The notes below the pieces were generated by a model that worked only from the letters and a program-made list of their open reading frames with translations, made no database searches and was not told the DNA's origin. 64,000 bases of DNA, from the IMG/VR virus record IMGVR_UViG_3300017971_000201, positions 1 through 64,000 of that record, one strand, 5' to 3'. The position numbers and the translations under genes are program-made. Below are positions 1 through 64,000 of the stretch, one piece after another (the stretch's first letter is position 1; each line of letters starts with the position of its first letter). This DNA is from a virus.

Positions 1-608
1 CGCAGTGGCTTGTGTTTCGGCTCGGAGCGGTTTCCCCATCGCCAGACGTTGCAGATCCTCTCGGCCGCCGCGCGCCCGTCTGAACTGCTTCGCACCAGGC
101 GCAGCTCGGGCACCAGCTGGGCGATCTCCTCGAGCATCGGCCGGATGTCCTCACCGAGCCGAGCACACGCGATCGAGACGTCCTCGCCCAGGACGAGGAA
201 CTGTAGCGCGGAGATAGCCCGCGTCCTCCTGCACGCGCGCGAGCCGGTCGCCTTCTCTCGCAGGTCTGCGCTGACCAGGTCGTTCGAACGGCGCAGGTTC
301 TCGCCCACGCCGAGCCACATGGACGCCCCCCAGAACTCGACGAAGCCGTCCTCGATCGCGTTGTGCACCAGCTTGAGCATCGGCCGATCGATCGCGTCGA
401 GCACCTTTGGATCGGATCGCGCGAGGTGGCACATCTCGTGATCGCAATCGGCGCGGAGATGCAGAAGCGCCGTGTCATCGACCTCCTCCGGCAGCGGACG
501 GACGTGCATCACGCGAGAGTGGAGATCGGCGTACGGGGTCTCGGCATCGTAGACGACCGTCACCCCTTCGCTCAGCAGCCCGGTGACGACAGACTGCTGC
601 GCGTCCAT
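1..608 (-). CDS. vWA-family protein with zincin-like N-terminal domain, partial (runs off left edge)
   Basis: The frame opens at an ATG at 608, 14 bases after the stop of the upstream AAA+ gene, and runs off the window, so only about 202 residues are visible. Residues 56-61 read DHEMCH, followed about 22 residues on by NAIEDGF. A histidine-glutamate helix motif followed by an N..ED element is the layout of the metallopeptidase-like N-terminal half of CobT/CoxE-type vWA proteins. The C-terminal vWA domain expected for that family lies outside the window. Being next to a MoxR-type ATPase supports the call, because these families form chaperone-like ATPase/vWA pairs. Exact role unknown. Confidence 0.7.
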   Translation of the reverse strand, partial: MDAQQSVVTGLLSEGVTVVYDAETPYADLHSRVMHVRPLPEEVDDTALLHLRADCDHEMCHLARSDPKVLDAIDRPMLKLVHNAIEDGFVEFWGASMWLGVGENLRRSNDLVSADLREKATGSRACRRTRAISALQFLVLGEDVSIACARLGEDIRPMLEEIAQLVPELRLVRSSSDGRAAAERICNVWRWGNRSEPKHKPL

Positions 609-622
609 CAGCGCGCGGCGGT

Positions 623-1825
623 CTACCACTTCGTGCCGTAGATCCGGTTGAGCGTCTCGGGCATCTTGGCCGCGTCCTCGGGGATCGCTCGGTTGAGGAC
701 CGCGAACTCCCAGGCGCGCCTGGGCGTGTGACCGCGCGCGAGGTTGCGAGCCACCGCCAGCGTGCGCCGCAGTGTGCACGTGAACATGATCTCGTCGCCC
801 TCACGGAGCGAGGCCCGGAACGCGTTGGCCGCCGCCACGATCCGCTTCGCCTGGACCTCGCTGATCCCGGTCCGGCCGCAGAGGATGGTCACCTCGTCAT
901 CGGGCTCGGGGTAGGTCACCCGGATCGTGACCTCCCACCGGTCAAGGAACGCCTCGTCCTGGTGAGACCGGCCGTGGTAGAGCCCACGGTCGTCGCCGCG
1001 TCCCTCGGTGTTCTGCGTGCCGACGATCCGCAGCTCGGGATGACGCTGCACGATCGCGTCCTTCCCCTTGCGCACGATGTGCATCTCCTCGCCGTCGAGG
1101 AGGCGGTAGACCGAGTACATGGCCTCGGCCGGCGCGGCGTCCACTTCATCAAACAAGAGCCCGTCCCCGTGCTGACTGGCCAGCACCGGGTTAGTCGGCG
1201 AGAACTTGGTGGCCTGCTTGCCGTTCTCCACGATCAGATCGAAGTCGCCCTCCAGATCGTTCGCGTTGAGCCTGGGCGTACAGGAGACGACGCGGAGGAG
1301 CTGGCCGCGCTCCTTGAAGATCTCCTTCACCGCTCGGCTCTTGCCGGAGCCAGCCGGTCCGATCAAGAGCACGGTCGCCCCCTCGTCCACGAACGCCTTG
1401 AGATCGGCGTACCACGCGGGCTTGAGGTAGAAGTCCGGGTCAGCCTTGCCGTTCTTCTTCGGCAGCGCTGGCCGCGCCGGCCTCATCGCGAGCACCTTGT
1501 TCACCATCCCGTCCTGTCCGACGAAGAACGAGACACCACGGGAGGCGGCCTCCTTGACGAACGCCGGGTGCGCGATGATCTCGGCTCCAGATAGCGGCAG
1601 TCGCTCGGTGACCAACAACTTCTCCTCGAAGCCATCTCCTAGCCCGCTCGCCATGGTGACCAACTCGGAGGCAAGATCCGGCGCGATAACGGTTCGCGCA
1701 TTCCTGGCCAGCATGTTGTCCAGAGGACCGTTGGTGGGAGGCGGTTCTGGAGGAGGATCCAGCGGCGTGAGACCTCCCCGGCTCTTCAGCGCCCTGATCA
1801 CCTCTGAGGCTTTGGATCGCGACAT
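623..1825 (-). CDS. MoxR-like AAA+ ATPase
   Basis: 400 residues. Walker A is GPAGSGKS at about residues 156-163, and Walker B is LLFDEVDAAP near residue 225. A sensor-1-like GTQNTEG follows, then an arginine-finger region and a helical C-terminal lid. MoxR ATPases remodel or insert cofactors into partner proteins together with vWA proteins, and the gene just downstream is such a partner. The ATG at 1825 was chosen because AGGAGAG lies just upstream; the frame is open for 38 more codons, but those overlap the primase gene. The first ~140 residues precede the ATPase core and look unrelated to it. A second MoxR/vWA pair lies at 32.7-35.1 kb. Confidence 0.85.
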   Translation of the reverse strand: MSRSKASEVIRALKSRGGLTPLDPPPEPPPTNGPLDNMLARNARTVIAPDLASELVTMASGLGDGFEEKLLVTERLPLSGAEIIAHPAFVKEAASRGVSFFVGQDGMVNKVLAMRPARPALPKKNGKADPDFYLKPAWYADLKAFVDEGATVLLIGPAGSGKSRAVKEIFKERGQLLRVVSCTPRLNANDLEGDFDLIVENGKQATKFSPTNPVLASQHGDGLLFDEVDAAPAEAMYSVYRLLDGEEMHIVRKGKDAIVQRHPELRIVGTQNTEGRGDDRGLYHGRSHQDEAFLDRWEVTIRVTYPEPDDEVTILCGRTGISEVQAKRIVAAANAFRASLREGDEIMFTCTLRRTLAVARNLARGHTPRRAWEFAVLNRAIPEDAAKMPETLNRIYGTKW

Positions 1826-1835
1826 CTTGTCTCTC

Positions 1836-2936
1836 CTACCACTTGATCTCGCCCAGGATGATCTCCGCCGTCTCGAAGGCGTAGACGATCTCCTCGTCGG
1901 ACATGCTTCCCGGGTCAGAGAACTCCCTGTACTCCTCACCGGTCTCCTCGTCCTCCCAGACGCGCACCGGGCACCGCATCAGCTTTAGCATGAGCGCGTC
2001 GTCGAGCAGGTAGTGGATCTTCTCAGCCATCCGGCGCCCTGCCGAGTCGCCGTCCGCGAAGATGTAGACGACCGGCGGCCAGGCGCCGCGCACGATGCGC
2101 CGGTGGTCCGACGAGAAGCCCTCGCCCATGGTCGCGGCCACGTTGACGCCGCGATCGTGCAGGGCCATCCAGGTGCGCACCGCATCCAGCGGCCCCTCGA
2201 CCAGCACGACCGGTAGCTGCTTCACCTTCCAAGTGTGGACGCCATAGAGATAGCGGGTCTTGTTGAGGCCCAAGTAGTTGTGGTACTTGGTGACCTCGAT
2301 CCCACGGTTCGCGGCCCGGCACTGCGCCGCCGGCGTGATCCTGCCGGTCATGCCCACCAGCGCACCGTCGCTCCGCCGAACCGGGAAGACGAGCCGTCCC
2401 TGCTGCTCGTCGTAGCCAAGGTCCCAGACGGCGGCGGCCTCTGTGTCGACCCCTCGCTCGATCGCGTACCTCGGGATCCTCCTGGCGAACGGCGCGAACA
2501 CGGACTCCTCGAGCACGTCACGTTCGACCTCGCGCGGCGGCAGCGGCGTCGGATTGCGCTCCTCGCTCTGTTGGATCTCGAGCTGCTCCCTCATCCGCCG
2601 GGCACGCGCCTCCGGGTTGTCCTGCTCGGTCTTGGCGATCTCCTCCAGCAACGCGAGCAGGTGCTCGGGAGGGCTCGGTGACGAGAGGATCGCCTTCTGG
2701 AGCAGCCCGAAAAAGGTGCCGTTGTAGCCGCAGTTCCCGCTGAAGCACTTGGCGTAGCTCAAGCCGTCCGGGTCAACCGATACCGAGCAGCCCTTGTTGC
2801 GGTCGTCGGGATCGCCGTGCGTGATGGGAGCAAGTGGGCAGGCTATCGAGATGTTCGGACCGCGCTTGGTGTTGCGGACACGGCCGTGGCGCAGGCCAAG
2901 TGCGTGGCAGACGTTGGCGATACCATCAGCGTCCAC
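1836..2936 (-). CDS. DNA primase-like protein with zinc finger and TOPRIM domain
   Basis: 366 residues from a GTG that overlaps the stop of the helicase gene (TAGTG). The N-terminus has a zinc-ribbon-like set of cysteines (ACPLAP near residue 33, then KCFSGNCGYNG near residue 65), resembling the CHC2 finger of DnaG-type primases. A TOPRIM core follows: VVLVEGPLDAVR, then VVYIFADGDSAGRRMA, carrying the acidic residues expected to bind metal. The role is RNA primer synthesis at the fork; the neighbours are DnaB-like helicase, loader and clamp. It is shorter than bacterial DnaG and shows no separate helicase-binding domain, as in many phage primases. Confidence 0.85.
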   Translation of the reverse strand: MDADGIANVCHALGLRHGRVRNTKRGPNISIACPLAPITHGDPDDRNKGCSVSVDPDGLSYAKCFSGNCGYNGTFFGLLQKAILSSPSPPEHLLALLEEIAKTEQDNPEARARRMREQLEIQQSEERNPTPLPPREVERDVLEESVFAPFARRIPRYAIERGVDTEAAAVWDLGYDEQQGRLVFPVRRSDGALVGMTGRITPAAQCRAANRGIEVTKYHNYLGLNKTRYLYGVHTWKVKQLPVVLVEGPLDAVRTWMALHDRGVNVAATMGEGFSSDHRRIVRGAWPPVVYIFADGDSAGRRMAEKIHYLLDDALMLKLMRCPVRVWEDEETGEEYREFSDPGSMSDEEIVYAFETAEIILGEIKW

Positions 2937-5680
2937 TAGAAGGGAATCCCTCCCTCCTCTGGCGACGGCGGCGCCTCACCGCCGGGTCCAAGGGGCTCAT
3001 CGGTGTCAGCGCCCTCGTTATCTGCTTCGAGTGTTTCTGGCGCGGACGCCACTTGCGCCTCCGGCACCGAACCATCCGGCAGTCCGCTGACAATCGGCGT
3101 CGGCTCGGCATCTGGGTCAGGCGCAGCACCTACGCCGCCGCCCCCTTCCCCATTAGCACCAGCAGCCGACTTGTTGTCGTCCATGATCTTGATCTGGCTG
3201 AAGTCCATCGTGGCTAGGTTGAACGCGATCTGGATGTCCACACCACGGAACTCGCGCGACTCCATGGCCCGGAACACTCGCTTGCCGATGCGCTCGTGGT
3301 CCTCATCCATGAAGATCCCGCGCATCGCGTCGGCCCAGTCGCCGATCGCCTTCGCGTAGGCCGCATCGTCGGCGTCGGCCTCCAGCGCGTGCTTGGACTT
3401 GGTCCCACGGAACTGGGTAGTCGCCAGGACAGGCACGTTCATCTCGGAGCAGAGGTCGAGTTTGATCTCGGCGCAGTTCTGGATCGTGCGCTCCCACATT
3501 CCCATCCGGCGGTCACGGCCGAGGATATACATCCCGTCGATCGCGACGGCCTTGGGGTTCAACTCGGCGACCTTGTCGCAGATGTCGGACACATCGCGAA
3601 CGACATCGGCGCAGGCGATGTGGATGTCCTTCCGCGTCGGGTCGGGAGTCATGATCGACTTGACGTGGTCCTGGAGCCGGCGCTCCTCCTCGCTGGTGAG
3701 CTTCCCGGATCGGAACCCCTGGTAGTTCAGCAGCAGGTCGATCGCTGCCAGCCGGCGGTAGATCTGCTTCTTGGGCATCTCCATCGACACGACCAGGAGA
3801 CACTTGCCGGGCTTCAGGTCTTTCTTCGACCGTAGAATGTGCATGAACCAGACGAGCATCAGCCAGGTGTTGTGCGTGATGATGTCGCCGGCGAGGAAGC
3901 ACTCGGTTCCGGGCACGGCGATGTCGAGGCACGGGCGCGGCCCAATCTCCTCGATCTTCACGATCTCGTCCCACTGGATGTTCTCGTCCAGCACCCACAC
4001 CAGCGGCGAGTCGTAGACCTCGCAGAAGGCGGAGAACACGCGCCGGCGAATCCGCCCGCTCTTGCTGTCGAACACATGCCCCTTCTGGAACTTGAACCCG
4101 TAGCCCAGCTCCTCACCGACCTCCGGCAGCAGGTCGGGTCGGGCGTCCATCTCGGCGCAGATCTCGTCGCGCAGCTCCTCGTTGCGAATCCAGCCGATGC
4201 GCGAACGGCCCTGGAACTTGACCTGCTCCAGCGCCTCAGCCTTCGGTCCGACCAGCTGGACGTGCCGCTTGAACCGCTCGATCCGCTCACGGTGGACGAT
4301 GACCTCGTAGTAGTCGCGAGGCCCGTCCTCGGTCTCGCGCGGCATGGTGCGCAGGTGGCTGGTAACCCCAAAGCGCAGCAGAAGGTGCTGGATCTGCTCG
4401 GCCATCTTCTGCGAACCGGTCGAGTAGCTGACCTGCCCGCGCTTGCCCACGCAGCCGTCGCACGACCAGAGGCGCCCGATGAACAAGCCGAGCTGCGCGG
4501 TCGGGAGCGAGAAGATGCCAGGTGGAATCGTCTTGTCGATGTCCTTCTTACCGAGCAGGTTGTTGTTCCGCAGCAGCTCGACGATGCCGTTACGGCCGCC
4601 GTGCTCGGTCGTGACGTAGTAGTCACCATCTCCGCGCGGCGAGAGCTTGTGCCCGCTCCGCGCCAGCGTCTCCGACATCTCGGCGACGATCTCTGGCACC
4701 GAGCTGGTGAAGCTGGGCGTCGAGGGCTTCGTGCAACCGCCTTCGGCGATCATGTAGGCCAGAACGATCAGCGTCTCCGGTGCCGCCGGAGCCGCCTCTG
4801 TCGGCTCCGGGATGACGGCCGCCGCGCCAGTGTGCTGCCCGACCTCCAGCTCCACGGCCGGAACCCAGCCACGCGGCGCCAGGAACGGATGGTCCTTGGA
4901 CGTGTCGAGCGTGCGCCCGGAGCGCCAGGTCAGGCGCAGGCAGTCCTTGGTCCCGGAGTCCAGGTAGTCGGACGGCCGAGCCACCGCAATGGGACCGCGC
5001 TTCTCCCACGTCAGCACGAACGCGCGGTCTGCGACGACCTCGCGCAGCGTCGTCTCCATGCCGGTGCGCGGATCGTACATCGGCGTGTAGTCCGGGATGC
5101 TTTTCCCGACCTTGCGCTTGGCCAACAGAACCGTCAGCTCGCCGGGCTGGAGACCGAGGCTGTACTTGTCCACGTCCAGCCAGGGGGACGACAGCCCGAG
5201 CAGCTCGCCGGCGTTGTCGCGTGCCCTCTCGTAGTCGCCGAGAGTCTCTTGCGCTAGCGCCGGGTCGGCATACGACGCGACCTTGCCCAAGCTCCAGGCG
5301 GTCTCGCGAACCAGCTGAGACATCTTCTTCCTGGCCTCGAACGGGTCGGTCACGATCAGCGTGGCGATCTCCCCGAACGGATCCTTCATCGCGTTCTGGA
5401 GAGCGCGCCTCTGGATCTGGCCGGCGAAGACGTCAACGTCGAACGGCTCAATCGAAGAGTCCGGTACGATCAGCGAGACACCGGTCTTGGCCTTGATCTC
5501 GATCACGGTCGGCAGACGGCCGCTGCGGACGAACTGGCCCATGAACGCGAAGACCTTTTGGTCCTCGTCCAGTACGTGCTCCGGTTCGACACCGTGCTCG
5601 CGCGCACGAAAGTAGGCGGCGGTGTCGTTGGCCTGGAGAATGCCGTAGAGCATCGCTCGGTCGAGCGTGATCTCGTCCAT
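2936..5680 (-). CDS. dnaB: Replicative DnaB-type DNA helicase interrupted by an intein
   Basis: The 914-residue frame starts at an ATG at 5680 that overlaps the stop of the loader gene (TGATG), with AGGTGGAG upstream. The extein is about 503 residues: a helical N-terminal domain, a linker, then a RecA-like motor. The motor's Walker A (KRKVGK) is cut by the intein after the lysine; splicing rebuilds KVGKT. Downstream are VVSMEMPKKQ, a Walker B-like AVAIDGM, and ATTQFRG near the C-terminal motifs. The C-terminal 60 residues are acidic and proline-rich. It unwinds DNA as a hexamer at the fork. The neighbours (DnaC-like, DnaN-like, primase) make it the phage replisome helicase. Confidence 0.9.
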   Translation of the reverse strand: MDEITLDRAMLYGILQANDTAAYFRAREHGVEPEHVLDEDQKVFAFMGQFVRSGRLPTVIEIKAKTGVSLIVPDSSIEPFDVDVFAGQIQRRALQNAMKDPFGEIATLIVTDPFEARKKMSQLVRETAWSLGKVASYADPALAQETLGDYERARDNAGELLGLSSPWLDVDKYSLGLQPGELTVLLAKRKVGKSIPDYTPMYDPRTGMETTLREVVADRAFVLTWEKRGPIAVARPSDYLDSGTKDCLRLTWRSGRTLDTSKDHPFLAPRGWVPAVELEVGQHTGAAAVIPEPTEAAPAAPETLIVLAYMIAEGGCTKPSTPSFTSSVPEIVAEMSETLARSGHKLSPRGDGDYYVTTEHGGRNGIVELLRNNNLLGKKDIDKTIPPGIFSLPTAQLGLFIGRLWSCDGCVGKRGQVSYSTGSQKMAEQIQHLLLRFGVTSHLRTMPRETEDGPRDYYEVIVHRERIERFKRHVQLVGPKAEALEQVKFQGRSRIGWIRNEELRDEICAEMDARPDLLPEVGEELGYGFKFQKGHVFDSKSGRIRRRVFSAFCEVYDSPLVWVLDENIQWDEIVKIEEIGPRPCLDIAVPGTECFLAGDIITHNTWLMLVWFMHILRSKKDLKPGKCLLVVSMEMPKKQIYRRLAAIDLLLNYQGFRSGKLTSEEERRLQDHVKSIMTPDPTRKDIHIACADVVRDVSDICDKVAELNPKAVAIDGMYILGRDRRMGMWERTIQNCAEIKLDLCSEMNVPVLATTQFRGTKSKHALEADADDAAYAKAIGDWADAMRGIFMDEDHERIGKRVFRAMESREFRGVDIQIAFNLATMDFSQIKIMDDNKSAAGANGEGGGGVGAAPDPDAEPTPIVSGLPDGSVPEAQVASAPETLEADNEGADTDEPLGPGGEAPPSPEEGGIPF
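3869..5101 (-). other. Intein in the DnaB helicase, with LAGLIDADG endonuclease domain
   Basis: 411 codons inside the helicase gene. It begins with serine right after the Walker A lysine and ends FLAGDIITHN before a threonine, giving the terminal His-Asn and the +1 hydroxyl residue needed for splicing. Two LAGLIDADG-like helices are visible, LAYMIAEGG and LFIGRLWSCDG, so it probably encodes a homing endonuclease. The insertion point is the most conserved spot of the ATPase, a known hot spot for inteins. Confidence 0.88.
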
Positions 5681-6297
5681 CAGATCTCCACCTCTGGCCG
5701 CCAAGTGGGCTCAGACACCTCGATCGCCGTATAGTGACCTTTCATCAGCTTGGCCAGCGCCGGGACACGTACGATCAGCTCGGGCAACTCGAGATTTGCC
5801 GTGATCCAGGTGACCAGCTTCTCGTTCGACCGAGCACGCAAGATGTCTCGGAACGATCGGTCGTCCCAGAACGACGCCTTCTCACTCTCGCTCCCCAGGT
5901 CATCTATCACGACCAGCTGGGCCTGGCCGCGTAGAAGTGGAAGAATCGGCTCCCCGTCGTCAGTAGTCGGCCGGTCGATCGCGATCCTGGGAATATCGGA
6001 TGCGTCCACGAAGTAGCACCGGCACGCTCCGCGCGACATCGCCTCTTTGAGCAGTTGACCGGCGATGCAGGTCTTCCCGGTCCCGTGAGCACCATGCAGG
6101 ATCAGCCCGCGCCCGGCCGCCTCGTGCTTATGCAGGTTGACGACGTAGCGAAGGATGCGCTCCTTATACGGCGCCGAGTCCGGGATCAGCCGCAGCTCTG
6201 CCTCCCACGCTGTGAGCGGAACATTCGCCCGCTTCCTGGCGCCGGGCCAGTAGACGTTCTCGTACGGCTCGGCCTCCAGCGTGTCACGGAACGGCAT
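5680..6297 (-). CDS. DnaC/IstB-like helicase loader ATPase
   Basis: 205 residues, one AAA+ domain. Walker A is GAHGTGKT (about residues 75-82), Walker B is LVVIDDLGSE, and sensor-1 is WITANLELPEL. This is the layout of DnaC/DnaI/IstB proteins, which load DnaB-type helicases onto DNA. It lies directly upstream of the helicase gene and overlaps it by one base, which supports the loader role. The ATG at 6297 abuts the stop of the clamp gene. Confidence 0.85.
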   Translation of the reverse strand: MPFRDTLEAEPYENVYWPGARKRANVPLTAWEAELRLIPDSAPYKERILRYVVNLHKHEAAGRGLILHGAHGTGKTCIAGQLLKEAMSRGACRCYFVDASDIPRIAIDRPTTDDGEPILPLLRGQAQLVVIDDLGSESEKASFWDDRSFRDILRARSNEKLVTWITANLELPELIVRVPALAKLMKGHYTAIEVSEPTWRPEVEI

Positions 6298-7410
6298 CTA
6301 CTCGAACCTCGGGCTCAGCATGTAGCGGTTGAAGAACTCGTCGGTCGCCTCGCGAAACAGCACCGGCTCCTCCGGGCCTCCCACACCGAGGACGACGAAC
6401 TTCGCCGCCATGGCCTTGAGCGCTGGAATCATCAGACCAGGGTCGAGAGAGAGCGCGATGTCCTCCCAGGTCCAGGGGACCTCGAGCGCGGCTGTGATCT
6501 TCCCATCCACCCCGGACGCAGCGATCATCTCGAGCCGGTTCGTGGTCAACGTGAACTTGTAGCGCGTGAGCCCTACCACCTTGAGGAGCTTGCTCTGCTC
6601 GAGCATCTCGAGAAGCGGCTTGCGCTCGATGTCCATGCTCCTGGGTAGCTTCTCGGGGACGTGGTCCTCGTACTCCGGGAACTGGCCGGCCATCAGCCGA
6701 AACGACAGCTCGCCGCGCGGCCCGCGTAACCTCAGCTGGTTCACCACCAACTGGAACTCGACGACGTCTTCCTTCGCCGGAGCGATCCACTCGACGATCT
6801 TCGGCGGAACCGGCGGTAGGATCGCGCTCCGCTCGAGGCCGTCTGGGTTGCCCGCCTTGTGACGAACGACCGCGATCCCCATCCCATTCGTCGCGGCCAT
6901 CTCGATCTCGTCCTTGCGGATCTTCACGGATACGCCCGCGAGGGCTCGCGCGACGAAGTCCGACTGGACCGAAAACACCGCCCGTGACAGGAGCCCGGTC
7001 AGCGCCGACCCGGTTATCGTGACGGACGACGCCTTCTCCGAGAAGCGCGGGATGTTGGGCAGGTCTTCTGGCGGCTCGACCGGCAGGTTCACCAGGGTAT
7101 TGCCGAACCGGCAGACCGCCTTCTGGGTCTTGCCGTTCCAGGTGATGTCCAGGATGTCCTTCCCGGCCTCCCGGATCGTGCGCAGAAGGTTCACCGACGG
7201 CAGGAAGACCGCGCCGTCCTCGGTCTCGCACTCGTCGGAGAACTCCAGCCGGATCGTCTCGTTGAGGTTGGTCGCCGACAAGGTAACCACGCCGCGCTCG
7301 ACGTCGATGCGCGTGCACTCGAGCTGCGGACGCTTGTTGTTCTTCGGCACGATGCCGGCCGTCGCGTCCACGAACGGCTTGAGGTACGAAGCCTGCGTCT
7401 TGAGTCTCAC
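6298..7410 (-). CDS. dnaN: DNA polymerase III beta-like sliding clamp
   Basis: 370 residues, the usual length of bacterial DnaN (about 370). The three-fold clamp pattern is visible: VTLSATNLNETIRLEF near residue 41, then a GxSVKIRKDEIEMAATNG segment near residue 165 (equivalent to the LATDGHRL region), then RGELSFRLMAGQFPEYEDHVP near residue 240. It forms the ring that tethers polymerase to DNA. The start is GTG at 7410; no clear ribosome site precedes it, but a TAGAAC hexamer ends 7 bases upstream, so the message may be leaderless. It is the first gene of the replication operon. Confidence 0.88.
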   Translation of the reverse strand: MRLKTQASYLKPFVDATAGIVPKNNKRPQLECTRIDVERGVVTLSATNLNETIRLEFSDECETEDGAVFLPSVNLLRTIREAGKDILDITWNGKTQKAVCRFGNTLVNLPVEPPEDLPNIPRFSEKASSVTITGSALTGLLSRAVFSVQSDFVARALAGVSVKIRKDEIEMAATNGMGIAVVRHKAGNPDGLERSAILPPVPPKIVEWIAPAKEDVVEFQLVVNQLRLRGPRGELSFRLMAGQFPEYEDHVPEKLPRSMDIERKPLLEMLEQSKLLKVVGLTRYKFTLTTNRLEMIAASGVDGKITAALEVPWTWEDIALSLDPGLMIPALKAMAAKFVVLGVGGPEEPVLFREATDEFFNRYMLSPRFE

Positions 7411-7417
7411 GAAGCTC

Positions 7418-7425
7418 GTTCTACC
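7418..7425 (-). promoter_or_regulatory. GGTAGAAC promoter-like box before the clamp gene
   Basis: GGTAGAAC on the minus strand, seven bases before the GTG of the clamp gene. TAGAAC would serve as a -10 hexamer and give a nearly leaderless transcript. The same octamer precedes several other operons in this window. Confidence 0.55.
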
Positions 7426-7490
7426 CGTCGCTCAGCTGGGGACGGGCTAGGAGACTCCGGTGCCACCACCATGAGGGCACCGGAGACGGT

Positions 7491-8675
7491 TCAGATCGGG
7501 ATGATCTCCTCTCCGCGCGCCACGGCAGCCTGCTGCGCCAGGGTGAGGCCGTTCTCGTCGATCGGGGCCGGCGGCAGCGGCACGACGAACTTGTCGTGGT
7601 AGGCCGATCGTGGGTACTTGCCCGTCACGTATCCGGTCTTGGTGTAGCCGGCGAGCTGCTCCGCGATCTTGTAGATCACCTCTGGAGTCGGAATCGGCTC
7701 GTCCTTCGTCTGCCACGCCTTCACGCTGCCCTGGAGCGCGCGCCAGTCCCAGATCGCGACGCGCATTACCCGCTCGAGCAGGCCGGGATCGGGAAACGCC
7801 TTCAGCAGGTTGAGCCCGGCCCCGGTCTTCTTGCCCGCGATCCCGGGGTCGATCGGCTCGAACTGGGAGTCGCGCTCCTGCATCAGCTCGTTCCACTTCA
7901 GGTAGACGTCGCGGCCGTCTTGTGGAGGCCAGACCATGGGATGGCCTCGACGCTTCGACTTCGGTGTCGCCGGCTCTGGCTCGGCCTTCTTGATGTCGGG
8001 GCGGCCATCGACCTCGCCCGGCGAGAGTCCAGCCTCCCGCTTCTTGGCGCGAGCGTTCTCCTTGGCCCTCTCGACGGAGTCATCAGGCAGCGGAGTCTTA
8101 ACTCCTTTGGTTTTCGTGTCCGATGTAACTCCTTTATTTACACCCCCAACCTCCGGCTTGGCCTCTTCCTCGGCCAAGGCCGGCTCTGCCGGCGGAAGCG
8201 CTCCCGAAGGGAGCGCCCCCTTCTCCGAAGGGGTTGTTCCTTTCTTCTGTTCCTTCTGGGGTGCCACATCTGGCCCCCCGGGGGGTGCCACATCTGGCAC
8301 CCCCTCCCCAGTGACAACTCTGTCATGCGGGGCCACTTCTGTCACCCCACGCTTGGTTCTGCGGAGCTGGAGGACGTACCTCGGGTAGGCGAACTGGCCC
8401 CCCGGCTGCTCGATCGAGCGGTCGATCCATCCGGCCTTCACCAGCCGGTTCAGCCTCCGCTTCAGCGTCCGCTTGCTGACCTTCAGCTCCTCGGCGAGTC
8501 GGGCGCGGTTCATCCAGACGCGGCCGTCCTTGCCCCCCCACAGCTGGAGCTTCCAGAAGATCCTTGCCTCGGTGTCGTTGACGTCATCGTCGAACGCTAT
8601 CGCGTTCGGCAGCCACGAGTTGGGCCACTTCTTGAGGCGCGCCTGGTAGGTGGCGGCGTCTGAGGGCTTGCTCAT
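7491..8675 (-). CDS. Winged-helix DNA-binding protein, possible replication initiator
   Basis: 394 residues from an ATG at 8675 that overlaps the stop of the upstream gene (ATGA), with GGGAGGCAGGG as ribosome site. The N-terminal 100 residues hold a helix-turn-helix: RARLAEELKVSKRTLKRRL then LVKAGWI. The middle (~110-240) is low-complexity, rich in Lys, Pro and Glu. The C-terminal half (MVWPPQDGRDVYLKWNELM onward) is a helical domain of unknown kind. HTH plus disordered linker plus C-terminal domain resembles phage replication initiator proteins, and it lies next to the replication genes, but no sequence-specific initiator motif is visible. Confidence 0.55.
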   Translation of the reverse strand: MSKPSDAATYQARLKKWPNSWLPNAIAFDDDVNDTEARIFWKLQLWGGKDGRVWMNRARLAEELKVSKRTLKRRLNRLVKAGWIDRSIEQPGGQFAYPRYVLQLRRTKRGVTEVAPHDRVVTGEGVPDVAPPGGPDVAPQKEQKKGTTPSEKGALPSGALPPAEPALAEEEAKPEVGGVNKGVTSDTKTKGVKTPLPDDSVERAKENARAKKREAGLSPGEVDGRPDIKKAEPEPATPKSKRRGHPMVWPPQDGRDVYLKWNELMQERDSQFEPIDPGIAGKKTGAGLNLLKAFPDPGLLERVMRVAIWDWRALQGSVKAWQTKDEPIPTPEVIYKIAEQLAGYTKTGYVTGKYPRSAYHDKFVVPLPPAPIDENGLTLAQQAAVARGEEIIPI

Positions 8676-8995
8676 GCCCCTGCCTCCCCGCGCTCGTGCA
8701 GAATGAGGAGGGAGTAGCCGTTCTCGTCGTCGCCCTCGCGGACCAGCCACCCCGCCTCCTCGAGCGCGGCGATCCTCCGCTGGAGCGTGCGCTTGCTCAC
8801 GCCCCACATCTCGGCCAGTTCGCCGCGCGTCCTCGGGGGGTCGCCGACGATCGACTGGAGCAGGCAGTAAGCGACTACGTCGTTGTTACTTAGCTTCTCC
8901 GAGATCGCGTCGGCCAGCAGGCCCGCTGGCACGTGGGACCAGTCCCACTCGGGGAGCCGGATCGCGTACTCGGCGCTCTCGTCGTCATCGGCCAC
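8672..8995 (-). CDS. Small winged-helix transcription regulator-like protein
   Basis: 107 residues. A helix-turn-helix is clear (TRGELAEMWGVSKRTLQRRI, then LEEAGWLVREG) and is similar to that of the next gene, so the two may be paralogous domains. The GTG at 8995 was chosen because AGGAGGT lies 5 bases upstream and a GGTAGAAC box lies 20 bases upstream; the frame stays open for about 97 more codons, but those have weak coding composition. It overlaps the next gene by four bases. Confidence 0.65.
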   Translation of the reverse strand: MADDDESAEYAIRLPEWDWSHVPAGLLADAISEKLSNNDVVAYCLLQSIVGDPPRTRGELAEMWGVSKRTLQRRIAALEEAGWLVREGDDENGYSLLILHERGEAGA

Positions 8996-9014
8996 CGGGC
9001 ACCTCCTACTGGAG

Positions 9015-9022
9015 GTTCTACC
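9015..9022 (-). promoter_or_regulatory. GGTAGAAC promoter-like box
   Basis: GGTAGAAC on the minus strand, followed by AGGAGGT and the GTG start of the winged-helix gene. A second copy facing right (CTTGGTAGAACT, 9031-9042) lies 9 bases further on, so the site is an imperfect inverted repeat and could be bidirectional or an operator. Confidence 0.5.
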
Positions 9023-9352
9023 GTCGTCCGGCCGATCGTCCTTGGTAGAACTGTGGCAGAGTCCTACAACATCAGCACTTGGCGTCTGATGCTCATCGTG
9101 GTACTCTGGAATAGGCACGGGGCCTCCGGGTCTTGTGCCGATCTCGGGGCGCGGCAGCTCCTCGGGTTGGTAGAGCGACATGCTAGGAGCCCGGTCGGCG
9201 GTCGGCCGGGCTTCGGCGCATCTATGGTAGCTCGCGGGTCCGTCACCCATCGAGCACGAAACCATATCTGCGATCGGCGCCACCATCGTGGTGGCACTCG
9301 CCTGGGAAACGTCAGACGCTACAGCTCTGTGCGTCCTATCAGGTTGCGGCTG
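9023..9352. other. Intergenic region, no gene supported
   Basis: About 330 bases between the winged-helix gene and the membrane coiled-coil gene. The minus-strand frame of the winged-helix gene continues through much of it, but third-position GC falls and no ribosome site precedes its ATGs. A right-facing GGTAGAAC box at 9034-9041 is the only recognisable site. Confidence 0.4.
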
Positions 9353-10126
9353 CTACTCGTCCTGGTGCTGGACTTGTTCCTGGCGCTCGAGGTAGCGGTC
9401 GAACGCGGCCTCGGTCTTCTCCCGGACCTCGTCGTCGTCCCCGGGCCACTGCGCCTGGATCTGCTGCTGCGCCTGCTGCACGATCTTCTCGCGACGCTCG
9501 CGCAGCGATGTCAAGAGGGCGGCCTTGGTCGGCCCGCTTCTCATTCCAGAGTCGCCGGTGAACACCCGCGCCTCCTGGTAGTGGGACCTGGCCGCCTCGG
9601 AGACAGCCGTCTGCACGGCCATGACCTTCAGCGCGTCATGCAGCCTGGTGACGAGCACCCGCAGTGCGGTCAGCTCGGCGGCCCGCGCCTGGTCCATCTG
9701 CTGGATCCGCTCGTCGGCGCCCTTGAAGAGCTTGTCGAGCCGACCGACCAGCACGCCCAGCTGGTCCAGCTCCGCGACGGCCGCCTCGACCTCCTGGTTC
9801 GTCGCCTGCACCTGCCGGATGCCTTCCTCGGCCCGGTCGGTGAAGTAGTAGGTCGCGAGCGGTGTAGCGACGAGCAACGCGATCGGGATGAGGCCGCGCA
9901 TGATGATCCGATCGATCAGCGACGTGTGCGCCTTGTCGGCCTTCGTCTCTGAATCCCGCTCCTTCGCCTCCGCCTCCTTCAGCTTCGCCTGCGCGAGGAT
10001 CAGCTCGGCCTGCGCTCGGATGACGTCGGCGTTGGGCTCACCAACCGGCACAACCGGCATCTCACCCTTGTCCTTGTCTGGCTTGATGTTGACTGGCTGG
10101 TTCCCGTTTACGTCGGCATCGGACAT
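9353..10126 (-). CDS. Single-pass membrane coiled-coil protein, unknown function
   Basis: 257 residues from an ATG at 10126 with GAGGAAAA upstream. Residues ~40-75 are a charged helix (RAQAELILAQAKLKEAEAK). One transmembrane segment follows (GLIPIALLVATPLATYYF), then a long heptad-rich coiled coil (VEAAVAELDQLGVLVGRLDK) and a glutamine-rich C-terminus. The topology suggests a cytoplasmic N-terminus with a coiled coil outside or in the periplasm. It stands alone, with a TTATAC box 28 bases upstream. No family recognised. Confidence 0.65.
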   Translation of the reverse strand: MSDADVNGNQPVNIKPDKDKGEMPVVPVGEPNADVIRAQAELILAQAKLKEAEAKERDSETKADKAHTSLIDRIIMRGLIPIALLVATPLATYYFTDRAEEGIRQVQATNQEVEAAVAELDQLGVLVGRLDKLFKGADERIQQMDQARAAELTALRVLVTRLHDALKVMAVQTAVSEAARSHYQEARVFTGDSGMRSGPTKAALLTSLRERREKIVQQAQQQIQAQWPGDDDEVREKTEAAFDRYLERQEQVQHQDE

Positions 10127-10158
10127 GGTTTTCCTCGTCGTTTTTTGTCGAGATCCTG

Positions 10159-10164
10159 TATAAC
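10159..10164 (+). promoter_or_regulatory. TATAAC -10-like hexamer, near-palindromic
   Basis: CTGTATAACAG reads TATAAC rightward and TTATAC leftward, so it could serve both the left-facing membrane-protein gene and the right-facing Pth2 remnant, whose GTG lies exactly 6 bases downstream. Confidence 0.45.
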
Positions 10165-10170
10165 AGAAGT

Positions 10171-10370
10171 GTGAGCCGACTACGACCGTAGCCCCGCCAC
10201 CCACTACATCGTCGCGCGCGCCGACCTGCCGCGCGGCGTCCTCTGCGCCCAGGTCACGCACGCGGCCGGCGAGAGCGCAGATCCCCTTCCTCCCCGTGGT
10301 ACCCACGCCGTTGTTCTCGGCGTCCGCGACGAGGATGCGCTTCTCCGAGATCGACATGACGAAGCTGGAC
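10171..10370 (+). pseudogene. Peptidyl-tRNA hydrolase 2 remnant (frameshifted and truncated)
   Basis: From about 10175 the +1 frame reads THYIVARADLPRG, THAAGES, then GTHAVVLGVRDEDALL, closely matching the N-terminal half of bacterial/archaeal Pth2 enzymes, which free tRNA from stalled peptidyl-tRNA. The frame has no start codon. A GTG at 10171, placed 6 bases after a TATAAC box, would join it if one C were removed after the second codon. The C-terminal half of Pth2 is replaced by a different gene in another frame. This looks like a recently broken gene; a sequencing error would explain only the 5' shift. Confidence 0.6.
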
Positions 10371-10763
10371 GTGAAGAAGATCAAGTCCGAGATCAACATG
10401 GTGGCCGCCGCGCTGCGCGAGTACCGTGCGCGGTTCAAGCAGTCGCAGCGCGAGAACGGCGGCGGCGCCGGCCGCATCTGCCCGAGCGAGGAGACGATCG
10501 CGAAGGACCCGGACTTCTGGAAGCACTATGACGGCGGGCGCGGCTGGTGGAGGTGGAGCTGGCTCGAGACCGACTACACCCGTTTGTGCGCGCTGCGGGC
10601 ACACATGCGAGGAAAACTCCACTTCTGTCCGCGCACGAAGGAGGAGACAGCCGGCGATCTGGGGATCCTGTGGCCCATCACACAGGAAGCCCAGGCCGAC
10701 TGGGTCGAGGAGATCGCCGAGGGCTACAAGCTGTCGGAGGAGCCGGGTAAAACGGCAGCATGA
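10335..10763 (+). CDS. Hypothetical protein, 142 aa
   Basis: Charged protein beginning MRFSEIDMTKLDVKK, with a helical N-terminus (VAAALREYRARFKQSQ), a tryptophan-rich centre (GGRGWWRWSW) and an acidic helical end. No family recognised. The start is uncertain: ATGs at 10335 and 10356 are both possible and neither has a good ribosome site. Its 5' end overlaps the Pth2 remnant in a different frame, as if the two were joined by recombination. Confidence 0.6.
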   Translation: MRFSEIDMTKLDVKKIKSEINMVAAALREYRARFKQSQRENGGGAGRICPSEETIAKDPDFWKHYDGGRGWWRWSWLETDYTRLCALRAHMRGKLHFCPRTKEETAGDLGILWPITQEAQADWVEEIAEGYKLSEEPGKTAA

Positions 10764-10839
10764 GGGACAAGCGGCTCCGACCCCGAGGAGAGGAGCTGCT
10801 ATACCACTGTCCCGCCCCTCGAGCGTTTCGGGGGGTCCT

Positions 10840-10912
10840 GCGCCCGTAGCTTAGTGGCCGAGCAGCACGACGGTAGACCGTGCGGACGGGGGTTCGAATC
10901 CCTCCGGGCGCG
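10840..10912 (+). tRNA. tRNA-like gene, atypical anticodon arm (GTA would be Tyr)
   Basis: Acceptor GCGCCCG/CGGGCGC is perfect. The D stem GCTT/GAGC and a T arm with TTCGAAT are good. The anticodon arm is odd: CACGA/CCGTG encloses CGGTAGA, giving GTA but with G instead of U at position 33 and an A-C mismatch. It lies alone, 8 kb from the main array, and the next gene starts two bases after it. Possibly non-functional or with another role. Confidence 0.6.
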
Positions 10913-10913
10913 T

Positions 10914-11165
10914 ATGAGCGAGGAGCGACCTTTCGACATCTCCGAGCTGTCTTGGAGCAGGCTATCACCAATCATGCGGCGCCGGCTACGCGACGGCGAG
11001 CGCGGGCTCAACGCATCTCGGGAGAATGGGGACGTCGAGGTCATCGCTGACGGTGTTCGCGCGCTTCAGTCCACCGACTCGGTCGGTACGCCGGCCGAGA
11101 ACAAGAGCGTGATGCGCGCCCACGACGAGATGATGGACTACCTACGAGAGAGCGGGTACTGGTGA
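10914..11165 (+). CDS. Hypothetical protein, 83 aa
   Basis: Begins MSEERPFDISELSWSRL directly after the tRNA and ends overlapping the GTG of the next gene by three bases, suggesting coupled translation. It is charged and helical with no recognised domain. No ribosome site is visible because the tRNA occupies the upstream bases; processing of the tRNA 3' end would yield a leaderless message. Confidence 0.6.
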   Translation: MSEERPFDISELSWSRLSPIMRRRLRDGERGLNASRENGDVEVIADGVRALQSTDSVGTPAENKSVMRAHDEMMDYLRESGYW

Positions 11166-11869
11166 CGATCCTCTCGAGCCCATGGCCTCAGCTGGATGAT
11201 GTCTCTCTAGGATTCCACCCGGGCGAGCTGATCCTCCTGGCCGGCCAGACGAAGCGAGGCCGGACCTGGGTGCTTCTCACGATGGCGAACGCGGCAGCCC
11301 AGGCGTTGCAAGACGAGCGCGTGCTGATCTTCCCGACCACCACGCCGGCGCGAGATGTGCACATACGCCTCTACGCGCTCCGCACGAAGCAGTCCTACAA
11401 CATCGTCAGGCAGAGCGCTGTCGATCACCTGGCCGAGGTCGGGGAGAGGGATGACCGACTGCGCATCATGTCGTTCGATCCGTGCAAACACTCTCCTACG
11501 TTCGAGGAGCTGACCAAGCGGTCGGGCGACGGTTACGCGGGACTGTTCGTGGACGACATGATGTTCGCGTGCAGCCGTTACAAGGACTACAGGCGCAGGG
11601 AGATACGATACGCGGCTGAGCTGAAGGAGCTGGCGATCCGCCGCAGTATCCCGGTCATCGCGACGGTGCACTCCAGCAACAACGGCTATGCCGTCCCACA
11701 GGGCCTGTCAGATCACGCCGACGTCGTCCTTCGTCTGGATCCGTTCAACTCACTCTCGCAGAAGCCTGGGCCGCGCAAGGTCATCGTGGACGCAGCCCGT
11801 GGGTTTCGGAGCGGCTTCGACATCTCGATCAAGTTCGATCCGGCGGCCGGAGAGTACGGCGGGCCGTAG
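11162..11869 (+). CDS. DnaB/RecA-fold ATPase paralog with degenerate Walker A
   Basis: 235 residues. The start LGFHPGELILLAGQTKRGRTW parallels the helicase segment LGLQPGELTVLLAKRKVGKTW, but the Walker A lysine is replaced by arginine (GRT for GKT). Later matches include LFVDDMMF (Walker B-like), IPVIATVHSSNNG (like VPVLATTQF) and a C-terminal segment AARGFRSGFDISIKFD (like MESREFRGVDIQIAF). It lacks the helicase N-terminal domain. Probably a non-catalytic partner or regulator of the helicase, or an ATPase of altered specificity. GTG start overlaps the previous stop. Confidence 0.7.
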   Translation: MTILSSPWPQLDDVSLGFHPGELILLAGQTKRGRTWVLLTMANAAAQALQDERVLIFPTTTPARDVHIRLYALRTKQSYNIVRQSAVDHLAEVGERDDRLRIMSFDPCKHSPTFEELTKRSGDGYAGLFVDDMMFACSRYKDYRRREIRYAAELKELAIRRSIPVIATVHSSNNGYAVPQGLSDHADVVLRLDPFNSLSQKPGPRKVIVDAARGFRSGFDISIKFDPAAGEYGGP

Positions 11870-11882
11870 CGCGTCCATCTCG

Positions 11883-11888
11883 TAGAAT
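11883..11888 (+). promoter_or_regulatory. TAGAAT -10-like hexamer, leaderless arrangement
   Basis: TAGAAT lies six bases before the ATG of the following gene, leaving no room for a ribosome site. It resembles the TAGAAC boxes elsewhere. Confidence 0.45.
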
Positions 11889-11894
11889 CGCGGC

Positions 11895-12317
11895 ATGGAC
11901 TCGTCACGTCGAAAGGCGCTCGAAGACTACTGCCAGCGCAAGCCGTCCGTACCTCTTGAGAACAGGATGCACCTCACCATGGCGCACGCCTTGCGGTGCC
12001 GGTGCCAGAAGTGCAATCGGATCATCACCTGGGAAGACGCGGACTCGATTGGGATCATCACCGGCGAGTGCTGCAAGCTCGTCTACCGGCTATACCCGTT
12101 CTCGGTCATGGTCCGTGTCGAGGACAGCCGACCGGAGGCCCTGCTCCCGCCGACCCGGGAAGACAGTCTCTTTCCGGCGATCGACGCCGACATCATGAAG
12201 CTCGCGGAGCGCCCGCTCGATGCGGCACCGCCCCCGGCGTCGAGGGATCAGGCACCAGATCCAGCGTGTTCAGCTGGAGCGTATTCCGACGATCCCAGTC
12301 TTCCACGCGCTTCTTGA
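11895..12317 (+). CDS. Zinc-ribbon-like hypothetical protein
   Basis: 140 residues. Cysteines at CRCQKCNRI (near residue 34) and later GECCK could form a zinc ribbon. The last ~50 residues are proline-rich and lie over the 3' end of the opposing gene, a 125-base convergent overlap, so the true C-terminus may be less constrained. No family recognised. Confidence 0.6.
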   Translation: MDSSRRKALEDYCQRKPSVPLENRMHLTMAHALRCRCQKCNRIITWEDADSIGIITGECCKLVYRLYPFSVMVRVEDSRPEALLPPTREDSLFPAIDADIMKLAERPLDAAPPPASRDQAPDPACSAGAYSDDPSLPRAS

Positions 12318-12534
12318 TCTCTGGGTCCTCGATTGCCGCGAGCCTCTCAACAGCGGACGGTTCAAGCCGCCGGCTCGCCTCGACAGCGACGCCAATCGCC
12401 GAACCTCCGCCGATCGAGTGACCAGCCACGGTCCCATCAACTCTCGCGAAGAGCATCTCGCCGGCGTCGATGCACCCGTTGGCCGGCAGCTCGACCTCGC
12501 CGCCGTCATTCAGTCGGATTCGGACGCTCTGCAT
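12193..12534 (-). CDS. Small protein with SAVERLAAI motif
   Basis: 113 residues beginning MQSVRIRLNDGGEVEL. The N-terminal half looks like a small beta-rich domain; after it comes EPSAVERLAAIEDPEIKK and then an acidic helix. That SAVxRLAAL segment recurs in about a dozen otherwise unrelated proteins here. ATG at 12534, preceded by AAGGACAAGG, lies inside the 3' end of the upstream gene. The 3' end overlaps the opposing gene. Confidence 0.65.
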   Translation of the reverse strand: MQSVRIRLNDGGEVELPANGCIDAGEMLFARVDGTVAGHSIGGGSAIGVAVEASRRLEPSAVERLAAIEDPEIKKRVEDWDRRNTLQLNTLDLVPDPSTPGAVPHRAGAPRAS

Positions 12535-12832
12535 CCTTGTCCTTCCTCGGTTGAGCGAGCATCGTCTGGTGCGGGTCCTGCACCCGCGTCTGCCCGTCCC
12601 ACTCCGGGTTGTCCCGCTCCACCTTCCTGAGCAGGGCTCGGCCCATGATCGAGCGAGCGATGTCGCGAACCGCGTCGCCGGCCCCCTCGCCGAAGTGCTC
12701 CTCCATCTCCTCGATCGACTTGAGCAGCTCTTGAGCCTTCTCCGGCTTGCCGTCGGCCAGGTCACGCGCCCACTCCGGCTCGGGGAGCTGCTCGCCGAGC
12801 CTGAGCGGTCGCCGCTTCTTGGGCCTGCTCAC
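12506..12832 (-). CDS. Hypothetical acidic helical protein, 108 aa
   Basis: Begins with GTG (VSRPKKRRPLRLGEQL) overlapping the upstream stop (GTGA) and overlaps the downstream gene by 29 bases. Basic N-terminus, then an acidic amphipathic helix region (AQELLKSIEEMEEHFGEG). No family recognised. Confidence 0.6.
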   Translation of the reverse strand: MSRPKKRRPLRLGEQLPEPEWARDLADGKPEKAQELLKSIEEMEEHFGEGAGDAVRDIARSIMGRALLRKVERDNPEWDGQTRVQDPHQTMLAQPRKDKDAERPNPTE

Positions 12833-13104
12833 GCCTCATCATCCTTGTCTCGCACCAGGTCGGCCAGCTCTTCGACCGCGCTGGGGGGAAGAGGCTGCGG
12901 CCAGATGTGAACCGTGTTGCTCGCACCGCCGGATCCACCAGCTCCGCCGCTTCCGCCTCCTGCGGTGATGCTCGGAGTCGGCTTACCGTTACCGCCGATC
13001 CCCGTCGTGATGCTGCCGCTGAAGACGATGGCCGAACAGCCGCCTCTACCGCTCCATCCGCCGGAGCCGCCAGAGATGACCGTGTGGCTGTTAGTTCTCG
13101 TCAT
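12829..13104 (-). CDS. Glycine-rich small protein ending in PPSAVEELADL
   Basis: 91 residues. The first 65 are glycine/serine-rich (GGSGGWSGRGG, GGGSGGAGGSGG); the C-terminus is PLPPSAVEELADLVRDKD, a version of the recurrent SAVxRLAAL motif placed at the end of a low-complexity chain. Likely a flexible display or linker protein; function unknown. Confidence 0.6.
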   Translation of the reverse strand: MTRTNSHTVISGGSGGWSGRGGCSAIVFSGSITTGIGGNGKPTPSITAGGGSGGAGGSGGASNTVHIWPQPLPPSAVEELADLVRDKDDEA

Positions 13105-13110
13105 CGTCCG

Positions 13111-13356
13111 CTACTCCCACAGTGATCTCAGATCGGCCAGCATCTCGTCGAAACTGGCCCTCGCCTTGTCGTAGTCCTCCACCTTCTTCTTCGCGTCGGG
13201 ATCTACAACAGCCGCGAGCTTCTCGACGACGGACGGCTCGGCCGGCAGACCGGCGGTTCGGAGCTTCCTCGGCTTCGCGATCACCTCCTCAGAGCGGATG
13301 TTCAGCTCGATCGCAGGCAGATCGTCCCAGTCATCGGGCAGGCCGTCTGGTCTCAT
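13111..13356 (-). CDS. Small protein with SVVEKLAAV motif
   Basis: 81 residues. An acidic N-terminus (PDDWDDLPAIELN) is followed by EPSVVEKLAAVVDPDAKKK and a helical tail ending LADLRSLWE. The ATG at 13356 was chosen because it overlaps the upstream stop (ATGA) and has GAGGG at good spacing; another ATG lies at 13362. Confidence 0.6.
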   Translation of the reverse strand: MRPDGLPDDWDDLPAIELNIRSEEVIAKPRKLRTAGLPAEPSVVEKLAAVVDPDAKKKVEDYDKARASFDEMLADLRSLWE

Positions 13357-13637
13357 GGGCATCCCTCGGAGAGGAAGCCCAGGCGGTCTACGGCGGACAT
13401 CTGGGCGCGCTTGATCTCCTTGTCGATCTCGGCCTTCATGAGGCCGGCCGCGCCCGCGATGATCTCTTCCTCGACCGACGACGCTGTCGGCCCCGGACCG
13501 GGATCGTCCTCGCCGCGCGAGATGGCAGCGAGCCGATCGACGGCCGAGCGCTCCATCGACGGGAAGATGCCGAAGTCTCGCAGGAAGTCTTGTTGAGCCT
13601 CGACCGAGTGCTTGGCCCGGAAGCTACGCCTGGTCAT
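13353..13637 (-). CDS. Small protein with two SAVDRL motifs
   Basis: 94 residues. SAVDRLAAISRG occurs at about residues 31-42 and SAVDRLGFLSEG near the C-terminus, separated by an acidic helical stretch. It is the only protein here with two copies of the recurrent motif. It overlaps the neighbours on both sides, which indicates one polycistronic unit. Confidence 0.65.
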   Translation of the reverse strand: MTRRSFRAKHSVEAQQDFLRDFGIFPSMERSAVDRLAAISRGEDDPGPGPTASSVEEEIIAGAAGLMKAEIDKEIKRAQMSAVDRLGFLSEGCP

Positions 13638-13998
13638 GGCCCACTTGTTCGATCAGCGCTCTCAGCCTCTTCTTGTTCGTGGCTGTTGTGATGAACACCT
13701 CTGCGTGCATCCGCTCGATGCTCTCCTTGGTCTCCTCGGTCACGTACCGGAAGCAGTCGAGCAGTGTCCGCTGCTGTTCGTTCCCTTCGTCGTAGGTCTT
13801 GGAGATCTTCTCGACGTCGTCCTTCCGCTCTCCGGTGCCGCGCGAGCTGACGCCGACGCCGACTGACGTGTGCAGCCAGTGGTTGAAGCTGCGCTTCCGC
13901 CGGCGGAGGATCTGCTCCTCCGGCGTGCAGGACAGGTCGCCCAGCTCGGCGATGAGATCGCGGGCCTCTCCTTCTCCCCAGTCGTCGGCCGCGCTCAT
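13624..13998 (-). CDS. Hypothetical protein, 124 aa
   Basis: Begins MSAADDWGEGEARDLIAEL; ATG at 13998 overlaps the upstream stop (ATGA) and has GGGAG upstream. Middle segment RRRKRSFNHWLHTS is basic; the C-terminus is charged and helical. No family recognised. ATGs at 14013 and 14028 lie in a 15-base tandem repeat and are less likely starts. Confidence 0.6.
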   Translation of the reverse strand: MSAADDWGEGEARDLIAELGDLSCTPEEQILRRRKRSFNHWLHTSVGVGVSSRGTGERKDDVEKISKTYDEGNEQQRTLLDCFRYVTEETKESIERMHAEVFITTATNKKRLRALIEQVGHDQA

Positions 13999-14372
13999 AT
14001 CGGCATCTCCCATACCGGCATCTCCCATACCTTGTTCAGGGATGCCTTTGTCATAGCGTGATCGTCGTACTTCTTGATCTTCTTCGCCAGTTCGCCTTCG
14101 GGCTCTGCCAGCGCGGCGAGTCGATCGACGGCCGATGGCTCCCACATACCGTAGCGCGGCCGGTAGAAGGCGACGCCACCGATCGGCGGCGTCATCGGCT
14201 GGACCGACACGATCGGCTCGTACAGCGGATCGTGTATCCGGGACCGCCGGATCATCGCCAGCCCAGCCTTCACCCACGGTGGCGGGTCACCGCCCTGGAC
14301 TCGGATCTCCTTCGCGAGCTGCCGCTCGAAGCTCTCGATGATCTCGCGTGTCGCCTCCATCACGGCGCTCAT
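13995..14372 (-). CDS. Small protein with SAVDRLAAL motif
   Basis: 125 residues. N-terminal helix (ATREIIESFERQLAKEI), then a proline-rich centre, then EPSAVDRLAALAEPEGELA and KKIKKYDD. The C-terminus MPVWEMPVWEMPI comes from a tandem 15-base repeat in the DNA. ATG overlaps the upstream stop. Function unknown. Confidence 0.65.
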   Translation of the reverse strand: MSAVMEATREIIESFERQLAKEIRVQGGDPPPWVKAGLAMIRRSRIHDPLYEPIVSVQPMTPPIGGVAFYRPRYGMWEPSAVDRLAALAEPEGELAKKIKKYDDHAMTKASLNKVWEMPVWEMPI

Positions 14373-14788
14373 CGGACCACATCTCCGAGTAGATCGATGA
14401 CCGCTGGTCCGTCCGGTATCGCGCCGATGTTCAGGTCAACGGTGATGATCTCCATGCCGCGAACCAGCTGACCGTGGCGTGTTCCGAAGGCTCGAATAAC
14501 ACCGTGCACCGGGTAAGTGCGCCCAATCTCCACGAACGTCCTGGCCATCCGTCCTTGCTCGTTGTCCACGAACTCCAGGTCGGTTTCAAGCTGCCCGTCC
14601 GCCTTCACACGCAGGCCGGTGACGATATGCGAGGCGGTGGTCAGCCGCATCCGGCCCGTCGCCTCTGGGCTGCTCAGCTCGCCGATCATGCGTCGACCTT
14701 CGATCTTCTCCTGCACGCGCGCGATGGCCGCCCTCAGCTCGCTGGCCGTGGTGTGAATCGGGGCTACGGGCAGAGTGTAGATGGTCAT
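14369..14788 (-). CDS. Hypothetical protein, 139 aa, weak similarity to phage head-protease fold
   Basis: Begins MTIYTLPVAP with GGAGAGGA upstream and a GGTAGAAC box 20 bases upstream. The series IGELSSPEATGRM, SHIVTGLRVKADGQL, then a helix and GVIRAFGTRH, has the order seen in phage prohead protease folds (GEL.HP, SH, VSSRG). Here the histidine and serine that would be catalytic are absent (SSPE, IRAFG), so it is at most an inactive relative. Low confidence in any function; it heads an operon of small genes running left. Confidence 0.5.
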   Translation of the reverse strand: MTIYTLPVAPIHTTASELRAAIARVQEKIEGRRMIGELSSPEATGRMRLTTASHIVTGLRVKADGQLETDLEFVDNEQGRMARTFVEIGRTYPVHGVIRAFGTRHGQLVRGMEIITVDLNIGAIPDGPAVIDLLGDVVR

Positions 14789-14800
14789 TCCTCTCCAGAC

Positions 14801-14808
14801 GTTCTACC
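14801..14808 (-). promoter_or_regulatory. GGTAGAAC promoter-like box
   Basis: GGGGTAGAAC on the minus strand, followed by GGAGAGGA and the ATG at 14788. Same box-then-ribosome-site layout as at 9015, 35149 and 41777. Confidence 0.55.
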
Positions 14809-14824
14809 CCGGCCCCGGTGTCTA

Positions 14825-15367
14825 CTACTCGATGGGCGGCGGCTCCCAGGTTCCGGCCTTCACCTCGTTCACCCACGCCAGCGCATCTTCGTAGGAGACC
14901 ATGCGGCCGAGGAGGTTCTTGTAACCCTTCAGGACGAGAGCGATCTCCTCGGACCGTCGCCACGGCATCCCGATGATCTCGTAGTACCATCCCAGCTGTT
15001 CCTCGGCCCACATGAACGACTTGTCGGTGCCATAGCGCGCGATCCACAGCAGGACGCCCATCGCGAACTGCCGCTTTGAGTGCTCCTGCTCATGGCGCAG
15101 CCTGGCGCGATAGGAGGCGCTGCCGGGCGGGTTCTTCGTGAGCCACTTCTCGATCGATTCGACGTACACGTGGTTGCCGACCGTGGTGATCTGGTTCTCG
15201 CCGCCGAGCATGTCCGGCCGCTCGGCCATCACGACGAGCGGCTTCCATTCCTCGTCGAGGTCCATGGTCTCGTAGCCCATGGCGTCAGCCGCCTTGTCCA
15301 CCATGACGCATCCGCTGGGTAGAACGAGGACCAGCGCCAGAAGCACGAGCTGGGAAATTCGAGTCAT
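14825..15367 (-). CDS. Lipoprotein with HExxH motif
   Basis: 180 residues. The N-terminus is a lipoprotein signal: MTRISQLVLLALVLVLPSGC, lipobox LPSGC. The mature part contains RHEQEHSKRQ; HEQEH matches the HExxH zinc-binding helix of zincin peptidases. The ATG at 15367 has GGAGG 7 bases upstream; another ATG is at 15370. A membrane-anchored, possibly metal-dependent hydrolase or an adhesin-like lipoprotein is inferred. It is divergent from the GroES-like gene. Confidence 0.6.
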   Translation of the reverse strand: MTRISQLVLLALVLVLPSGCVMVDKAADAMGYETMDLDEEWKPLVVMAERPDMLGGENQITTVGNHVYVESIEKWLTKNPPGSASYRARLRHEQEHSKRQFAMGVLLWIARYGTDKSFMWAEEQLGWYYEIIGMPWRRSEEIALVLKGYKNLLGRMVSYEDALAWVNEVKAGTWEPPPIE

Positions 15368-15417
15368 CATCGTCCCTCCATTCGTGTATTCTGCCGCCCA
15401 CAAGGAGGAAACACCAG

Positions 15418-15837
15418 ATGGCAGAGCTTGAGTTGCCCCCAGGGGCGAAGGTCGAGGAGACGAAGCCCGCGCCGGCCGAGGAGAAGCAGGAGACGGACTG
15501 GACGGAGACGCCGTTCCCGATCGAGCTGTTCAGCAACAACATCGTGATCAAGCGCGACGACGTGGACGAGATGACCGAGGGCGGGATCATCCTCCCCGAG
15601 ACCGCGCGCCAGGGCCAGTACCGCACGATGGTCGGCACCGTGATCGCGGTCGGCCCGGGGTTCATGAAGGGCGACGGGTCGTGCATCCCGATGCGTGTCG
15701 CGGTCGGCGACCGGGTCGTCTTCCGCAAGTTCCAGGCGATGGTCGAGCTGACGGTCGACGGATTCGACTACCACCTCCTCGACGAGAACGGCCTGCTCGG
15801 CAAGGTTCGCGAGGGCGGCGTCACGAAGGTCCGCTGA
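15418..15837 (+). CDS. groES: GroES-like co-chaperonin
   Basis: 139 residues. The N-terminal 35 residues are acidic and disordered; then NNIVIKRDDVDEMTEGGIIL matches the first strand and PLxDRV..EEKTAGGIxLP region of GroES, followed by GTVIAVGPG, the mobile-loop equivalent, AVGDRVVFRKF and a C-terminal beta hairpin. GroES caps GroEL during folding; no GroEL is in the window, so it would pair with the host chaperonin, as phage-encoded co-chaperonins (gp31-like) do for capsid folding. AAGGAGG precedes the ATG. Confidence 0.8.
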   Translation: MAELELPPGAKVEETKPAPAEEKQETDWTETPFPIELFSNNIVIKRDDVDEMTEGGIILPETARQGQYRTMVGTVIAVGPGFMKGDGSCIPMRVAVGDRVVFRKFQAMVELTVDGFDYHLLDENGLLGKVREGGVTKVR

Positions 15838-16616
15838 TGGGCCGTGTCCTATACGACTCGAGCGACCAGCATCTTTGGCCGGCCGAGGTGTCGGACGCGC
15901 TCAATGAGCCGCTCACCCTGACGTGCGAGCGGTGCGGAGACCACTGGGTACTCGAGCGCTACATCGACGAGAGCGGCTTCATGCGCGTCCGTCATCTGGC
16001 GGTTCCCGGGAAGACGTGCCACCCGACGATCGAGATCGAGCCTGTCGTCTTCCTCGACGTGGACGGTGTCTACGCCGACTTCGTGAGCGCCGGACTGCGC
16101 GCACACGGGTCAGCGCTGACCCCCAACGACATCACGCGCTACGACATGGCCGGGATCATGGGGATCAGTGGGACGGAGTTCTGGGAGCCGCTCGATGCAG
16201 CCGGCCCGGAGTTCTGGCGAGACCTCGAGCTGTTCCCGTGGTCGGTGCGGCTCTACGCCGAGCTGAAAGCGCTCCCAGCTGACGTCGTCTTCCTCACGCA
16301 GCCAAGCTGGAGTTGGACGACGCTCGCCGGGAAGAAGATGTTCTTCGACAAGCACTTCGGCCGGAGCTTCATGAACTTCATCCCGACCGGCCGGAAGGAG
16401 CTGCTCGCACATCACCCGCGTTCGGTACTGATCGACGACTCGCCGGAGAACGTCGAGAAGTTCGAGGCGGCCGGCGGCAAGGCGATCCTGTTCCCTCAGC
16501 CGTGGAACGGGACGACGGTACCGGAGGACGAGGACATCGTAGGCTTCATCGTCGATCAAGCGAGGCGGGCGCTCGGACCGTGCGGGCGGCGAGGGTTGCG
16601 CTCACCGATGCCGTGA
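15837..16616 (+). CDS. HAD-superfamily 5'(3')-deoxyribonucleotidase-like protein with N-terminal zinc ribbon
   Basis: 259 residues. The N-terminus carries TCERCGDHW and a later cysteine-histidine pair, a likely zinc ribbon. HAD motif I is VVFLDVDGVYADF (nucleophile Asp); motif III/IV is SVLIDDSPENVEKF. The pattern and size match 5'(3')-deoxyribonucleotidases, which dephosphorylate dNMPs and are common in phages. ATG overlaps the stop of the GroES-like gene (TGATGG), so translation is coupled. Confidence 0.8.
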   Translation: MGRVLYDSSDQHLWPAEVSDALNEPLTLTCERCGDHWVLERYIDESGFMRVRHLAVPGKTCHPTIEIEPVVFLDVDGVYADFVSAGLRAHGSALTPNDITRYDMAGIMGISGTEFWEPLDAAGPEFWRDLELFPWSVRLYAELKALPADVVFLTQPSWSWTTLAGKKMFFDKHFGRSFMNFIPTGRKELLAHHPRSVLIDDSPENVEKFEAAGGKAILFPQPWNGTTVPEDEDIVGFIVDQARRALGPCGRRGLRSPMP

Positions 16617-16721
16617 CGGAGATGGGCAGGATCGCGGAACCTGGAATCGGTTGACACCGAGTCCTGGTGGCCACGTCCTGGTCACTGGATCAAAGCACCT
16701 TGAACCACGAGGAGGGGTCAC

Positions 16722-18395
16722 GTGGCGAACAAGGCCATCTTCCAGGGCGCGACCGCAGGTCGCTCCGTTCCCGCAACCGACACCGTGAACAATGCCGGAG
16801 GCCGGGCATACGAGTTCGGCCCGAAGCACGCGCTCGCACAGCTGGCGTGCACCGGCACCTTCAACGAGACCTTCTACGGCACTGCCGTCGACCAGCTCGA
16901 GGGCATCCGCAAGGCGGCCGACCAGGTCGAGCCCACCTTCCTCGCCAAGTGCGCGGTCTACGCGCGCCAGAAGGGCGGGATGAAGGACATGCCGGCGGCA
17001 CTCATCGTCATGCTGTCGAAGGCCGACCCGGCCCTGTGCTCGCTCGTCTTTCCCCTGGTCATCGACAACGGGAAGATGGTCCGCAACCTGGTCCAGATGG
17101 TCCGCTCCGGCGCGCTCGGCCGGAAGTCGATGGGGTCTGGCCTCAAGCGGCTCGTCAACAAGTGGATCCAGCAGCGGTCGGCGCGCGCGCTCTTCCGCGC
17201 GACTGTGGGGAAGAGCCCCAGCCTGGCCGATGTGATCCAGCTCACTCACCCGAAGGCGAAGGACGAGGAGCAGAAGGCCCTCATCGGCTACATCCTCGGC
17301 CGAGAGCACGACGCGTCCAAGCTGCCTGGCATCGTCCAGCACTACGAGGCGTTCAAGCGCGGCGAGTCGGACGAGGTCCCCGACGTGGACTTCCGGCAGC
17401 TCACCTCGCTGCCGCTCAAGCCGCATCACTGGGCGCAGATCGTCCGCAACGGCGGATACCAGTTCACCATCAAGAACCTCAACACGGCGGCGCGCCACGG
17501 CGTGTTCGACGCGCCTGGGCTGTCCGAGCTGATCGCGGCCCGGATCGCCAACCGTGAGGAGCTGGAGAAGGCCAGGATCTTCCCCTACCAGCTGCTCGTG
17601 GCCTATCTGAACGCGGGCAGGCACCCGGACCCGACCTACCAGCGGTACATGGCCTACTTCCGTCGCCACAATGAGACGGCACGCTCTGAGATCGACCTGC
17701 CCGACTCGGTCAGGGACTCTCTCCAGGACGCGATGGAGGCGGCGACCGAGAACGTCCCCAGCTTCGGCGTGCCCACGGCGGTGATCGTGGACGTCAGCGG
17801 CTCGATGCAGTCCCCGGTCACGGGCGAGCGGAAGGGCTCGACGACCAAGGTCCGATGCGTGGACGTGGCCGGCCTCATGGCAGCCACCGTGCTTCGCCGG
17901 AACAAGGGTTCGATCGTGATCCCCGTGGACGCCGACGTCCACAGCACGCGGATCGTCAACCCGCGCGACACGGTCGTGACGAACGCCATCAAGCTGTCCC
18001 AGATGGGTGGCGGCGGGACCAACCTCTCGCTGGCCCTTTCCCACCTGAACAAGCTGAAGAGGTCGCACGAGTTCAAGCTCGTGATCATCGTCAGCGACAA
18101 CGAGTCGTGGGTCGACTCTCGCGGGTGCGCGGGCTACTACGGCCGTGGAACCCGGCTCATGGATGAGTTCCGCCAGCTCCAGCAGAAGGCCGGCGGCGCG
18201 CGGATGGTCTGCATCGACATCACGCCGAACAGGAGCACCCAGGCGCCGAGCGCGCCGGACGAGATCATGAACATCGGTGGGTTCTCGGACTCGATCTGGA
18301 GTACCATCAACCGCTTCGCGGCCGGCGACACGCACGACGTGGACGCCTGGGTCGCAGAGATTGAGGCGATCAGCCTCGAGCAGCCGGAGGTGTAA
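16722..18395 (+). CDS. rsr: Ro60/TROVE-domain RNA-binding protein with vWA domain
   Basis: 557 residues, the length of bacterial Ro (Rsr) proteins. Residues ~15-350 form the helical-repeat TROVE ring (NETFYGTAVDQLEGI, FLAKCAVYARQKGGMKDMP, RNGGYQFTIKNLNTAARHG); the C-terminal ~200 residues are a vWA domain with a MIDAS (VDVSGSMQSP). Ro proteins bind misfolded RNAs and Y RNAs and act in RNA quality control. The GTG start has GAGGAGGGG upstream, and a TTGACA element lies 70 bases upstream. The adjacent tRNA array is a natural source of substrates. No RtcB or PNPase gene is nearby. Confidence 0.9.
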   Translation: MANKAIFQGATAGRSVPATDTVNNAGGRAYEFGPKHALAQLACTGTFNETFYGTAVDQLEGIRKAADQVEPTFLAKCAVYARQKGGMKDMPAALIVMLSKADPALCSLVFPLVIDNGKMVRNLVQMVRSGALGRKSMGSGLKRLVNKWIQQRSARALFRATVGKSPSLADVIQLTHPKAKDEEQKALIGYILGREHDASKLPGIVQHYEAFKRGESDEVPDVDFRQLTSLPLKPHHWAQIVRNGGYQFTIKNLNTAARHGVFDAPGLSELIAARIANREELEKARIFPYQLLVAYLNAGRHPDPTYQRYMAYFRRHNETARSEIDLPDSVRDSLQDAMEAATENVPSFGVPTAVIVDVSGSMQSPVTGERKGSTTKVRCVDVAGLMAATVLRRNKGSIVIPVDADVHSTRIVNPRDTVVTNAIKLSQMGGGGTNLSLALSHLNKLKRSHEFKLVIIVSDNESWVDSRGCAGYYGRGTRLMDEFRQLQQKAGGARMVCIDITPNRSTQAPSAPDEIMNIGGFSDSIWSTINRFAAGDTHDVDAWVAEIEAISLEQPEV

Positions 18396-18396
18396 C

Positions 18397-18651
18397 GTGG
18401 GCGATCCGTTCTACTCGGTCCACTGCGTCGCCAAGATCGATGACGAGTTCGTCACCTACCGAGAGGTCTACCTCCTCGGACCGCAGTTCTGCGGAGGCGA
18501 GAAGCACGTGATCGCCAGGGTCTACCCGGAGGCCGAGCAGAATGCGCTGGCTGACGACAGTCGGCTGATGGGACTGCCGGAGGAGGTGAGGGAATTCCTC
18601 CGGTGGGCCGAGCGGAACGTCGTCTGTCCAGTCGTACGGCGGTCGGACTAG
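18397..18651 (+). CDS. Hypothetical protein, 84 aa
   Basis: Starts with GTG one base after the Ro60 stop. It begins VGDPFYSVHCVAKIDDEF and looks like a small mixed alpha/beta domain with three cysteines. No family recognised; the tight spacing suggests co-expression with Ro60. Confidence 0.6.
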   Translation: MGDPFYSVHCVAKIDDEFVTYREVYLLGPQFCGGEKHVIARVYPEAEQNALADDSRLMGLPEEVREFLRWAERNVVCPVVRRSD

Positions 18652-18655
18652 GAAC

Positions 18656-18841
18656 GTGGAGCCGACGCCGGACAGCCGCGAGTGGCGCGAGTACTGGCGC
18701 GAACGGGAGAAGAACCCCGAACAGCGCCGGGAGACGCGGCGCGAGAAGCGCGCGGCCCGGCGTCGGTTCCACAAGCGCTCGAGAAGTGCCGCAAGACGAT
18801 CTCTTCGAGAAACGTCTGGACAAACGGAAGACTCGATCTAG
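18656..18841 (+). CDS. Small basic protein, 61 aa
   Basis: GTG start four bases after the preceding stop. Very basic (REWREYWREREKN, RREKRAARRRF), probably a nucleic-acid-binding peptide. Composition alone supports it as coding; moderate confidence. Confidence 0.45.
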   Translation: MEPTPDSREWREYWREREKNPEQRRETRREKRAARRRFHKRSRSAARRSLRETSGQTEDSI

Positions 18842-18882
18842 GATCAGCAGCGTGATCTGCATCCGCAGCACGAACGAGAACG

Positions 18883-19083
18883 ATGAAGCGCCGCGAGCCC
18901 AAGACCGTGTGTCTGGCCCGCGTGAACGACGCGGGCGACATCCAGTGCGTCACCTCACCGATGACGCGCTCGGATGCGGAGGCTCTCCAGGAGCAGACGC
19001 GCTTCTCCACCCGGATAATCCCGAGAATACAAGCGGCGCGTAGGCGCGCCGGCCGAGATCTTCGGTCCCGCCTGCGCGCCTGA
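18883..19083 (+). CDS. Hypothetical protein, 66 aa
   Basis: Begins MKRREPKTVCLARVND; codon third positions are strongly GC, as in neighbouring genes. No ribosome site is clear. Last small ORF before the tRNA array. Confidence 0.45.
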   Translation: MKRREPKTVCLARVNDAGDIQCVTSPMTRSDAEALQEQTRFSTRIIPRIQAARRRAGRDLRSRLRA

Positions 19084-19109
19084 AGCCCGCCGGGAGCGAG
19101 CTTCACCCC

Positions 19110-19177
19110 GCCCCAGTCTGCGAGGCAGATCGCGATCTTGTACGTCGCGAGGCTCGGTGCGACTCCGAGCTGGGGCT
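19110..19177 (+). tRNA. tRNA-Thr(TGT)
   Basis: Acceptor GCCCCAG/CTGGGGC, anticodon arm GCGAT-CTTGTAC-GTCGC, T arm CTCGG/CCGAG with TGCGACT. The D arm is very short (TCTGC/GCAGA), so the gene is only 68 bases. First gene of the array. Confidence 0.8.
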
Positions 19178-19307
19178 TTTCTCAGAAACGATGACAGGTC
19201 TCCGGGCCTCAGTCGTAAGAGGGTCAGTCAAGACGAGGGCGCACCAACCGGCCTTGCTAGCCGGACCTGGGCGTCAACGCACAGCTGTTTGACAACTCGC
19301 TGTCTTT

Positions 19308-19379
19308 GGGATCTTAGCTTAGGAAGTAGAGCGCCCGGCTGAAAACCGGAAGGCCCGAGTGCAACTCTCGGAGATCCCA
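19308..19379 (+). tRNA. tRNA-Phe(GAA)
   Basis: Acceptor GGGATCT/AGATCCC; anticodon loop CTGAAAA on a CCGG stem; T loop TGCAACT. A TTTGACAACTCG element lies just upstream, shared with the tmRNA leader. Confidence 0.9.
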
Positions 19380-19382
19380 TCT

Positions 19383-19457
19383 GGTCGCGTGGTGTAGCCA
19401 AGTCAACATGCCAGCCCGTCAAGCTGGAGATCGCGGGTGCGAATCCCGTCGCGACCG
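19383..19457 (+). tRNA. tRNA-Asp(GTC)
   Basis: Acceptor GGTCGCG/CGCGACC; anticodon arm CCAGC/GCTGG with loop CCGTCAA (C instead of U at 33); T loop TGCGAAT. Confidence 0.85.
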
Positions 19458-19576
19458 TCATGGGAACCTGGCTGGTACCCAGAGGAGGAGCAGAGCGCTT
19501 CGCAAGAACAGGAGGTGACCTGGTGAGAGGTACGCTCACCGCAGAGGCGAATACCTAGGGTCGGAATCAACACCGA

Positions 19577-19648
19577 TCCTGGGATGCTCGATGGTCGAGT
19601 AGCCGCCTGTTAAGCGGAATGATGTGGGTTCGAGTCCCACCCCAGGAG
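19577..19648 (+). tRNA. tRNA-Asn(GTT)
   Basis: Acceptor TCCTGGG/CCCAGGA; anticodon loop CTGTTAA on a CCGC/GCGG stem; T loop TTCGAGT. Confidence 0.9.
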
Positions 19649-19653
19649 TACAA

Positions 19654-19693
19654 ACTCACCGTCAGGTTCTCGGTGCGAATCCGAGGGGGTGAG
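19654..19693 (+). other. tRNA top-half minihelix (acceptor stem plus T arm only)
   Basis: CTCACC/GGTGAG closes a short linker (GTCAGGTT) and a perfect T arm CTCGG-TGCGAAT-CCGAG. There is no D arm and no anticodon arm. Placed between tRNA-Asn and tRNA-Cys. Could be a deletion relic or a functional acceptor-domain mimic. Confidence 0.55.
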
Positions 19694-19697
19694 CCGC

Positions 19698-19769
19698 GCG
19701 TCGCAGGGAGATCAGTTCATCCGTCGGTCTGCAACACCGAAGAACCCGGTGCGACTCCGGGGCGGCGCT
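19698..19769 (+). tRNA. tRNA-Cys(GCA)
   Basis: Acceptor GCGTCGC/GCGGCGC with one wobble; anticodon arm TCGGT-CTGCAAC-ACCGA; T loop TGCGACT. Confidence 0.85.
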
Positions 19770-19772
19770 TCT

Positions 19773-19845
19773 AGGTCGCGCGCAAGGTACGCGGGCGGGT
19801 CTCCAAAACCTGCCGTCTGCTGGGTGCAAGTCCCAGGCGGCCTGT
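19773..19845 (+). tRNA. tRNA-Trp(CCA)
   Basis: Acceptor AGGTCGC/GCGGCCT; anticodon arm CGGGT-CTCCAAA-ACCTG; T arm CTGGG/CCCAG. Confidence 0.9.
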
Positions 19846-19847
19846 CG

Positions 19848-19910
19848 TCCGAATGCCGTTCGAGTCTACATCTACCAACACGCTGTGACTCGGCAACAAC
19901 AACGTCGGAC
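19848..19910 (+). ncRNA. Repeated structured RNA element, copy 1
   Basis: Closing stem GTCCGA/TCGGAC, then AATGCCG, an inner stem GAGTC/GACTC around TACATCTACC, and GGCAACAACAACG. The same layout with different but still complementary stem bases occurs at 21846 and 28642. Always between tRNA genes. Confidence 0.55.
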
Positions 19911-19915
19911 ACCAT

Positions 19916-19988
19916 TGCCCCCTAGCTCAACTAGTAGAGTGCTTGGCTCTGAACCAAGAGGTTGTCGGTGCGAATCCGACGGGGGCTG
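19916..19988 (+). tRNA. tRNA-Gln(CTG)
   Basis: Acceptor TGCCCCC/GGGGGCT with an open first pair, usual for glutamine tRNAs; anticodon arm CTTGG-CTCTGAA-CCAAG. Confidence 0.88.
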
Positions 19989-19992
19989 TCAT

Positions 19993-20068
19993 CGCGTGGT
20001 AGAGCAGTCAGGTTGTGCTCGCTGGGCTCATAACCCGGAGGTCGTAGGTTCGAATCCTACCCACGCTA
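19993..20068 (+). tRNA. tRNA-fMet(CAT), initiator
   Basis: The first pair is a C-T mismatch (CGCGTGG/CCACGCT) and three G-C pairs close the anticodon loop (CTGGG-CTCATAA-CCCGG), both initiator hallmarks. Confidence 0.85.
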
Positions 20069-20072
20069 ACAA

Positions 20073-20146
20073 TGCGCGGTAGTCTAGTCAGGTACGACAC
20101 TGGGCTCATAACCCAGAGATTGCAGGTTCGAATCCTGTCCGCGCGA
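20073..20146 (+). tRNA. tRNA-Met(CAT), initiator-like
   Basis: Anticodon arm CTGGG-CTCATAA-CCCAG also has three G-C pairs; first acceptor pair T-G (TGCGCGG/CCGCGCG). Could be a second initiator or an elongator. Confidence 0.8.
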
Positions 20147-20151
20147 TCTGT

Positions 20152-20223
20152 TGCCCCCTAGCTCAAGAGTAGAGCGTCCGGCTTTGAACCGGAAGGTTGA
20201 GGGTGCGACTCCCTCGGGGGCTG
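20152..20223 (+). tRNA. tRNA-Gln(TTG)
   Basis: Acceptor TGCCCCC/GGGGGCT as in the CTG isoacceptor; anticodon arm TCCGG-CTTTGAA-CCGGA; T arm GAGGG/CCCTC. Confidence 0.9.
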
Positions 20224-20227
20224 TCGG

Positions 20228-20253
20228 AACGCACGACCGGACGTTCCCTTTTC
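20228..20253 (+). terminator. Possible terminator-like hairpin inside the array
   Basis: GAACG/CGTTC hairpin followed by CCTTTTCCCC, between tRNA-Gln and tRNA-Ala. A weak U-tract; may instead be a processing hairpin. Confidence 0.35.
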
Positions 20254-20275
20254 CCCTTTCGTCCCGTCGTGCTCT

Positions 20276-20346
20276 GGGGCATTGGTGAAACAGGATCACG
20301 CGGGCTTTGCAAGCCTGAATTGAGAGTGCGACTCTCTCATGCTCCA
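20276..20346 (+). tRNA. tRNA-Ala(TGC)
   Basis: Acceptor GGGGCAT/ATGCTCC; anticodon arm CGGGC-TTTGCAA-GCCTG; T arm GAGAG/CTCTC. Confidence 0.88.
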
Positions 20347-20349
20347 TGC

Positions 20350-20420
20350 GGGCCATTCGTACAACAGCAGGACATCTCTCTTACAAGGAGAAGACGGGGG
20401 TGCGACTCCCTCATGGCCCA
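20350..20420 (+). tRNA. tRNA-Val(TAC)
   Basis: Acceptor GGGCCAT/ATGGCCC; anticodon arm TCTCT-CTTACAA-GGAGA. Confidence 0.88.
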
Positions 20421-20429
20421 AAGGAACAC

Positions 20430-20501
20430 GCGGCCTTAGTTCCAGCAGCAGAACACCGGCTTGCCATGCCGGAGGCACGGGTGCAAATCCCGTAGGCCGC
20501 T
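20430..20501 (+). tRNA. tRNA-Gly(GCC)
   Basis: Acceptor GCGGCCT/AGGCCGC; anticodon arm CCGGC-TTGCCAT-GCCGG; T loop TGCAAAT. Confidence 0.9.
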
Positions 20502-20505
20502 TCAA

Positions 20506-20586
20506 CCGTCTGGGGTCCACCTAGTGGTGGTGCCGCGCTGTAAACGCGGTCCTTCGGGCAACGTGGTGCGAATCCACGCAGGCGGA
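20506..20586 (+). tRNA. tRNA-Tyr(GTA)
   Basis: Acceptor CCGTCTG/CAGGCGG; anticodon arm CCGCG-CTGTAAA-CGCGG; long variable arm with CCTTCGGG, as in bacterial tyrosine tRNAs. Confidence 0.85.
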
Positions 20587-20651
20587 TCGGATCGCAAGCA
20601 GCACGGCAAGGTCCGGCTGGCCCGGTGAGCCCCACTGGGTATCCGGCGCAC

Positions 20652-20722
20652 GCGGCCTTGGCGTAGTAGTAACGCGTCAGCTTCCCAAGCTGACCGCACG
20701 GGTGCAACTCCCGTAGGCCGCT
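20652..20722 (+). tRNA. tRNA-Gly(CCC)
   Basis: Acceptor GCGGCCT/AGGCCGC, identical to the GCC isoacceptor; anticodon arm TCAGC-TTCCCAA-GCTGA. Confidence 0.9.
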
Positions 20723-20726
20723 TCAA

Positions 20727-20798
20727 GCTCGGTTGGTGAAAGAGAATCACGCGAGGTTGTGGACCTCGAGTTCTACGGTGCGATTCCGAGACCGGGTA
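20727..20798 (+). tRNA. tRNA-His(GTG)
   Basis: Acceptor GCTCGGT/ACCGGGT with two wobbles; anticodon arm CGAGG-TTGTGGA-CCTCG; T stem has one mismatch. Followed by ACC rather than CCA. Confidence 0.8.
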
Positions 20799-20802
20799 CC
20801 AA

Positions 20803-20874
20803 GCCCCCATGGCCTAACAGACAAGGCGCGTGGCTACGGACCATGAGATCCGGGTGCAACTCCTGGTGGGGGTA
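20803..20874 (+). tRNA. tRNA-Arg(ACG)
   Basis: Acceptor GCCCCCA/TGGGGGT; anticodon arm CGTGG-CTACGGA-CCATG. Confidence 0.88.
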
Positions 20875-20878
20875 TCGA

Positions 20879-20950
20879 CGGGCACGAGTCTCCAGATGAG
20901 CTGTCGCGCCTTATATGCGTAACGGCCGGGTGCAACTCCCGGGTGCCCTA
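20879..20950 (+). tRNA. tRNA-Ile(TAT)
   Basis: Acceptor CGGGCAC/GTGCCCT with an open first pair; anticodon arm CGCGC-CTTATAT-GCGTA with one mismatch; T arm CCGGG/CCCGG. Confidence 0.75.
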
Positions 20951-20953
20951 CCA

Positions 20954-20991
20954 GCTCCGCTAGCCCAACAGCAGAGGCGCCGGTAGACAAA
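20954..20991 (+). tRNA. 5' half of a split tRNA
   Basis: Acceptor strand GCTCCGC, TA, D arm GCCC...AGGC and the anticodon 5' strand CCGGT, then the tRNA stops. Its acceptor partner GCGGAGC is 690 bases downstream at 21681-21687, beyond an HNH gene and tRNA-Leu(CAA). The anticodon cannot be assigned. Confidence 0.6.
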
Positions 20992-21018
20992 GCAGTAACG
21001 ACGCTGTAAAACAGAGGT

Positions 21019-21585
21019 ATGCGCAAAGAAATCTACCGTAGTCCCCCGCAGCAGATGCATGGTTATGTGGCCTACATCGTTCGCTACGACGACGGATTCA
21101 AGACCACGTTGTTCGAGCACCGGCTTGTGATGGAGCAACATCTAGGGAGGGCGCTACGGTCCGACGAAGTCGTTCATCACATAGATGGCGACAAGACAAA
21201 CAACGCGGCCGAGAACCTGGAACTTACTACTCCGTCGAAGCACGCGTCGAAGCACGCACGTCCGGCGCCGATAGTCGACCTGACCTGTCTGGTATGTGAG
21301 CGCTCGTTTGTCCGGCTAGCTCGGAAGGAACAGGAAAGGATCAGGCGTAGGAAGCGCGGCCCGTACTGCGGCAAGAAGTGCGCGGGGGTAGGTAGTCGCA
21401 AGCATCGTGGCAGGAAACGGGACAGCAAAGGCCGTATTCGATGTAGCGACTGCAAGCTCTTCCTACCAGAAGCAGAGTTTTGCAGGGAGCGCGGCAGGCC
21501 GGGTGGTCTGAGTTACAGGTGCAGATCCTGTAAGGCGGCCCAATTTCAATACAGGAAGAACAAGCAAGCCTCGGTGGCGGAATAG
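21019..21585 (+). CDS. HNH homing endonuclease inserted in a tRNA gene
   Basis: 188 residues from an ATG at 21019 with AGAGG upstream. HNH core: LFEHRLVMEQHLGRALRSD then VVHHIDGDKTNN and NLELTT. The C-terminal half has two CxxC pairs (LTCLVCERSF, IRCSDCKLF) and a final YRCRSCK, likely zinc fingers for DNA binding. It lies between the two halves of a tRNA, and its last six codons (including the stop) are the 5' end of tRNA-Leu(CAA). GC content is lower than in neighbouring phage genes, consistent with mobility. Confidence 0.8.
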   Translation: MRKEIYRSPPQQMHGYVAYIVRYDDGFKTTLFEHRLVMEQHLGRALRSDEVVHHIDGDKTNNAAENLELTTPSKHASKHARPAPIVDLTCLVCERSFVRLARKEQERIRRRKRGPYCGKKCAGVGSRKHRGRKRDSKGRIRCSDCKLFLPEAEFCRERGRPGGLSYRCRSCKAAQFQYRKNKQASVAE

Positions 21586-21650
21586 CAGACGCGCTGGTCT
21601 CAAGAACCAGTGTCCGAAAGGACGTGTGGGTGCGAATCCCACCCGAGGCA
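21568..21650 (+). tRNA. tRNA-Leu(CAA)
   Basis: Acceptor GCCTCGG/CCGAGGC; anticodon arm CTGGT-CTCAAGA-ACCAG; long variable arm GTCC/GGAC. Its 5' end overlaps the last 18 bases of the HNH gene. Confidence 0.9.
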
Positions 21651-21688
21651 AACACAGGAGGTTCCCAGTGCAAATCTGGGGCGGAGCA
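21651..21688 (+). tRNA. 3' half of a split tRNA
   Basis: ACAGG (anticodon 3' strand), variable AGGTT, T arm CCCAG-TGCAAAT-CTGGG and acceptor strand GCGGAGC, which pairs perfectly with the 5' half at 20954. Confidence 0.6.
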
Positions 21689-21690
21689 AC

Positions 21691-21764
21691 GGTCCCGTAG
21701 CCCAATCAGCAGAGGTCCCGGCCTAAACCCAGGAACGGTCTCGGTGCAAATCCGAGGCGGAGCA
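21691..21764 (+). pseudogene. Chimeric tRNA-like gene
   Basis: A tRNA-shaped sequence whose 5' strand GGTCCCG does not pair with its 3' strand GCGGAGC; the 3' strand instead matches the split tRNA. Anticodon loop CCTAAAC lacks U33. Probably the product of recombination between array members. Confidence 0.5.
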
Positions 21765-21770
21765 TCACAC

Positions 21771-21843
21771 GATCCTGTAGCCCAACAGCAGAGGCGCCGC
21801 ACTCAGGATGCGGAGGTTGTCGGTGCAAATCCGACCAGGATCA
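21771..21843 (+). tRNA. tRNA with CAG anticodon on a class I body (nominal Leu)
   Basis: Acceptor GATCCTG/CAGGATC and anticodon arm CCGCA-CTCAGGA-TGCGG are perfect. The variable region is only five bases (AGGTT), unlike the long arm of true leucine tRNAs such as those at 21568 and 21915. Charging identity is therefore uncertain. Confidence 0.75.
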
Positions 21844-21845
21844 TC

Positions 21846-21909
21846 GCTCGAATGCCGTCGTGGACTACATCCTGAACACATGACGTCTGCGGCAACACCA
21901 ACGTCGAGC
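21846..21909 (+). ncRNA. Repeated structured RNA element, copy 2
   Basis: Closing stem GCTCGA/TCGAGC, then AATGCCG, GGACTACATCCTGA, and CGGCAACACCAACG. Compared with copy 1 the closing pairs change on both strands, which is covariation. Confidence 0.55.
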
Positions 21910-21914
21910 ACCAC

Positions 21915-21997
21915 GCTGCCGTGGCGGAACAGCAGACGCGCCTGGTTGAGGGCCAGGTTCCCGAAAGGGAGTGGAGGTGCAACTCCTCTCGGCAGCA
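21915..21997 (+). tRNA. tRNA-Leu(GAG)
   Basis: Acceptor GCTGCCG/CGGCAGC; anticodon arm CCTGG-TTGAGGG-CCAGG; long variable arm TCCC/GGGA. Confidence 0.9.
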
Positions 21998-22001
21998 TCT
22001 T

Positions 22002-22074
22002 GGGGTCGTGGCCAAGCAGTAAGGCGCCGCTCTGATAAGGCGGAGACTCGTGAGTGCAAATCTCACCGGCCCCA
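22002..22074 (+). tRNA. tRNA-Ile(GAT)
   Basis: Acceptor GGGGTCG/CGGCCCC; anticodon arm CCGCT-CTGATAA-GGCGG; T loop TGCAAAT. Confidence 0.88.
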
Positions 22075-22092
22075 TGCGACGATGAAGATCGA

Positions 22093-22656
22093 GTGAACGT
22101 CTCGCACAAGCATCGGTTCGTCTTCCTCGCGAACATGCGCACGGGCACGCGCTGCGTGTTCCACGCGCTTCGCCGCTACTTCGCTTGCATCGGCGGTAGC
22201 CACGATGCCAGGACGCTGACACACAAGATCGGCATCCCGGCCGGCTGCGAGCGCTACCTCGTGATCGCCACGGTGCGAAACCCGTTCAGCAGGATGGTCT
22301 CCTGCTGGAACTGGGTGCGCGAGGTTCCCGGCTGGCCGAGCGGGATCGACAAGTTCGTGCGAGCGAATCCGCACGACTTCGCCGGCTTCGTCGAGCGCGC
22401 GATGTCGACCGGCTTCGACTCCCAGTCGAGGCGCCTGGGCGAGATCGAGCCGGACCAGCTGATCCGCTACGAGCGGCTCCAGGCGAGCTTCAGCGAGCTG
22501 CCGTTCGTCACCGACGAGCAGCTCCACATCGTTCCGCAGAGCCCGATCACGGCCAACTGGCAGAGCTGGTACAGGCCGGAGATCGAGAAGATGGTGGCCG
22601 AGAAGTGGGCCGATGACTTCGATCGCTTCGGCTACCCGAAGGTCATTGGAAGGTGA
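22093..22656 (+). CDS. Sulfotransferase-like P-loop protein
   Basis: 187 residues from a GTG at 22093. FVFLANMRTGTRCVFHAL matches the 5'-phosphosulfate-binding loop of sulfotransferases, and VRNPFSRMVSCWNW matches their 3'-phosphate-binding segment. Such enzymes move sulfate from PAPS to sugars, lipids or proteins. A phage copy could modify host surface or virion glycans (inference). It stands in the tRNA array, and its stop codon lies inside tRNA-Ser(GCT), so the two must be separated by RNA processing. Confidence 0.65.
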   Translation: MNVSHKHRFVFLANMRTGTRCVFHALRRYFACIGGSHDARTLTHKIGIPAGCERYLVIATVRNPFSRMVSCWNWVREVPGWPSGIDKFVRANPHDFAGFVERAMSTGFDSQSRRLGEIEPDQLIRYERLQASFSELPFVTDEQLHIVPQSPITANWQSWYRPEIEKMVAEKWADDFDRFGYPKVIGR

Positions 22657-22734
22657 ACCGGACAAGCGAACCGGAGCGGCCTGCTAAGTCGTCTGTCCCC
22701 TTCGGGGGATGTGGTGCAAGTCCACCTCCTTCCG
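22648..22734 (+). tRNA. tRNA-Ser(GCT)
   Basis: Acceptor GGAAGGT/TCCTTCC; anticodon arm GCGGC-CTGCTAA-GTCGT; long variable arm CCCC TTCG GGGG. Its first nine bases are the end of the sulfotransferase-like gene. Confidence 0.8.
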
Positions 22735-22887
22735 TTCGAGCAAGCACTGCCCTCTGTGGCCCGGTGCTCGTCGCGTCGAGCTGTTCGCTAGATCGGTCGT
22801 TCCCGGATGGTGCTGCTACGGCAGCGAGATCGGATCAATGATAGTTCCTCGTGGCGTCAGGAAGATCAGCTAAGAGAGGAGGAGGCT

Positions 22888-23463
22888 ATGGGCCTTCTAG
22901 TGGACGACCCTTGCCTCGTCCTCAACAGATCCTGGCAGGTAGTGGGGTTTCTCCCGATCGGGACCTGCATCGCCACTGTCATGCGCGATATGGCCTCGAT
23001 CATGTGCCCGACGTCGTACTTCCTCATGGACCTGGACGAGTGGATCGACAGAGCTGAGACTGACAGGTTCATCAAGACAGCCAGCACTCCGATCCCGGCG
23101 CCCGAGGTGATCGTACTGAAGAAGTACGGCGAGAGGCCCCCGCGCAAGGTGAGCTTCAACCGCCCGAACCTCTACAGACGGGACGAGCACACCTGCCAGT
23201 ACTGTGGCGAGGAACTCCCGCCCAAGAACCTCACGATCGATCACGTGCTACCGAGATCGAAGGGAGGTCCCACGACCTGGGAGAACACGGTGGCAGCCTG
23301 CCGCTCGTGCAACCAGAGGAAGGCCGACAAGACCACTGACGAGGCGCGTATGAAGCCTCGGAAGAAGCCCGCCGCCCCACGCTGGACACCTGGAGTCAGG
23401 ATCCCGCGAGGCGAGGTCAGGGCTAGCTGGGAGCCATTCCTGGCGAAGGAGCGGGTCGCCTAG
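22888..23463 (+). CDS. HNH endonuclease
   Basis: 191 residues; GGAGGAGG six bases before the ATG at 22888. Classical HNH module at about residues 105-160: CQYCGEEL, then LTIDHVLPRSKGGPTTWEN, then ACRSCNQRKAD (two CxxC pairs plus DH and N residues). The N-terminal ~90 residues (LVLNRSWQVVGFLPI) are typical of the family of free-standing HNH enzymes found in bacteria and phages. Probably a homing nuclease that moves within tRNA arrays. Confidence 0.85.
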   Translation: MGLLVDDPCLVLNRSWQVVGFLPIGTCIATVMRDMASIMCPTSYFLMDLDEWIDRAETDRFIKTASTPIPAPEVIVLKKYGERPPRKVSFNRPNLYRRDEHTCQYCGEELPPKNLTIDHVLPRSKGGPTTWENTVAACRSCNQRKADKTTDEARMKPRKKPAAPRWTPGVRIPRGEVRASWEPFLAKERVA

Positions 23464-23481
23464 GAGGCCCGTCTCCGCCCC

Positions 23482-23565
23482 GGAGCCGAGAACCTGGGGT
23501 AGTCCTGGGGCTCGCTTGGAAAGCGATGCGTTCTTCGGATTGGAGTGCGACTCTCCCCGGCTCCG
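23482..23565 (+). tRNA. tRNA-Ser(GGA)
   Basis: Acceptor GGAGCCG/CGGCTCC; anticodon loop TTGGAAA on CTCGC/GCGAT; variable arm with TTCTTCGGA. Confidence 0.85.
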
Positions 23566-23585
23566 TGCTTGCTATGATCGGCGCT

Positions 23586-23783
23586 GTGAAAAGCAAGATC
23601 GAAGTAGGCGAAACGGTACTTAGAGCGACGCTTGGATCCAGCGGTGATCTAGTTGTCGTCTCGGGTATCGAATCAGACAACGGCGTGGTCACCCGCTACC
23701 TGGTTAAGCCTGTAGCTCAACCAGACAGCGAGCCTGAACTAGTTCCTGCTGATCTGATTCACAGCCTACGCAAACGCCCCTGA
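23586..23783 (+). CDS. Hypothetical protein, 65 aa
   Basis: Starts VKSKIEVGETVLRATLG; beta-rich composition. A TATGAT hexamer ends seven bases before the GTG, so it may be a leaderless message with its own promoter between tRNA genes. An ATG at 23574 is the alternative start. Confidence 0.5.
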   Translation: MKSKIEVGETVLRATLGSSGDLVVVSGIESDNGVVTRYLVKPVAQPDSEPELVPADLIHSLRKRP

Positions 23784-23892
23784 AGCAGAAGCAGTGCTGC
23801 GCCTGCCTCGTCGCTCTGGGTGGGCGCAGAGACGAGAATTGTCAGACGTCTTTATCGCACCATGTTCTGTGCTCAGGTAAAGCCCGGAACAA

Positions 23893-23963
23893 GCTCCTGT
23901 AGTTCAACAGCAGAATGCCTCTCTCGTAAGGAGGAGACGCGGGTGCAATTCCCGCCGGGAGCT
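23893..23963 (+). tRNA. tRNA-Thr(CGT)
   Basis: Acceptor GCTCCTG/CGGGAGC; anticodon arm CCTCT-CTCGTAA-GGAGG; T arm GCGGG/CCCGC. Confidence 0.85.
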
Positions 23964-23965
23964 TC

Positions 23966-24014
23966 AGCCTCAGATCCGTAAGCAGGAGAACCCGGTGCGA
24001 CTCCGGGCGGGAGT
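23966..24014 (+). pseudogene. 3' fragment of a tRNA-Thr(CGT)-like gene
   Basis: Contains a CCGTAA anticodon-loop-like segment in a CCT/AGG stem, a perfect T arm CCCGG-TGCGACT-CCGGG, and a 3' acceptor strand CGGGAGT with no 5' partner. It closely resembles the 3' half of the tRNA-Thr just upstream, so it looks like a partial duplicate. Confidence 0.5.
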
Positions 24015-24019
24015 ATCAA

Positions 24020-24091
24020 GCTCGCGTCGTCCAACAGATAGGATACGAGCCTCCGAAGCTCGAGATCTGGGTGCGACTCCCAGCGCGGGTA
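24020..24091 (+). tRNA. tRNA-Arg(CCG)
   Basis: Acceptor GCTCGCG/CGCGGGT; anticodon arm CGAGC-CTCCGAA-GCTCG; T arm CTGGG/CCCAG. Confidence 0.87.
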
Positions 24092-24166
24092 TACAGGATG
24101 GACCCAGCTCCGGCTGGGGTAAATAGCGGCTGGCTGCACACCATCCTCATCAGTCAGTCGCGCCAA

Positions 24167-24240
24167 CAGGGCGTGGCGCAGTCTAGCAGCGCGTTGGTCT
24201 GGGGGACCAAAGGTCGTGGGTGCGAATCCCACCGCCCTGA
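24167..24240 (+). tRNA. tRNA-Pro(GGG)
   Basis: Acceptor CAGGGCG/CGCCCTG; anticodon arm TTGGT-CTGGGGG-ACCAA; T arm GTGGG/CCCAC. Confidence 0.9.
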
Positions 24241-24267
24241 TCAGGAACGGGCAGACCCGTTCCGCTT

Positions 24268-24338
24268 GCCCTGATAGCTTAGTAGCAGAGCACTCGCTTG
24301 GTACGCGAGAGATCCCGGTGCGACTCCGGGTCAGGGCT
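24268..24338 (+). tRNA. tRNA-Thr(GGT)
   Basis: Acceptor GCCCTGA/TCAGGGC; anticodon arm CTCGC-TTGGTAC-GCGAG; T arm CCCGG/CCGGG. A GGAACGGG/CCCGTTCC hairpin precedes it. Confidence 0.9.
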
Positions 24339-24343
24339 TAGAC

Positions 24344-24631
24344 ATGGCGAAGCTACGACGAGAGAAGCTGCCGGACGGAACCGACGCCGGCCTGCTGTCG
24401 TTCCAGTGTCCAGGCTGTGGCGCGCGCCACGCCTTCCGCATCATGTTCGACCCGGACCTGCCCGAAGAGCAGGTATGGTCGTGGAACGGCGACATGGACG
24501 GGCCGACGTTCGACCCAGCGCTGAAGGCCCCAGGCTGCCACCTCCGGTGCGTCGAGGGCAAGCTGCACTTCTTCGTCGACTCGGGGCACAAGCTCGCCGG
24601 CCGGCTCGTGGACCTGCCCGACGAGCTGTGA
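24344..24631 (+). CDS. DUF6527-like small zinc-binding protein
   Basis: 95 residues starting five bases after tRNA-Thr(GGT). FQCPGCGARHAFRI, WSWNGDMDGPTFDPAL, GCHLRC and HFFVDSGHKLAGRLVDLP follow the pattern of the DUF6527 family: CxxC, a W-NGD-PTF core and conserved histidines. These short proteins are common in phages; function unknown. Confidence 0.65.
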   Translation: MAKLRREKLPDGTDAGLLSFQCPGCGARHAFRIMFDPDLPEEQVWSWNGDMDGPTFDPALKAPGCHLRCVEGKLHFFVDSGHKLAGRLVDLPDEL

Positions 24632-24632
24632 C

Positions 24633-24818
24633 GTGGCCGATTGCGATCACGAGTGGGAGGAGATCCACCACTACGGCGAGGATCTCGAGGGCCGGCTGAT
24701 CCACTACTGCCCGACCGGCTTCAAGTGGTGCAGGCTCTGCCGCAGGGTCGAAGACGAAGACAACCCCCAGTGCCATCTCTGGGGCGAACCAGATCCGATA
24801 CAACCCGCAGACACGTAG
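24633..24818 (+). CDS. Small cysteine/histidine-rich protein, 61 aa
   Basis: GTG start one base after the previous stop. Residues CDHEWEEIHHYG, YCPTGFKWCRLC and CHLWGEPD suggest zinc binding. The last five codons and the stop lie inside tRNA-Met(CAT) at 24804. Confidence 0.55.
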   Translation: MADCDHEWEEIHHYGEDLEGRLIHYCPTGFKWCRLCRRVEDEDNPQCHLWGEPDPIQPADT

Positions 24819-24872
24819 AGTGGGCTCGCTCTCATAAGGCGATGCAAGACGGTGCAAGCCCGTCCTGCGGGA
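24804..24872 (+). tRNA. tRNA-Met(CAT), elongator or Ile2-like
   Basis: Acceptor CCCGCAG/CTGCGGG; anticodon arm TCGCT-CTCATAA-GGCGA (no run of three G-C pairs, so not an initiator); T arm GACGG/CCGTC; very short D arm. It overlaps the 3' end of the preceding gene. A CAT anticodon could also be modified to read AUA. Confidence 0.75.
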
Positions 24873-24944
24873 TCATGGAACGTGAACCGGACAAGCGTGC
24901 CGGGCCGGTCTCGCGCTACGATCCCGTCAATTACGGGGTGCATC

Positions 24945-25559
24945 ATGCCGGGCAAACGGCGACCGGACCTGAGAGAACGGGCCATCAACCTGCGGTGCAA
25001 GCAGAAGCTCGGCAGGAACGAGATTGCGCGTTGCCTTGGAGGGCTGGTGAGCCCTGTAACTGTTGGCCGGTGGTTGCGGAACCACCCGCTCCGTAAGAAC
25101 GAGGAGCGGCGGGTTCGCGAGACTGCCATCAAGAAAAGGCGCCCACGGCAACCGAAGCAGCCGAGAGTTCACTGCGAGGTCTGCGGAAAGAAGTGCAGTC
25201 GCGGGGCGAAGCGTTTTTGCTCTGATTGCGCGGTCGGACGAGTACGAAGTCCCAGACGAGAACCGACACAGCGTTACCTCGTCGAAGACAGGCTGGTCAA
25301 CTCGACGCGCCTCAAGACAAGACTCATCGAGGAGGGTTATCTAGAGGATCGTTGCGGCAAGTGCGGTTCGTTGCCGGAGTGGAACGGTGAGCCGCTCAAC
25401 CTCCAGCTGGATCACATCGACGGAAACCGTAGGAACAATCTTCTCAGCAACCTTCGGATTGTTTGTCCCAATTGCCACTCGCAGACGCCGACCTACGCTG
25501 CCAGGAATCGCAGGAATCCGAAGAGGTCGAGAAGGAAGCCGCGTTACGCGCACGAATGA
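24945..25559 (+). CDS. HNH endonuclease with N-terminal helix-turn-helix
   Basis: 204 residues. N-terminus (LRERAINLRCKQKLGRNEIA, then VTVGRWLRNH) looks like a helix-turn-helix. The centre has CEVCGKKC and CGKCGSLP cysteine pairs. The C-terminal HNH is LNLQLDHIDGNRRNN, NLRIVCPNCHSQ, then a basic tail. GC content is lower than average. Probably a homing nuclease of the array; the start has no strong ribosome site. Confidence 0.8.
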   Translation: MPGKRRPDLRERAINLRCKQKLGRNEIARCLGGLVSPVTVGRWLRNHPLRKNEERRVRETAIKKRRPRQPKQPRVHCEVCGKKCSRGAKRFCSDCAVGRVRSPRREPTQRYLVEDRLVNSTRLKTRLIEEGYLEDRCGKCGSLPEWNGEPLNLQLDHIDGNRRNNLLSNLRIVCPNCHSQTPTYAARNRRNPKRSRRKPRYAHE

Positions 25560-25563
25560 AATT

Positions 25564-25653
25564 GGAGAGCGTCCGGCTAGACGAGGAGCACGTCTCGAAA
25601 ACGTGTAGGGCGTACGTAAGTGCGTCTTCAGGGTGCGAGTCCCTGGCTCTCCG
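25564..25653 (+). tRNA. tRNA-Ser(CGA)
   Basis: Acceptor GGAGAGC/GCTCTCC; anticodon arm CACGT-CTCGAAA-ACGTG; long variable arm; T arm CAGGG/CCCTG. Starts five bases after the HNH stop. Confidence 0.9.
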
Positions 25654-25655
25654 TA

Positions 25656-25715
25656 GGAGCGGGAAGACGAAAACCGTGCGTCCTTCGGGTTGGGGTGCAA
25701 CTCCTCCGCGTTCCG
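25656..25715 (+). pseudogene. D-arm-less serine-tRNA-like remnant
   Basis: Acceptor GGAGCGG/GCGTTCC (six pairs), a GACGAAAACCG anticodon-like segment, variable arm TCCTTCGGG and a T arm, but no D arm (only 60 bases). The 3' part resembles tRNA-Ser(TGA) at 26501. Confidence 0.5.
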
Positions 25716-25718
25716 TCA

Positions 25719-25791
25719 CAGGGTGTAGCTTAGGAGCAAAAGCGCCGCGTTCGGGACGCGGAGAGCGTGGGTGCGAGTCCCACCACCCTGA
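25719..25791 (+). tRNA. tRNA-Pro(CGG)
   Basis: Acceptor CAGGGTG/CACCCTG; anticodon arm CCGCG-TTCGGGA-CGCGG; T arm GTGGG/CCCAC. Confidence 0.9.
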
Positions 25792-25815
25792 TCAACCATG
25801 AGGTAGAACATCTGC

Positions 25816-26262
25816 ATGAACGAACCCGAATGGTGCGCTCTCTGCGCGGACGCTCCGGCCGTCGGCCGGCTCTTTCCAGTGGTCTACCTCACGCAGGATG
25901 AGGTGAAGTCGGAGCGCCCGCTGCCGAGACACGAGACTCGCTGCTGCGCGCGGTGCGGGAACCAGGCGTCCGACAGCTTCGTTGACGAGAACTTCGAGAC
26001 CGGCCGGATGGCTGTACTCCAGTTCGAGCACGACGACTTCGCGAAGGTCTCCGAGAAGCGGATCCTCGAGCTGGTCGGTCAGCTCGAGAACGCGCAGTGC
26101 TCGCTGTGCGGTAAGAAGATGGAGAACGACCCGGATGCCATGCCGGCGCGTCCGCTGGCCGAGAAGCTGCTCCGGGAGCATCCGAACATGAAGTACGTGA
26201 CAGCAGTGTGCGCCGACTGCGCGCCGAGCTGCCCGTGCTGCGACGAAGAAGAGAACAACTAG
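25816..26262 (+). CDS. Multi-cysteine zinc-binding protein, 148 aa
   Basis: Begins MNEPEWCALCADAPAVG. Four cysteine pairs are visible: CALC, CCARCG, CSLCGKK and CADCAPSCPCC, enough for two zinc sites. Acidic C-terminus. The same SCPCC/LCPCC-type ending occurs in the gene at 29707. The final base of the stop codon is the first base of tRNA-Ala(CGC). Function unknown. Confidence 0.65.
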   Translation: MNEPEWCALCADAPAVGRLFPVVYLTQDEVKSERPLPRHETRCCARCGNQASDSFVDENFETGRMAVLQFEHDDFAKVSEKRILELVGQLENAQCSLCGKKMENDPDAMPARPLAEKLLREHPNMKYVTAVCADCAPSCPCCDEEENN

Positions 26263-26333
26263 GGGCAGTAGCTCAATAGGAGAGCGCCTCGTTCGCAACG
26301 AGGAGGTTGTCGGTGCGACTCCGATCTGCTCCA
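26262..26333 (+). tRNA. tRNA-Ala(CGC)
   Basis: Acceptor GGGGCAG/CTGCTCC; anticodon arm CCTCG-TTCGCAA-CGAGG; T loop TGCGACT. Shares one base with the preceding stop codon. Confidence 0.9.
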
Positions 26334-26334
26334 T

Positions 26335-26422
26335 GAAGGCGTGACGAATCAGCGTCGTGGCTCGCGAGTGCGTTACGGAACTTGGGATCGTCGGGCTCCG
26401 GGTGCAACTCCCGGCGTCTTCA
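26335..26422 (+). other. tRNA-like gene of unclear identity
   Basis: Acceptor GAAGGCG/CGTCTTC, D stem GACG/CGTC and T arm CCGGG-TGCAACT-CCCGG are good, but the 40 bases between D and T arms do not fold into a standard anticodon arm; a CTTGGGA segment would give TGG (Pro) without a proper stem. 88 bases long. Confidence 0.5.
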
Positions 26423-26426
26423 TCAA

Positions 26427-26499
26427 GGGGCCTTAGCTCAGTTAGGAGAGCGCCGATCTGGCAGGTCGGAGGTCACGAGTGCGAATCTCGTAGGCTCCA
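26427..26499 (+). tRNA. tRNA-Ala(GGC)
   Basis: Acceptor GGGGCCT/AGGCTCC; anticodon arm CCGAT-CTGGCAG-GTCGG; T loop TGCGAAT. Confidence 0.9.
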
Positions 26500-26500
26500 T

Positions 26501-26583
26501 GGAAGGTGATCTCGGCCAGCTGCCGAGCGCGGTTTTGAAAACCGATGGAGCTTCGGCTTGGGGTGCAACTCCTCCGCCTTCCG
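26501..26583 (+). tRNA. tRNA-Ser(TGA)
   Basis: Acceptor GGAAGGT/GCCTTCC; D stem CTCGG/CCGAG; anticodon loop TTTGAAA on CGGT/ACCG; variable arm with GCTTCGGC. Confidence 0.87.
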
Positions 26584-26584
26584 T

Positions 26585-26666
26585 GGGCTTCTACCGGAGA
26601 CCCAGTTCATGAGCGTGGTGGCCGGGCTCGCTAGCAGGGCGGGGTTCGATTCCCTCTGGAGGCTCC
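26585..26666 (+). pseudogene. Degenerate tRNA-like sequence
   Basis: GGGCTTC/GAGGCTC can pair as an acceptor and GGGG-TTCGATT-CCCT forms a T arm, but two extra bases separate T arm and acceptor and no acceptable anticodon arm is found. Confidence 0.4.
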
Positions 26667-26670
26667 CAAA

Positions 26671-26744
26671 GGGCGCGTAGCTCAGTTAGTCAGAGTGCCT
26701 CGGTGACATCGAGGAAGTCCTGGGTGCGAATCCCAGCGTGCCCA
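26671..26744 (+). tRNA. tRNA-Val(GAC)
   Basis: Acceptor GGGCGCG/CGTGCCC; anticodon arm CCTCG-GTGACAT-CGAGG; T arm CTGGG/CCCAG. Confidence 0.88.
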
Positions 26745-26832
26745 TCGCAACTCGCGCGAGCGAGTCTGTGATGGTGGAGTGCGTCCGGTCTTCCGGTCGC
26801 CCCCGGCCGAGCCCCTCCCGGCTCGGCCACCT
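26745..26832 (+). other. Spacer with strong hairpins
   Basis: Contains CTCGCGCGAGCGAG and a GGCCGAGC/GCTCGGCC stem of eight pairs with a seven-base loop (26801-26823), without a U-tract. Possible RNA-processing or protective structure before tRNA-Glu. Confidence 0.35.
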
Positions 26833-26903
26833 GGCCCCACGGTCTAGTAGCAAGATGCGAGTCTTTCACGCTCGAGAGGAGGGTGCGATTCCCTCTGGGG
26901 TCA
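26833..26903 (+). tRNA. tRNA-Glu(TTC)
   Basis: Acceptor GGCCCCA/TGGGGTC; anticodon arm CGAGT-CTTTCAC-GCTCG; T arm GAGGG/CCCTC. Confidence 0.9.
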
Positions 26904-26964
26904 TCGGCGATCCGCGCGACCGGCGGATGTAAGCGAGGCCACGCGCGGCCCCGCCCCAGCTCAC

Positions 26965-27035
26965 GCGGACGTACGTCAACAGCAGACTGTCGGGCTTCCA
27001 ACCCGTCGATGCCGGTGCAAATCCGGTCGTCCGCT
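26965..27035 (+). tRNA. tRNA-Gly(TCC)
   Basis: Acceptor GCGGACG/CGTCCGC; anticodon arm TCGGG-CTTCCAA-CCCGT; T arm GCCGG/CCGGT. Confidence 0.9.
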
Positions 27036-27039
27036 TCCT

Positions 27040-27106
27040 GCCCCCGGCAGAGAGGCAGCCGGCTCTTCTAAAGCTGGCCTTCCCGGTGCGACTCCGGGCG
27101 GGGGTA
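27040..27106 (+). tRNA. tRNA-Arg(TCT)
   Basis: Acceptor GCCCCCG/CGGGGGT; anticodon loop CTTCTAA on a CGGCT/AGCTG stem; shortened D arm (67 bases in all); T arm CCCGG/CCGGG. Confidence 0.83.
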
Positions 27107-27110
27107 CCAC

Positions 27111-27182
27111 GGGTCTGTGGTGTAACAGGAGCACACTCGGCTTTTACCCGAGGCGGTCAGGGTGCGAATCCCTGCGGACCCA
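27111..27182 (+). tRNA. tRNA-Lys(TTT)
   Basis: Acceptor GGGTCTG/CGGACCC; anticodon arm CTCGG-CTTTTAC-CCGAG; T arm CAGGG/CCCTG. Confidence 0.9.
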
Positions 27183-27314
27183 TGAAACTTCCTTGCGGTT
27201 GTCGGCCGCAGGGTATAACCAAGACAGCGAGTGAAGGAGTCGTGCCGGTCCGAAGCCGATCCGTTTTCCCCACTTTCCCCCTTTAGGAAAAGCAACTGGC
27301 CGGCGCGCTCCGCT

Positions 27315-27326
27315 CTTTGACAACTC
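27315..27326 (+). promoter_or_regulatory. TTTGACAACTCG element before tmRNA
   Basis: TTTGACAACTCG, 15 bases before the tmRNA 5' end. The identical 12-mer occurs just before tRNA-Phe (near 19289). TTGACA is a good -35, but no convincing -10 follows at 17 bases, so it may instead be a processing or antitermination signal. Confidence 0.4.
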
Positions 27327-27340
27327 GGGCACGAACACAC

Positions 27341-27689
27341 GGGGCTGACATGGCATCGACCGGGTCAGTGAATCTCGTGCTGCGTGTAGAGGTCCCCGGT
27401 TGGCCTCTCTAAACAACCGGGAAACTGAACAATTGCCAACGCACCTGTTCGCCTGGCAGCCTAAAAAGGCCGCCCCCAGCTGGATCCCCCGCCCATGGGG
27501 TGAAAGATCTGGGCCATAAGATGGGCTGGTCCCGCGCTGGAGTCTCAGCGGCAACGGACGAGAAACTACTGCGACGCCCCACGACCAGCATCCTGCTCTC
27601 GGTCTGGTCGCGGGTAAGCTCGAGAGCTACGCACGTAGACGCACGAAGGGATCGACTACGGGACCGGGGTTCGATTCCCCGCAGCTCCA
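27341..27689 (+). ncRNA. ssrA: tmRNA (transfer-messenger RNA)
   Basis: 349 bases. The 5' GGGGCTG pairs with 3' CAGCTCC; the 3' end has a T arm CGGGG-TTCGATT-CCCCG. The 5' GGGGCTGACATGGCATCGAC and the 3' domain are typical of one-piece tmRNA. The tag frame at 27435-27464 reads ANAPVRLAA then TAA, ending in the LAA degron seen by ClpXP; it is only nine codons. It rescues stalled ribosomes and tags nascent chains. No CCA is encoded. Confidence 0.9.
27666..27689 (+). repeat. Direct repeat, left copy (tmRNA 3' end)
   Basis: 24-base tmRNA 3' end; 22 of 24 bases recur at 28352-28375 after the nuclease gene. The pair brackets the insertion. Confidence 0.65.
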
Positions 27690-27699
27690 GGTATCTCCA

Positions 27700-27728
27700 T
27701 TGAGCATCTCTCCTCCGCTCCATACAAT
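27700..27728 (+). promoter_or_regulatory. Promoter of the Vsr-like nuclease gene
   Basis: TTGAGC, 17-base spacer, TACAAT; followed by GGAGG and the ATG at 27747. The best sigma-70-type promoter in the window. Confidence 0.6.
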
Positions 27729-27746
27729 CGGATCGGAGGTGCCGAG

Positions 27747-28352
27747 ATGCCCACAATGGAGACGATCGAGTGCGCCAGCTGCGGCCAGTCGGTTGAGAAG
27801 CCGCTCGGCGAGGTCACTCGATCGAAGAAGCTCGGCAGACCGATGTTCTGCGGTCTGTCGTGCTCGGCAACGCACAGGAACGCGACCAGAAAGGCGCGCG
27901 AGTTCGAGATGACCTGCGAGTGCGGTGAGGTGTTCACCACCACGACGCGCAACAAGGCCAAGCGTCACTGTTCGCGCTCATGTGCGAGCAGATTCTCGAT
28001 GACCAGAAGACGCCGGTCAGCGCAGCGCGCGGCCGGCAAGAAGCACAAGCAGAACCTCGACACAGCCAAGGCTATGAGGTCGCGAGAGGCTTGGAAGTAC
28101 TCGCTGCTGCGAGAAGAGTTGGGAGACCGGCCACATGAGTTCGAGTTCGAGCTTGGCGGTCGCATTTTCGACCTAGCCCTTCTCGACACCAAGATGCTGG
28201 TCGAGTTCGACGGTCCTAGTCATCGTGAAGGCCGACAACGGATGGAAGACGGAGCGAAAGACAAGCTCGCCGCCAAACTAGGATGGCGAGTCGTTCGACG
28301 GGAGGTGAAGCGGGCGACCGTGATCCACCCCTCGACGATCGAGGACTTGTAG
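27747..28352 (+). CDS. Vsr/DUF559-like endonuclease with zinc fingers
   Basis: 201 residues. N-terminal cysteine pairs (CASCGQSV, FCGLSCSATH, CECGEVF, HCSRSCASRF) suggest zinc fingers for DNA recognition. The C-terminal half matches the Vsr-like nuclease fold: IFDLALLDTKMLVEFDGPSH and GWRVVRREV, with D..L.......E.DG catalytic residues. Enzymes of this type act as homing endonucleases in phages. GGAGG lies upstream of the ATG; the stop codon touches the second tmRNA-end repeat. Confidence 0.75.
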   Translation: MPTMETIECASCGQSVEKPLGEVTRSKKLGRPMFCGLSCSATHRNATRKAREFEMTCECGEVFTTTTRNKAKRHCSRSCASRFSMTRRRRSAQRAAGKKHKQNLDTAKAMRSREAWKYSLLREELGDRPHEFEFELGGRIFDLALLDTKMLVEFDGPSHREGRQRMEDGAKDKLAAKLGWRVVRREVKRATVIHPSTIEDL

Positions 28353-28375
28353 GGGTTCGATTCCCGCCAGCTCCA
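28352..28375 (+). repeat. Direct repeat, right copy (tmRNA 3' end-like)
   Basis: GGGGTTCGATTCCCG then CCAGCTCCA; it still could pair with the tmRNA 5' strand GGGGCTG. Its T stem is slightly broken, so this is likely the displaced copy. Confidence 0.6.
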
Positions 28376-28379
28376 TCGA

Positions 28380-28453
28380 CGCGCGGTGGGCTAATCCGGT
28401 ACGCCGCCGGGCTCATAACCCGGAGACTGGGGGTTCGAATCCCTCCCGCGCTA
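28380..28453 (+). tRNA. tRNA-fMet(CAT), second initiator
   Basis: CGCGCGG/CCGCGCT with a C-T first mismatch; anticodon arm CCGGG-CTCATAA-CCCGG with three G-C pairs; T arm GGGGG-TTCGAAT-CCCTC. Confidence 0.82.
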
Positions 28454-28487
28454 TCCCCTCTCGTCGATCACGATGTCGGCCGGCGGC

Positions 28488-28517
28488 CGAATGAACTGAC
28501 GGGAGTACATCAGTGAG
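28488..28517 (+). ncRNA. Partial copy of the repeated RNA element
   Basis: CCGAATG, an ACTGA/TCAGT hairpin and GGGAGTACATCAG match the 5' half of the elements at 19848, 21846 and 28642; the 3' half is not found. Confidence 0.35.
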
Positions 28518-28521
28518 CGCA

Positions 28522-28564
28522 GGCTCCTCTAGGTAACCTGGACTCGGCAGGGCTAGGAGGAGCC
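28522..28564 (+). ncRNA. Strong RNA hairpin (GGCTCCTC stem)
   Basis: GGCTCCTC/GAGGAGCC plus TAG/CTA, 11 pairs with one bulge and a 20-base loop. No U-tract, not a tRNA. Part of a run of structured RNA between tRNA-fMet and the permuted tRNA. Confidence 0.45.
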
Positions 28565-28572
28565 GACAACCC

Positions 28573-28602
28573 GGCGGCGTGACCGCAAGCTCTCACGTCG
28601 CC
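28573..28602 (+). ncRNA. Strong RNA hairpin (GGCGGCGTGA stem)
   Basis: GGCGGCGTGA pairs with TCACGTCGCC (ten pairs, one G-T), loop CCGCAAGCTC. Directly before the minihelix at 28608. Confidence 0.45.
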
Positions 28603-28607
28603 GACCA

Positions 28608-28639
28608 GGCGGTCGTGGGTGAGATCCCCGCGACCGTCA
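28608..28639 (+). other. Exact tRNA acceptor/T-arm minihelix
   Basis: GGCGGTC/GACCGTC gives seven acceptor pairs, continuing without linker into a five-pair stem GTGGG/CCCGC with the seven-base loop TGAGATC. That is the top half of a tRNA with D and anticodon arms absent. Confidence 0.5.
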
Positions 28640-28641
28640 TA

Positions 28642-28711
28642 GGACCGAATGCTCCGGCGGGACTACATCTTGAGGAGACGTTTCGTCTCGCTGACCCCAC
28701 AACGTCGGTCC
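28642..28711 (+). ncRNA. Repeated structured RNA element, copy 3
   Basis: Closing stem GGACCGA/TCGGTCC, then AATGC, GGGACTACATCTTGA, a GAGACG-TTT-CGTCTC hairpin, and CCCACAACG. Same order of conserved blocks as copies 1 and 2 with compensatory stem changes. Confidence 0.55.
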
Positions 28712-28720
28712 ACTAGAACA

Positions 28721-28752
28721 ACCCACGAATGCCTTGGGAGACTACATCCTGC
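28721..28752 (+). ncRNA. Truncated copy 4 of the repeated RNA element
   Basis: CCCACGAATGCC, GGGAGACTACATCCTG, then the sequence passes directly into a tRNA 3' half. Confidence 0.45.
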
Positions 28753-28799
28753 AAGCCGGTGTCCGAATGGACGTGCGGGTTCGAGTCCCGCCCGGCCGC
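28753..28799 (+). tRNA. 3' half of a class II tRNA, upstream of its 5' half
   Basis: AAGCCGG (anticodon 3' strand), variable arm GTCC-GAAT-GGAC, T arm GCGGG-TTCGAGT-CCCGC, acceptor strand CCGGCCG. The matching acceptor 5' strand CGGCCGG is six bases downstream. Confidence 0.55.
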
Positions 28800-28804
28800 C
28801 TCGA

Positions 28805-28838
28805 CGGCCGGTGGCGGAATGGTAGACGCGCCGGAGGT
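28805..28838 (+). tRNA. 5' half of a class II tRNA, downstream of its 3' half
   Basis: CGGCCGG, TG, a leucine-type D arm (GCGGAATGGTAGACGC), G and CCGGA. The acceptor strand pairs perfectly over seven bases with the 3' half at 28792. It runs into GGAGGTGGAG, the ribosome site of the next gene. Confidence 0.55.
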
Positions 28839-28847
28839 GGAGACACC

Positions 28848-29375
28848 ATGAAGTCCCCCGCCCCTTACGTCGTGGGCTCCACACAACACGTGCTAGGGAT
28901 GTACCTGTTCGGCTTCATCGTCGAAGACGACAAGACGCTGACCCCTGGTCTGATGGAGCGGATCGTGTCCGAGGAGAATCGCAGCGTGGTGGACATCCTC
29001 GCGGACATCGGCAAGACGCCGAAGGAGATCCGCCAGCTGATGCGCGAGACCGCCGAAGACATGGCGAGATGGTGCCTGCGCACGCACGTGCGTCCGGTCG
29101 ATGCCCGACACCGGATCCACGCCGCTGCGATGTCCGTCTTGAAGGGCCGGCGCTTCTCGGGAGCCTCCCCGAAGAGGTCGGCCGACAAGATGGTCTCGAG
29201 GATCATGTGCGACTACGAGCGCGACTACGGTAACTGGCTCGCCAGGGTGCGGCGCGAGCGAGCCCGGCAGGAGCGCGACGGCGAAGCCTACGTCCCCTGG
29301 CAGCAGCGTCATGCCAAGCAGCGTGCCGACGAACTCAAGAAGCGGTGGAAGGGCCGGCGGCGCGGGAAGCGATGA
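28848..29375 (+). CDS. Hypothetical protein, 175 aa
   Basis: Begins MKSPAPYVVGSTQHVLG; GGAGGTGGAG upstream is formed by the end of a tRNA half. Helical, with a very basic C-terminus (KKRWKGRRRGKR) that suggests nucleic-acid binding. No family recognised. Its stop overlaps the next start (ATGA). Confidence 0.65.
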   Translation: MKSPAPYVVGSTQHVLGMYLFGFIVEDDKTLTPGLMERIVSEENRSVVDILADIGKTPKEIRQLMRETAEDMARWCLRTHVRPVDARHRIHAAAMSVLKGRRFSGASPKRSADKMVSRIMCDYERDYGNWLARVRRERARQERDGEAYVPWQQRHAKQRADELKKRWKGRRRGKR

Positions 29376-29656
29376 GGAACCGCATCCAGAAGAACGATCG
29401 CGTCATCCTGGTGGACAACAGGATCCACCCGGAGATTCCGAACGGCACGCGCGGATGGGCCTACCACATCGCTACGATGATGGGCGGTGACGTATACGTG
29501 CGGTGGACCGATCGCTCGCCAGATGGCAGTTGCATCGATGACTGCTACTTCCCGCAGAGCTGCCTGGACCATCTGAGTGCTGTCGATCGGCTGGCAGAGC
29601 TGGTCAGCGCTGACCTGGGGTCGGGGAACACAGGTCCCCCAAGTGTTCTCCCATAA
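29372..29656 (+). CDS. Small beta-rich protein ending in SAVDRLAEL motif
   Basis: 94 residues. KNDRVILVDNRIHPEIPNG and GDVYVRWTD suggest a small SH3-like barrel (similar in style to the protein at 44451). The C-terminus has HLSAVDRLAELVSADLG, a copy of the recurrent motif. ATG overlaps the previous stop. Confidence 0.65.
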   Translation: MRNRIQKNDRVILVDNRIHPEIPNGTRGWAYHIATMMGGDVYVRWTDRSPDGSCIDDCYFPQSCLDHLSAVDRLAELVSADLGSGNTGPPSVLP

Positions 29657-29706
29657 ACCTAGATTTTTCCGACAGGAGGAGCTAGGCTCTCGGTAGAGCT
29701 TGACCC

Positions 29707-29925
29707 ATGAGCCGCTCCGATGTAGTTGCTGCGAGCCTCGCTGCCACGTGCTCCGTCTGTGGGGAGACCCACCCGGAGGAATTCGAGGAGCGGTTCCGCG
29801 CGATTCTGGCCCAGGACCCGGCGCTCGCGTCTGATCCTGATGTCCAGTGGATCTTCACGTGCGGATCCTGCTCCGCCAAGGGTTTATGCCCGTGCTGCCA
29901 GGGCTCCCAGCAGGGAGCCGCCTAA
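29707..29925 (+). CDS. Small zinc-ribbon protein, 72 aa
   Basis: Begins MSRSDVVAASLAATCSVCGE; cysteine pairs CSVC, CGSC and CPCC could bind one or two zinc ions. The CPCC ending echoes the protein at 25816. Function unknown. Confidence 0.6.
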   Translation: MSRSDVVAASLAATCSVCGETHPEEFEERFRAILAQDPALASDPDVQWIFTCGSCSAKGLCPCCQGSQQGAA

Positions 29926-29929
29926 GCAC

Positions 29930-30004
29930 GGACGCGTGGCCCAACGGCAGGAGGCTAACCACTTAAAATGGTTGAAGTTGTGGGTTCGACTCCCACCGCG
30001 TCCA
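29930..30004 (+). tRNA. tRNA with TAA anticodon on a class I body (nominal Leu)
   Basis: Acceptor GGACGCG/CGCGTCC; anticodon arm AACCA-CTTAAAA-TGGTT; T arm GTGGG/CCCAC. Variable region is six bases, so it lacks the long arm of a leucine tRNA. Last tRNA of the array. Confidence 0.75.
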
Positions 30005-30040
30005 TTCCGGCCCTCTGAGGCCCTCTACGACGGGCAGGTA

Positions 30041-30336
30041 TCAGGAGCCACGACCCCTACCGATCGTCCCGCCACGGGCCTCCACGGGCCGTACGATGGC
30101 GATCTGCTCCGCCTCGAGCATCATGCTCACTGCGTCACGGTGCTGTGGGGCAAGGCCGTCGGTCAGGTGGCGCCAGCGCTCCACGACCCTGGCGGTCCAG
30201 CCATCCGGGTCATCGTACCTGAGCACTCGATCGGCCGCCGGACCGTCCGGGTCGGCTATGGCCGCCAGACGATTGCCGACGCGGTTTGACCGAAGCGCAG
30301 GCCGAAGCCGGCGATCTTGGCGGTCGCGTAGTTCAT
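30041..30336 (-). pseudogene. Frameshifted small gene with SAI..RLAAI motif
   Basis: ATG at 30336 overlaps the upstream stop (ATGA) and reads MNYATAKIAG...TASAIVWRP before a stop. The next frame continues RLAAIADPDGPAADRVLRYD to a stop at 30041. Joined, they would give the recurrent SAI-x-RLAAI-ADP...YDD pattern of this phage, so about four bases seem to be missing near 30260. It is a recent mutation or an assembly error. Confidence 0.5.
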
Positions 30337-30680
30337 TCTCCGCCGGCCAGGGCCGCCGCCTCCATGACGGCCGCTATGGCCATGACCGAGAGTGCCGCCG
30401 TCTCTTCTGTCTCTTCCTCCTCGATGATGCCGTCGGCGGCGGCGAGCCTGTCGGCCACCTCGCGCGCCGAGTGTAGATCGCCGGACACGACAGCCGATTC
30501 GAGGAGCAGACGCAGCCGATCCATCCCGCGATTGGCGATCTTGCGCTCGGTCAGCACGGTCGGATGATCATCGCTGAGCCCGGCGGCCAGCTGTGTCTCG
30601 AGCCGCAGACGAGACCGGGCGATCCTCTTGGCGAAGTAGGCGATGTCGTCGATGGCGCTGGCGCTGGGGATCTCGCTCAT
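30333..30680 (-). CDS. Hypothetical helical protein, 115 aa
   Basis: Begins MSEIPSASAIDDIAYFAKRI with GGAGG upstream of the ATG. Helical throughout; contains AREVADRLAAADG, a loose relative of the recurrent motif, and an acidic run (EEEETEET). Co-transcribed with the genes upstream to 33.9 kb. No family recognised. Confidence 0.6.
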   Translation of the reverse strand: MSEIPSASAIDDIAYFAKRIARSRLRLETQLAAGLSDDHPTVLTERKIANRGMDRLRLLLESAVVSGDLHSAREVADRLAAADGIIEEEETEETAALSVMAIAAVMEAAALAGGE

Positions 30681-30706
30681 GGAAGACCTCCAAGAGGGAT
30701 CCTACC

Positions 30707-31135
30707 TTAGCTCGACCAGACCCGCGTCTTCTTCTCCTCGACCGCCGCCATGAAGGCTTCGCGCTCCTCCTGGCCGACGGTGTTGATGTTCGACTTGAGC
30801 GCGACGAGGAACTCGCTGACCTGCTCATCGTCCCTCGAGTTTGTAGCGACATCCACCAGCGCGGCGACGAACCCCTCGACCTGGTTCTCGCTCTGGAGGT
30901 AGTTGATCAGTGAGCACGAGAGATGCAGGTCGTGCTTCGCGAGGGCCGCAGACGCGCGCAGCAGGGAGAGGATGTGCTCGCCCCGCTGGTCCCCGGTCGG
31001 GTTCTCCAGCTCGAGCTTACAGATGCGGCGCGCGAGGCCGACCGCGAGGTTGTGAAGCTGGTCAGCGCTGGCGCCTTCCAGATCAGCGGGATCGGGCTTC
31101 TTCATGAACTTGGCCGGGGTGGGTACGTCGGTCAC
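30707..31135 (-). CDS. Hypothetical protein, 142 aa
   Basis: GTG start at 31135. Helical (DQLHNLAVGLARRICKLEL, then EGFVAALVDVATNSRDDEQ). It overlaps the 3' end of the radical SAM gene; in the alternative frame of that gene the stop and this GTG share GTGA. No family recognised. Confidence 0.6.
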   Translation of the reverse strand: MTDVPTPAKFMKKPDPADLEGASADQLHNLAVGLARRICKLELENPTGDQRGEHILSLLRASAALAKHDLHLSCSLINYLQSENQVEGFVAALVDVATNSRDDEQVSEFLVALKSNINTVGQEEREAFMAAVEEKKTRVWSS

Positions 31136-31907
31136 GGCTTCTCTGCCTCCTCGATGACGAGCTTGATTGAGTCCGAACCTTCTTGCTGTCGATCAGCGGA
31201 TTCGCCTCGAACCGGTCGACCATCGCGAGGATCTTCTCGTCGGTGATCTCGGCCTCGAGCGCGGTCACGGTCGCGTCGTCCACGTCGGGGCAGCGCATCC
31301 TGATGTGATTCATCTTGCCGATCCAGATGGTCTCGGTGACCCACTGCTGGACAGCGAGCACCAGAACGTCGATGTTCTTCGGATCGAGCATCGGCTCGAT
31401 CGAGACGCTGGTGGCCCAGCGACGAGTGCGGGCAAACGCGAGGCTGTCCATGCGTTCCTCGAACGTCGGCGCATTCGGCTCCCAGAACGAGAGCACCTCG
31501 TCGTCGGTGGCGCCGATCGTGAAGCGGAAGAGCACCTGGTCCTGCCACTCCTCCAGATCTGCGCAGAGCCGCTGGACGCACTCCAGATGCGGCTTGGTGA
31601 CGATGAGCACCTGGTTGCCGGCCGCGAGCACCTTCTTCAGGACGGTAACGCAGTCGTCGAGGATCGCGGGCGTGATGTCGTGCGCGGTGGGGAACATGAT
31701 CGTCTTCCCCTCGCGCAGGCCGTAGCGCTTGGTCACCCGAGCCTGGTCCACCACCTCGGTTGGCCAGCTGTCAGCCTCGACGCGCTTGAACCGGGTGACC
31801 GCGTTGTGCCGGGCGTAGCAGTACCGGCAGCCGTGTGAGCAGCCCTGGGCGATGTTGAGGTTCACCTCGGCCCATTCGGCGGTACCGGTCTTGCGCTTCT
31901 CGGTCAC
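31083..31907 (-). CDS. Radical SAM protein, probable C-terminal frameshift
   Basis: GTG at 31907 overlaps the preceding stop (GTGA). QGCSHGCRYCYARH near residue 22 is the CxxxCxxC that binds the 4Fe-4S cluster and cleaves S-adenosylmethionine. EGKTIMFPTAHDI, QVLIVTKPH, FRFTIGATDDE and SVSIEPMLD follow the core of SPL-like radical SAM enzymes. After about residue 243 this frame becomes serine/arginine-rich, while the -1 frame gives SIKLVIEEAEKP and a stop at 31132 coupled to the next GTG. The intact protein was probably about 258 residues. Substrate unknown. Confidence 0.7.
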   Translation of the reverse strand: MTEKRKTGTAEWAEVNLNIAQGCSHGCRYCYARHNAVTRFKRVEADSWPTEVVDQARVTKRYGLREGKTIMFPTAHDITPAILDDCVTVLKKVLAAGNQVLIVTKPHLECVQRLCADLEEWQDQVLFRFTIGATDDEVLSFWEPNAPTFEERMDSLAFARTRRWATSVSIEPMLDPKNIDVLVLAVQQWVTETIWIGKMNHIRMRCPDVDDATVTALEAEITDEKILAMVDRFEANPLIDSKKVRTQSSSSSRRQRSRDRRTHPGQVHEEARSR

Positions 31908-32101
31908 ATCGTCTCCTGCGGGACCAACTCGGCGAGCTTCGCGGTCGCCGCCTCGCCTACCTCGCGAGCATCGCTCCTGAGCCAGTGCTCGTCCTGTCCT
32001 GTGGTGTGACAGTCGGCTGCGCCCTCGCGCCACGCGCTGTACAACTCCTCGATGAGGTGCTTCACCAGAGCCACAAGTTGCCTCTCGCGCTCGGCGGTCA
32101 C
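31904..32101 (-). CDS. Hypothetical protein, 65 aa
   Basis: GTG at 32101 overlaps the upstream stop; the end overlaps the radical SAM start. Helical: VTAERERQLVALVKHLIEEL, then CHTTGQDEHW. No family recognised. Confidence 0.6.
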   Translation of the reverse strand: MTAERERQLVALVKHLIEELYSAWREGAADCHTTGQDEHWLRSDAREVGEAATAKLAELVPQETM

Positions 32102-32709
32102 GCCTCCTCCTCCTCCTCCTCCTCGCGCTCCCGAGACCGAACACGCAGCTTCGCGAGGAACGGGCCGATGATCGGATCGGTCTTGTTCTCGGCGGCGGCC
32201 CTCAAGAGCAGCTCGACCATGCCGCCGGCGTCCTGAAAGGCGCGGACCGACGCCTCGGCCTCTTCGATCGATGCTCGCTGCGCGCACGAGGTGAGGAAGC
32301 CGGACAGCCCGTTGCGGTATCGCTCGAAGGCCGCCTTGATAGCGTCTTCGCGGTCCTGGTCGGCGGCCTCAACATCGGTCCTGTTGACCATGCTGGTCTC
32401 CAGGATCGACAGGAACTCGCGGATGAGGTTCATCCGCTCCTCCCCCGGAGGAACCGTCCACTCCTTCGGGAGGGTCTCCGCCTCCGGGTGGGGTTCCTTC
32501 CAGATGAGACGGCCCTCGCGCATCGTGGCGTCGGCATCGGCGTTGAGCTTCTCGCACACCGACGAGATACCGGCCCGAGCCTCGTCGTCGAACTCGTAGA
32601 TCGGCATCGGGCCGACCGCCAGATCGATGTTGGCAACCGAGTCGGCGACCAGCTGACCAGCCGCGTCGGGTGGGAGTGCGAGCAACTGTTCAGTCGTGTA
32701 TGCGGCCAT
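32098..32709 (-). CDS. Hypothetical helical protein, 203 aa
   Basis: ATG at 32709 with AGGAG upstream, one base from the stop of the vWA gene. Begins MAAYTTEQLLALPPDAAGQL and ends in a run of glutamates. Entirely helical, no recognised domain. It may form a complex with the MoxR/vWA pair in the same operon (inference). Confidence 0.6.
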   Translation of the reverse strand: MAAYTTEQLLALPPDAAGQLVADSVANIDLAVGPMPIYEFDDEARAGISSVCEKLNADADATMREGRLIWKEPHPEAETLPKEWTVPPGEERMNLIREFLSILETSMVNRTDVEAADQDREDAIKAAFERYRNGLSGFLTSCAQRASIEEAEASVRAFQDAGGMVELLLRAAAENKTDPIIGPFLAKLRVRSREREEEEEEEA

Positions 32710-32710
32710 C

Positions 32711-33982
32711 CTAGTACTCCTCATCCTCGTCGCCCTTGTCGTCGGGAATCGAGATGTGGTCACCCCAGGTCGTGGTCGGCGGCTTGTAGTCGCCCGTGGT
32801 GACCCAGAGGCACCCCTGCATGTTGACGGGCATCCCGTTGGGCACGTCGATCATGCCGTCGGTGAACGCGATCACCGCACCGTCGAACCCGTCTTCGTCG
32901 AGCAGCTCGAAGGCCGGGCAGAAGTTCGACCCGCCGCCGCCCTTCACCTCGATCTCGCACGCCTCCTCGACGGTCATGTCCGTGTGGACCGCCGCGTCGC
33001 AGACGATCGCGCGTATCTCGCAGCCCATCTCGTCCATGATCCCCTGGGCCTCGGACATCCCGCGCCGGATCTCGCGCTGGCTCATGGAGCCGGAGCTGTC
33101 GAGCAGGAAGACCACGTCGGCGTAGCCGCCCGCGCACTGCGAGGGGAGGATCGTCCCCAGGGAGTAGGACCGGCGGTTCGGCCGCAGGAACGAGTAGTCT
33201 TCGCGACGCCCGTTCTCGCCGCACCACTTCCTGAGCAGCTCGGTCCAGTCGAGCTTCGGGTGAAGCAGCTCGTCGATGTAGCGGCGCAGGCCGGCCGGAA
33301 GCGTGCCCTTGCTCTTCGAGCGCTGCTCGTGGTGAGCCGCCGCCTCGGCGAGCGTCATCTTCCACTCGTTCTCGAGCTTCTTCTGCGCCGAGCGGTCGCC
33401 GCGCGCCGCCTTCTTGCCGTTGGGCGTGCCGGCCAGGTCGTCTCGGCAGTCGCCCCAGCCCTCTCCACCCGCGCCGTTCGTGTCGACGGTGATGGAGCCG
33501 CCACCCTTGCACTTGATCTCCGTCTTCCCGGAGCCGTTGTCGCCCTTCATGAGGTAGGCGTAGATCTCCTCCATCGACATCCCGTGGAACTTGGGGTCGA
33601 GGAGCGCCCCCTTGGGCAGCTCGATCTCGCCGCACGCCATCTCCTCGATCCAGAAGTTGAAGGAGAGGTCGTGGGCGATGTTGGCGAGCAGGTGGTGCCG
33701 AGTGCCCTTCCGCGCCCAGAACAGGAGGGCCGGGTGGAGCGCCTCGTGGGCGACCACGCCGGCGATCTCCTTGTCGGAGAGCGTGGCAAGGTACTCGACG
33801 CTGAAGATGGCCGTGCCGTCCCGGGAGATCCCGGCCGTCTTGATCCCGTCTTCGGGCCGCGCGGCGCGGGGAGCCATGTTCATGGCGATCCGACCCAGGA
33901 AGGGGAGGCGCGCGACGAGCCTCGTGCGCGCCTTCCCGATCACGTAGGTGACATCGATCGCTGGGGCTTCGGAGCCGCTCAC
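32711..33982 (-). CDS. vWA/zincin-like protein (DUF2201-type), partner of MoxR ATPase
   Basis: 423 residues from a GTG that overlaps the ATPase stop (GTGA). The N-terminal half has VVAHEALHPALLFW (HExxH-like, the metallopeptidase-like domain of DUF2201 proteins) followed by NIAHDLSFNFWIEEM. The C-terminal half is a vWA-like domain: VVFLLDSSGSMSQRE (MIDAS), then GGGGSNFCPAFE and VIAFTDGMID. Such proteins are remodelled by, or act with, MoxR ATPases. This duplicates the arrangement at 1-1825 with a diverged sequence. Confidence 0.8.
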   Translation of the reverse strand: MSGSEAPAIDVTYVIGKARTRLVARLPFLGRIAMNMAPRAARPEDGIKTAGISRDGTAIFSVEYLATLSDKEIAGVVAHEALHPALLFWARKGTRHHLLANIAHDLSFNFWIEEMACGEIELPKGALLDPKFHGMSMEEIYAYLMKGDNGSGKTEIKCKGGGSITVDTNGAGGEGWGDCRDDLAGTPNGKKAARGDRSAQKKLENEWKMTLAEAAAHHEQRSKSKGTLPAGLRRYIDELLHPKLDWTELLRKWCGENGRREDYSFLRPNRRSYSLGTILPSQCAGGYADVVFLLDSSGSMSQREIRRGMSEAQGIMDEMGCEIRAIVCDAAVHTDMTVEEACEIEVKGGGGSNFCPAFELLDEDGFDGAVIAFTDGMIDVPNGMPVNMQGCLWVTTGDYKPPTTTWGDHISIPDDKGDEDEEY

Positions 33983-35121
33983 TTGGTCGACTCCGCGAAG
34001 AACTTGAGGACCGCGAGAACCCTCGGATCCTTCTTGTTCTTGTCGGCGGCGTCCACCAGCTTCGAGACGTCGCCACCGTTGGCCTGGAAGACCGAAACAC
34101 CAGCCGCCACGCACTCACGGCTCTTCTGGGAGACGTGCGCCAGGGCGAGGAGGAGCTTGATGTAGATCTTCTTGTCCTTGTCCTGGTTCATGGCGGCGAA
34201 CTCGCCGAGCGCCGTGACGAGCGCGGCCAGCCGGTCGGGCTCCTCGGGCGGGTGAGGCATCGCCTTCTCGGGATCGTCGAGCACTGCCTTCGGGTTCGGC
34301 AGCTCCTTCTGGAGCTTCACGAAAGAGACGAACTCGGTCCCGACGCCGGACCCGACCAGCCCCTCGGCCACGGCGCGGAGCGGACCGAAGTCGCCCTTCC
34401 CGAACTTGAGCGCATCCTCGTAGAGGAGACCGAGGTTGTGCCAGCTCCGGGGGGTGGCGAACTGACCGTTCTCCTTGTCCGCCTGGTTCGGGAGCTGGGA
34501 GAAGAACGCGGGCTTCCACGTGAGGAAGCCGCCGACCACCGGGGGGAGGCTCTGGCTCGCGGCCCAGTACATCCACTCCTCCAGCTCGGGCTCCAGGCTG
34601 ACCAGGCAGACCCGGTTGCGGAGCGGGGAGGGCAGCTCGCGGGCGCCCGCCTTGTCGCTGGCCCGGTTGCCGGTGAGGATGATCCGCACGTTGGGGCTCA
34701 GCTCGAGGTCACCCATGCTGCGCTCCTGGACGAGCTGGAAGCAGGCCGTCTGGACGGCGCGCTGCGCCTGGGTGATGTCCTCGAGCACGAGGACCCCGTA
34801 GGGATCGGAGCCGTCCGGCCCAGCCCCTTTGGCGAGCTGGCCGAGGAACTTGGGCGGGCAGAAGTCGGTGAACCGCTGCTCGGTCTTGTCGAACGTGACC
34901 GTGACCATGAACGGGACACCGCTCATGTCTTCCGGGAGGTGGCCCGTCAGCTCCCGTCTGACGGTCAGACCAGTCGTGCCCACCTTGGCGGCGCGCGCCT
35001 GCTCGGCCGCCCCGATCGCCTGGGCGAGCGCCGACTTTCCGATGCCGGGCCGGCCCAGGAAGAACAGCGGCACGCTGGGTGGTAGAACGGCCGCTAAGTT
35101 GAGGATCTCGTTGAAGTTCAT
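33979..35121 (-). CDS. MoxR-like AAA+ ATPase
   Basis: 380 residues. Walker A is FFLGRPGIGKSALA (residues ~20-33), Walker B is GVLVLEDITQA, sensor-1 is RIILTGNRASD, then an arginine-finger segment and a helical C-terminal half. Upstream are AGAGGAGAG, a GGTAGAAC box and the bipartite leader motif, so it heads a regulated operon running to about 30 kb. Its partner is the vWA/zincin gene downstream. Confidence 0.85.
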   Translation of the reverse strand: MNFNEILNLAAVLPPSVPLFFLGRPGIGKSALAQAIGAAEQARAAKVGTTGLTVRRELTGHLPEDMSGVPFMVTVTFDKTEQRFTDFCPPKFLGQLAKGAGPDGSDPYGVLVLEDITQAQRAVQTACFQLVQERSMGDLELSPNVRIILTGNRASDKAGARELPSPLRNRVCLVSLEPELEEWMYWAASQSLPPVVGGFLTWKPAFFSQLPNQADKENGQFATPRSWHNLGLLYEDALKFGKGDFGPLRAVAEGLVGSGVGTEFVSFVKLQKELPNPKAVLDDPEKAMPHPPEEPDRLAALVTALGEFAAMNQDKDKKIYIKLLLALAHVSQKSRECVAAGVSVFQANGGDVSKLVDAADKNKKDPRVLAVLKFFAESTK

Positions 35122-35148
35122 ATCGCTGGTTGTCTCTCCTCTGCACTG

Positions 35149-35156
35149 GTTCTACC
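35149..35156 (-). promoter_or_regulatory. GGTAGAAC promoter-like box
   Basis: GGTAGAAC on the minus strand, 27 bases before the ATPase ATG, followed by AGAGGAGAG. It lies downstream of the bipartite leader at 35225-35254. Confidence 0.55.
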
Positions 35157-35224
35157 CGGGTCTCGGGCGCGCCTGTGCCAGATTCCGAAAGAGCTGAGGA
35201 GGCGATCCGTTTCGTCTCCTCACC

Positions 35225-35254
35225 CCTCCCAACAACTCAGCGATTCATTCTCAC
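35225..35254 (-). promoter_or_regulatory. Bipartite leader motif (GTGAGAAT, GAGTTGTTGGGAGG)
   Basis: On the minus strand GTGAGAAT is followed after 8 bases by GAGTTGTTGGGAGG. Same pair with 7-8 base spacing at 44426, 46022 and 46131. Confidence 0.6.
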
Positions 35255-35268
35255 GAGATTTCTGGAAA

Positions 35269-35886
35269 TCAGGTTCCGGCGCCCACCGTAGGGGCCTCCC
35301 GGGCCTCCCGGGTCCAGCAGACCGGGCAGCCGGCCGCGTACTCCGAGACCCCGCCCACCTTGATCTGGCCGACCTTGGGCTCCTTGCCGATGTAGACCGA
35401 CCGGGTGGCGGTGTTGAAGGATGCGCAGAACTGGCAGTCGGCCTTGCAGTCGATCCGATGGTCGGCGCAGGCCACGATCTTGGGCATCGAGTCGCCGAAC
35501 GGCTCGCCCTCGGAGGTGGCGGGACACCCGGAAACGACTACGTCCGCCCACTGGCGGATGCGCTGGATCGACGGCCAGAGCAGATCTTCGTCGTCCCAGA
35601 GAGATGGCTCGTCGATCCAGACGACGTCCGCGCCACAGCTGGAGGCGATGCTCTCGACATCGTCGGCCGACTCGGTATCGAGGCTGGGGAACTCGTCACC
35701 GTGCTTCGTGACGAGCGTCCCCAGGCGGTCGCCCTTCTCGGGGTTCTCGGGATCTGGCCGGATGGACCGCACCGGACGGATGAGGATGACCGTCTTTCCG
35801 AGACCCTGTAGACGCTGGCAGGTCAGGAGCGCCTTGGTGCTTTTCTCGGCGTGGGTCGGGCCGACGTAGGCGATGAGCAGCTTCAT
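35269..35886 (-). CDS. tdk: Thymidine kinase
   Basis: 205 residues. GPTHAEKSTKAL is the P-loop (normally GPMFSGKST, so slightly altered), VVWIDEPSLWDD is the Walker B/DEAQF equivalent, VVVSGCPATSEGEPF matches the lasso-side region, and CKADCQFC plus CPVC are the structural zinc ligands of type II thymidine kinase. It phosphorylates thymidine for salvage and complements the deoxynucleoside kinase two genes upstream. GAGGATCGAGGA precedes the ATG, which overlaps the neighbour's end. Confidence 0.85.
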   Translation of the reverse strand: MKLLIAYVGPTHAEKSTKALLTCQRLQGLGKTVILIRPVRSIRPDPENPEKGDRLGTLVTKHGDEFPSLDTESADDVESIASSCGADVVWIDEPSLWDDEDLLWPSIQRIRQWADVVVSGCPATSEGEPFGDSMPKIVACADHRIDCKADCQFCASFNTATRSVYIGKEPKVGQIKVGGVSEYAAGCPVCWTREAREAPTVGAGT

Positions 35887-36110
35887 TCCTCGATCCTCAC
35901 GTCAATGCCCCACACGCCCTTCTCCTCGTAGGGCTCGGAGAGGGCCTCGAACACCTGCCGTGACCCGTACAGGTGGTCCTCGGGGTCGTCCGTCTCGACC
36001 CGGAAGAGGTCGCCCATCGCCAGGTCGCGCATCCGCATCCGGCGCTCTTCCCGCTGGCCGTGCTCGTCATCGGCCACGAGGATGATCTGCCGCTTGGTCC
36101 GCGTCATCAC
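35883..36110 (-). CDS. Hypothetical protein, 75 aa
   Basis: GTG at 36110 overlaps the upstream stop (an ATG follows at 36107). RMRDLAMGDLFRVETDDPEDH then VWGIDVRIEE suggests a small beta-barrel-like protein. No family recognised. Confidence 0.55.
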   Translation of the reverse strand: MMTRTKRQIILVADDEHGQREERRMRMRDLAMGDLFRVETDDPEDHLYGSRQVFEALSEPYEEKGVWGIDVRIEE

Positions 36111-36589
36111 GCGGCTTCCTCCTCAGTCTGCTCCTCTTCCTCGAGCCGGGCCTCTCGGGCGAGCATCTCGCGCATCCGGCGCCTGGCCGCCGCGTGGTTG
36201 ATCGGCCTGGAAGCGATCTTCTCCTCCGTCCCGTTGCCGTGGTCAGCTGGACGGCCCATGTTCTCGTCGATCGTGATGATCTCGAAGTTTGCTCCGCAGG
36301 CCGGCTTGTCCGGCACTCGCGTCACGACCAGCTCGCCCTCGTTGTCGTTGCTCCAGGGATCGGCGACCTGCAAGGCCCAGTGGACGACCTCGGTCTTGCC
36401 GCACTCGAGCACCTCATGATCGGTCTCGTAGGCGATCTCCTGCACGAAGTCGATGGCCTTCTCGGCCAAGTTGCGAGCGACCTGGCGGAAACCGACGAAG
36501 CGCTTGATCCGGCGCAGCTTCGGCCTCCTCGAAACACGGCGGTACGACAGCACGATGGGCACTGTCCCGCCTTGCACGACGTTCTCCAT
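36107..36589 (-). CDS. Hypothetical protein, 160 aa
   Basis: Begins MENVVQGGTVPIVLSYRR, eight bases after the kinase stop. Basic N-terminal part, a central segment with CGKTEVVHWALQVADPWSND, and an arginine/glutamate-rich C-terminus. No family recognised. Confidence 0.6.
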   Translation of the reverse strand: MENVVQGGTVPIVLSYRRVSRRPKLRRIKRFVGFRQVARNLAEKAIDFVQEIAYETDHEVLECGKTEVVHWALQVADPWSNDNEGELVVTRVPDKPACGANFEIITIDENMGRPADHGNGTEEKIASRPINHAAARRRMREMLAREARLEEEEQTEEEAA

Positions 36590-36597
36590 GTCGCCTC

Positions 36598-38403
36598 CTA
36601 CAGGCCGTTCCAGTCCTTGAGAAAGAGCCGCTCTTCGGCGGCGATCTTGTTGATCTCCTCGTTGAGGTTCTCCACGTCGCCGAACTCATTCCAGTCTACG
36701 CGGAGGACGCGAGTGTAGCGCGACATCACGTCGGCGAGCATCTCGTGCTTGTCATGGATGCGGCGGAGGTAGTCGAGGGGCACGCCGGCCTCCTCGGTGC
36801 GGGCGCGGCGTTTCATGCGGTCGTGGCAGGTCTTGGGGTCAGTCCGCAGGTAGACGATCACGTCAGGGTAGCGGACAAAGCGCTTCAGCGTCCCGAACGT
36901 ATCCTCGTAGATTCCCCACTCGGCCGACGTCATGTTGCCGTCCTCGAAGACGGTCCGGCCGAAGCAGCCATCGGCGAAGATCGTGCGGTCCTGCACGACA
37001 TCGACGCCGTTGTTCGTCAGCTCAGCCGCCAGGGTGTGCTGACGGAACCGAGCCTGGAGCGCGTGCATCTGGAACGTGAACCCCCAGCGCTTGGGGTCGG
37101 CGTAGTAGAGGCCGAGCAGCTCCTTGAAGCGTCCCTTGAGCGGCTCGAACAGGACGTGGGTCGGGCCATCGTAGCCGGTACGGAGTCGCGCGAGCATGTT
37201 GGCACACTCGGTGTTGTGCGTCACCTGGAAGTTCCCGAGCAGGAACCGGCCGTCCCCGTCGAGTGTGAAGCCGGCGTAATCGCCTCGACCCAACGGCTCG
37301 ACCGTGAAGCCGAATCGCAGCGGATTCTTCTTCTGCTTGCGTGGTTGGGGCTTCTTACGCTCGACGCGCATAGGCAGGAACGTCATGTCGCCAGAGATGG
37401 ACATTCGGTAGTAGGAGCGGTCGTAGCCCGGTACGGTCTTGATCGAACGCACAACCCGCAGTCCCAGAGAGCGCGCGACGAAGGTGATGTCGTCGGCGAG
37501 ATGCTCACCCCGCTGGATGATCTCGAAGGAGCCCTTGCACAGGTGCCCGTCCGTGTCGAGAAGCCCGGCCAGCAGCCTTGCTCTGATCTCGCGCGAACCG
37601 TACTTGCAGCGCGCGGGAATGCTGTAGCCGTAGTCCCGCTGCTCCGGCGCCATCAGATGCCGCAGCTTCTCCAGCAGCGGGTTGCCTTTCCCGTCGCGCA
37701 CGAGCCCGAACGTCGGGCAGCGGTCGGGATAGTCGTAGCGGCTCAGGCGGCACCCCTCGGTTGGAGCGAAGTCGCGCAGGTAGTCAATCAGCTCCTCGTC
37801 CGGGAACGTCAGCTGGACACCCTGGCTGAGATCCTTGCGACCATCCCCCAGCCAGAGGCCGATGAAGTAGGGGTCGATCTCCGGCTCGATCACCGGCGGG
37901 AAATCGACCGGAACGGTGAACAGCTTTTGTCTCTCACGCCACGTCTTGTCACGTGTCAGGAACTCGTTGAGTGGAATGTCGATGACCTCGTCCGTCAGCG
38001 TATCCACGACGGTCAGCACGTGTACGTCGTTGCAGATCCACGACGGCGCGCGTTTCGGCTTGATCTCGAACATGGGGCCGGTGCCGCGAGTCGTCGAGCG
38101 CACCTCGCGCGGCTGGCTGTCCGGCCCCATGAGCCGCTGGCCAACCTCGAGTCCACCGGCCTTGACGGTGTGACCATCGTAGAGCAGCACCGGCGTTTCC
38201 GGGTCCAGGCACTTCCCTGTACCGATGTTGGCCTCGATCCCAACGAAGAGACCGCGCCGCTCGCGAAGGTGGGGAAGGGCCTGCATGATCGCGTTCGTGT
38301 CGATCTCCTGAATCGCCTGCATCTGGGCCTGCACGTCGGCCTCCTCGTGTTCGTCGTCTTTGGGTTGGTTGGACATGCTGTTTCCGTCCGATCCGCCGGT
38401 CAT
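36598..38403 (-). CDS. Deoxynucleoside kinase interrupted by an intein
   Basis: 601 codons as written. The extein (~268 residues) has GIEANIGTGK cut by the intein and resumed as TECANMLARL, so splicing rebuilds the P-loop GTGKT. Downstream are QDRTIFADGCFG (the ERS/DR-type segment), PDVIVYLRTDPKTCHDRMKRR and RIHDKHEML (LID), as in the dCK/dGK/dNK family that phosphorylates deoxynucleosides. The start is 38403 or the ATG at 38376. Pairs with thymidine kinase in dNTP salvage. Confidence 0.85.
   Translation of the reverse strand: MTGGSDGNSMSNQPKDDEHEEADVQAQMQAIQEIDTNAIMQALPHLRERRGLFVGIEANIGTGKCLDPETPVLLYDGHTVKAGGLEVGQRLMGPDSQPREVRSTTRGTGPMFEIKPKRAPSWICNDVHVLTVVDTLTDEVIDIPLNEFLTRDKTWRERQKLFTVPVDFPPVIEPEIDPYFIGLWLGDGRKDLSQGVQLTFPDEELIDYLRDFAPTEGCRLSRYDYPDRCPTFGLVRDGKGNPLLEKLRHLMAPEQRDYGYSIPARCKYGSREIRARLLAGLLDTDGHLCKGSFEIIQRGEHLADDITFVARSLGLRVVRSIKTVPGYDRSYYRMSISGDMTFLPMRVERKKPQPRKQKKNPLRFGFTVEPLGRGDYAGFTLDGDGRFLLGNFQVTHNTECANMLARLRTGYDGPTHVLFEPLKGRFKELLGLYYADPKRWGFTFQMHALQARFRQHTLAAELTNNGVDVVQDRTIFADGCFGRTVFEDGNMTSAEWGIYEDTFGTLKRFVRYPDVIVYLRTDPKTCHDRMKRRARTEEAGVPLDYLRRIHDKHEMLADVMSRYTRVLRVDWNEFGDVENLNEEINKIAAEERLFLKDWNGL
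37213..38211 (-). other. Intein in the deoxynucleoside kinase, with LAGLIDADG domain
   Basis: 333 codons. First residue Cys (CLDPETPVLLYDGH), last residues VTHN before Thr. LAGLIDADG-like helices FIGLWLGDG and LLAGLLDTDGH are present. It interrupts the P-loop at the same lysine/threonine point as the helicase intein, though the sequence and first residue (Cys versus Ser) differ. Confidence 0.88.
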
Positions 38404-38418
38404 ATACCATCCGCGTCT

Positions 38419-41001
38419 TTAGGCGTTGTCACCCCCGAGTAGCTCCGCAGCTGTGAAGCGCCGCAGGCACTTCATGCAGGTGGTCTTCTTGCCGCTCTCC
38501 TTCATCCGATCGACCACCTTGCGCGAGATGAGCTTGATCTCGCCCTTCTCCTTGCAGCCTGGACAGAAGTAGGCGCCCGAGGTCAGCGCTGACGGCTCTC
38601 GCGCGTCCAGGCGGGCGAGCCTCGCGCGCGCGATCTGGGCGTAGTCCTCATCCTTGTCGCAGGTCACGAACTGGAAGCCGAGCCTCTTCGCGGCCACTGG
38701 CGTCGAGCCCGTCCCGCAGAACGGATCAAGCACGACTCCGCCCTCCTGCGTGACGAGCCGGATGAGGTACTCCATTAACGCAAGCGGCTTCTGGGTCGGG
38801 TGGCTGATCACCTCGTCCTTGTGCTCGTCGTGCTCCTCGAAGCTGTCACCCTCATGGTTGAAGACCAGCTGACAGCGGCGGCAGTAGGACCAACGCTCCT
38901 TCGTCGCTGCCTTGGGCGTATAGAAGAAGCGGCAGCTAGCAGCGAGCTTTTCTTCTACGGTAAGCCCGCATGTAGGCGTTGTGTTCGGATGACGCGGATG
39001 GATCGTCAGAAAGAAGCGGCTTGCGCCTCCTGCGTCATCGAATCCGGTTCTTGGCTGTAAGGATCCCACGCGACCTTTACCGCTATCCGCGATAGCCGGA
39101 CTGGCCGAACGCCGGATGGCAATAGGATTGGTGGGTACGGTGCTCTGGCTGCGCCCACTCTGCCGATCAAGCTCGGCGACCGGACAGCCAGGCGCGCACT
39201 CGTACTCCTGGACCTCTTCCTTGCCATCGTCGTCGGCGTAGGTCTGATCTTCGCCGCGCTGAGTGCGAGCCTTCAGGTTGATCCGCTGGTCTGCACCATC
39301 CTCCGGCAGGTTGCGCTTCACCGCCGTTCCGGTGCGTACCCGCTTCGATCCGACCAGCTGGCACTCGTCAGTAGCACAATGAACGAACCATTTGCGCCAT
39401 CCAGCCGGAATCAGTTCACGGATAACTTCAAGGCGCGCACTTGGGCGCGTAGCCGTTTGTTCTCCGCCCGAATTCTTACAAGTTCTCGTTCCACCTTCCG
39501 GTGGTCCTTGCTGTGGTCTCTCCGATCCGTGACTTCCAGGTTCCTCGGCCGGTTGTCGTCCTTGATCCCGTTCCGGTGGTGAACGATCTCCGTACGCGCC
39601 AGCGGTCTGCCCAGCGTCATCGCGGCAACCGCCCTGTGCTCCAACACGTACTTGCCCTTCACCATCTTCCGAGCGAACGGTCGCAGCGGTTCTGGGAGCA
39701 CTTCGATCATCACGTGCAGGTAGCCGTTGCGGTCCTTGTATCTGCCGCCCTTCCACTGCGACGAATTCTCCCGCAGGAACTTGCCCGTCGCCGCGTCCGC
39801 CATCTTCTTGCGAGACGCTTTCGTGTGGCGTTTCCCTAGTCGGCTGAGGTTGGCCTTCGCATGGCACGCCCGCGAGCAGTACTTCCTTCGCCCGTTCCTC
39901 GCCCATGCCGGTGTGACCTCGAAACTCCGCCGGCAGTGCTTGCAGGTGATCTTCACCCACTGCACCTTGCGCTTCTTGCGGCGCGCTTGTCCAGCGCACG
40001 CCTGAGTACAGAAGCGTCGTTTCGCGAGCCGCGCCGGCATCCCGCGCATCAGCTCTCCGCAGTGCTCGCACGGCTTCGTCAACGCGGTAGTAGGCATAGA
40101 TCGTGGCACGCTGCTCCTCCGTCGCATCGGGTACGAGCGTGTACCAATCATACTCGATATGTGAGAGGATCACGTTCGATGGCCACCGTCCGTCCTTCGA
40201 CTCGCACGCGATGTTCTTGAAGCCGCCTTTGTGGCAGGGAGAGCCTCCCTTGCCCTTCGGGTAGCTCCAGCCTGGGTTCGGGCCGACGCGTGCCGCGTCG
40301 ATGTTCAGCGCGCCTGTTCCGTGTTCCAGAACGTGGTCGGCGTACCGGCCGTTGAACGGCTTGCGGGCCAGCACGATCGGCTCGTGCGCCGGCTTGAGAG
40401 CTGTTCCCCAGCCCTTCCATGCCGCACCTTCCTCGGTCGCCGGCTCATCCCGGATCGTCCGGCCGCCGCGCCTGTCCTTGCTCGAGATCCCCCTGTTGGT
40501 CGTGTGCTCACGCCGCCGGCCCTCGCCAGTGCGGACCTCGTCGTTCGCGAACTTGATCGCGTGCGAGTCCGAGCGGCCGGTCGTCAGCAGCGCGTCGATG
40601 CCCTTCGAGATGTTGTGCGACTTCGGGAAGCCGGTGCCTGTGAGCCAGTCGATCTGGTCGTAGACCTCGAAGCCGGCGAACCGGATCGCCATCACGCCCC
40701 AGTCGAATGTGCGCGTCCCGAAGAATGACATCAGCCAGGCGCCGGGCTTCAGGACACGGTAGACCTCGCGCCAGAGCGTCGGGCCGGGGACGAACCTGTC
40801 CCACTCGTTCTCCATGAAGCCGCCGCCGGCCGGCGCGAAATCCTCACCGGCGAGCCAGGCGCGCATGACCTCAGCTGGATCAGGCTGGTGGACGCCCAGG
40901 CCGTACGGGCTGTCGGTCACACAGGAGTCGATGCACTCGTCGGGGAGCTGCCGCAGGTACTCCGCAGCATCGCCAACCCCGACTGCATTCAGGTAAGACA
41001 C
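38419..41001 (-). CDS. N4/N6-type DNA methyltransferase with an in-frame HNH insertion
   Basis: 860 codons. DSCVTDSPYGLG (near residue 27) is the catalytic S/DPPY-like motif; VVLDPFCGTGSTPVAAKRLG near the C-terminus is the SAM-binding motif, and SHPTQKPLALMEYL precedes it. This order is that of class-beta methyltransferases. A C-terminal zinc-ribbon-like CPGCKEKG...CMKCLRRF follows. Between SNVILSHIEYDWY and WRKWFVHCATDE, the frame crosses an HNH gene read in another frame without a stop, adding about 240 residues of unlikely composition. It could be an intron-like or spliced insertion. Confidence 0.75.
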   Translation of the reverse strand: MSYLNAVGVGDAAEYLRQLPDECIDSCVTDSPYGLGVHQPDPAEVMRAWLAGEDFAPAGGGFMENEWDRFVPGPTLWREVYRVLKPGAWLMSFFGTRTFDWGVMAIRFAGFEVYDQIDWLTGTGFPKSHNISKGIDALLTTGRSDSHAIKFANDEVRTGEGRRREHTTNRGISSKDRRGGRTIRDEPATEEGAAWKGWGTALKPAHEPIVLARKPFNGRYADHVLEHGTGALNIDAARVGPNPGWSYPKGKGGSPCHKGGFKNIACESKDGRWPSNVILSHIEYDWYTLVPDATEEQRATIYAYYRVDEAVRALRRADARDAGAARETTLLYSGVRWTSAPQEAQGAVGEDHLQALPAEFRGHTGMGEERAKEVLLAGVPCEGQPQPTRETPHESVSQEDGGRGDGQVPAGEFVAVEGRQIQGPQRLPARDDRSAPRTAATVRSEDGEGQVRVGAQGGCRDDAGQTAGAYGDRSPPERDQGRQPAEEPGSHGSERPQQGPPEGGTRTCKNSGGEQTATRPSARLEVIRELIPAGWRKWFVHCATDECQLVGSKRVRTGTAVKRNLPEDGADQRINLKARTQRGEDQTYADDDGKEEVQEYECAPGCPVAELDRQSGRSQSTVPTNPIAIRRSASPAIADSGKGRVGSLQPRTGFDDAGGASRFFLTIHPRHPNTTPTCGLTVEEKLAASCRFFYTPKAATKERWSYCRRCQLVFNHEGDSFEEHDEHKDEVISHPTQKPLALMEYLIRLVTQEGGVVLDPFCGTGSTPVAAKRLGFQFVTCDKDEDYAQIARARLARLDAREPSALTSGAYFCPGCKEKGEIKLISRKVVDRMKESGKKTTCMKCLRRFTAAELLGGDNA
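39411..40097 (-). CDS. HNH endonuclease nested inside the methyltransferase gene
   Basis: 228 residues from an ATG at 40097 (ATGs further up also fit). N-terminal zinc fingers: PCEHCGELM, FCTQACAGQ, CKHCRRSFEV, YCSRACHAK. HNH part: VLEHRAVAAMTLGRPLART, IVHHRNGIKDDNRPRNLEV. The C-terminal tail is a basic coiled coil. Translated in a different frame from the surrounding methyltransferase. A homing nuclease whose insertion kept the host frame open. Confidence 0.8.
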   Translation of the reverse strand: MPTTALTKPCEHCGELMRGMPARLAKRRFCTQACAGQARRKKRKVQWVKITCKHCRRSFEVTPAWARNGRRKYCSRACHAKANLSRLGKRHTKASRKKMADAATGKFLRENSSQWKGGRYKDRNGYLHVMIEVLPEPLRPFARKMVKGKYVLEHRAVAAMTLGRPLARTEIVHHRNGIKDDNRPRNLEVTDRRDHSKDHRKVERELVRIRAENKRLRAQVRALKLSVN

Positions 41002-41021
41002 CAATGCCCCCGGCCCGTCGC

Positions 41022-41759
41022 TTACTCGCCGTCATCCCCCGGGCCAGAGTCTACCTCGTCCTTCAGACGTTGGGCGATTTCTTCGAGCTTCTCGCGCATC
41101 GAAGCGCAAGCCGCGTCAAACTCGTCGATTACACCATCGACGATCTCAGCCGCCTCGCCGATGACCGGAGCGCGCATCTCGCGGCGCAGCTCGGCCGCTC
41201 GCTGTCGGATCTCCTGGAGGACGCGCTCCTGAGCGCCGGACCGCAGCCGGTTGTAGGCTTCCTCGACCTTGTTGAGCTTCGTCTCGAGTTTCGCCATGCG
41301 CTTGATGGCGGCATCGGCCTTCTCGCGCTCGCCCTCGGCTAACGCCTTCCAGGCGTTGTCAACCGTCTCGAGAGCCTCCTGGGCGCGCGGAGGGTTCTTC
41401 GCCACCAGGGCCTCGCCCGACATCTGTACGGCGTCCACGAACCAGTCGGCCCTGACCCGGGCCGCGTCCTGGACGGCCGATGACCATCCATCACGCGCCT
41501 TGAGCACTGGAACGCCCCACACACGGCCCATCTCGTGCGCCTGCTTCGAGAAGTTGTGGGAGACGGCTATCGTACAGACGACGATCGCGTCGGCCGGCTG
41601 TGTGTCGAGCCGGCCCTTGCCTCCCTGTGTCTGCTGGTCGATCAGCTCGATGTCGAACGCGTTGCGTGCCCAGACGGGGATGTTCTTCTCCTTACCACCG
41701 ATCACGAGCACGCGGCGGCGTAACGGACCAGACGGCTGATCGCCGTTCCTGTTGGACAT
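41022..41759 (-). CDS. DUF2325-like N-terminal domain with C-terminal coiled coil
   Basis: 245 residues; GGAGG five bases before the ATG at 41759. RVLVIGGKEKNIPVWARNAF, then DAIVVCTIAVSHNF, then VPVLKARDGWSS follow the DUF2325 pattern (a small Rossmann-like domain). Residues ~125-235 are a long coiled coil. Function unknown; a regulatory or scaffold role is possible. A GGTAGAAC box lies upstream. Confidence 0.65.
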   Translation of the reverse strand: MSNRNGDQPSGPLRRRVLVIGGKEKNIPVWARNAFDIELIDQQTQGGKGRLDTQPADAIVVCTIAVSHNFSKQAHEMGRVWGVPVLKARDGWSSAVQDAARVRADWFVDAVQMSGEALVAKNPPRAQEALETVDNAWKALAEGEREKADAAIKRMAKLETKLNKVEEAYNRLRSGAQERVLQEIRQRAAELRREMRAPVIGEAAEIVDGVIDEFDAACASMREKLEEIAQRLKDEVDSGPGDDGE

Positions 41760-41776
41760 GGTGTCCTCCAAGGACC

Positions 41777-41784
41777 GTTCTACC
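41777..41784 (-). promoter_or_regulatory. GGTAGAAC promoter-like box
   Basis: GGTAGAAC on the minus strand, followed by TTGGAGGACACC and the ATG at 41759. Confidence 0.55.
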
Positions 41785-42169
41785 CGGCGTCGGCCACATC
41801 TCGGCCAAGATCGGCCAGGGCCTCGACAGCATCAGCTGGCCAGCGCGGCTTGGTCTCGCGCGTCTTGAGCGTCGTATCGGTGACCTCGACGACCTCGGCT
41901 TCCCAGCCGTCCGAGACCAGGTGCTTGAACCTGTTGACGATCTTGGAGAACCGCCGCGCCCAGGGAACGCTGTCGAACTCCCACGCGTCGTCGATGTTGC
42001 ACGTCGTGTACCACGACCTGTCGGGCGTTATCCGACCATTCTTCCAAGAGCGCCCCGTCTCGGTGGCCGCAGCCCATACGCAGTTCAGGTCCCCGTCGTC
42101 GTCCATGCGCTGGAAGCGCAGGAGAATCCTGGTCGTTGCGCTGTCCTGGATGGTCTCGCGCTCGATCAT
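41780..42169 (-). CDS. Hypothetical protein, 129 aa, ends in AVEALADL
   Basis: Begins MIERETIQDSATTRILLRF; ATG overlaps the upstream stop (ATGA). A tryptophan-rich middle (DDAWEFDSVPWARRFSKI) resembles the corresponding part of the upstream protein, so the two may be paralogs. The C-terminus PADAVEALADLGRD is a variant of the recurrent motif. Confidence 0.6.
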   Translation of the reverse strand: MIERETIQDSATTRILLRFQRMDDDGDLNCVWAAATETGRSWKNGRITPDRSWYTTCNIDDAWEFDSVPWARRFSKIVNRFKHLVSDGWEAEVVEVTDTTLKTRETKPRWPADAVEALADLGRDVADAG

Positions 42170-42663
42170 GCGACCTCCGCTTCCTCCGCCTCCTTCATCT
42201 CCTCGGTCAGCACTGACAGGCCGACCTCGGCGAGAGCTGAGATCACGTCGAGCGGGTAGACGCGCCGGGCCGTGCGCCTGATCGTGCAGACGACCTCCAG
42301 CACCTCCAGCTTGTAGCACCACTTGAGGAGCTGCTTGGACCGGCCGACGATCTTCGAGTACTTGAGCGCTTCGCCAACGCTCTCGAACCGATGGGCAAGC
42401 AGGATGTTCTTCGTGTCGCCCCACTTCCGTCGCGGCCGATACTCGCCGCTGCGGGCGTCCCACCGCTCACCGTCGCTCTCGCTTTCCAGATAGACCATCT
42501 TGTTGATCCACTTGTAGAGAGGCTGGCCGGTCGTCTTCGACTTCAGGCGAACTCTGACGGTCCTGCCGTTCTTCTGCTTCTTCCGCGTCCTGCTGATTCT
42601 CGCCCGCTTGGTGTAACGCAGCACGAAGTACGACTCTCGCGCGTCGGTGATGACCTCAGCCAC
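42166..42663 (-). CDS. Hypothetical protein, 165 aa
   Basis: GTG at 42663. Basic N-terminal part (RISRTRKKQKNGRTVRVRL), then FESVGEALKYSKIVGRSK and a C-terminus DVISALAEVGLSVL that loosely matches the recurrent motif. Its SVGEALKYSKIV segment aligns with VPWARRFSKIVNRF of the next gene, suggesting a duplicated family. Confidence 0.6.
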   Translation of the reverse strand: MAEVITDARESYFVLRYTKRARISRTRKKQKNGRTVRVRLKSKTTGQPLYKWINKMVYLESESDGERWDARSGEYRPRRKWGDTKNILLAHRFESVGEALKYSKIVGRSKQLLKWCYKLEVLEVVCTIRRTARRVYPLDVISALAEVGLSVLTEEMKEAEEAEVA

Positions 42664-43045
42664 GCTTCTTCCCCTTCTCCGTTTCCGCGAGACGCTTGAC
42701 GATCCACTGGCAGACGTCACCGTTGTGGCGGTAGCAGTCGCCCGACTCGTGACGAAGGAGCAGATCGGCATCGCGCACGATCCCACCGTTCAGGTGCTCG
42801 CGCTTCGGATCGCGGATCTCTAGCAGCTTGCCCTTCCGGCCCTTGCCGGGCCATCGGAGCCGCGACCCCTGGACCTTTCGATCCGTGCTCGTAGTCCAGT
42901 TGCGCAGAGTCACGCGCAGGTCAGGCCGGGTCTTTCGGATGAACTTGACGAGCGTGGTGAGACGGGGCGGGATCGGTTTCTCATTGAACCCCGGCATCCA
43001 CTTGGCGCCGGCCTCGATCCGCTTGCGCAGATCCTCGTCGCTCAT
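42656..43045 (-). CDS. Hypothetical basic protein, 129 aa
   Basis: GGGAGGG before the ATG at 43045, which overlaps the upstream stop. Begins MSDEDLRKRIEAGAKWM; rich in Lys and Arg (PGKGRKGKLLEIRDPKREH). Could bind nucleic acid. No family recognised. Confidence 0.6.
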   Translation of the reverse strand: MSDEDLRKRIEAGAKWMPGFNEKPIPPRLTTLVKFIRKTRPDLRVTLRNWTTSTDRKVQGSRLRWPGKGRKGKLLEIRDPKREHLNGGIVRDADLLLRHESGDCYRHNGDVCQWIVKRLAETEKGKKRG

Positions 43046-43305
43046 GACGCCCTCCCTACGGTCGTCTCGAACAGGAACGGGAGCCCGTCGCAGCCAGCAT
43101 CCCAGACGTCCTGGGCAGTGAACGTCGCGGCCCACGCGTCCACGTAGACCGACCACGGGCCGAGGTGGTTGCCATCATCGGCCGCCACGTGCTCGGGCAC
43201 GAAGCGGACCGTCTGATCCTCCTCGACGAACACCAGGAATCCGTCGCCCCACTGCGGGTGCGTCGCGGTCATCAGGCCCCAGTCTTCGACGTGTCCCAGC
43301 TTCAC
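43042..43305 (-). CDS. Hypothetical protein, 87 aa
   Basis: GTG at 43305 overlaps the phosphatase stop (GTGA). Beta-rich: GFLVFVEEDQTVRFVPEH, then GPWSVYVDAWAATF. No family recognised; translationally coupled to the phosphatase. Confidence 0.6.
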   Translation of the reverse strand: MKLGHVEDWGLMTATHPQWGDGFLVFVEEDQTVRFVPEHVAADDGNHLGPWSVYVDAWAATFTAQDVWDAGCDGLPFLFETTVGRAS

Positions 43306-44132
43306 GAGTAGCGCTCCCACGGCTCGAGCTGCCTGGCGTAGCGCCCGCGATTCCGCCCTCGACGCTCGCGCCGGAACAGCCGGCCCAGCTCGTCGTGGAA
43401 GCGGCGCGGATCGAAGGTCGTGTCCGAGTCGCGGGCCTGGTCGCCGTACGGGACCGTGATCGGCTCGAGCTGCTCGTCATCCTTCTCGTTGCTCACGATG
43501 ACCGCGTGGATCCGGCGGAAGCCTTCGCCGTCGATCCCGATCGCGTGCTCGTAGCGTGCGATCTCCCGGTGGCTCTCGTGCCCGAACACGATCGTGCCCC
43601 AGCGACCGTCGTAGACCTCGGCCCAGAACACGTCGCTCATCATGGTGCCAGGCAGCTCGTAGTAGCGGTCGTCGAGATAGCGCGTGCGGAGCATGTAGTC
43701 GCCGCCGATCTCGGGCGTCGCCATGTGCGGCGTGACCCCACCGTGGACGCAGAACAGGTCCAGCTCGTGGACCACGATGTATCGCGGGAGCGTCTCCATC
43801 CAGTCCAGCTCGGCTCGGGTGAGCTGCTGGTAGAGGCGGCGATCCTCGGGTGTCGGGATACGGTCGCGGCCCGGCTTGGGCACCCGCCGGCGGATCCGCA
43901 CGTAGGCATCCTCGTGGTTGCCGCTGATCACCTCGAGCGAGTGAAGCTCGCCGGACCTGGCTCGGAACTGCCAGGTCATCGCAATGCGGAGGCACGCCTT
44001 GGATTCAGGACCACGGTCGACCAGGTCGCCGAGCAGGATGATGCGGTCGACGCCTCGCTCTTCCAGCTCGCCGATCATCTCGGCCAGCTCGCGGGCGTGT
44101 CCGTGAACATCTCCTATGATCCCTACTCGCAC
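43302..44132 (-). CDS. Metallophosphatase (PP2A/lambda-phosphatase-like)
   Basis: 276 residues, GTG start. All metal-site motifs are present: GIIGDVHGHARE, LLGDLVDRGPES, VISGNHEDAY, LFCVHGGV and IVFGHESH. This is the layout of lambda phosphatase/ApaH-type enzymes, which remove phosphate from proteins or dinucleotides using two metal ions. The C-terminal ~50 residues are basic. With the ADP-ribosylglycohydrolase nearby, it points to reversal of host or phage protein modifications (inference). Confidence 0.82.
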   Translation of the reverse strand: MRVGIIGDVHGHARELAEMIGELEERGVDRIILLGDLVDRGPESKACLRIAMTWQFRARSGELHSLEVISGNHEDAYVRIRRRVPKPGRDRIPTPEDRRLYQQLTRAELDWMETLPRYIVVHELDLFCVHGGVTPHMATPEIGGDYMLRTRYLDDRYYELPGTMMSDVFWAEVYDGRWGTIVFGHESHREIARYEHAIGIDGEGFRRIHAVIVSNEKDDEQLEPITVPYGDQARDSDTTFDPRRFHDELGRLFRRERRGRNRGRYARQLEPWERYS

Positions 44133-44410
44133 TAGTCAGCCTCCTTCGCCATTGCGGCCAGCTCCTCGTCGGTCTTCCGCCGCCACGTCCGCTTCTCACG
44201 GATGTCGAGTCCCAGGTGCCGCCTCATGATGTAGAGGGCGCGCGTGGTGAGCTGGCTGGGGGTGTTGAGCACCGCGCTCCGGTCGGCCGGGAAGTACACG
44301 ATCGACCGCTCGCTGTTCGTGACGTAGACCTTGCGCTCGTCGATCTGGACGGTGTAGCCGGCCAGCTCGGCATCGCGCAGTAGCCGTTGGAACGGCTTGG
44401 TTAAGGTCAT
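44132..44410 (-). CDS. Hypothetical protein, 92 aa
   Basis: Begins MTLTKPFQRLLRDAELAGYT; GAGGAGGAC before the ATG, downstream of a bipartite leader motif. A short beta-hairpin region (VQIDERKVYVTNSERSIVYF) is followed by helices. No family recognised. Confidence 0.6.
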   Translation of the reverse strand: MTLTKPFQRLLRDAELAGYTVQIDERKVYVTNSERSIVYFPADRSAVLNTPSQLTTRALYIMRRHLGLDIREKRTWRRKTDEELAAMAKEAD

Positions 44411-44425
44411 CTGTCCTCCTCATCT

Positions 44426-44454
44426 CTCTCAACAACCTCGCCGGCTGTTCTCAC
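44426..44454 (-). promoter_or_regulatory. Bipartite leader motif (GTGAGAAC, GAGGTTGTTGAGAG)
   Basis: On the minus strand GTGAGAAC, 7 bases, GAGGTTGTTGAGAG, then GAGGAGG and the ATG at 44410. Confidence 0.6.
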
Positions 44455-44714
44455 ACGCCAATCCTCGCTCCTCCGGCAAGTGCGGCGAGTCGCTCGATGG
44501 CGCTCACCTCGGTGATCTCGTCGGGCTGCGCCCAGTCGCGGAAGCCGTACTCGCCGCGCCAGCGCACGAGCACCGCCTCGCCCGGCCACGACGTGCGCAG
44601 CACCTTACCCCGCATCTTCCGCTGATCGTCGCTGAGGCTGTTGCCGAGGTCGTTCTCGAGCCACCGGACGATCGTGCCCTTCTCGAAGACGATCTCGTCC
44701 ATCGGGTCGCTCAC
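44451..44714 (-). CDS. Small SH3-like protein ending in SAIERLAAL motif
   Basis: 87 residues; GTG at 44714 overlaps the upstream stop. FEKGTIVRWLENDLGN and EAVLVRWRGEYGFRDW suggest a small beta barrel; the C-terminus is TEVSAIERLAALAGG, a clean copy of the recurrent motif. Resembles the protein at 29372 in layout. Confidence 0.65.
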   Translation of the reverse strand: MSDPMDEIVFEKGTIVRWLENDLGNSLSDDQRKMRGKVLRTSWPGEAVLVRWRGEYGFRDWAQPDEITEVSAIERLAALAGGARIGV

Positions 44715-45739
44715 GCGCTCACCTCGTGAAGCCGCTCGGCCAGGTTGGCGAGGTAGGAGCTGTCTTCGACCCGCTCGATCCAGTCGGCCGGCACGCCGCG
44801 CTCCTCGTCGAGACCCCACCAGGCCCCTGCGAGAGCGCCGGCGATGCAGCCGATCGAGTCGGAGTCGCCGACCGTGTTGGCGCCGTAGCGCACGGTCTCG
44901 ACGTACCCCTCGCCGCGCTCGTGGGCGAGCAGGAAGCAGTAGAGCGAGCTGGCCAGGGCCTCGTCGCCGTGCCAGCTCTCGCCGAGGCCGCCCTCGAACG
45001 TCTGGACATCCCAGGGCTCGACCTCGCCGTTCACCGTCGCCTCGACGGCCGCCGGCACGCGGTCGAGGAGCTGCCGCAGGTTCTCGTCCAGGTCGTCGCC
45101 CGCGAAGTGCGCCAGCGTGATCATGAGGTTCTCGGGCTCGACCTGGCCAGTCGCCAGAAGGTGGACGGCGAGCGCACCCAGCTGCGCGGCCTGCCACGCC
45201 GACGGGTGCCCGTGCGTGCAGATCGCCTGGGCCTTCGCGATCTCGAGGATCGTCTCGGGCTTGTCGTAGACCAGGCCGACCGGCGCGGTTCGCATCACGC
45301 CGCCGCAGCCCTTCGAGCGCTTGATGCCGCTCTCGAGCCAGTGAGCACCGCTCTCGAGGTTCCGGCAGCCGCCCATGCACGTGCTCCCGGGCGCGCGGCC
45401 AGACTGGTCGGAGCGCAGCCACATGATGAGGTGCCTCACCACGACCGGCATCACGAAGTGAGGATCGGACATGTCGGCCGTGCAGACCGGGTGCCCCAGC
45501 AGGCGCGCCTCAGCTCGCGCGCGCTTGACCTCGCCCGCCGCGTCGATCAGCCCCTCGGCGATGGCGATCGTCATGCACGTGTCGTCCGTGAAGTGGCCAT
45601 CAGTCTGGACCAGGTTGCGGATCCCCGCCTGACCGAACCGACGGCGGATCCCCTCCATCCCCATGAACTCGGTCGGCGCGCCGAGGGCGTCGCCGCACGC
45701 GAGTCCGTAGAGCACGGCCTTGATGGTGTTGAGGTGCAT
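44711..45739 (-). CDS. ADP-ribosylglycohydrolase (DraG family)
   Basis: 342 residues; ATG overlaps the previous stop (TGATG), GGAACGGAGAG upstream. LYGLACGDALGAPTEFMG near the N-terminus, GHFTDDTCMTIAIAEGL, RSKGCGGVMRTAP and VGDSDSIGCIAGALAGAWWG carry the acidic residues that bind two Mg ions. These enzymes remove ADP-ribose from proteins, DNA or small molecules. In a phage it may undo ADP-ribosylation-based host defence or regulate phage targets (inference). Confidence 0.87.
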   Translation of the reverse strand: MHLNTIKAVLYGLACGDALGAPTEFMGMEGIRRRFGQAGIRNLVQTDGHFTDDTCMTIAIAEGLIDAAGEVKRARAEARLLGHPVCTADMSDPHFVMPVVVRHLIMWLRSDQSGRAPGSTCMGGCRNLESGAHWLESGIKRSKGCGGVMRTAPVGLVYDKPETILEIAKAQAICTHGHPSAWQAAQLGALAVHLLATGQVEPENLMITLAHFAGDDLDENLRQLLDRVPAAVEATVNGEVEPWDVQTFEGGLGESWHGDEALASSLYCFLLAHERGEGYVETVRYGANTVGDSDSIGCIAGALAGAWWGLDEERGVPADWIERVEDSSYLANLAERLHEVSA

Positions 45740-46005
45740 CAGATCTCTCCGTTCCAGGCGAGGCAGTTCTCGCTGCCATCGCACGCTTCGAGTCCTTCGT
45801 TCATGCGCTCTCGCAGGTCCCGCCAGACCTCGACTGAGCACTCATCAGGGGCCTGTGAGGAGACCAGCTCGTGCACGCCGCTGTAGGCGAAGTGGAAGCC
45901 GTCGGGGGCGGTGACCGTGACCTCGATACCGTCCAGGTGACGGCCCTGATCGACCACGGCCCCGAGATCGGCGGCCATCTTCAGCACTCGCTGCTTGGGT
46001 GTCAC
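45739..46005 (-). CDS. Hypothetical protein, 88 aa
   Basis: GTG at 46005 chosen for AAGGAGG six bases upstream. VTPKQRVLKMAADLGA, then GIEVTVTAPDGFHF: a small alpha/beta fold. Downstream of a GGTAGAAC box and a bipartite leader. No family recognised. Confidence 0.6.
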   Translation of the reverse strand: MTPKQRVLKMAADLGAVVDQGRHLDGIEVTVTAPDGFHFAYSGVHELVSSQAPDECSVEVWRDLRERMNEGLEACDGSENCLAWNGEI

Positions 46006-46021
46006 GCGATCCTCCTTCATC

Positions 46022-46060
46022 CCTCTCAACAACCTCACCTCCTGTTCTCACGGTTCTACC
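46022..46060 (-). promoter_or_regulatory. GGTAGAAC box and bipartite leader, left-facing
   Basis: On the minus strand GGTAGAAC (46060-46053), then GTGAGAAC, 7 bases, GAGGTTGTTGAGAGG. Both recurrent elements occur side by side here. Confidence 0.6.
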
Positions 46061-46130
46061 CAGGACCGGTCCGGCGCGGCCCGGAAGCCTGGGTATAACC
46101 CCTGATAGCCCAGCAACATCGGATTTCCGT

Positions 46131-46160
46131 GTGAGAACCGAGAGCGGAGTTGTTGGGAGG
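46131..46160 (+). promoter_or_regulatory. Bipartite leader motif, right-facing
   Basis: GTGAGAAC (46131-46138), 8 bases, GAGTTGTTGGGAGG (46147-46160), then GGAGG and the GTG at 46178. With the left-facing copy it makes a divergent control region. Confidence 0.6.
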
Positions 46161-46177
46161 GGTGAAGGAGGAGTCAA

Positions 46178-47026
46178 GTGGGACTCAAGAAGGTCAGCAA
46201 GAAGACGCTCGCGAAGAAGACGCTCACGGACGGGATCCAGGTCCCCTGGAACCTGTGCCTCGACTACCTGCTCGCCGGGCGGGCGGTCGTCACGCTCGTT
46301 GACGTTGCCACCACCAAGCGGCACACCTACTTCGTCTCCCGCGCCGTGGACGAGGTGAAACAGGACGACGGGACGACCAAGGAGATCGAGAAGGACCGCT
46401 GGTTCGTCCACGTGCTCCACGGCTCCGGCGTCAGCCGGCGCTACTCCTACATCGGCGTGATCGACGACGTGCACGGCGTCCGCCGGTTCCGCACCACGAA
46501 TGGGACCAAGACGGCCGCGACCGCCGAGAACATCAACCTGATCGGCGACACGACCAAGTGGCTCGTGGACGGCACCGACGCGTCCCACAAGATCAAGTTC
46601 TGGCACCGTGGCTTCTGCGCTCGCTGCTGCGCGGAGCTGACCGTGCCCGAGTCGATCGCGACCGGCTTCGGCCCGGTCTGCGCCGCCACGATGGGGATCG
46701 AGATGAAGAAGGTCGCGCCGAGCGCGATCGAGAAGCTCGCCGCGCTCTCGCCGGTCGAGGGCGAGGGCGAGCCGGCGCCGGTCGAGGAGGCGCCCAAGCC
46801 GATGGCCCAGGTGGTCAAGGACGCCTTCGACGCACTCGAGGTCGAGACGGACTGCGGACACGAGCCCGAGGCGCCCAAGGAGAAGGCCGCCAAGGTCGTC
46901 GAGCTGCCGGCCGCCGATCCGCTGCGGCCCGTGGCCGAGGCACTGGCCAGCATGAGCGTGGACGAGATCCACGCGTGGCTGAAGCAGCTCATGCCCGCCG
47001 CGCCGGCCAAGAAGGAGACGGCGTGA
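46178..47026 (+). CDS. DUF6011-like zinc-binding protein with SAIEKLAAL motif
   Basis: 282 residues, GTG start with GGAGG upstream. Residues ~145-170 (WHRGFCARCCAELTVPES, then GFGPVCAA) form the CxxC...GxGPxC zinc motif of DUF6011-like phage/actinobacterial proteins. Next comes APSAIEKLAALSPVEG, the recurrent motif, then an acidic, alanine/proline-rich linker and a helical end. Function unknown; nucleic-acid binding is plausible. Confidence 0.65.
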   Translation: MGLKKVSKKTLAKKTLTDGIQVPWNLCLDYLLAGRAVVTLVDVATTKRHTYFVSRAVDEVKQDDGTTKEIEKDRWFVHVLHGSGVSRRYSYIGVIDDVHGVRRFRTTNGTKTAATAENINLIGDTTKWLVDGTDASHKIKFWHRGFCARCCAELTVPESIATGFGPVCAATMGIEMKKVAPSAIEKLAALSPVEGEGEPAPVEEAPKPMAQVVKDAFDALEVETDCGHEPEAPKEKAAKVVELPAADPLRPVAEALASMSVDEIHAWLKQLMPAAPAKKETA

Positions 47027-47113
47027 GCGCCGCTACAGGAACCACGCTGGGGCTCGTCCGCAAGGGAGGCGAGTCCCGGCCCGGAAGTCACCGCTACCAA
47101 CCTGAGAAGGCGG

Positions 47114-47121
47114 GGTAGAAC
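47114..47121 (+). promoter_or_regulatory. GGTAGAAC promoter-like box, right-facing
   Basis: CGGGGTAGAACCTACCCC contains GGTAGAAC and is itself an inverted repeat; CAGGAGAGG and the GTG at 47144 follow. Confidence 0.55.
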
Positions 47122-47143
47122 CTACCCCAGGAGAGGATGTCCA

Positions 47144-47857
47144 GTGCCCAAGCTGCTCTTGACCAGCTACAAGTTCTACGACGCGATCGTGGGGCGGGTC
47201 AGCGCCGACCTGGCCGAATGGCTGCACGATCATGAGAAGAAGTGGAAGACCCAGGTTCGCTGGGATCTCCCCGACGACGACGCGAGCCGCGCCGAGGAAC
47301 TCGTGAGCGTCCTGTCGTCGCTCGCGGCCGATCCGAAGACGACCGGCAAGCGCGGGAAGGCCATCGACCGCCTGATCAGCGAGATCCGGGACGTGTACCC
47401 GGAGCCTGCGCCCGCTGCGGCGGCTGAGCCCGAGCTGGGCGAGGTGATCGAGGAGATCCTGAGCGGCAAGCGGGACGCCGGGATCCTGAGCGGCGATGGG
47501 GTCGACCCTGTCGCGCTCGATCCCGAGTCTCAGGCCCTCCTCGACGCCTCGATCGAGAACCTCCAGGCGGCCGGAATCGGCGTCGACTCGATCGAGATCC
47601 AGGCCGAGGATGGGACGACCATCCTCAAGGCCGAGGTTCCGAGCACGGCCGGCGACCAGGCGGCCTCCCAGGAGCCCGTGGAGGCGCCCCAGGCGCCCGA
47701 AGAGGTCGCGCAGGACTCGAAGGTCGAGCCGGCCGAGAAGGTCGCTCAGAAGGCCCCGCAGGCCGCTCCCGAGCCGGTCGCCCCCGCCGCGCCCCCGCCC
47801 CAGAAGCGGGCCGGCTACCTCCTCGCCGAGCTGTTCAACTCGCTCAACGGGGGTTAG
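47144..47857 (+). CDS. Hypothetical protein with disordered C-terminus, 237 aa
   Basis: GTG start. The N-terminal ~85 residues (MPKLLLTSYKFYDAIVG onward) are helical; the rest is acidic and rich in Ala, Pro and Glu, ending with a helix RAGYLLAELFNSL. No family recognised. Confidence 0.6.
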   Translation: MPKLLLTSYKFYDAIVGRVSADLAEWLHDHEKKWKTQVRWDLPDDDASRAEELVSVLSSLAADPKTTGKRGKAIDRLISEIRDVYPEPAPAAAAEPELGEVIEEILSGKRDAGILSGDGVDPVALDPESQALLDASIENLQAAGIGVDSIEIQAEDGTTILKAEVPSTAGDQAASQEPVEAPQAPEEVAQDSKVEPAEKVAQKAPQAAPEPVAPAAPPPQKRAGYLLAELFNSLNGG

Positions 47858-47867
47858 GCGTAAACCA

Positions 47868-48443
47868 TTGATCTTCGAGAACTTGACGAGCTGGAACACC
47901 GAGGATCTGCGCCAGGTCTTGGACCTGGCGCTCTCCGTTGCCAACGACCGGGGCAAGAAGATCGTCCTCCGGGTGGACACCCCGATCGTGGCCCGCCACT
48001 ACACGGCCCGGAAGGGGCTGGTCGCGGCTACCTTCCACCGCGAGACCCGGTCGTGCATCCTCCGGCTCCGCCGGCCCGGCCGGGTGGAGGTCGAGGCCGT
48101 AGACGCGCTCGCGAGCATCGCGGACGGAGGGATCGGCCGGATGCCCCGCGCCATGGTCGAGTACATCTTCCTGGCCGGGGTTGCGCTGGCGACGGGCCGG
48201 TCCTACCGAGACGGCTGGCTCCAGTTCGCCGACCGGATCGGGCCGCCGCCTCCCGAGCTGGCCCACCTCCGGGTCCGCGCCTCGCGCACCAGACACCGGC
48301 GAGCGCCCGCGTGGCTCGGTCGCCAGCTGGAAGCGGCCGAGCGCGAGATGGCCCGCATCCACGATCGCTGGAAGAGCGAGGTCGGGTTCCAGCAGCAGAA
48401 GATCGACGCGATCAAGAAGAAGCTCGCCAGCGCCCAGGACTAA
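47868..48443 (+). CDS. Hypothetical protein, 191 aa, contains AVDALASI
   Basis: Probable TTG start at 47868, ten bases after the previous stop; no better start is in frame. N-terminal part is alpha/beta (TEDLRQVLDLALSVANDRGKK), then VEAVDALASIADGG, a variant of the recurrent motif, and a helical basic C-terminus ending in a coiled coil. Confidence 0.55.
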   Translation: MIFENLTSWNTEDLRQVLDLALSVANDRGKKIVLRVDTPIVARHYTARKGLVAATFHRETRSCILRLRRPGRVEVEAVDALASIADGGIGRMPRAMVEYIFLAGVALATGRSYRDGWLQFADRIGPPPPELAHLRVRASRTRHRRAPAWLGRQLEAAEREMARIHDRWKSEVGFQQQKIDAIKKKLASAQD

Positions 48444-48509
48444 GAGAGAACGCGAGCGCCCTCTCGAGCGCCCGCGTCCTCTGTGGGGTAAAGGTAGGTC
48501 AGTAGCCAA

Positions 48510-48544
48510 ACGAGGGCGCCCCGCATACACGGGAACGCCCTCGT
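48510..48544 (-). terminator. Hairpin terminator between convergent operons
   Basis: ACGAGGGCG/CGCCCTCGT, nine pairs, followed on the minus strand by TTTGG. A second hairpin (ACGCG..GCGC/GCGC..CGCGT) lies at about 48449-48477. They separate the tail operon from the right-facing genes. Confidence 0.5.
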
Positions 48545-48581
48545 GAAAGGAGGTTCATAAAGCCGACTAGGAGGGCCGCCC

Positions 48582-49040
48582 CTAGTAGATGCCCTGGACC
48601 TTGGCGTTGGCGTTGGCTGCCGACGTGGCCGGGTGGCTGTGACGCCGGGCGGTGAGCCAGCCGTTCCAGGTCGCGCCCTCGACGGTGATGTTGCCCGCCG
48701 GGGACTTCATGTGGAGCTGGATCTGGTGCTCGCCCTGGATGAGGCGGACGGTACGCTCGAGGACGAGCGCGTCCTCCTGGTCGGCGACCGAGGGCATCGA
48801 CTTCCGCACCAGCCCATCGGTGAGCGGGGCCATGTCGATTCCGTCCACGAAGAAGGTGGCGTCGACCATGCCGTCTCCCGCGCTGTGGGACAGCGTGAGG
48901 AACGCCTTGAGGTCGATGAGCATCTCCTCTTCCTCGACGGTGAACTTGAGCGACGAGATGAGGCTCGCGCCCGTGGTGTAGTTGAACGCGGTGATGCCGG
49001 TAAGGACGACATCGGCAGTGATCGGAGCTTCGCCGAGCAT
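48582..49040 (-). CDS. Probable virion structural protein, 152 aa
   Basis: MLGEAPITADVVLTGITAFN; beta-rich, no cysteines, with ERTVRLIQGEHQIQLHMKS in the second half. GGGAGAGA before the ATG and a TAGAAG hexamer further up. It is the last gene of the tail operon; a beta-sandwich decoration or head-fibre protein is plausible but not shown. Confidence 0.55.
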   Translation of the reverse strand: MLGEAPITADVVLTGITAFNYTTGASLISSLKFTVEEEEMLIDLKAFLTLSHSAGDGMVDATFFVDGIDMAPLTDGLVRKSMPSVADQEDALVLERTVRLIQGEHQIQLHMKSPAGNITVEGATWNGWLTARRHSHPATSAANANAKVQGIY

Positions 49041-49111
49041 GATTCTCTCCCTGTCTTCCTGTGTGCTTCTACGCTGTCGCGCGGAGGTTCAGTTCAGCTG
49101 GCCGGCCAGCC

Positions 49112-49684
49112 TTACGGCTTGCCGGTGTCGCCCTGGTTGAGGCCGAGCTTGTAGTTGGCCGTGATGACCTGGTCGTTGAGCGCGCCGCCGGAGTTGTTGT
49201 AGAGGGTCATGCGGATGAACTCGCCCTCGCGGAGTGTGATTCCGGGGAAGCTCCGCACGGAGGTCGCGACCACCGCGTGCGGCTCGCCCATCAGGTCGAG
49301 GAACGCGTCGCTCGCGGTCGGAAGCACGTCGGTGTCGAAGTTGACGATGTAGCGGATGTGCGCGATGTTCGTCGGTGCTCCCGTGGGGAACAGCGCGGTC
49401 TCCGCGCTTGCCACGGCCTTCTGGGCCGGCGGCAGCATCTTCATGATCTCGATCGTCCGGCAGTAGACGTTCGCGAGCTTCAGCGTGGCGGGCAGCTCGA
49501 CGGTGCAGTGCCCAGCGCTGTACTCGTCGCGAGCCGGCGGCGCGATCACGTGATCCGCGTTCTCCGCGTAGGGAACCGGCGCCGGATCGGTGGTCTGCGG
49601 ACGGGGAATGTCGAAGGTCGTCGCGGCAGTGTTCGGGAAGCTCGCCGTGACGGCCGTAGTCGCCTGAATCCTGGTAACGGTCAT
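49112..49684 (-). CDS. Probable virion structural protein, 190 aa
   Basis: MTVTRIQATTAVTASFPNTA; beta-rich with FPGITLREGEFIRMTLYNNSGG near the end, a typical solvent-facing sandwich pattern. AAGGAGCAAGAG precedes the ATG, and TAGAAT lies 42 bases upstream. No family recognised. Confidence 0.55.
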   Translation of the reverse strand: MTVTRIQATTAVTASFPNTAATTFDIPRPQTTDPAPVPYAENADHVIAPPARDEYSAGHCTVELPATLKLANVYCRTIEIMKMLPPAQKAVASAETALFPTGAPTNIAHIRYIVNFDTDVLPTASDAFLDLMGEPHAVVATSVRSFPGITLREGEFIRMTLYNNSGGALNDQVITANYKLGLNQGDTGKP

Positions 49685-49725
49685 CTCTTGCTCCTTGCGA
49701 GACGGAACCTCTACGTCAGGGTGAC

Positions 49726-49731
49726 ATTCTA
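49726..49731 (-). promoter_or_regulatory. TAGAAT -10-like hexamer
   Basis: GGCCTAGAATGTCACC on the minus strand, 42 bases before the ATG at 49684; similar to the TAGAAC boxes. Confidence 0.4.
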
Positions 49732-49802
49732 GGCCCGTCGAGTTGGGGGGTCAAGCCGATTAGAACGTGTCCTTCTGTGCCTTCTGCGGGTTCTCTGCTG
49801 GT

Positions 49803-50915
49803 CTACACGGTGTACTCGAAAGCCGCAACCAGCTGACCGGCGAAGATGCTCGAGTAGGCTGCGGTCGCCCCGGAGGTACCTCCGGTAAGCGTCTCAGCAG
49901 CAGTGAACTGGCCGGATACGTCGACCACTCTCAAGAAACCGTCCTTCACAGCAGCAACAACAGCTGTCGCACCCGAGGTTTCTCCTGTGATCGTCTCCTG
50001 CTCTTGGAACGGGCCGTCGGTCACCTCACCATGATTGATCCTGGTACCGCGCCGGCCGTTGCTGTTCTCCACCGTCACAGCTACTGCGCCGTCCATGCCC
50101 GGAGTACCTAGAGTCGCCCTTGCCGCAGACGTACCGCCGAGGATTTCCTCCCCGTCCGACATATCACCTGAGAACGTGTCGCACCTGAGCGGGGCCGTCT
50201 CCTTCACGACAGCGGTCGACGACGAGGTCTGCCCGGTGACCGTCTCGTACTCCGAGAACGCTGGGATGGTCGGGTCGGCGTCGAGGTCGGCCGAAGCGCT
50301 CGACGTGCCGCCTGTGATTGTCTCCCCATCCTCGAAAGCGCCAGAGACGGCCTTCACCATGAGATAGCCCGACTCAACCTGCGTCACCTCGCCGGTGGCT
50401 GCGCTGGTGCCGCCCGTGATGTCCTCGCCGACCTGGAAGGGGCCGTCGGTGACGGTACCGTGAGACAGCTTCGTATGCTGGTCGACCACGTCCAGCTTGA
50501 TCTTCCCTGCTGGCGTGTCGACGGTGAGCTGGGTACCGCTGTCGACGCCCACGCCGGTCCCTGGAACGCCGTCGAACTTCACCACAGGGTCTTCTACGTC
50601 GAAGGCGTGCCCGTGGACGGTCACCTCGGTACCGCCAGCAGTACCGCCGCTCACGCTACCGCTGATCGAGTCGATCCTCGGCTTGGACTTGTTCTCGAAC
50701 TCGACGTTGCCGTCCTCCGAAGCCGGCATCCCGTCATCGCTCACGACGACCTCTCCGCCGCACACGTCGCACGGGAGCTTGATCGGGCTCGAGCTATTCG
50801 CGTTGTTCTTCCAGCTCTGGCAGAACCTCTCGCTGGTCAGATGCGGAGGCCGGGTCGCAGTGAGGAGCACCTTGCACCCGTAGAGACACGACAACTGGAT
50901 CTGGTCGACCGACAT
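49803..50915 (-). CDS. Tail/decoration protein with IPT-like domain and TGGTS repeats
   Basis: 370 residues. The N-terminus has CLYGCK and CDVCGGE pairs, then an IPT/TIG-like immunoglobulin fold (RIDSISGSVSGGTAGGTEV, VTVHGHAF). The C-terminal 220 residues are built of imperfect repeats centred on GE.ITGGTSGATA (at least six copies), each flanked by a GxLxVxxVSGxF strand. Repeats of this kind occur in phage fibres and baseplate decorations that contact surfaces. Confidence 0.65.
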   Translation of the reverse strand: MSVDQIQLSCLYGCKVLLTATRPPHLTSERFCQSWKNNANSSSPIKLPCDVCGGEVVVSDDGMPASEDGNVEFENKSKPRIDSISGSVSGGTAGGTEVTVHGHAFDVEDPVVKFDGVPGTGVGVDSGTQLTVDTPAGKIKLDVVDQHTKLSHGTVTDGPFQVGEDITGGTSAATGEVTQVESGYLMVKAVSGAFEDGETITGGTSSASADLDADPTIPAFSEYETVTGQTSSSTAVVKETAPLRCDTFSGDMSDGEEILGGTSAARATLGTPGMDGAVAVTVENSNGRRGTRINHGEVTDGPFQEQETITGETSGATAVVAAVKDGFLRVVDVSGQFTAAETLTGGTSGATAAYSSIFAGQLVAAFEYTV

Positions 50916-50924
50916 CGCTACCTC

Positions 50925-52121
50925 CTAGACAGCCCGCCAAGTAGCGAGGCCGTTGACCCCAACTCTACCGGCCGCGCCAGCAGCGCCCGGGACCGCAGTC
51001 CCGCCAGACGTCCAAGCTGTGCCTCCGGCTCCACCGGTCCCGGCTGATCCTCCATTGGCGTGAACAAAGGATCCGTTCACATTCGTCGGCGTGCCCCTGT
51101 AGTAGACGTCCACCTTGCCGCCGCTCCCGCCGTTTCCACCGCCACCGCCACCGCCACCGACAGCATTGGCCGAGTCTGGACGTTGACCGGAGCCTCCTTG
51201 CGCGCCACCACCGGCGGCACCGCCGTCTGCCGAGACCCTGCCCGACCCCCCGATCGTAAGATCGCCGCCAACCCAGAGTTCAAGGAGTCCCCCGCCGGCT
51301 CCGCCAGAGCCTCCGCCTCCGCCCGAACCTGCGTTGAGCGAGGTGGGCGGCGTCGTACCGTTCGCGCCATTGCCGACGTTTGTTCCCGTCTGTTCGCTCG
51401 GGTTGAAAGTCCCGCCTGCCCCGCCGACGTAGTACCCGGCCGAGGGAAAGCCGCCTCCACCTCCACCACCTCCGGGACCGCCGGGACCGCCCTCCAAAAA
51501 CACGGCCGCCAACTTAGCAGACGCGAGATCGTCCAGCATATTGGCAAGGGCAGTGGGCAGCGTCGTGCCGACAGTGCCCTGCGAGCCCGGATTTGAGCCA
51601 TTCGATGTTGGCGGCTCAACGCCACCAGCACCGCCTGTCCCGGCGCCGGCCCCGTCCAACATGGAAGACCGACTAGAGCCATTTCCACCGGCACCGCCGT
51701 CACCGATATTCGTTACCGGCGTGCCGAAGTAGATGCTGCCACCACTACCGCCACCACTGCCGCCACTAGAGGCCGTTATTCTGTGGTAAGCGCCGCTTGA
51801 GTTCGCGCCGGGGAGGCCGTTATTACCGGGATGCGCCTGCGTGGCATCGCCACCAGTACCGCCATTGGCTCCCGGCCCGCCTCTCCCGTCAGCGTGGATC
51901 GCGCCGTTGATGGTGCAGTTCTCGCGGACACGCACCACCAGACGACGTCCAACCGCTGCGGTAATGGCGTAGGAGCCGGTCGACAGCGAATTGAAGTTCA
52001 GCTCGCCGTACTGGTCGACCATGTCCGTAACAAGCGTGACGTCCCCCAGCGAGCCGTCGCCAAAGTCGATCGGCGGGCTGATGTCAGCCTGGGTCGCAAG
52101 ATCGCCAATCCTAACTACCAT
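50925..52121 (-). CDS. Glycine-rich tail fibre/adhesin
   Basis: 398 residues. After a ~70-residue beta-rich start (MVVRIGDLATQADISP) the chain is dominated by GG-containing repeats (GGSGGGSGGSIYFG, GGPGGPGGGGGGGGFPS, GGGGGNGGSGGKVDVYY). This composition is like glycine-rich phage tail tip adhesins built as polyglycine II bundles. Likely a receptor-binding part of the tail. ATG overlaps no neighbour; in the tail operon. Confidence 0.65.
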   Translation of the reverse strand: MVVRIGDLATQADISPPIDFGDGSLGDVTLVTDMVDQYGELNFNSLSTGSYAITAAVGRRLVVRVRENCTINGAIHADGRGGPGANGGTGGDATQAHPGNNGLPGANSSGAYHRITASSGGSGGGSGGSIYFGTPVTNIGDGGAGGNGSSRSSMLDGAGAGTGGAGGVEPPTSNGSNPGSQGTVGTTLPTALANMLDDLASAKLAAVFLEGGPGGPGGGGGGGGFPSAGYYVGGAGGTFNPSEQTGTNVGNGANGTTPPTSLNAGSGGGGGSGGAGGGLLELWVGGDLTIGGSGRVSADGGAAGGGAQGGSGQRPDSANAVGGGGGGGGNGGSGGKVDVYYRGTPTNVNGSFVHANGGSAGTGGAGGTAWTSGGTAVPGAAGAAGRVGVNGLATWRAV

Positions 52122-52142
52122 CTACCGCCCTCCAAGGGCTCG

Positions 52143-52733
52143 CTAGGCGTTGTACTCGTAACCGAAGTGCAGGACGTCCAGGTATTGACCGAGCAGATCA
52201 TTCACATGCCCGCCGAGCCTCTGGAATCCGAACTGGATGCGATCCCCCGCGCCGAAGGTGCCGGCAGTCAACTGCCTGATCGTCACCTTGGCGGGGCCAG
52301 TCGTGTTGTCGGCCACTGAGATGTCTGCGTCCGTCTGCGAGATCGCATTGACGGTCTTCGCCGAGACGTCGAAGACCTCGCCATCTGTTCGCAGCCTGAC
52401 CACGTTGTTCGGAGACGCAACCGCAGCTCCCGTGCGACAGAGCATGTAGATCGTGAGGTTGCCACCAACGTAGTTCCCTGGAACATCGAATTCGAAGAAC
52501 TGGCCGCTAGTAGAACCGTCTGGATAGCGCTGGGATCTGGTCCGGGTGCCCGACGTCACGGTCTGAGGCGCAGCGATTCCGCCGATGTCGTCGGTGAACT
52601 CGATCAGCCTGGAGTCCGTCGCCGTCCCACCGGACACAGAGTTCCCGGACTCGTCGGTCAGTACGTCAGCGTTCGTCAAGGGGACGGGTTCTCCGGTAAC
52701 CCGGTTCTTTCCGTAAGCAACAACGTCTGCCAT
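52143..52733 (-). CDS. Probable tail fibre or virion protein, 196 aa
   Basis: MADVVAYGKNRVTGEPVPLT; ATG just after the upstream stop with no clear ribosome site, so probably translated by coupling. The C-terminal two thirds are beta-rich (GQFFEFDVPGNYVGGNLTI, GDRIQFGFQRLGG), like a jelly-roll. No family recognised. Confidence 0.55.
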   Translation of the reverse strand: MADVVAYGKNRVTGEPVPLTNADVLTDESGNSVSGGTATDSRLIEFTDDIGGIAAPQTVTSGTRTRSQRYPDGSTSGQFFEFDVPGNYVGGNLTIYMLCRTGAAVASPNNVVRLRTDGEVFDVSAKTVNAISQTDADISVADNTTGPAKVTIRQLTAGTFGAGDRIQFGFQRLGGHVNDLLGQYLDVLHFGYEYNA

Positions 52734-52735
52734 GG

Positions 52736-54202
52736 CTAGAACACCAATCCGATGACGTGAGCGTCGAGCGTCAGGGTCGTTCCTGTCGCTCCTGTGTCGA
52801 TGCCGAGCTTGACGATCTGGCCGGCGGTGGCGATCTGGAACTTGCCTCCCGACGGGAATCGCCAAGCGTTCCCGACAGCCAGAAGGCCGGTGAGGATCTG
52901 CGAGGCGAAGATGTCATCCTCACCCGCAGCGATGCCAACGCCGGCCGTGGGCGGCGCAGTGATCGCGGTTGCTGTGGTCGGAACGAGAACGACATCGAAG
53001 ATGATCGCGGTCTTCCCTGCGGGAACGGTATACAGGCTCGTGACCGCCACTGCCTTGCCGTCGACCCCAGACACCAGCGCCAGGCGGCCGACCTGGTGAA
53101 GCGTGGCCAGGTTCCCGCTGGGATCGTGGGTCATCGTGACCCCGTCCACCTTGGTAGCGTGGCCGGTCGCGTTGACGGCCATGCCCTTGGTGCCGTCGAC
53201 CCTGGTCTTGATCCCGGCAGCCGCCACATCGATGCCGTTCGCGGTGTCCGGCTTGACCTTGAGGCCGCTCGCGTCGACATCCATGCCGAGGCTGGTGTTG
53301 ACCTTGACCTCGCCTACGCCCGCCGCGATGGCGAGGCCCTTGTCGGAGTCGGCGGTCCACTTGCCGATGGTGCCACCGCCCGAGGCTGAAGTGGCGATCG
53401 GGACCACGATGCCGATCTGGTTCCACTGGGTCGCGTCCGCGTCCCAGGCGTACTGCTCGTCCTCTGCCAGGACAAGATGCTGCTCGCCTGGCTCGAGGGT
53501 CGCGGTCGCCCGGCTGATCCCGAAGTTCCGGCTCCCAGGATCGCTCGAGGGAAGCGCGACCAGGGTCGTATTGCGGTAGTCCAGGTCGTTGGGAACCGTC
53601 CCGAAGTCGACGATCTGGCCGGCCGTCGTCGTTCCGTAGAGCCTGTCGTTGTCGCCGTCATCGGGAATGAGCTTGCGGATCAGCACCACGTCAGTGGCGA
53701 TGGCAGCCAGGTCCGTGTGAACGGCTGCCGCCCAGTACGAGGAGTCGGTCGTGATCTGCGAGGCGAGGTTCGCCAGAGAGGCGGCGGCGGAGCCGCCGAT
53801 CTGGACCTCGAACGGGAGCGTGGCCGTGGTCTTCCAGGTGAACGTCTCGGCCCCGTCTGTGTCGTTCTCGATGACGACCGTCTCGTTGTTGATCGGCAGG
53901 CCGGTGAGATAGAAGATGACGGCCGACTGGATCCCATCGTTGGCGCTGTCCAGCTGGCTCGAGCTGAGCAGGGCCTCCTTCCAGATACCGGTCGCGACAT
54001 CGTGCTTGTAGGCGACCTCCGCATCGCGGCCCGGATCGGGGAACTTGACGATCCTGTCCGCAGTGGCCGGCTCGTCCCAGTCCATGATGATCTTGCGAAC
54101 CGCCGCTGCATCTTGCAGATCGACGCTGGTCTGGAGCCTGGCGTTAGTGAGAGTCCGGTCGCTCTGGATGTCGAGGACTTGCTCAGTGGGGAAGGGCGGC
54201 AT
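52736..54202 (-). CDS. Tail fibre-like protein, 488 aa
   Basis: MPPFPTEQVLDIQSDRTLTN with GGAAGAGGAG upstream. The middle (~280-360) has short repeats of the type KGLAI..GVGEVKVN and NGIDVAAAGIKTRVDG, as seen in fibre shafts of phage tails. C-terminus is a beta-rich tip. A TATAAT box lies 27 bases upstream. Confidence 0.65.
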   Translation of the reverse strand: MPPFPTEQVLDIQSDRTLTNARLQTSVDLQDAAAVRKIIMDWDEPATADRIVKFPDPGRDAEVAYKHDVATGIWKEALLSSSQLDSANDGIQSAVIFYLTGLPINNETVVIENDTDGAETFTWKTTATLPFEVQIGGSAAASLANLASQITTDSSYWAAAVHTDLAAIATDVVLIRKLIPDDGDNDRLYGTTTAGQIVDFGTVPNDLDYRNTTLVALPSSDPGSRNFGISRATATLEPGEQHLVLAEDEQYAWDADATQWNQIGIVVPIATSASGGGTIGKWTADSDKGLAIAAGVGEVKVNTSLGMDVDASGLKVKPDTANGIDVAAAGIKTRVDGTKGMAVNATGHATKVDGVTMTHDPSGNLATLHQVGRLALVSGVDGKAVAVTSLYTVPAGKTAIIFDVVLVPTTATAITAPPTAGVGIAAGEDDIFASQILTGLLAVGNAWRFPSGGKFQIATAGQIVKLGIDTGATGTTLTLDAHVIGLVF

Positions 54203-54228
54203 CGCGTCTCCTCTTCCTACGAACCGGC

Positions 54229-54234
54229 ATTATA
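54229..54234 (-). promoter_or_regulatory. TATAAT -10 box before tail-fibre gene
   Basis: TTTGTATAATGCC on the minus strand with GGAAGAGGAG and the ATG at 54202 downstream. A perfect -10 consensus; no good -35 at 17 bases. Confidence 0.5.
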
Positions 54235-54273
54235 CAAAGCCGTCTGCCGAGCGCCTTTCCGTCAACCGAAGAG

Positions 54274-55158
54274 CTACAGCCAGTGCTCGTCCACCCAGTC
54301 GAGCGTCGGCCTCAGATCGAGATCATCGGCCTCCGCCAGCAGCTCGTCGATCTTCCCGGTCTCGTCCAGGTCCACCGGCTTCTGGAGCTGGGGTTGGATC
54401 CGGCGGAACCTGTCCCCCAGGATCCGCTCGGCCGACGTCGTGGCGGCCATGACCGGCGCGTCGAACACAGCCGGCATCAGGAGCCCAGGATCGAGCGCCC
54501 ACTGGTAGATCCCCCAGTCCATCCCGTCGGCTGCTTGGATCGCCGGCCTGAAGGCCCCGGTGCCCAGCGAGAGCATCACGACACTGTCGAGCCGGAGGCC
54601 CTTGATCTGGGTCTCCGTGATCGCGAACGGGGCTGGGTTGTTCGCGAACAGACCCCCATCGGCGTAGCAGCAGCCGTCGGGGCCGGTGAAGCCTGGGAGG
54701 TAGGTCGGGGCCGCCGCCGAAGCGAGCCCGACCTCCCATAGGGTCCAGCTGTCGTCATCCTTGTTGAAGAACTTGGGCCGCCACCTGGAGATGTTCAGCG
54801 CCGGAACGAGGATGTCCGCGCCGAGATCGCCGACGAGGGTGTCCCCGTATGAGCCCTTGAGCGCCCTCTTCAGCGGCTCAGCGGCGTAGTCGGCCCGCCG
54901 CAGCTCGTCGAGCGCGAACCGGTCCCAGAAGTCACGGTGCGAGAAGATGTGAGGCCCAGTGTCCTCGTACAGCTCGACGATGTCGTGAGCCGACAGGCCC
55001 TTTGCGAGCGCGAGCGCGAGGATCGAGCCTGTGGACGTGCCCGCGAACATGTCGGTCTTGGCAGCGAAGCCGGGACGAGCTTCGCCCAACCGCTCCACGA
55101 TCCGAGCGGAGAGGATGCCGCGAATGCCGCCACCATCGAAGCTGAGGATCCTATACAT
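54274..55158 (-). CDS. Patatin-like phospholipase in the tail operon
   Basis: 294 residues from an ATG at 55158 with AGGAG upstream. RILSFDGGGIRGILSARI has the oxyanion-hole GGGxRG, MFAGTSTGSILALAL has the GxSxG nucleophile, and CYADGGLFANNP has the DGG aspartate of the Ser-Asp dyad. Complete patatin-family lipid acyl hydrolase. Its place between fibre genes suggests a virion-associated or lysis-related lipase acting on host lipids, an unusual tail cargo. Confidence 0.82.
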   Translation of the reverse strand: MYRILSFDGGGIRGILSARIVERLGEARPGFAAKTDMFAGTSTGSILALALAKGLSAHDIVELYEDTGPHIFSHRDFWDRFALDELRRADYAAEPLKRALKGSYGDTLVGDLGADILVPALNISRWRPKFFNKDDDSWTLWEVGLASAAAPTYLPGFTGPDGCCYADGGLFANNPAPFAITETQIKGLRLDSVVMLSLGTGAFRPAIQAADGMDWGIYQWALDPGLLMPAVFDAPVMAATTSAERILGDRFRRIQPQLQKPVDLDETGKIDELLAEADDLDLRPTLDWVDEHWL

Positions 55159-55165
55159 CTGACTC

Positions 55166-56509
55166 CTACAAGGTGATGTTGTGGGCGACATCGTTGCCTG
55201 TACCGACGCTAATCTCAGTCGTGTGACCGGAGACTACGTTACCGACGCACGTGCAGTTGGTGGCCCCGGAGAGATCGATCCCCTTACCCGCTGCGCTGTT
55301 GTTCTTCACCTTGTTGTTGCTCACGACAGACCGATCGTCGGCAACGATCCCGTGCCCTCCGTTGTTCTCGACGCGATTGCCCTCGATCACGCAGTCGGGG
55401 TCATTGCCACACTGGATCCCAACACCCGTGTTCCCGATCACCTGGTTGTTCGCGAGCACGCCATCGTCGCCGCCCTGGATCCCGACACCTCCGTTCTCGC
55501 CGATCAGGCAGCCCTCGACGAGGTTGTACTGGCCGTCGTAGTCGATGCCGTCGCCACCGTTACGGCAGATCATCCCGGAAGCGATCAGGGTGGCCTTCGT
55601 GCCCGGCTCTGTGTTCGCCCCCTTGCCGTTGTTGTCACAGAACTGGCTGTCGGTGACGTTCGTCGCCTCGGTGGCCCCGTCGACCATCAGGCCGTCGCCA
55701 CCGTTCTGGACCGCGACACACTCGGCGAAGATGCACTTCTCACAGCCCGTGAGCTGGAACCCGTGGGACACACTGTTCTGCGCGTATCCCGCCTGAAGCT
55801 CGATCATCGTGCACGAGGTCAGCTTGACGCCGACACCGCCGACGTCCTCAGCACCACCGCCCAGCAGGAACGCGGCAGTGCAGTCGACCAGCTCTAACCC
55901 GTGCGACCCGTGCTTCTTGCTGACGATCTTCTCCAGCACAGCGTGCTGAATACCCCGCAGGTAGATGCCGACGCCGAGACCACCGACGACGATCAGGCTG
56001 CTGATCGTGAGACCGGCAAACATACCGCGAGCCTCGTAGGCGATCCCAGAGATTGCCCTGCCTCTGAAGGTCGACTGGAGTTCGAGGTGCGTGTCGTCGG
56101 TGATCGAGGCCACCAGATGGTACGCGGCGTGTAGCCGGATGAAGACGTAGTTCGTGCTGGGATCCGGGAGACTGGTGAAGCTCGTCCCGACACCGGTCAC
56201 CGTGGTCGATCCATTCGGGACCGAGACAGTGCCCGCCGTCTCCTTCGCCGCTCCGGCGTCGGCCTTGATCTGCGACGCGGTGCCGGCGAAGTAGATCAGC
56301 GTCTCGCCAGCCGTCTCCCCCTGGAGCACACCGCCTGAAGGCATGACGATGTCCGACGTCTCGACGTACGTGCCATTCTTGACGAAGACCGTTCGATTCC
56401 CCTCGGCGAACGCCTCGGCGATGCTCTCGTAGTCTCCCCTTCCATCCTTGGCAACAGTTGCATCGAACTGCCTGGTGGCCGGATGGTCCTTAACTGCTAC
56501 GCCGGTCAT
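55166..56509 (-). CDS. Right-handed beta-helix tailspike
   Basis: 447 residues. The start KDGRGDYESIAEAFAEGNRT is the typical entry of pectate-lyase-like spikes. From ~170 on, short repeats such as NGGDGIDYDG, ENGGVGIQGGDDGVLANN, GNTGVGIQCGNDP and NNGGHGIVADD are PbH1-type coils. Such helices bind or cut surface polysaccharides. It precedes the patatin gene in the same operon, so carbohydrate and lipid activities may cooperate. Confidence 0.75.
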   Translation of the reverse strand: MTGVAVKDHPATRQFDATVAKDGRGDYESIAEAFAEGNRTVFVKNGTYVETSDIVMPSGGVLQGETAGETLIYFAGTASQIKADAGAAKETAGTVSVPNGSTTVTGVGTSFTSLPDPSTNYVFIRLHAAYHLVASITDDTHLELQSTFRGRAISGIAYEARGMFAGLTISSLIVVGGLGVGIYLRGIQHAVLEKIVSKKHGSHGLELVDCTAAFLLGGGAEDVGGVGVKLTSCTMIELQAGYAQNSVSHGFQLTGCEKCIFAECVAVQNGGDGLMVDGATEATNVTDSQFCDNNGKGANTEPGTKATLIASGMICRNGGDGIDYDGQYNLVEGCLIGENGGVGIQGGDDGVLANNQVIGNTGVGIQCGNDPDCVIEGNRVENNGGHGIVADDRSVVSNNKVKNNSAAGKGIDLSGATNCTCVGNVVSGHTTEISVGTGNDVAHNITL

Positions 56510-56513
56510 GAAA

Positions 56514-57686
56514 CTACTCCACAGCCGCCGCCCAGATAGCGGCGCTTGTCGGCTGGGTCAGGGTACCAGCCGTCGCTGGCAGTGTCGTCCCAGCGGACGC
56601 CTCAAAGTAAAGCGGCCAGAACCCGCCAGAGCCGCTGCCGGTCGCCCTGAACGACGGCTGACTCGCATCGCAGATGAACGCGACCCAGTAGTAGCCACTC
56701 GTTGGCACGAGATAGGACGCAGTCAGCGGAACCGTGTTGGTCCCCGGCGTGTTCGTGTTCACCTGCGCCGTCTCAGCGACCTTCGTGTTCGGCGTCCCGG
56801 TTGGGCTCGTCGGGGTCGCCTGAGAGTAGAGACCAAGCCTGATGTACCTGGTCGTCGACCCGCCACCGACGACGTTGCACTTCATGTTGTTGATCGTGAT
56901 CCCGGCTGGGAGCCACACCCTGGCGTACTGGACAGTCGAGGTCGAGATCGAGCCGGCGGTCTGCACCACGCCACGACTGAACGTCGCCCATTCACCAGGC
57001 TGATCGACTGGGGACGGATTGAGCCAGTACCGGGAGAGTCTGGCGTCAGCCCGCGCCTTGGGAATCGCATTGGCTGCTGGAGTGGCAGTCGCAACTTCGT
57101 CAACGCCGTTGTGCTGGTGCGATGTCGCGTGCCCCGTCGGGGTCCTCGCGTCGCTCAGACGACTGTCGTTGCCAGCACACGATTGCTGCGCCCCAGTACC
57201 GAGGGTTCTGAGCGATCCCGTGGCGGCAGCAGCATCCACTGCCATAGCGTCTGTTCCACCAGGCTGATGGCGAGCTGCGTGCAGGGCGGCCGGAAACGTC
57301 CCTGTATTTGGCGCGAGATCGACATTCTGATCAGGCATAGCCAGCACACGCGTTGCGCCAGCGGCTACCGATCCAGCGTCCAGCCGGACGCGCTTTGTGG
57401 TAGTAACCGGATCCCGGACCAACTCGGTCGTGTCATCGACCGGGAAGGTCACGGGGGACTGAGCCGCTAGGCTCTGCTCCTTTGTCTGATCGTCCCCGTC
57501 GATGTTGAGGAGCAGGTCGTCGGCCGCTATGTACGACGCCACCTCCCGGTCGTTCTGTATTTCGGACACGCTCGCGTAGTCAGTGAGTGTGACCTGCCCA
57601 CTGGCCGGGATCTCCTGGTTCGGAACCGGGAGCTGTGTCAGCGCGAGCGCCCCAGCTGTCTGGTTCTTGCCGATGATCACACTCAT
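56514..57686 (-). CDS. Tail fibre-like protein, 390 aa
   Basis: MSVIIGKNQTAGALALTQLP; ATG overlaps the upstream stop (ATGA). A middle segment with AARHQPGGTDAM and RTPTGHATSHQHNGVDEV resembles histidine-containing shaft repeats of phage fibres; C-terminal domain is a beta sandwich (YLVPTSGYYWVAFICDAS). Confidence 0.65.
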   Translation of the reverse strand: MSVIIGKNQTAGALALTQLPVPNQEIPASGQVTLTDYASVSEIQNDREVASYIAADDLLLNIDGDDQTKEQSLAAQSPVTFPVDDTTELVRDPVTTTKRVRLDAGSVAAGATRVLAMPDQNVDLAPNTGTFPAALHAARHQPGGTDAMAVDAAAATGSLRTLGTGAQQSCAGNDSRLSDARTPTGHATSHQHNGVDEVATATPAANAIPKARADARLSRYWLNPSPVDQPGEWATFSRGVVQTAGSISTSTVQYARVWLPAGITINNMKCNVVGGGSTTRYIRLGLYSQATPTSPTGTPNTKVAETAQVNTNTPGTNTVPLTASYLVPTSGYYWVAFICDASQPSFRATGSGSGGFWPLYFEASAGTTLPATAGTLTQPTSAAIWAAAVE

Positions 57687-58525
57687 GCGCGCCACCTCAC
57701 CCGGACCCAGCCGTGTCCGTTAGTGGTCGTGTTGCCTCCGGCCTTGTTCCGCACGGCCAGAACTACGCCTTGATTGAAGTTCGAGTTCAGATTGCTGACA
57801 TGACCCGATAAGGCAGTCGAAATCAGCTCCGCACCCGTTGCCGCACCTCCGGCGACGACTTCGAAAGTCGCGCTGTCGGTATCCGCCCTGGTATAGCCCA
57901 GCGCGACGACGGTCCCGTTGAAGTAGGCCGGAAAGCCGTCTGTAGCGGAGAACGCCAATCCGTCGATTCCACGGTAGTAAGCGCCTGGCCCGACGTTGCC
58001 GTTTCTTCCGAAGTAGATGAGCCCTTCGACAGCGGACAGCCACTTCGCGCGAGTCGCGTCGTAGCGCATCTCCATGTCGAGAACCGTGTTGTAGTACTTC
58101 GCTCCGTTCGGCGGAGTACCGATACCGGTCGGGTCGGCCGTGAGCGCGCCGTAGTCTGGACGCGTGTCGTTGTCGGCCTTCTGCCAGACTGTTCCGTTGA
58201 AGATGGCCCAATCCCCGACGGTCCAGTTGTTGATCCCGTCTAGGTTCGTGGACCCGGCTACCGAGACGATGTAGTAGTCGCCCTGCGTGCCGACACCCGA
58301 CGCCAGAGCCGGCATGTTCGTGGCCGCATCCCATGTACCCTTGAAGACGATGCCGGACCATGAGGGCTGACCGACGGTCCATCCGCCGAGTCCGTTGCCC
58401 TTGATCACGTCGTCCAGGTTCGGGGCGTATCCGATCTCGGTGAACGGGTCGATCAGGATACCTGACGGGCTGGCCGGATCGACCGGCGTCCCGAAGACGC
58501 CTCCGGGCTTGTTGAGGGCGCTCAT
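57683..58525 (-). CDS. Tail fibre-like protein, 280 aa
   Basis: MSALNKPGGVFGTPVDPASP. FKGTWDAATNMPALASGVGTQGDYYIVS and NNWTVGDWAIFNGTVWQK match the carbohydrate-binding-like fibre repeat common in phage tail proteins (GDYYIVS...W..GDWAIFNG.VW.K). ATG overlaps the upstream stop. Confidence 0.68.
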   Translation of the reverse strand: MSALNKPGGVFGTPVDPASPSGILIDPFTEIGYAPNLDDVIKGNGLGGWTVGQPSWSGIVFKGTWDAATNMPALASGVGTQGDYYIVSVAGSTNLDGINNWTVGDWAIFNGTVWQKADNDTRPDYGALTADPTGIGTPPNGAKYYNTVLDMEMRYDATRAKWLSAVEGLIYFGRNGNVGPGAYYRGIDGLAFSATDGFPAYFNGTVVALGYTRADTDSATFEVVAGGAATGAELISTALSGHVSNLNSNFNQGVVLAVRNKAGGNTTTNGHGWVRVRWRA

Positions 58526-59058
58526 GCGAAGTTGACTCCCAGCTCGTACAGAAACCAGCGCCCAACCAAGGTATCCGAGGCCGAGGCCGGGTTTCTGCTC
58601 AGGAGGAACTGAGCAGAATCGCCGGGGCTCAGGCTGAGCGCGGCCAGCGTTGTCGAGAACGACCAGCTCTGGGCCAGGTCGTTTGGAACATCGAGAAGAC
58701 CGAGGGCGCTCGGCCCGGCCCACGCGCCGGCTCCGACCCTCGCGTGCAGGCGCAGGACCACCTGGCCGCCGACCGCCGGGCTGTCCCCAGCTCGTCCCGG
58801 CATACGGAACACCGCTGTCGTCACTCCGGCCGGAATCTTGAGGCTCAGGCCGACACCGGACTCCCCGGAATCCGCGTAGGCGCGACCCAGCCCGGTGACC
58901 GAGTACGTGTCCGACACCACCGGAGCGGTGGCCGTGATCGGCCAGCTCCCCTCCGGTACCTGGAGCATGTCGGCGACGAAGATGCGCTCATTGCCCCATA
59001 CGCCCTGAAGGGGTCCGACCGTGAAACCACCGGGTCCTCGTTTTCCGAAGCCGCTCAC
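58522..59058 (-). CDS. Probable tail/baseplate protein, 178 aa
   Basis: GTG start; begins VSGFGKRGPGGFTVGPLQG. Beta-rich, with many Gly, Ala and Ser (AGVTTAVFRMPGRAGDSPAV). No family recognised; embedded in the tail operon with ATGA coupling to the next gene. Confidence 0.55.
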   Translation of the reverse strand: MSGFGKRGPGGFTVGPLQGVWGNERIFVADMLQVPEGSWPITATAPVVSDTYSVTGLGRAYADSGESGVGLSLKIPAGVTTAVFRMPGRAGDSPAVGGQVVLRLHARVGAGAWAGPSALGLLDVPNDLAQSWSFSTTLAALSLSPGDSAQFLLSRNPASASDTLVGRWFLYELGVNFA

Positions 59059-59067
59059 TGGCTACCT

Positions 59068-59385
59068 CTACCAGGCCCAGAAACGGAAGGCCGCCCCGGG
59101 AGTGCCCTTCAGCCAGATCGCCTTGAGGCGCCTGAAGTCCTGGGTCAAGACCTCGCCGGTCTTGATGCGACCGTGGTCTGCGCCGCCGCCAGGATCGGCG
59201 GCGATTCGGAAGTAGATGTCGGATCCGGCGTCGTTCGCCAGCATGATCGAGTGGCTCGTGAACGGGTTGGACGTGTCGAGATCCTCGAACACCAGCTCGT
59301 TGTCGGCGTAGGCGCCAGCGCCCTGGATCGTGGTGTCCACGAAGTAGTTGTAGGAGCGAATGCTCGTCTCGCCTGTGCCTGCCAT
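59068..59385 (-). CDS. Probable tail protein, 105 aa
   Basis: MAGTGETSIRSYNYFVDTTI; a GTG at 59388 is also possible. Beta-rich (SDIYFRIAADPGGGADHGRI), similar in pattern to small phage proteins that trim fibre attachment. No family recognised. Confidence 0.5.
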   Translation of the reverse strand: MAGTGETSIRSYNYFVDTTIQGAGAYADNELVFEDLDTSNPFTSHSIMLANDAGSDIYFRIAADPGGGADHGRIKTGEVLTQDFRRLKAIWLKGTPGAAFRFWAW

Positions 59386-59400
59386 CACGCCCCCCGGGAG

Positions 59401-60147
59401 CTATTGCCCCAGCACCCTGTCGACGGTGCCTCTGTACCTGTAGTTGCGGCCGTCCTGCTCGAACGGCGTCCGGCCAATGTACTTGATCGACGACTGGCCC
59501 TTCCCCGCCGAGGAGTGCTGCACGATCTCATCGAAGGTGCATGAGACCTGGACCATGCGCGGATGGCCGTTCGGGAACCAGGACTCGTAGGTGATCGGCG
59601 CGCTCCGCAGGACCACCAGGATCGCGTCGTCGGTGCCGCCCAGCAGAGAGCCCTCGAGCACGAGCCAGAGCTTCTTGGGCGGGCTGGCTAACGAGTTGAG
59701 CCCGCTCGCCTGTGTGCCGTAGTCCGCCATCATGAACGAGCGCAGCCGCGAGAGCGCAGCTCGGATGTCCACCGTGTAGCGGTCCGATGGCATTAGCCCG
59801 ACGGCGGCCAAGTTCTGATTGATGTTGGCCTGACGGCTCAGGCCACCGCGCTCCTCTCCCATGTCCAGCTCAGCTGTGAACTGCGCCGTGAAAGTGATCT
59901 GCCGGCCGCTGCCGCCGATCCACTGAAGCAGCGGATGGCTCGCGCCCGGAACCTGCTTCTGCGCGTACTCGACGTTGTAGCTGTCGTCCAGAGACTCGGG
60001 CCAGTACTGGAAGACGAAGATCTCGTCGCCCGCACCGGCCGCGCCTGCCTTCTTGCTGCTCACCATCTCCGGGAACATGTAGGCCGCGCGCGGTGTCCGG
60101 TCACGGAAGATGCTCTGCGACTGGCTCAGACCCAGGTTGATCGACAT
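59401..60147 (-). CDS. Contractile-injection-system tube/baseplate hub-like protein
   Basis: 248 residues. FQYWPESLDDSYNVEY, ASHPLLQWIGGSGRQITFTAQF, YTVDIRAALSRLRSFM, SPPKKLWLVLEGSLL and APITYESWFPNGHPRMVQVSCTFDEI follow the pattern of CIS tube-initiator proteins (baseplate/hub of contractile tails). This supports a myovirus. Preceded by a CATAAT -10-like box and ACGGAG. Confidence 0.65.
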   Translation of the reverse strand: MSINLGLSQSQSIFRDRTPRAAYMFPEMVSSKKAGAAGAGDEIFVFQYWPESLDDSYNVEYAQKQVPGASHPLLQWIGGSGRQITFTAQFTAELDMGEERGGLSRQANINQNLAAVGLMPSDRYTVDIRAALSRLRSFMMADYGTQASGLNSLASPPKKLWLVLEGSLLGGTDDAILVVLRSAPITYESWFPNGHPRMVQVSCTFDEIVQHSSAGKGQSSIKYIGRTPFEQDGRNYRYRGTVDRVLGQ

Positions 60148-60269
60148 AAGCCGAAGCTCCGTGTCCCATTATGCGGCCAGGGGCGGGAGAGCACCAGGAC
60201 GCACCCAAACAGCGAGGGACGACCCGGTACCCTGCGAGCCGCCCCAAGCTGTCCCAGATGGGATGTGTG
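60148..60269. promoter_or_regulatory. Intergenic region with -10-like CATAAT
   Basis: 122 bases between tail genes. On the minus strand GGCCGCATAATGGGACACGGAG lies upstream of the ATG at 60147. Nothing else recognisable. Confidence 0.4.
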
Positions 60270-60638
60270 CTACTCGGCCGCGCCGCCGGTCTCGGGGTCT
60301 CGAGCCAGGTCACCCAGCTTCGTGACCGCGTTGTTGATCTTGTACTCGCCCTTCGTGGCCTTCACGATCATCGGGATCATGAAGCGGACGCCCTTCTTGA
60401 GGATCGGGTCGACGAGGCTGTCCGGCAGCCACGGGATGTCGGTCTCGTCGATGACGTGGTCGAGGATCTTCTCGGCCGCCGCCGACTTCTCGGGGCCGGT
60501 CATGCCCCGCACTTCTTCGACGATCTCCATGACCTTCGGGACGATCTCGAAGATGTCCGTCCACTGCCAGCCGTCCTCGAACAGCTCGAGGACGTCCGCC
60601 GCGTGCTTCTGCACCTGCTCGATGGTGAACTCTGCCAT
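60270..60638 (-). CDS. Helical protein of the tail operon, 122 aa
   Basis: ATG at 60638 with AAGGACAGG upstream. MAEFTIEQVQKHAADVLELF, then KILDHVIDETDIPWLPDSLVD: helical with an acidic bias and a hydrophobic stretch (FMIPMIVKATKG). No family recognised. Confidence 0.55.
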   Translation of the reverse strand: MAEFTIEQVQKHAADVLELFEDGWQWTDIFEIVPKVMEIVEEVRGMTGPEKSAAAEKILDHVIDETDIPWLPDSLVDPILKKGVRFMIPMIVKATKGEYKINNAVTKLGDLARDPETGGAAE

Positions 60639-60657
60639 GATCCTGTCCTTGAGCCCG

Positions 60658-61182
60658 TCAGCTCTCAGAGGGTCCGTCGTCGTCGTCTCCGACGGCGCTG
60701 TCGAGAAAGGAGCCAGCTGCGCTGGCAAGACTCCCTCCTATGGCGCCCGCCGCGCCACCTGTGAGGGCATTGATCGCACCGGACACGAGCCCGGCCGTGA
60801 CGCCCTTGATGATGCTCATCGCGATGTCGCCGAGCGTGTCGAGGACGAGGTGCACGGTCTCCATCAGGAAGCTCGCGGCCTTCGCGTCCGCGACGACCTT
60901 CGATCCCAGGCCCAGCGTCTCCATCGCGCGGACCTTGGACTCGTAGACCTGTGCCCACTGACGGGCCAGGTTGGTGTCTGTCTGCATGAGGCACTTGATC
61001 TTGGCGTCGGCCGCGTCCTTGAACAGCTCCTCGAGCTTGTCCTTGTGGGACGACTCGACGAACTCACCGAACTTCGTCATGAAGTTCCCGCGAATCCGCT
61101 CGGCCGCCTCGACGAGCTTCGGCTCGGCGATGGCGATGATCTGCTCGTTCAGATCAGGGGTCGGCGCTGACTCGCCGCTCAC
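60658..61182 (-). CDS. Helical protein with glycine-rich hydrophobic C-terminus, 174 aa
   Basis: GTG overlaps the upstream stop (GTGA). First ~100 residues helical and charged; residues ~125-165 (IIKGVTAGLVSGAINALTGG then AAGAIGGSLASAAGSF) are glycine-rich and hydrophobic, like a membrane-active or tail-tip segment, followed by DDDDGPSES. Adjacent to a lipoprotein gene; possible lysis or membrane role is only a guess. Confidence 0.55.
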   Translation of the reverse strand: MSGESAPTPDLNEQIIAIAEPKLVEAAERIRGNFMTKFGEFVESSHKDKLEELFKDAADAKIKCLMQTDTNLARQWAQVYESKVRAMETLGLGSKVVADAKAASFLMETVHLVLDTLGDIAMSIIKGVTAGLVSGAINALTGGAAGAIGGSLASAAGSFLDSAVGDDDDGPSES

Positions 61183-61496
61183 TGGTCACCTCCGCCGTCG
61201 TCCGTCTTCTTCTCCTCGACGGCTCCCGTCAGGCAGTCGTCGCAGAGGGAGATCGTGGCGTCCACGACGTCCAGCCGGCCCTCCTTCAGCTCGGGGATGA
61301 TCGCCTCGGCTTCGACGGCCGCATCGAGCGCCTCCTCGTAGCCCGGCCGGATGTCCTTCTCCAGGTTGTCCTTGATCTTCTCGATCGACGCCACGTAGCT
61401 GTCGATGCTCACCTTCGTCACGGGGTGACGGTTGCACGCGCAGGCGCTCAGGAACAGAACGCCCACCATCACCGTCGCAGCGAGAACGCGTCTCAC
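61179..61496 (-). CDS. Small lipoprotein, 105 aa
   Basis: GTG at 61496 with GGAGGAGGAAG upstream. Signal VRRVLAATVMVGVLFLSAC with lipobox LSAC; mature part is helical and acidic (KIKDNLEKDIRPGYEEALDA) with CDDC near the end. Size and design recall outer-membrane spanin-like lipoproteins, but no proline-rich region is present. Confidence 0.55.
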   Translation of the reverse strand: MRRVLAATVMVGVLFLSACACNRHPVTKVSIDSYVASIEKIKDNLEKDIRPGYEEALDAAVEAEAIIPELKEGRLDVVDATISLCDDCLTGAVEEKKTDDGGGDQ

Positions 61497-61539
61497 GTCT
61501 TCCTCCTCCCACAGCGGGCCGATTGTTGGGCCACGCGGC

Positions 61540-62142
61540 TTACGACACCGCCCAGCCGAGAACCTTGAAACGGATACCACGCGCCAGAGAGCCGGCGGCC
61601 GTGACGATTCCCAGAGCGCCTTGAGCTGGCACGATCAGAGTCTTCGTCGGGGTCTGGCCGTCTGTGAAGACCATCTCCCACTCGGGCTCTGGCGCGACCC
61701 ACGTAGCTGTACCCTGAAAGCAGATGACCTTGGTGCCATCCGGGATACCAGGCGCCGCGATCATGTACTCCAACTCCGTGCCCGGCGGTCTCGAGAGCAC
61801 CTGGTCGGCCTCGATCGGCTCGCCGTTGATGTAGTGCGTCGTCATCGGCTTGTCGACCAGCTCGCCGTCCACCACCATGCTCGCGCCGTAGACCACGCTA
61901 ACGTGGCTGTCGCACTGTCCCATCTCCGGCGGGCACGGACAGTCGTAGAGAACGTAGCCGACGATGTCTGGCCGACTAACGGCACGGCTCTTCCGCAGCG
62001 ACGTGGAGAGGCTGTTCTTGCAGTCTGGGTTGGAGAGACCGGGGCAACCTGGCGAGCAGTCACAGATCGGCCAGCCGCCAGGATTGTAAGTCTCCATGGA
62101 AGTCAGAGCACCGTCCGACAGGTATCCGAAGAAGTGCCTCAT
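61540..62142 (-). CDS. Cysteine-rich tail-operon protein, 200 aa
   Basis: ATG overlaps the upstream stop (ATGA). MRHFFGYLSDGALTSMETYN, then PICDCSPGCPGLSNPDCK and YDCPCPPEMGQCD: about seven cysteines in the first 80 residues. The C-terminal half is beta-rich. No family recognised. Confidence 0.55.
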   Translation of the reverse strand: MRHFFGYLSDGALTSMETYNPGGWPICDCSPGCPGLSNPDCKNSLSTSLRKSRAVSRPDIVGYVLYDCPCPPEMGQCDSHVSVVYGASMVVDGELVDKPMTTHYINGEPIEADQVLSRPPGTELEYMIAAPGIPDGTKVICFQGTATWVAPEPEWEMVFTDGQTPTKTLIVPAQGALGIVTAAGSLARGIRFKVLGWAVS

Positions 62143-63983
62143 TCGCAGGCCCCCAACCACAGTTTGAAGTAGAGATTGCTGGCGGAGCCGATCAGCTGCC
62201 CGTCGATCCTGCCAGTACTAGATCCGACGCCGCTGAGATGGTCGATCCTGATCTCCCTACCGGGCTGCATTCCGCGTAGCCCCGCCAAACCGCCCCATAC
62301 GTGACGGATGGTGGAGATCGCCGGGGACACGAGACTGAAGTCGACCGTGTAGGACTTGGAGATCGTAGGCCCGGGGCCGACCCAGACGGAGTCCTTCTCG
62401 AATTCGTTGCAGGCTGTGAACCCGAGCCCGGCGTCCCCCTTCGGCCCGGTCGGGCCTGGGTTCGAGTCGGCGCCGCTCGGCCCCTTGGCGCCGAGCACAG
62501 AGACCTCGGCCACGCCCAGACCAGAGTCCGACGCCCCTCCGTAGACGAAGTTGAGCGTATGGAAGTCGTTACCGATCGATGTCCCATTGTTCTCCACCGA
62601 ACGGAGGGACCCGACCTTGCCGCCTGGAGCTGCGAGCAGCGCCTTGCCGGGGGTAGTCTCGGTCGCATCAGGGACAGGTGGCAGCTCGCCATTTCGCTTG
62701 AGGAACAGCCACCCATCGAAGATCGACTTGTCGGCGCGATAGAAGGCCGGAAAGAGGAACCTGATCGTACTATCGGCTGGCATCGAGTAGGCGCCGCCGG
62801 CGACCGTGAAGAAGGCCAGATTGAACCGGCGGTAGGGCGGATTGAGGACCGGAACAGCCGGCCCGCCCGGCGTGCCCCCCTGAAAGGCGGCCCCCAGGGT
62901 AGCGTTGTTCGCGTCGGCGATCTCAGCGACCTCGTACCATCTGTCGTCACCAGGCGGGCTCGTCGCCTTCACCAGGTCGCCCTCCTGGATGGAGGCGAAT
63001 GGGCTCCCAGTACCATCGACGGTCGTCGTGCCGTTGTAGAAGTTGATCGTGCCGGAGACGGCCCCAGAGGAGAACGAGAGCTTTCCGTACACCGGCTCTT
63101 GGGTAGTCGGGCTAACGACCCGCTGTCCGGTCGCGCCGTCCACGACGAAGCACAGGTTCCGTAGTGTGTCGGTGGGATCGGTGAGCGCCCCCTCGACCGA
63201 CTCCGTCCCTCCGGGCTCGATGTCGAGCAGCGGCGCCAGCTCGCGATTCGTGGCTGCGAACGAGCCGGACACGTTCGTCGAGGTCCCGACCACGCCGGCC
63301 ACGAGATTCCCGACAATGAGACTGAGCCGGTAGCCGAGCCGGTCGGCCATCGACGAGCCGATCAGGTCAGCCTCGATACGATCGGCCAGGCTCGCGTGGG
63401 GCGCGGGCGTCGTGTGTGTCGACAGCCGCGCATCCGTCACCTCGGCCCTCGTCGAGTTGCCGATCTCCAGGTCGGTGATCGCATCATCAGGCATGAACCC
63501 GGCCACCTGGCCTTCGAAGGCGATCGGAGGTTGGCGCGTGTCCGGGAAGTCGTAGGTGACCACGAGGTCGTCGCCGACCTTGTCCACCTTGCAGATCAGA
63601 ACCTCTTGCGGGCCGGAGGCGGTTGTAGATCTCGTCAGGATCTTGGCCTGAGTCGCGATCTTGTCCCGATAATCCGCTCGGGCGATCACGTAGACCGGGA
63701 ACGCGGTGTGGCCGTTGAAGTTCAGGTCCACGTCAGCTGCCGTGAACAGGTCGACGTTCATCTTCCTGGTTTGAGAGCCGACCGACAGCTTGGAGAAGTT
63801 GTGATTCGGGTCGACCGCCAGCACCAGGATGTCGGACCCGGGCGTCGTCTGGGGGATGAATCCCAGGTACACGCCGCGCGGCAGGGCGAGAGCGCGAGCA
63901 TTGACTGCCTCGCCGACGAGCGGCTCCTGGAAGCGAGCCTTCACGAACTCTTCGGTAAAGGCGTATGTCGGGAAGCTCGTCAT
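62139..63983 (-). CDS. Large tail fibre/baseplate protein with collagen-like segment
   Basis: 614 residues. N-terminal ~330 residues are a structural domain resembling baseplate-attached fibre proteins (ATGQRVVSPTTQEPVYGKL, GTINFYNGTTTVDGTGSPF). A short collagen-like stretch GPSGADSNPGPTGPKGDAG lies near residue 510, followed by a C-terminal beta domain. ATG overlaps the upstream stop (TAATG). Confidence 0.68.
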   Translation of the reverse strand: MTSFPTYAFTEEFVKARFQEPLVGEAVNARALALPRGVYLGFIPQTTPGSDILVLAVDPNHNFSKLSVGSQTRKMNVDLFTAADVDLNFNGHTAFPVYVIARADYRDKIATQAKILTRSTTASGPQEVLICKVDKVGDDLVVTYDFPDTRQPPIAFEGQVAGFMPDDAITDLEIGNSTRAEVTDARLSTHTTPAPHASLADRIEADLIGSSMADRLGYRLSLIVGNLVAGVVGTSTNVSGSFAATNRELAPLLDIEPGGTESVEGALTDPTDTLRNLCFVVDGATGQRVVSPTTQEPVYGKLSFSSGAVSGTINFYNGTTTVDGTGSPFASIQEGDLVKATSPPGDDRWYEVAEIADANNATLGAAFQGGTPGGPAVPVLNPPYRRFNLAFFTVAGGAYSMPADSTIRFLFPAFYRADKSIFDGWLFLKRNGELPPVPDATETTPGKALLAAPGGKVGSLRSVENNGTSIGNDFHTLNFVYGGASDSGLGVAEVSVLGAKGPSGADSNPGPTGPKGDAGLGFTACNEFEKDSVWVGPGPTISKSYTVDFSLVSPAISTIRHVWGGLAGLRGMQPGREIRIDHLSGVGSSTGRIDGQLIGSASNLYFKLWLGACE

Positions 63984-64000
63984 TACGCACCAGCCGAGGA
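63984..64000 (-). CDS. C-terminal end of an upstream tail gene, partial
   Basis: Only the last few codons (ending SAGA then TAA) are inside the window; the stop overlaps the next start as TAATG, showing the tail operon continues to the right. Confidence 0.5.

What the first reader, a model, noticed from the sequence alone, without database searches (positions are those of the whole stretch)
35225..35254. A conserved bipartite leader before at least four operons
GTGAGAA(C/T), 7-8 bases, then GAG(G)TTGTTG(G/A)GAGRG occurs at 35225-35254, 44426-44454, 46022-46051 (all left-facing) and 46131-46160 (right-facing), always in gaps and always oriented towards a gene start. Exact spacing and orientation indicate function: a promoter for a phage sigma factor or modified host polymerase with a fixed initial transcript, or a translational enhancer.
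Basis: seen in the sequence. Interest (0 to 1): 0.8.

Follow-up and report, generated by a model that had tools for sequence, protein, structure and literature searches.

The report
Phage-specific start-site promoter module
A large uncultured bacterial virus repeats the same two-part DNA signal, with a fixed gap, about 45 bases before selected genes; close relatives use a different two-part signal at the same genes, which suggests a virus-specific gene switch, probably a promoter, that changes as the viruses diverge.

Summary
The four repeats exist, and the pattern is stronger than first reported. The spacing is constant: GTGAGAAY-N10-GTTGTTGRRAGRG. There are 8 perfect copies in the 160-kb record and no near-misses. 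All lie in gaps, and seven of the eight point at a gene start. The 275-kb relative G001 has 13 copies. A further copy is on G003, which matches the window's left end exactly over 788 bp and so continues this genome. A matrix from the 22 copies separates them completely from background (34.6 bits or more, against 9 or less). At 17 of 22 sites the start codon follows at 44-51 nt.

Two sister phages lack this sequence but carry different bipartite motifs at the same place: TGCAACTCS-N11-GTGTYRA in G006 (22 sites) and TGTAGAACTTYYGGCCAGC-GTTGTTR in G007 (6 sites). All four orthologues found in G006, and the one found in G007, carry them. A second motif, GGGTAGAAC-N6-ATG, looks like a leaderless promoter element.

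Best reading: a phage-specific promoter plus short leader, read by RNA polymerase carrying a phage-encoded specificity factor. G003 encodes a protein with a sigma-70 region 2. This is inferred; no transcript start was mapped. A translational, start-associated-sequence role remains the main rival. New variant of a known kind.

The parts
35224..35254 (-). Class B motif copy 1: block 1 GTGAGAAT (35247-35254), 10-nt spacer, block 2 GTTGTTGGGAGGG (35224-35236); 133 nt before the AAA-ATPase gene 33979-35121
35192..35217 (-). Hairpin GAGGAGACG..CGCCTCCTC between motif and ATPase gene that would mask the purine-rich (Shine-Dalgarno-like) stretch; a comparable hairpin is in G001 and another in G006 (approximate coordinates)
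   Evidence: sequence; fold
35149..35157 (-). Class A element GGGTAGAAC between the class B motif and the ATPase start codon
   Evidence: present in G001 and as GGGTAGAAG in G006
44424..44454 (-). Class B motif copy 2: block 1 GTGAGAAC (44447-44454) overlapping the stop codon of the upstream gene, block 2 GTTGTTGAGAGAG (44424-44436); start codon ATG at 44410
46021..46051 (-). Class B motif copy 3: block 1 GTGAGAAC (46044-46051), block 2 GTTGTTGAGAGGG (46021-46033); start codon GTG at 46005 of an 88-aa gene ahead of ADP-ribosylglycohydrolase
46131..46161 (+). Class B motif copy 4: block 1 GTGAGAAC (46131-46138), block 2 GTTGTTGGGAGGG (46149-46161); start codon GTG at 46178 of the DUF6011 gene
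46053..46061 (-). Class A element GGGTAGAAC one base upstream of block 1 of copy 3
46091..46099 (+). Class A element GGGTATAAC 40 nt upstream of copy 4

Best explanation
The motif ('class B') is a phage-specific promoter fused to a short leader of fixed layout. RNA polymerase carrying a phage-encoded specificity factor recognises it, and the short transcript reaches a Shine-Dalgarno sequence within a few bases. Shown here: the bipartite sequence, rigid spacing, position, orientation, and replacement by other bipartite sequences at the same genes in sister phages. Inferred: that it acts in transcription, that a phage factor reads it, and which factor. The sigma-region-2 protein on contig G003 (26821-27717) is a candidate only. 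The register is unresolved. Register 1 (start near motif position 33, counting block 1 from 0): both blocks are upstream, at about -33 to -26 and -15 to -5. Register 2 (start near position 15): block 1 is a -10-like element akin to class A GGGTAGAAC, and block 2 is the first transcribed sequence.
For: 22 sites in three contigs score 34.6-48.4 bits and nothing else exceeds 9. An unbiased gapped-word search upstream of starts ranks the pair at or next to the top. At orthologous G000/G001 sites block 1 is 96% and block 2 91% identical, against 60% in the spacer. Five of 22 sites have no start codon at 44-51 nt yet keep both blocks, and 129537 has lost the Shine-Dalgarno position: the motif does not depend on an adjacent start codon. 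At 46051 and its G001 counterpart a class A element sits 1-3 nt upstream, so a class A transcript would start inside block 1; block 1 is nevertheless conserved, as expected of a DNA signal. Sister phages carry different bipartite motifs at the same genes, as shown experimentally for phiEco32 and 7-11, whose diverged sigma factors use different promoters at similar positions (PMC8948821). Sigma-70 region 2 protein: Pfam E=1.5e-5, above the gathering score in G001; the 84% identical G003 copy is below it. G003 overlaps the window's left end by 788 identical bases. 21 of 22 sites have pyrimidine-purine at positions 32/33.
Against: No transcript data. The distance to the start codon is tight (44-51 nt), as expected of a translation signal. 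A gap of 11 nt between GTGAGAA and GTTGTTG is too short for ordinary -35/-10 elements (general knowledge), and no -35 is seen upstream of block 1. The sigma-like protein has only modest support: below the gathering score in G003, AlphaFold pLDDT 57, Foldseek matches to sigma-E region 2 with E about 0.75. No homologue was found in the G006 and G007 records, which may be fragments.
Confidence: 0.55

Rival explanations
1. It is an RNA-level translation-initiation signal in the 5' leader, like the Start-Associated Sequences of mycobacteriophages: both blocks are transcribed from an upstream promoter and bind a phage protein or the ribosome just upstream of the Shine-Dalgarno sequence.
For: At 17 of 22 sites the start codon is 44-51 nt from the motif and a Shine-Dalgarno sequence follows block 2. 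Some sites have a class A element 23-79 nt upstream that could supply the transcript. Published SAS elements have a similar layout (PMC3203893).
Against: Five sites have no adjacent start codon, and the ATPase site keeps the motif 133, 128 and 109 nt away in three lineages. No consistent fold of the leader (z-scores scatter around 0). At two sites the class A transcript would lack part of block 1. Most sites have no class A element upstream.
Confidence: 0.25
2. It is the binding site of a phage activator or repressor protein that overlaps ordinary host-type promoters; the two blocks contact two protein domains.
For: Rigid spacing and invariant blocks suit a DNA-binding protein; motif turnover between sisters would also follow from divergence of a regulator. 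Small HTH proteins are encoded.
Against: The blocks are asymmetric and always in one orientation towards the gene, immediately ahead of it; simple repressor sites are usually symmetric and less fixed relative to the start codon. No consensus host promoter is visible beside most sites.
Confidence: 0.13
3. It is an ECF-sigma promoter in the usual sense, with GAAC as -35 and GTT as -10.
For: Block 1 ends in GAAC and block 2 contains GTT; Foldseek weakly matches the sigma-like protein to sigma-E region 2.
Against: The AAC-to-GTT distance is 10 or 13 nt at every site, against about 16-18 for known ECF promoters (general knowledge).
Confidence: 0.04
4. It encodes a conserved leader peptide, GTG AGA ACN NNN NNN NNN GTT GTT GRG AGR.
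For: The gap keeps the frame, and 17 of the 21 G000/G001 sites are open through the motif.
Against: Four of 21 sites have TGA inside the motif. Third codon positions in the blocks are as invariant as the others, and the changes seen are not preferentially synonymous.
Confidence: 0.02

Closest known systems
[quoted passage not shown]
   Same: Short, highly conserved, oriented repeats just upstream of start codons of non-structural genes, about 10-20 per genome; an upstream part proposed to contain a promoter; the ESAS consensus differs between subclusters; absent from hosts.
   Different: Class B has no 13-bp GGGATAGGAGCCC-type Shine-Dalgarno block and no 17-bp inverted repeat, and its two blocks have a rigid 10-nt gap. 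The phages have T4-type capsids, not siphovirus genomes.
Promoters for phage-encoded sigma factors of phiEco32 and 7-11 (PMC8948821)
   Same: Few, highly conserved copies per genome (about 6-8); single-element or bipartite; promoter sequence differs between related phages while positions are kept; the phage encodes a sigma factor.
   Different: 7-11 uses a 16-nt gap (GTAAtg-16-aCTA) and phiEco32 a single element (tAATGTAtA); here the gap is 10-11 nt and is followed by conserved purines. Transcription has not been tested here.
Leaderless -10 promoters of Deinococcus-Thermus (PMC12340547), for the class A motif
   Same: A -10-like element a few bases before the start codon, with no need of a -35.
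   Different: Class A is a nearly invariant 9-mer GGGTAGAAC rather than TANNNT, and is found here in phages of unknown host.
T7-type promoters read by a single-subunit phage RNA polymerase (general knowledge)
   Same: Near-invariant copies within a phage that differ between related phages, with conservation over the start of the transcript.
   Different: No such polymerase was found in the available parts of these genomes, and the sequence is split by a variable 10-nt gap.

Membership tests
Start-Associated Sequence / ESAS (cluster K type) | 13-bp GGGATAGGAGCCC-like repeat at the ribosome-binding site | tested here: not met
   The repeat is GTGAGAAY-N10-GTTGTTGRRAGRG; the Shine-Dalgarno part is less conserved than the blocks
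Start-Associated Sequence / ESAS (cluster K type) | 17-bp imperfect inverted repeat upstream (ESAS) | tested here: not met
   No inverted repeat conserved in the logo from -60
Start-Associated Sequence / ESAS (cluster K type) | Oriented towards and close to start codons of non-structural genes | tested here: met
   17 of 22 sites at 44-51 nt from a start codon
Promoter for a phage-encoded sigma factor (phiEco32/7-11 type) | Phage encodes a sigma-like protein | tested here: met
   Sigma70_r2 protein in G001 above the Pfam gathering score and an 84% identical one in G003 below it; G003 overlaps the window's genome by 788 identical bases. Modest support
Promoter for a phage-encoded sigma factor (phiEco32/7-11 type) | Conserved sequence shared by several phage transcription units | tested here: met
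Promoter for a phage-encoded sigma factor (phiEco32/7-11 type) | Transcription starts 6-9 bp downstream and needs the sigma factor | not testable with these tools
   Needs 5'-end mapping and in vitro transcription
ECF sigma promoter | -35 GGAAC-like and -10 GTT/CGTC-like elements with a spacer of about 16-18 nt | tested here: not met
   Block 1 ends in GAAC and block 2 has GTT, but AAC-to-GTT is 10 or 13 nt at all sites; ECF spacing is from general knowledge
T7-type phage RNA polymerase promoter | Phage encodes a single-subunit RNA polymerase | tested here: inconclusive
   PF00940 gave no match, but the controls were silent too; no polymerase among large unassigned proteins; genomes incomplete

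The most novel reading that the evidence does not exclude
An unrecognised clade of large phages with T4-type capsids uses a private transcription code: leaderless promoters (GGGTAGAAC-N6-ATG) shared across the clade, plus a second promoter-leader module whose bipartite sequence is rewritten in step at all copies in each lineage (three versions seen), tracking a diverging phage specificity factor. The short-gap bipartite element would be a promoter architecture not seen for known sigma factors.
Probability: 0.3. Interest if true: 0.75.

Novelty: new variant of a known kind. Interest (0 to 1): 0.55.

Why it matters
Concerted change of a signal at many sites while the controlled genes stay the same shows a regulatory code evolving with its reader. 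Here three versions at corresponding genes can be compared directly. The motifs also allow operons, missing start codons and contigs of these uncultured phages to be assigned from sequence alone.

Tried and rejected
Chance: rejected. Leader peptide: in-frame TGA at 4 of 21 sites, and nucleotide rather than codon conservation. Conserved RNA hairpin in the motif: fold z-scores scatter around 0. ECF-type promoter: spacing wrong. T7-type or multisubunit phage RNA polymerase: none found, but the search is incomplete. Bacterial occurrence: no exact match of the stricter pattern in GTDB genomes. Named phages: no DNA-level match to the window's central 20 kb; the best short hit, in Thermus phage phiLo, lies inside a gene and was taken as chance. 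Distant sigma homologues in IMG/VR: only the three close loci. AlphaFold of the sigma-like protein: low confidence; Foldseek only weakly points to sigma-E region 2. G008 and G009 show no comparable motif.

Full report
What is there. The window is the first 64 kb of a 159,664-bp IMG/VR virus record with T4-type capsid, portal and prohead protease genes, about 35 tRNA genes and a tmRNA. It has no close named relative at DNA level. I call this class B. The record holds eight perfect copies and no copy with one to four mismatches.

Relatives with the same motif. An exact-pattern scan of IMG/VR hit only five other contigs. One (G002) is 100% identical to this phage where compared. The 275-kb contig G001 is a relative at about 81% DNA identity with 13 copies. 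The 74.5-kb contig G003 has one. G003:1-788 is identical, in reverse complement, to G000:1-788, and G003 covers the part of G001 that this record lacks. G003 is therefore the continuation of the window's genome beyond its left end (inference from the overlap).

Conservation. Across 22 sites, positions 0-6 (GTGAGAA) and most of positions 19-28 are invariant or nearly so. The spacer varies. Purine-rich sequence leads into the Shine-Dalgarno region. A weight matrix gives 34.6-48.4 bits for the 22 sites and nothing else above 9 in 509 kb. In six orthologous G000/G001 pairs the blocks are 96% and 91% identical, the spacer 60% and ungapped flanks 39-60%. Gapped-word counting upstream of start codons, with no motif supplied, puts this pair at or next to the top.

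Position. All own copies lie in gaps. The start codon is 44-51 nt from the motif start at 17 of 22 sites (for G001:100905 I use the GTG at 48 nt). The exceptions are informative. The AAA-ATPase site keeps a distance of 133 nt here, 128 nt in G001, and 109 nt with the sister motif in G006. In each a hairpin and a class A-like element lie between. Site 129537 and its G001 orthologue stand 82 and 109 nt from their genes. Site 148278 faces no gene and is followed by strong hairpins, as a small-RNA promoter might be (speculation).

Sister phages. Phages with 80-81% identical capsid protein lack class B but carry other bipartite motifs at the same place: TGCAACTCS-N11-GTGTYRA in G006 (22 sites) and TGTAGAACTTYYGGCCAGC-GTTGTTR in G007 (6 sites). 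The four class B gene starts with an orthologue in G006 (ATPase, DUF6011 gene, ADP-ribosylglycohydrolase, and the gene after 112299) all carry the G006 motif, and the one found in G007 carries the G007 motif. The signal has been rewritten in step while the controlled genes and layout stayed. A single trans-acting reader is the simplest explanation. Two more distant phages, G008 and G009, show no comparable pair.

Class A. A second motif, GGGTAGAAC, occurs 29 times here (32 with one variable base, 59 in G001). In 14 of 32, 27 of 59, 18 of 36 (G007) and 6 of 13 (G003) cases a start codon lies exactly 6 nt downstream, against about 1-2 at any other offset. This is the layout of leaderless promoters read through a -10 element; an experimental parallel exists in Deinococcus-Thermus (PMC12340547). 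G007 block 1 contains its core GTAGAAC; class B here shares AGAAC.

How it works. I favour a promoter. Sites without an adjacent start codon keep both blocks. At two sites class A would start transcription inside block 1. The turnover resembles what was shown experimentally for phiEco32 and 7-11, whose sigma factors use different promoter sequences at similar positions (PMC8948821). The window's phage encodes a protein with sigma-70 region 2 on G003, a candidate reader, though the evidence is modest. Two registers fit. A start near position 33 places the blocks at about -33 to -26 and -15 to -5, and 21 of 22 sites have pyrimidine-purine there. A start near position 15 makes block 1 a -10-like element and block 2 the first transcribed bases. 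The main rival is an RNA-level translation signal, supported by the tight distance to the start codon.

Known relatives. By layout the nearest described things are the SAS/ESAS elements of mycobacteriophages and Microbacterium phages (PMC3203893, PMC11373665, PMC7302621), whose role is itself unsettled. By presumed mechanism they are phage-sigma promoters. The motif fails the defining sequence and symmetry features of SAS/ESAS, and the defining experiment for phage-sigma promoters could not be run. I therefore file it as a new variant of a known kind, not as a member of either.

Noticed in passing
window 7426-, 14809-, 35157-, 41785-, 46061-, 46091+, 47113+ and others; 32 in the record: Class A motif GGGTAGAAC, 29 exact copies against 1.6 expected, about half with ATG/GTG exactly 6 nt downstream: probably leaderless promoters.
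   Followed up: partly
whole record; also G001, G003, G007: Palindromic word GTCAGCGCTG(AC) is strongly over-represented (22 copies here, 43 in G001); function unknown.
   Followed up: no
window 2936-5680, 36598-38403; also portal and prohead protease genes: Several essential genes carry intein or homing-endonuclease domains (DnaB-like helicase, deoxynucleoside kinase, portal, protease).
   Followed up: no
window 16722-18395 +: Protein with TROVE and Ro60-type vWA domains, next to the tRNA cluster.
   Followed up: no
window 35149-35254 -: ATPase leader: class B motif, then a hairpin, then a class A element; the same order is kept in G001 and G006 with different sequences.
   Followed up: partly
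record position 148278 + (L008:5278): Class B motif with no gene behind it but strong hairpins within about 150 nt; possible small RNA.
   Followed up: partly
window 1-788: Identical to G003:1-788 in reverse complement: contig IMGVR_UViG_3300017963_000254 continues this genome.
   Followed up: yes
G006 tRNA region 46-54 kb: The G006 block-1 word TGCAACTCC also occurs in its tRNA region, apparently as T-arm sequence; probably coincidence.
   Followed up: no
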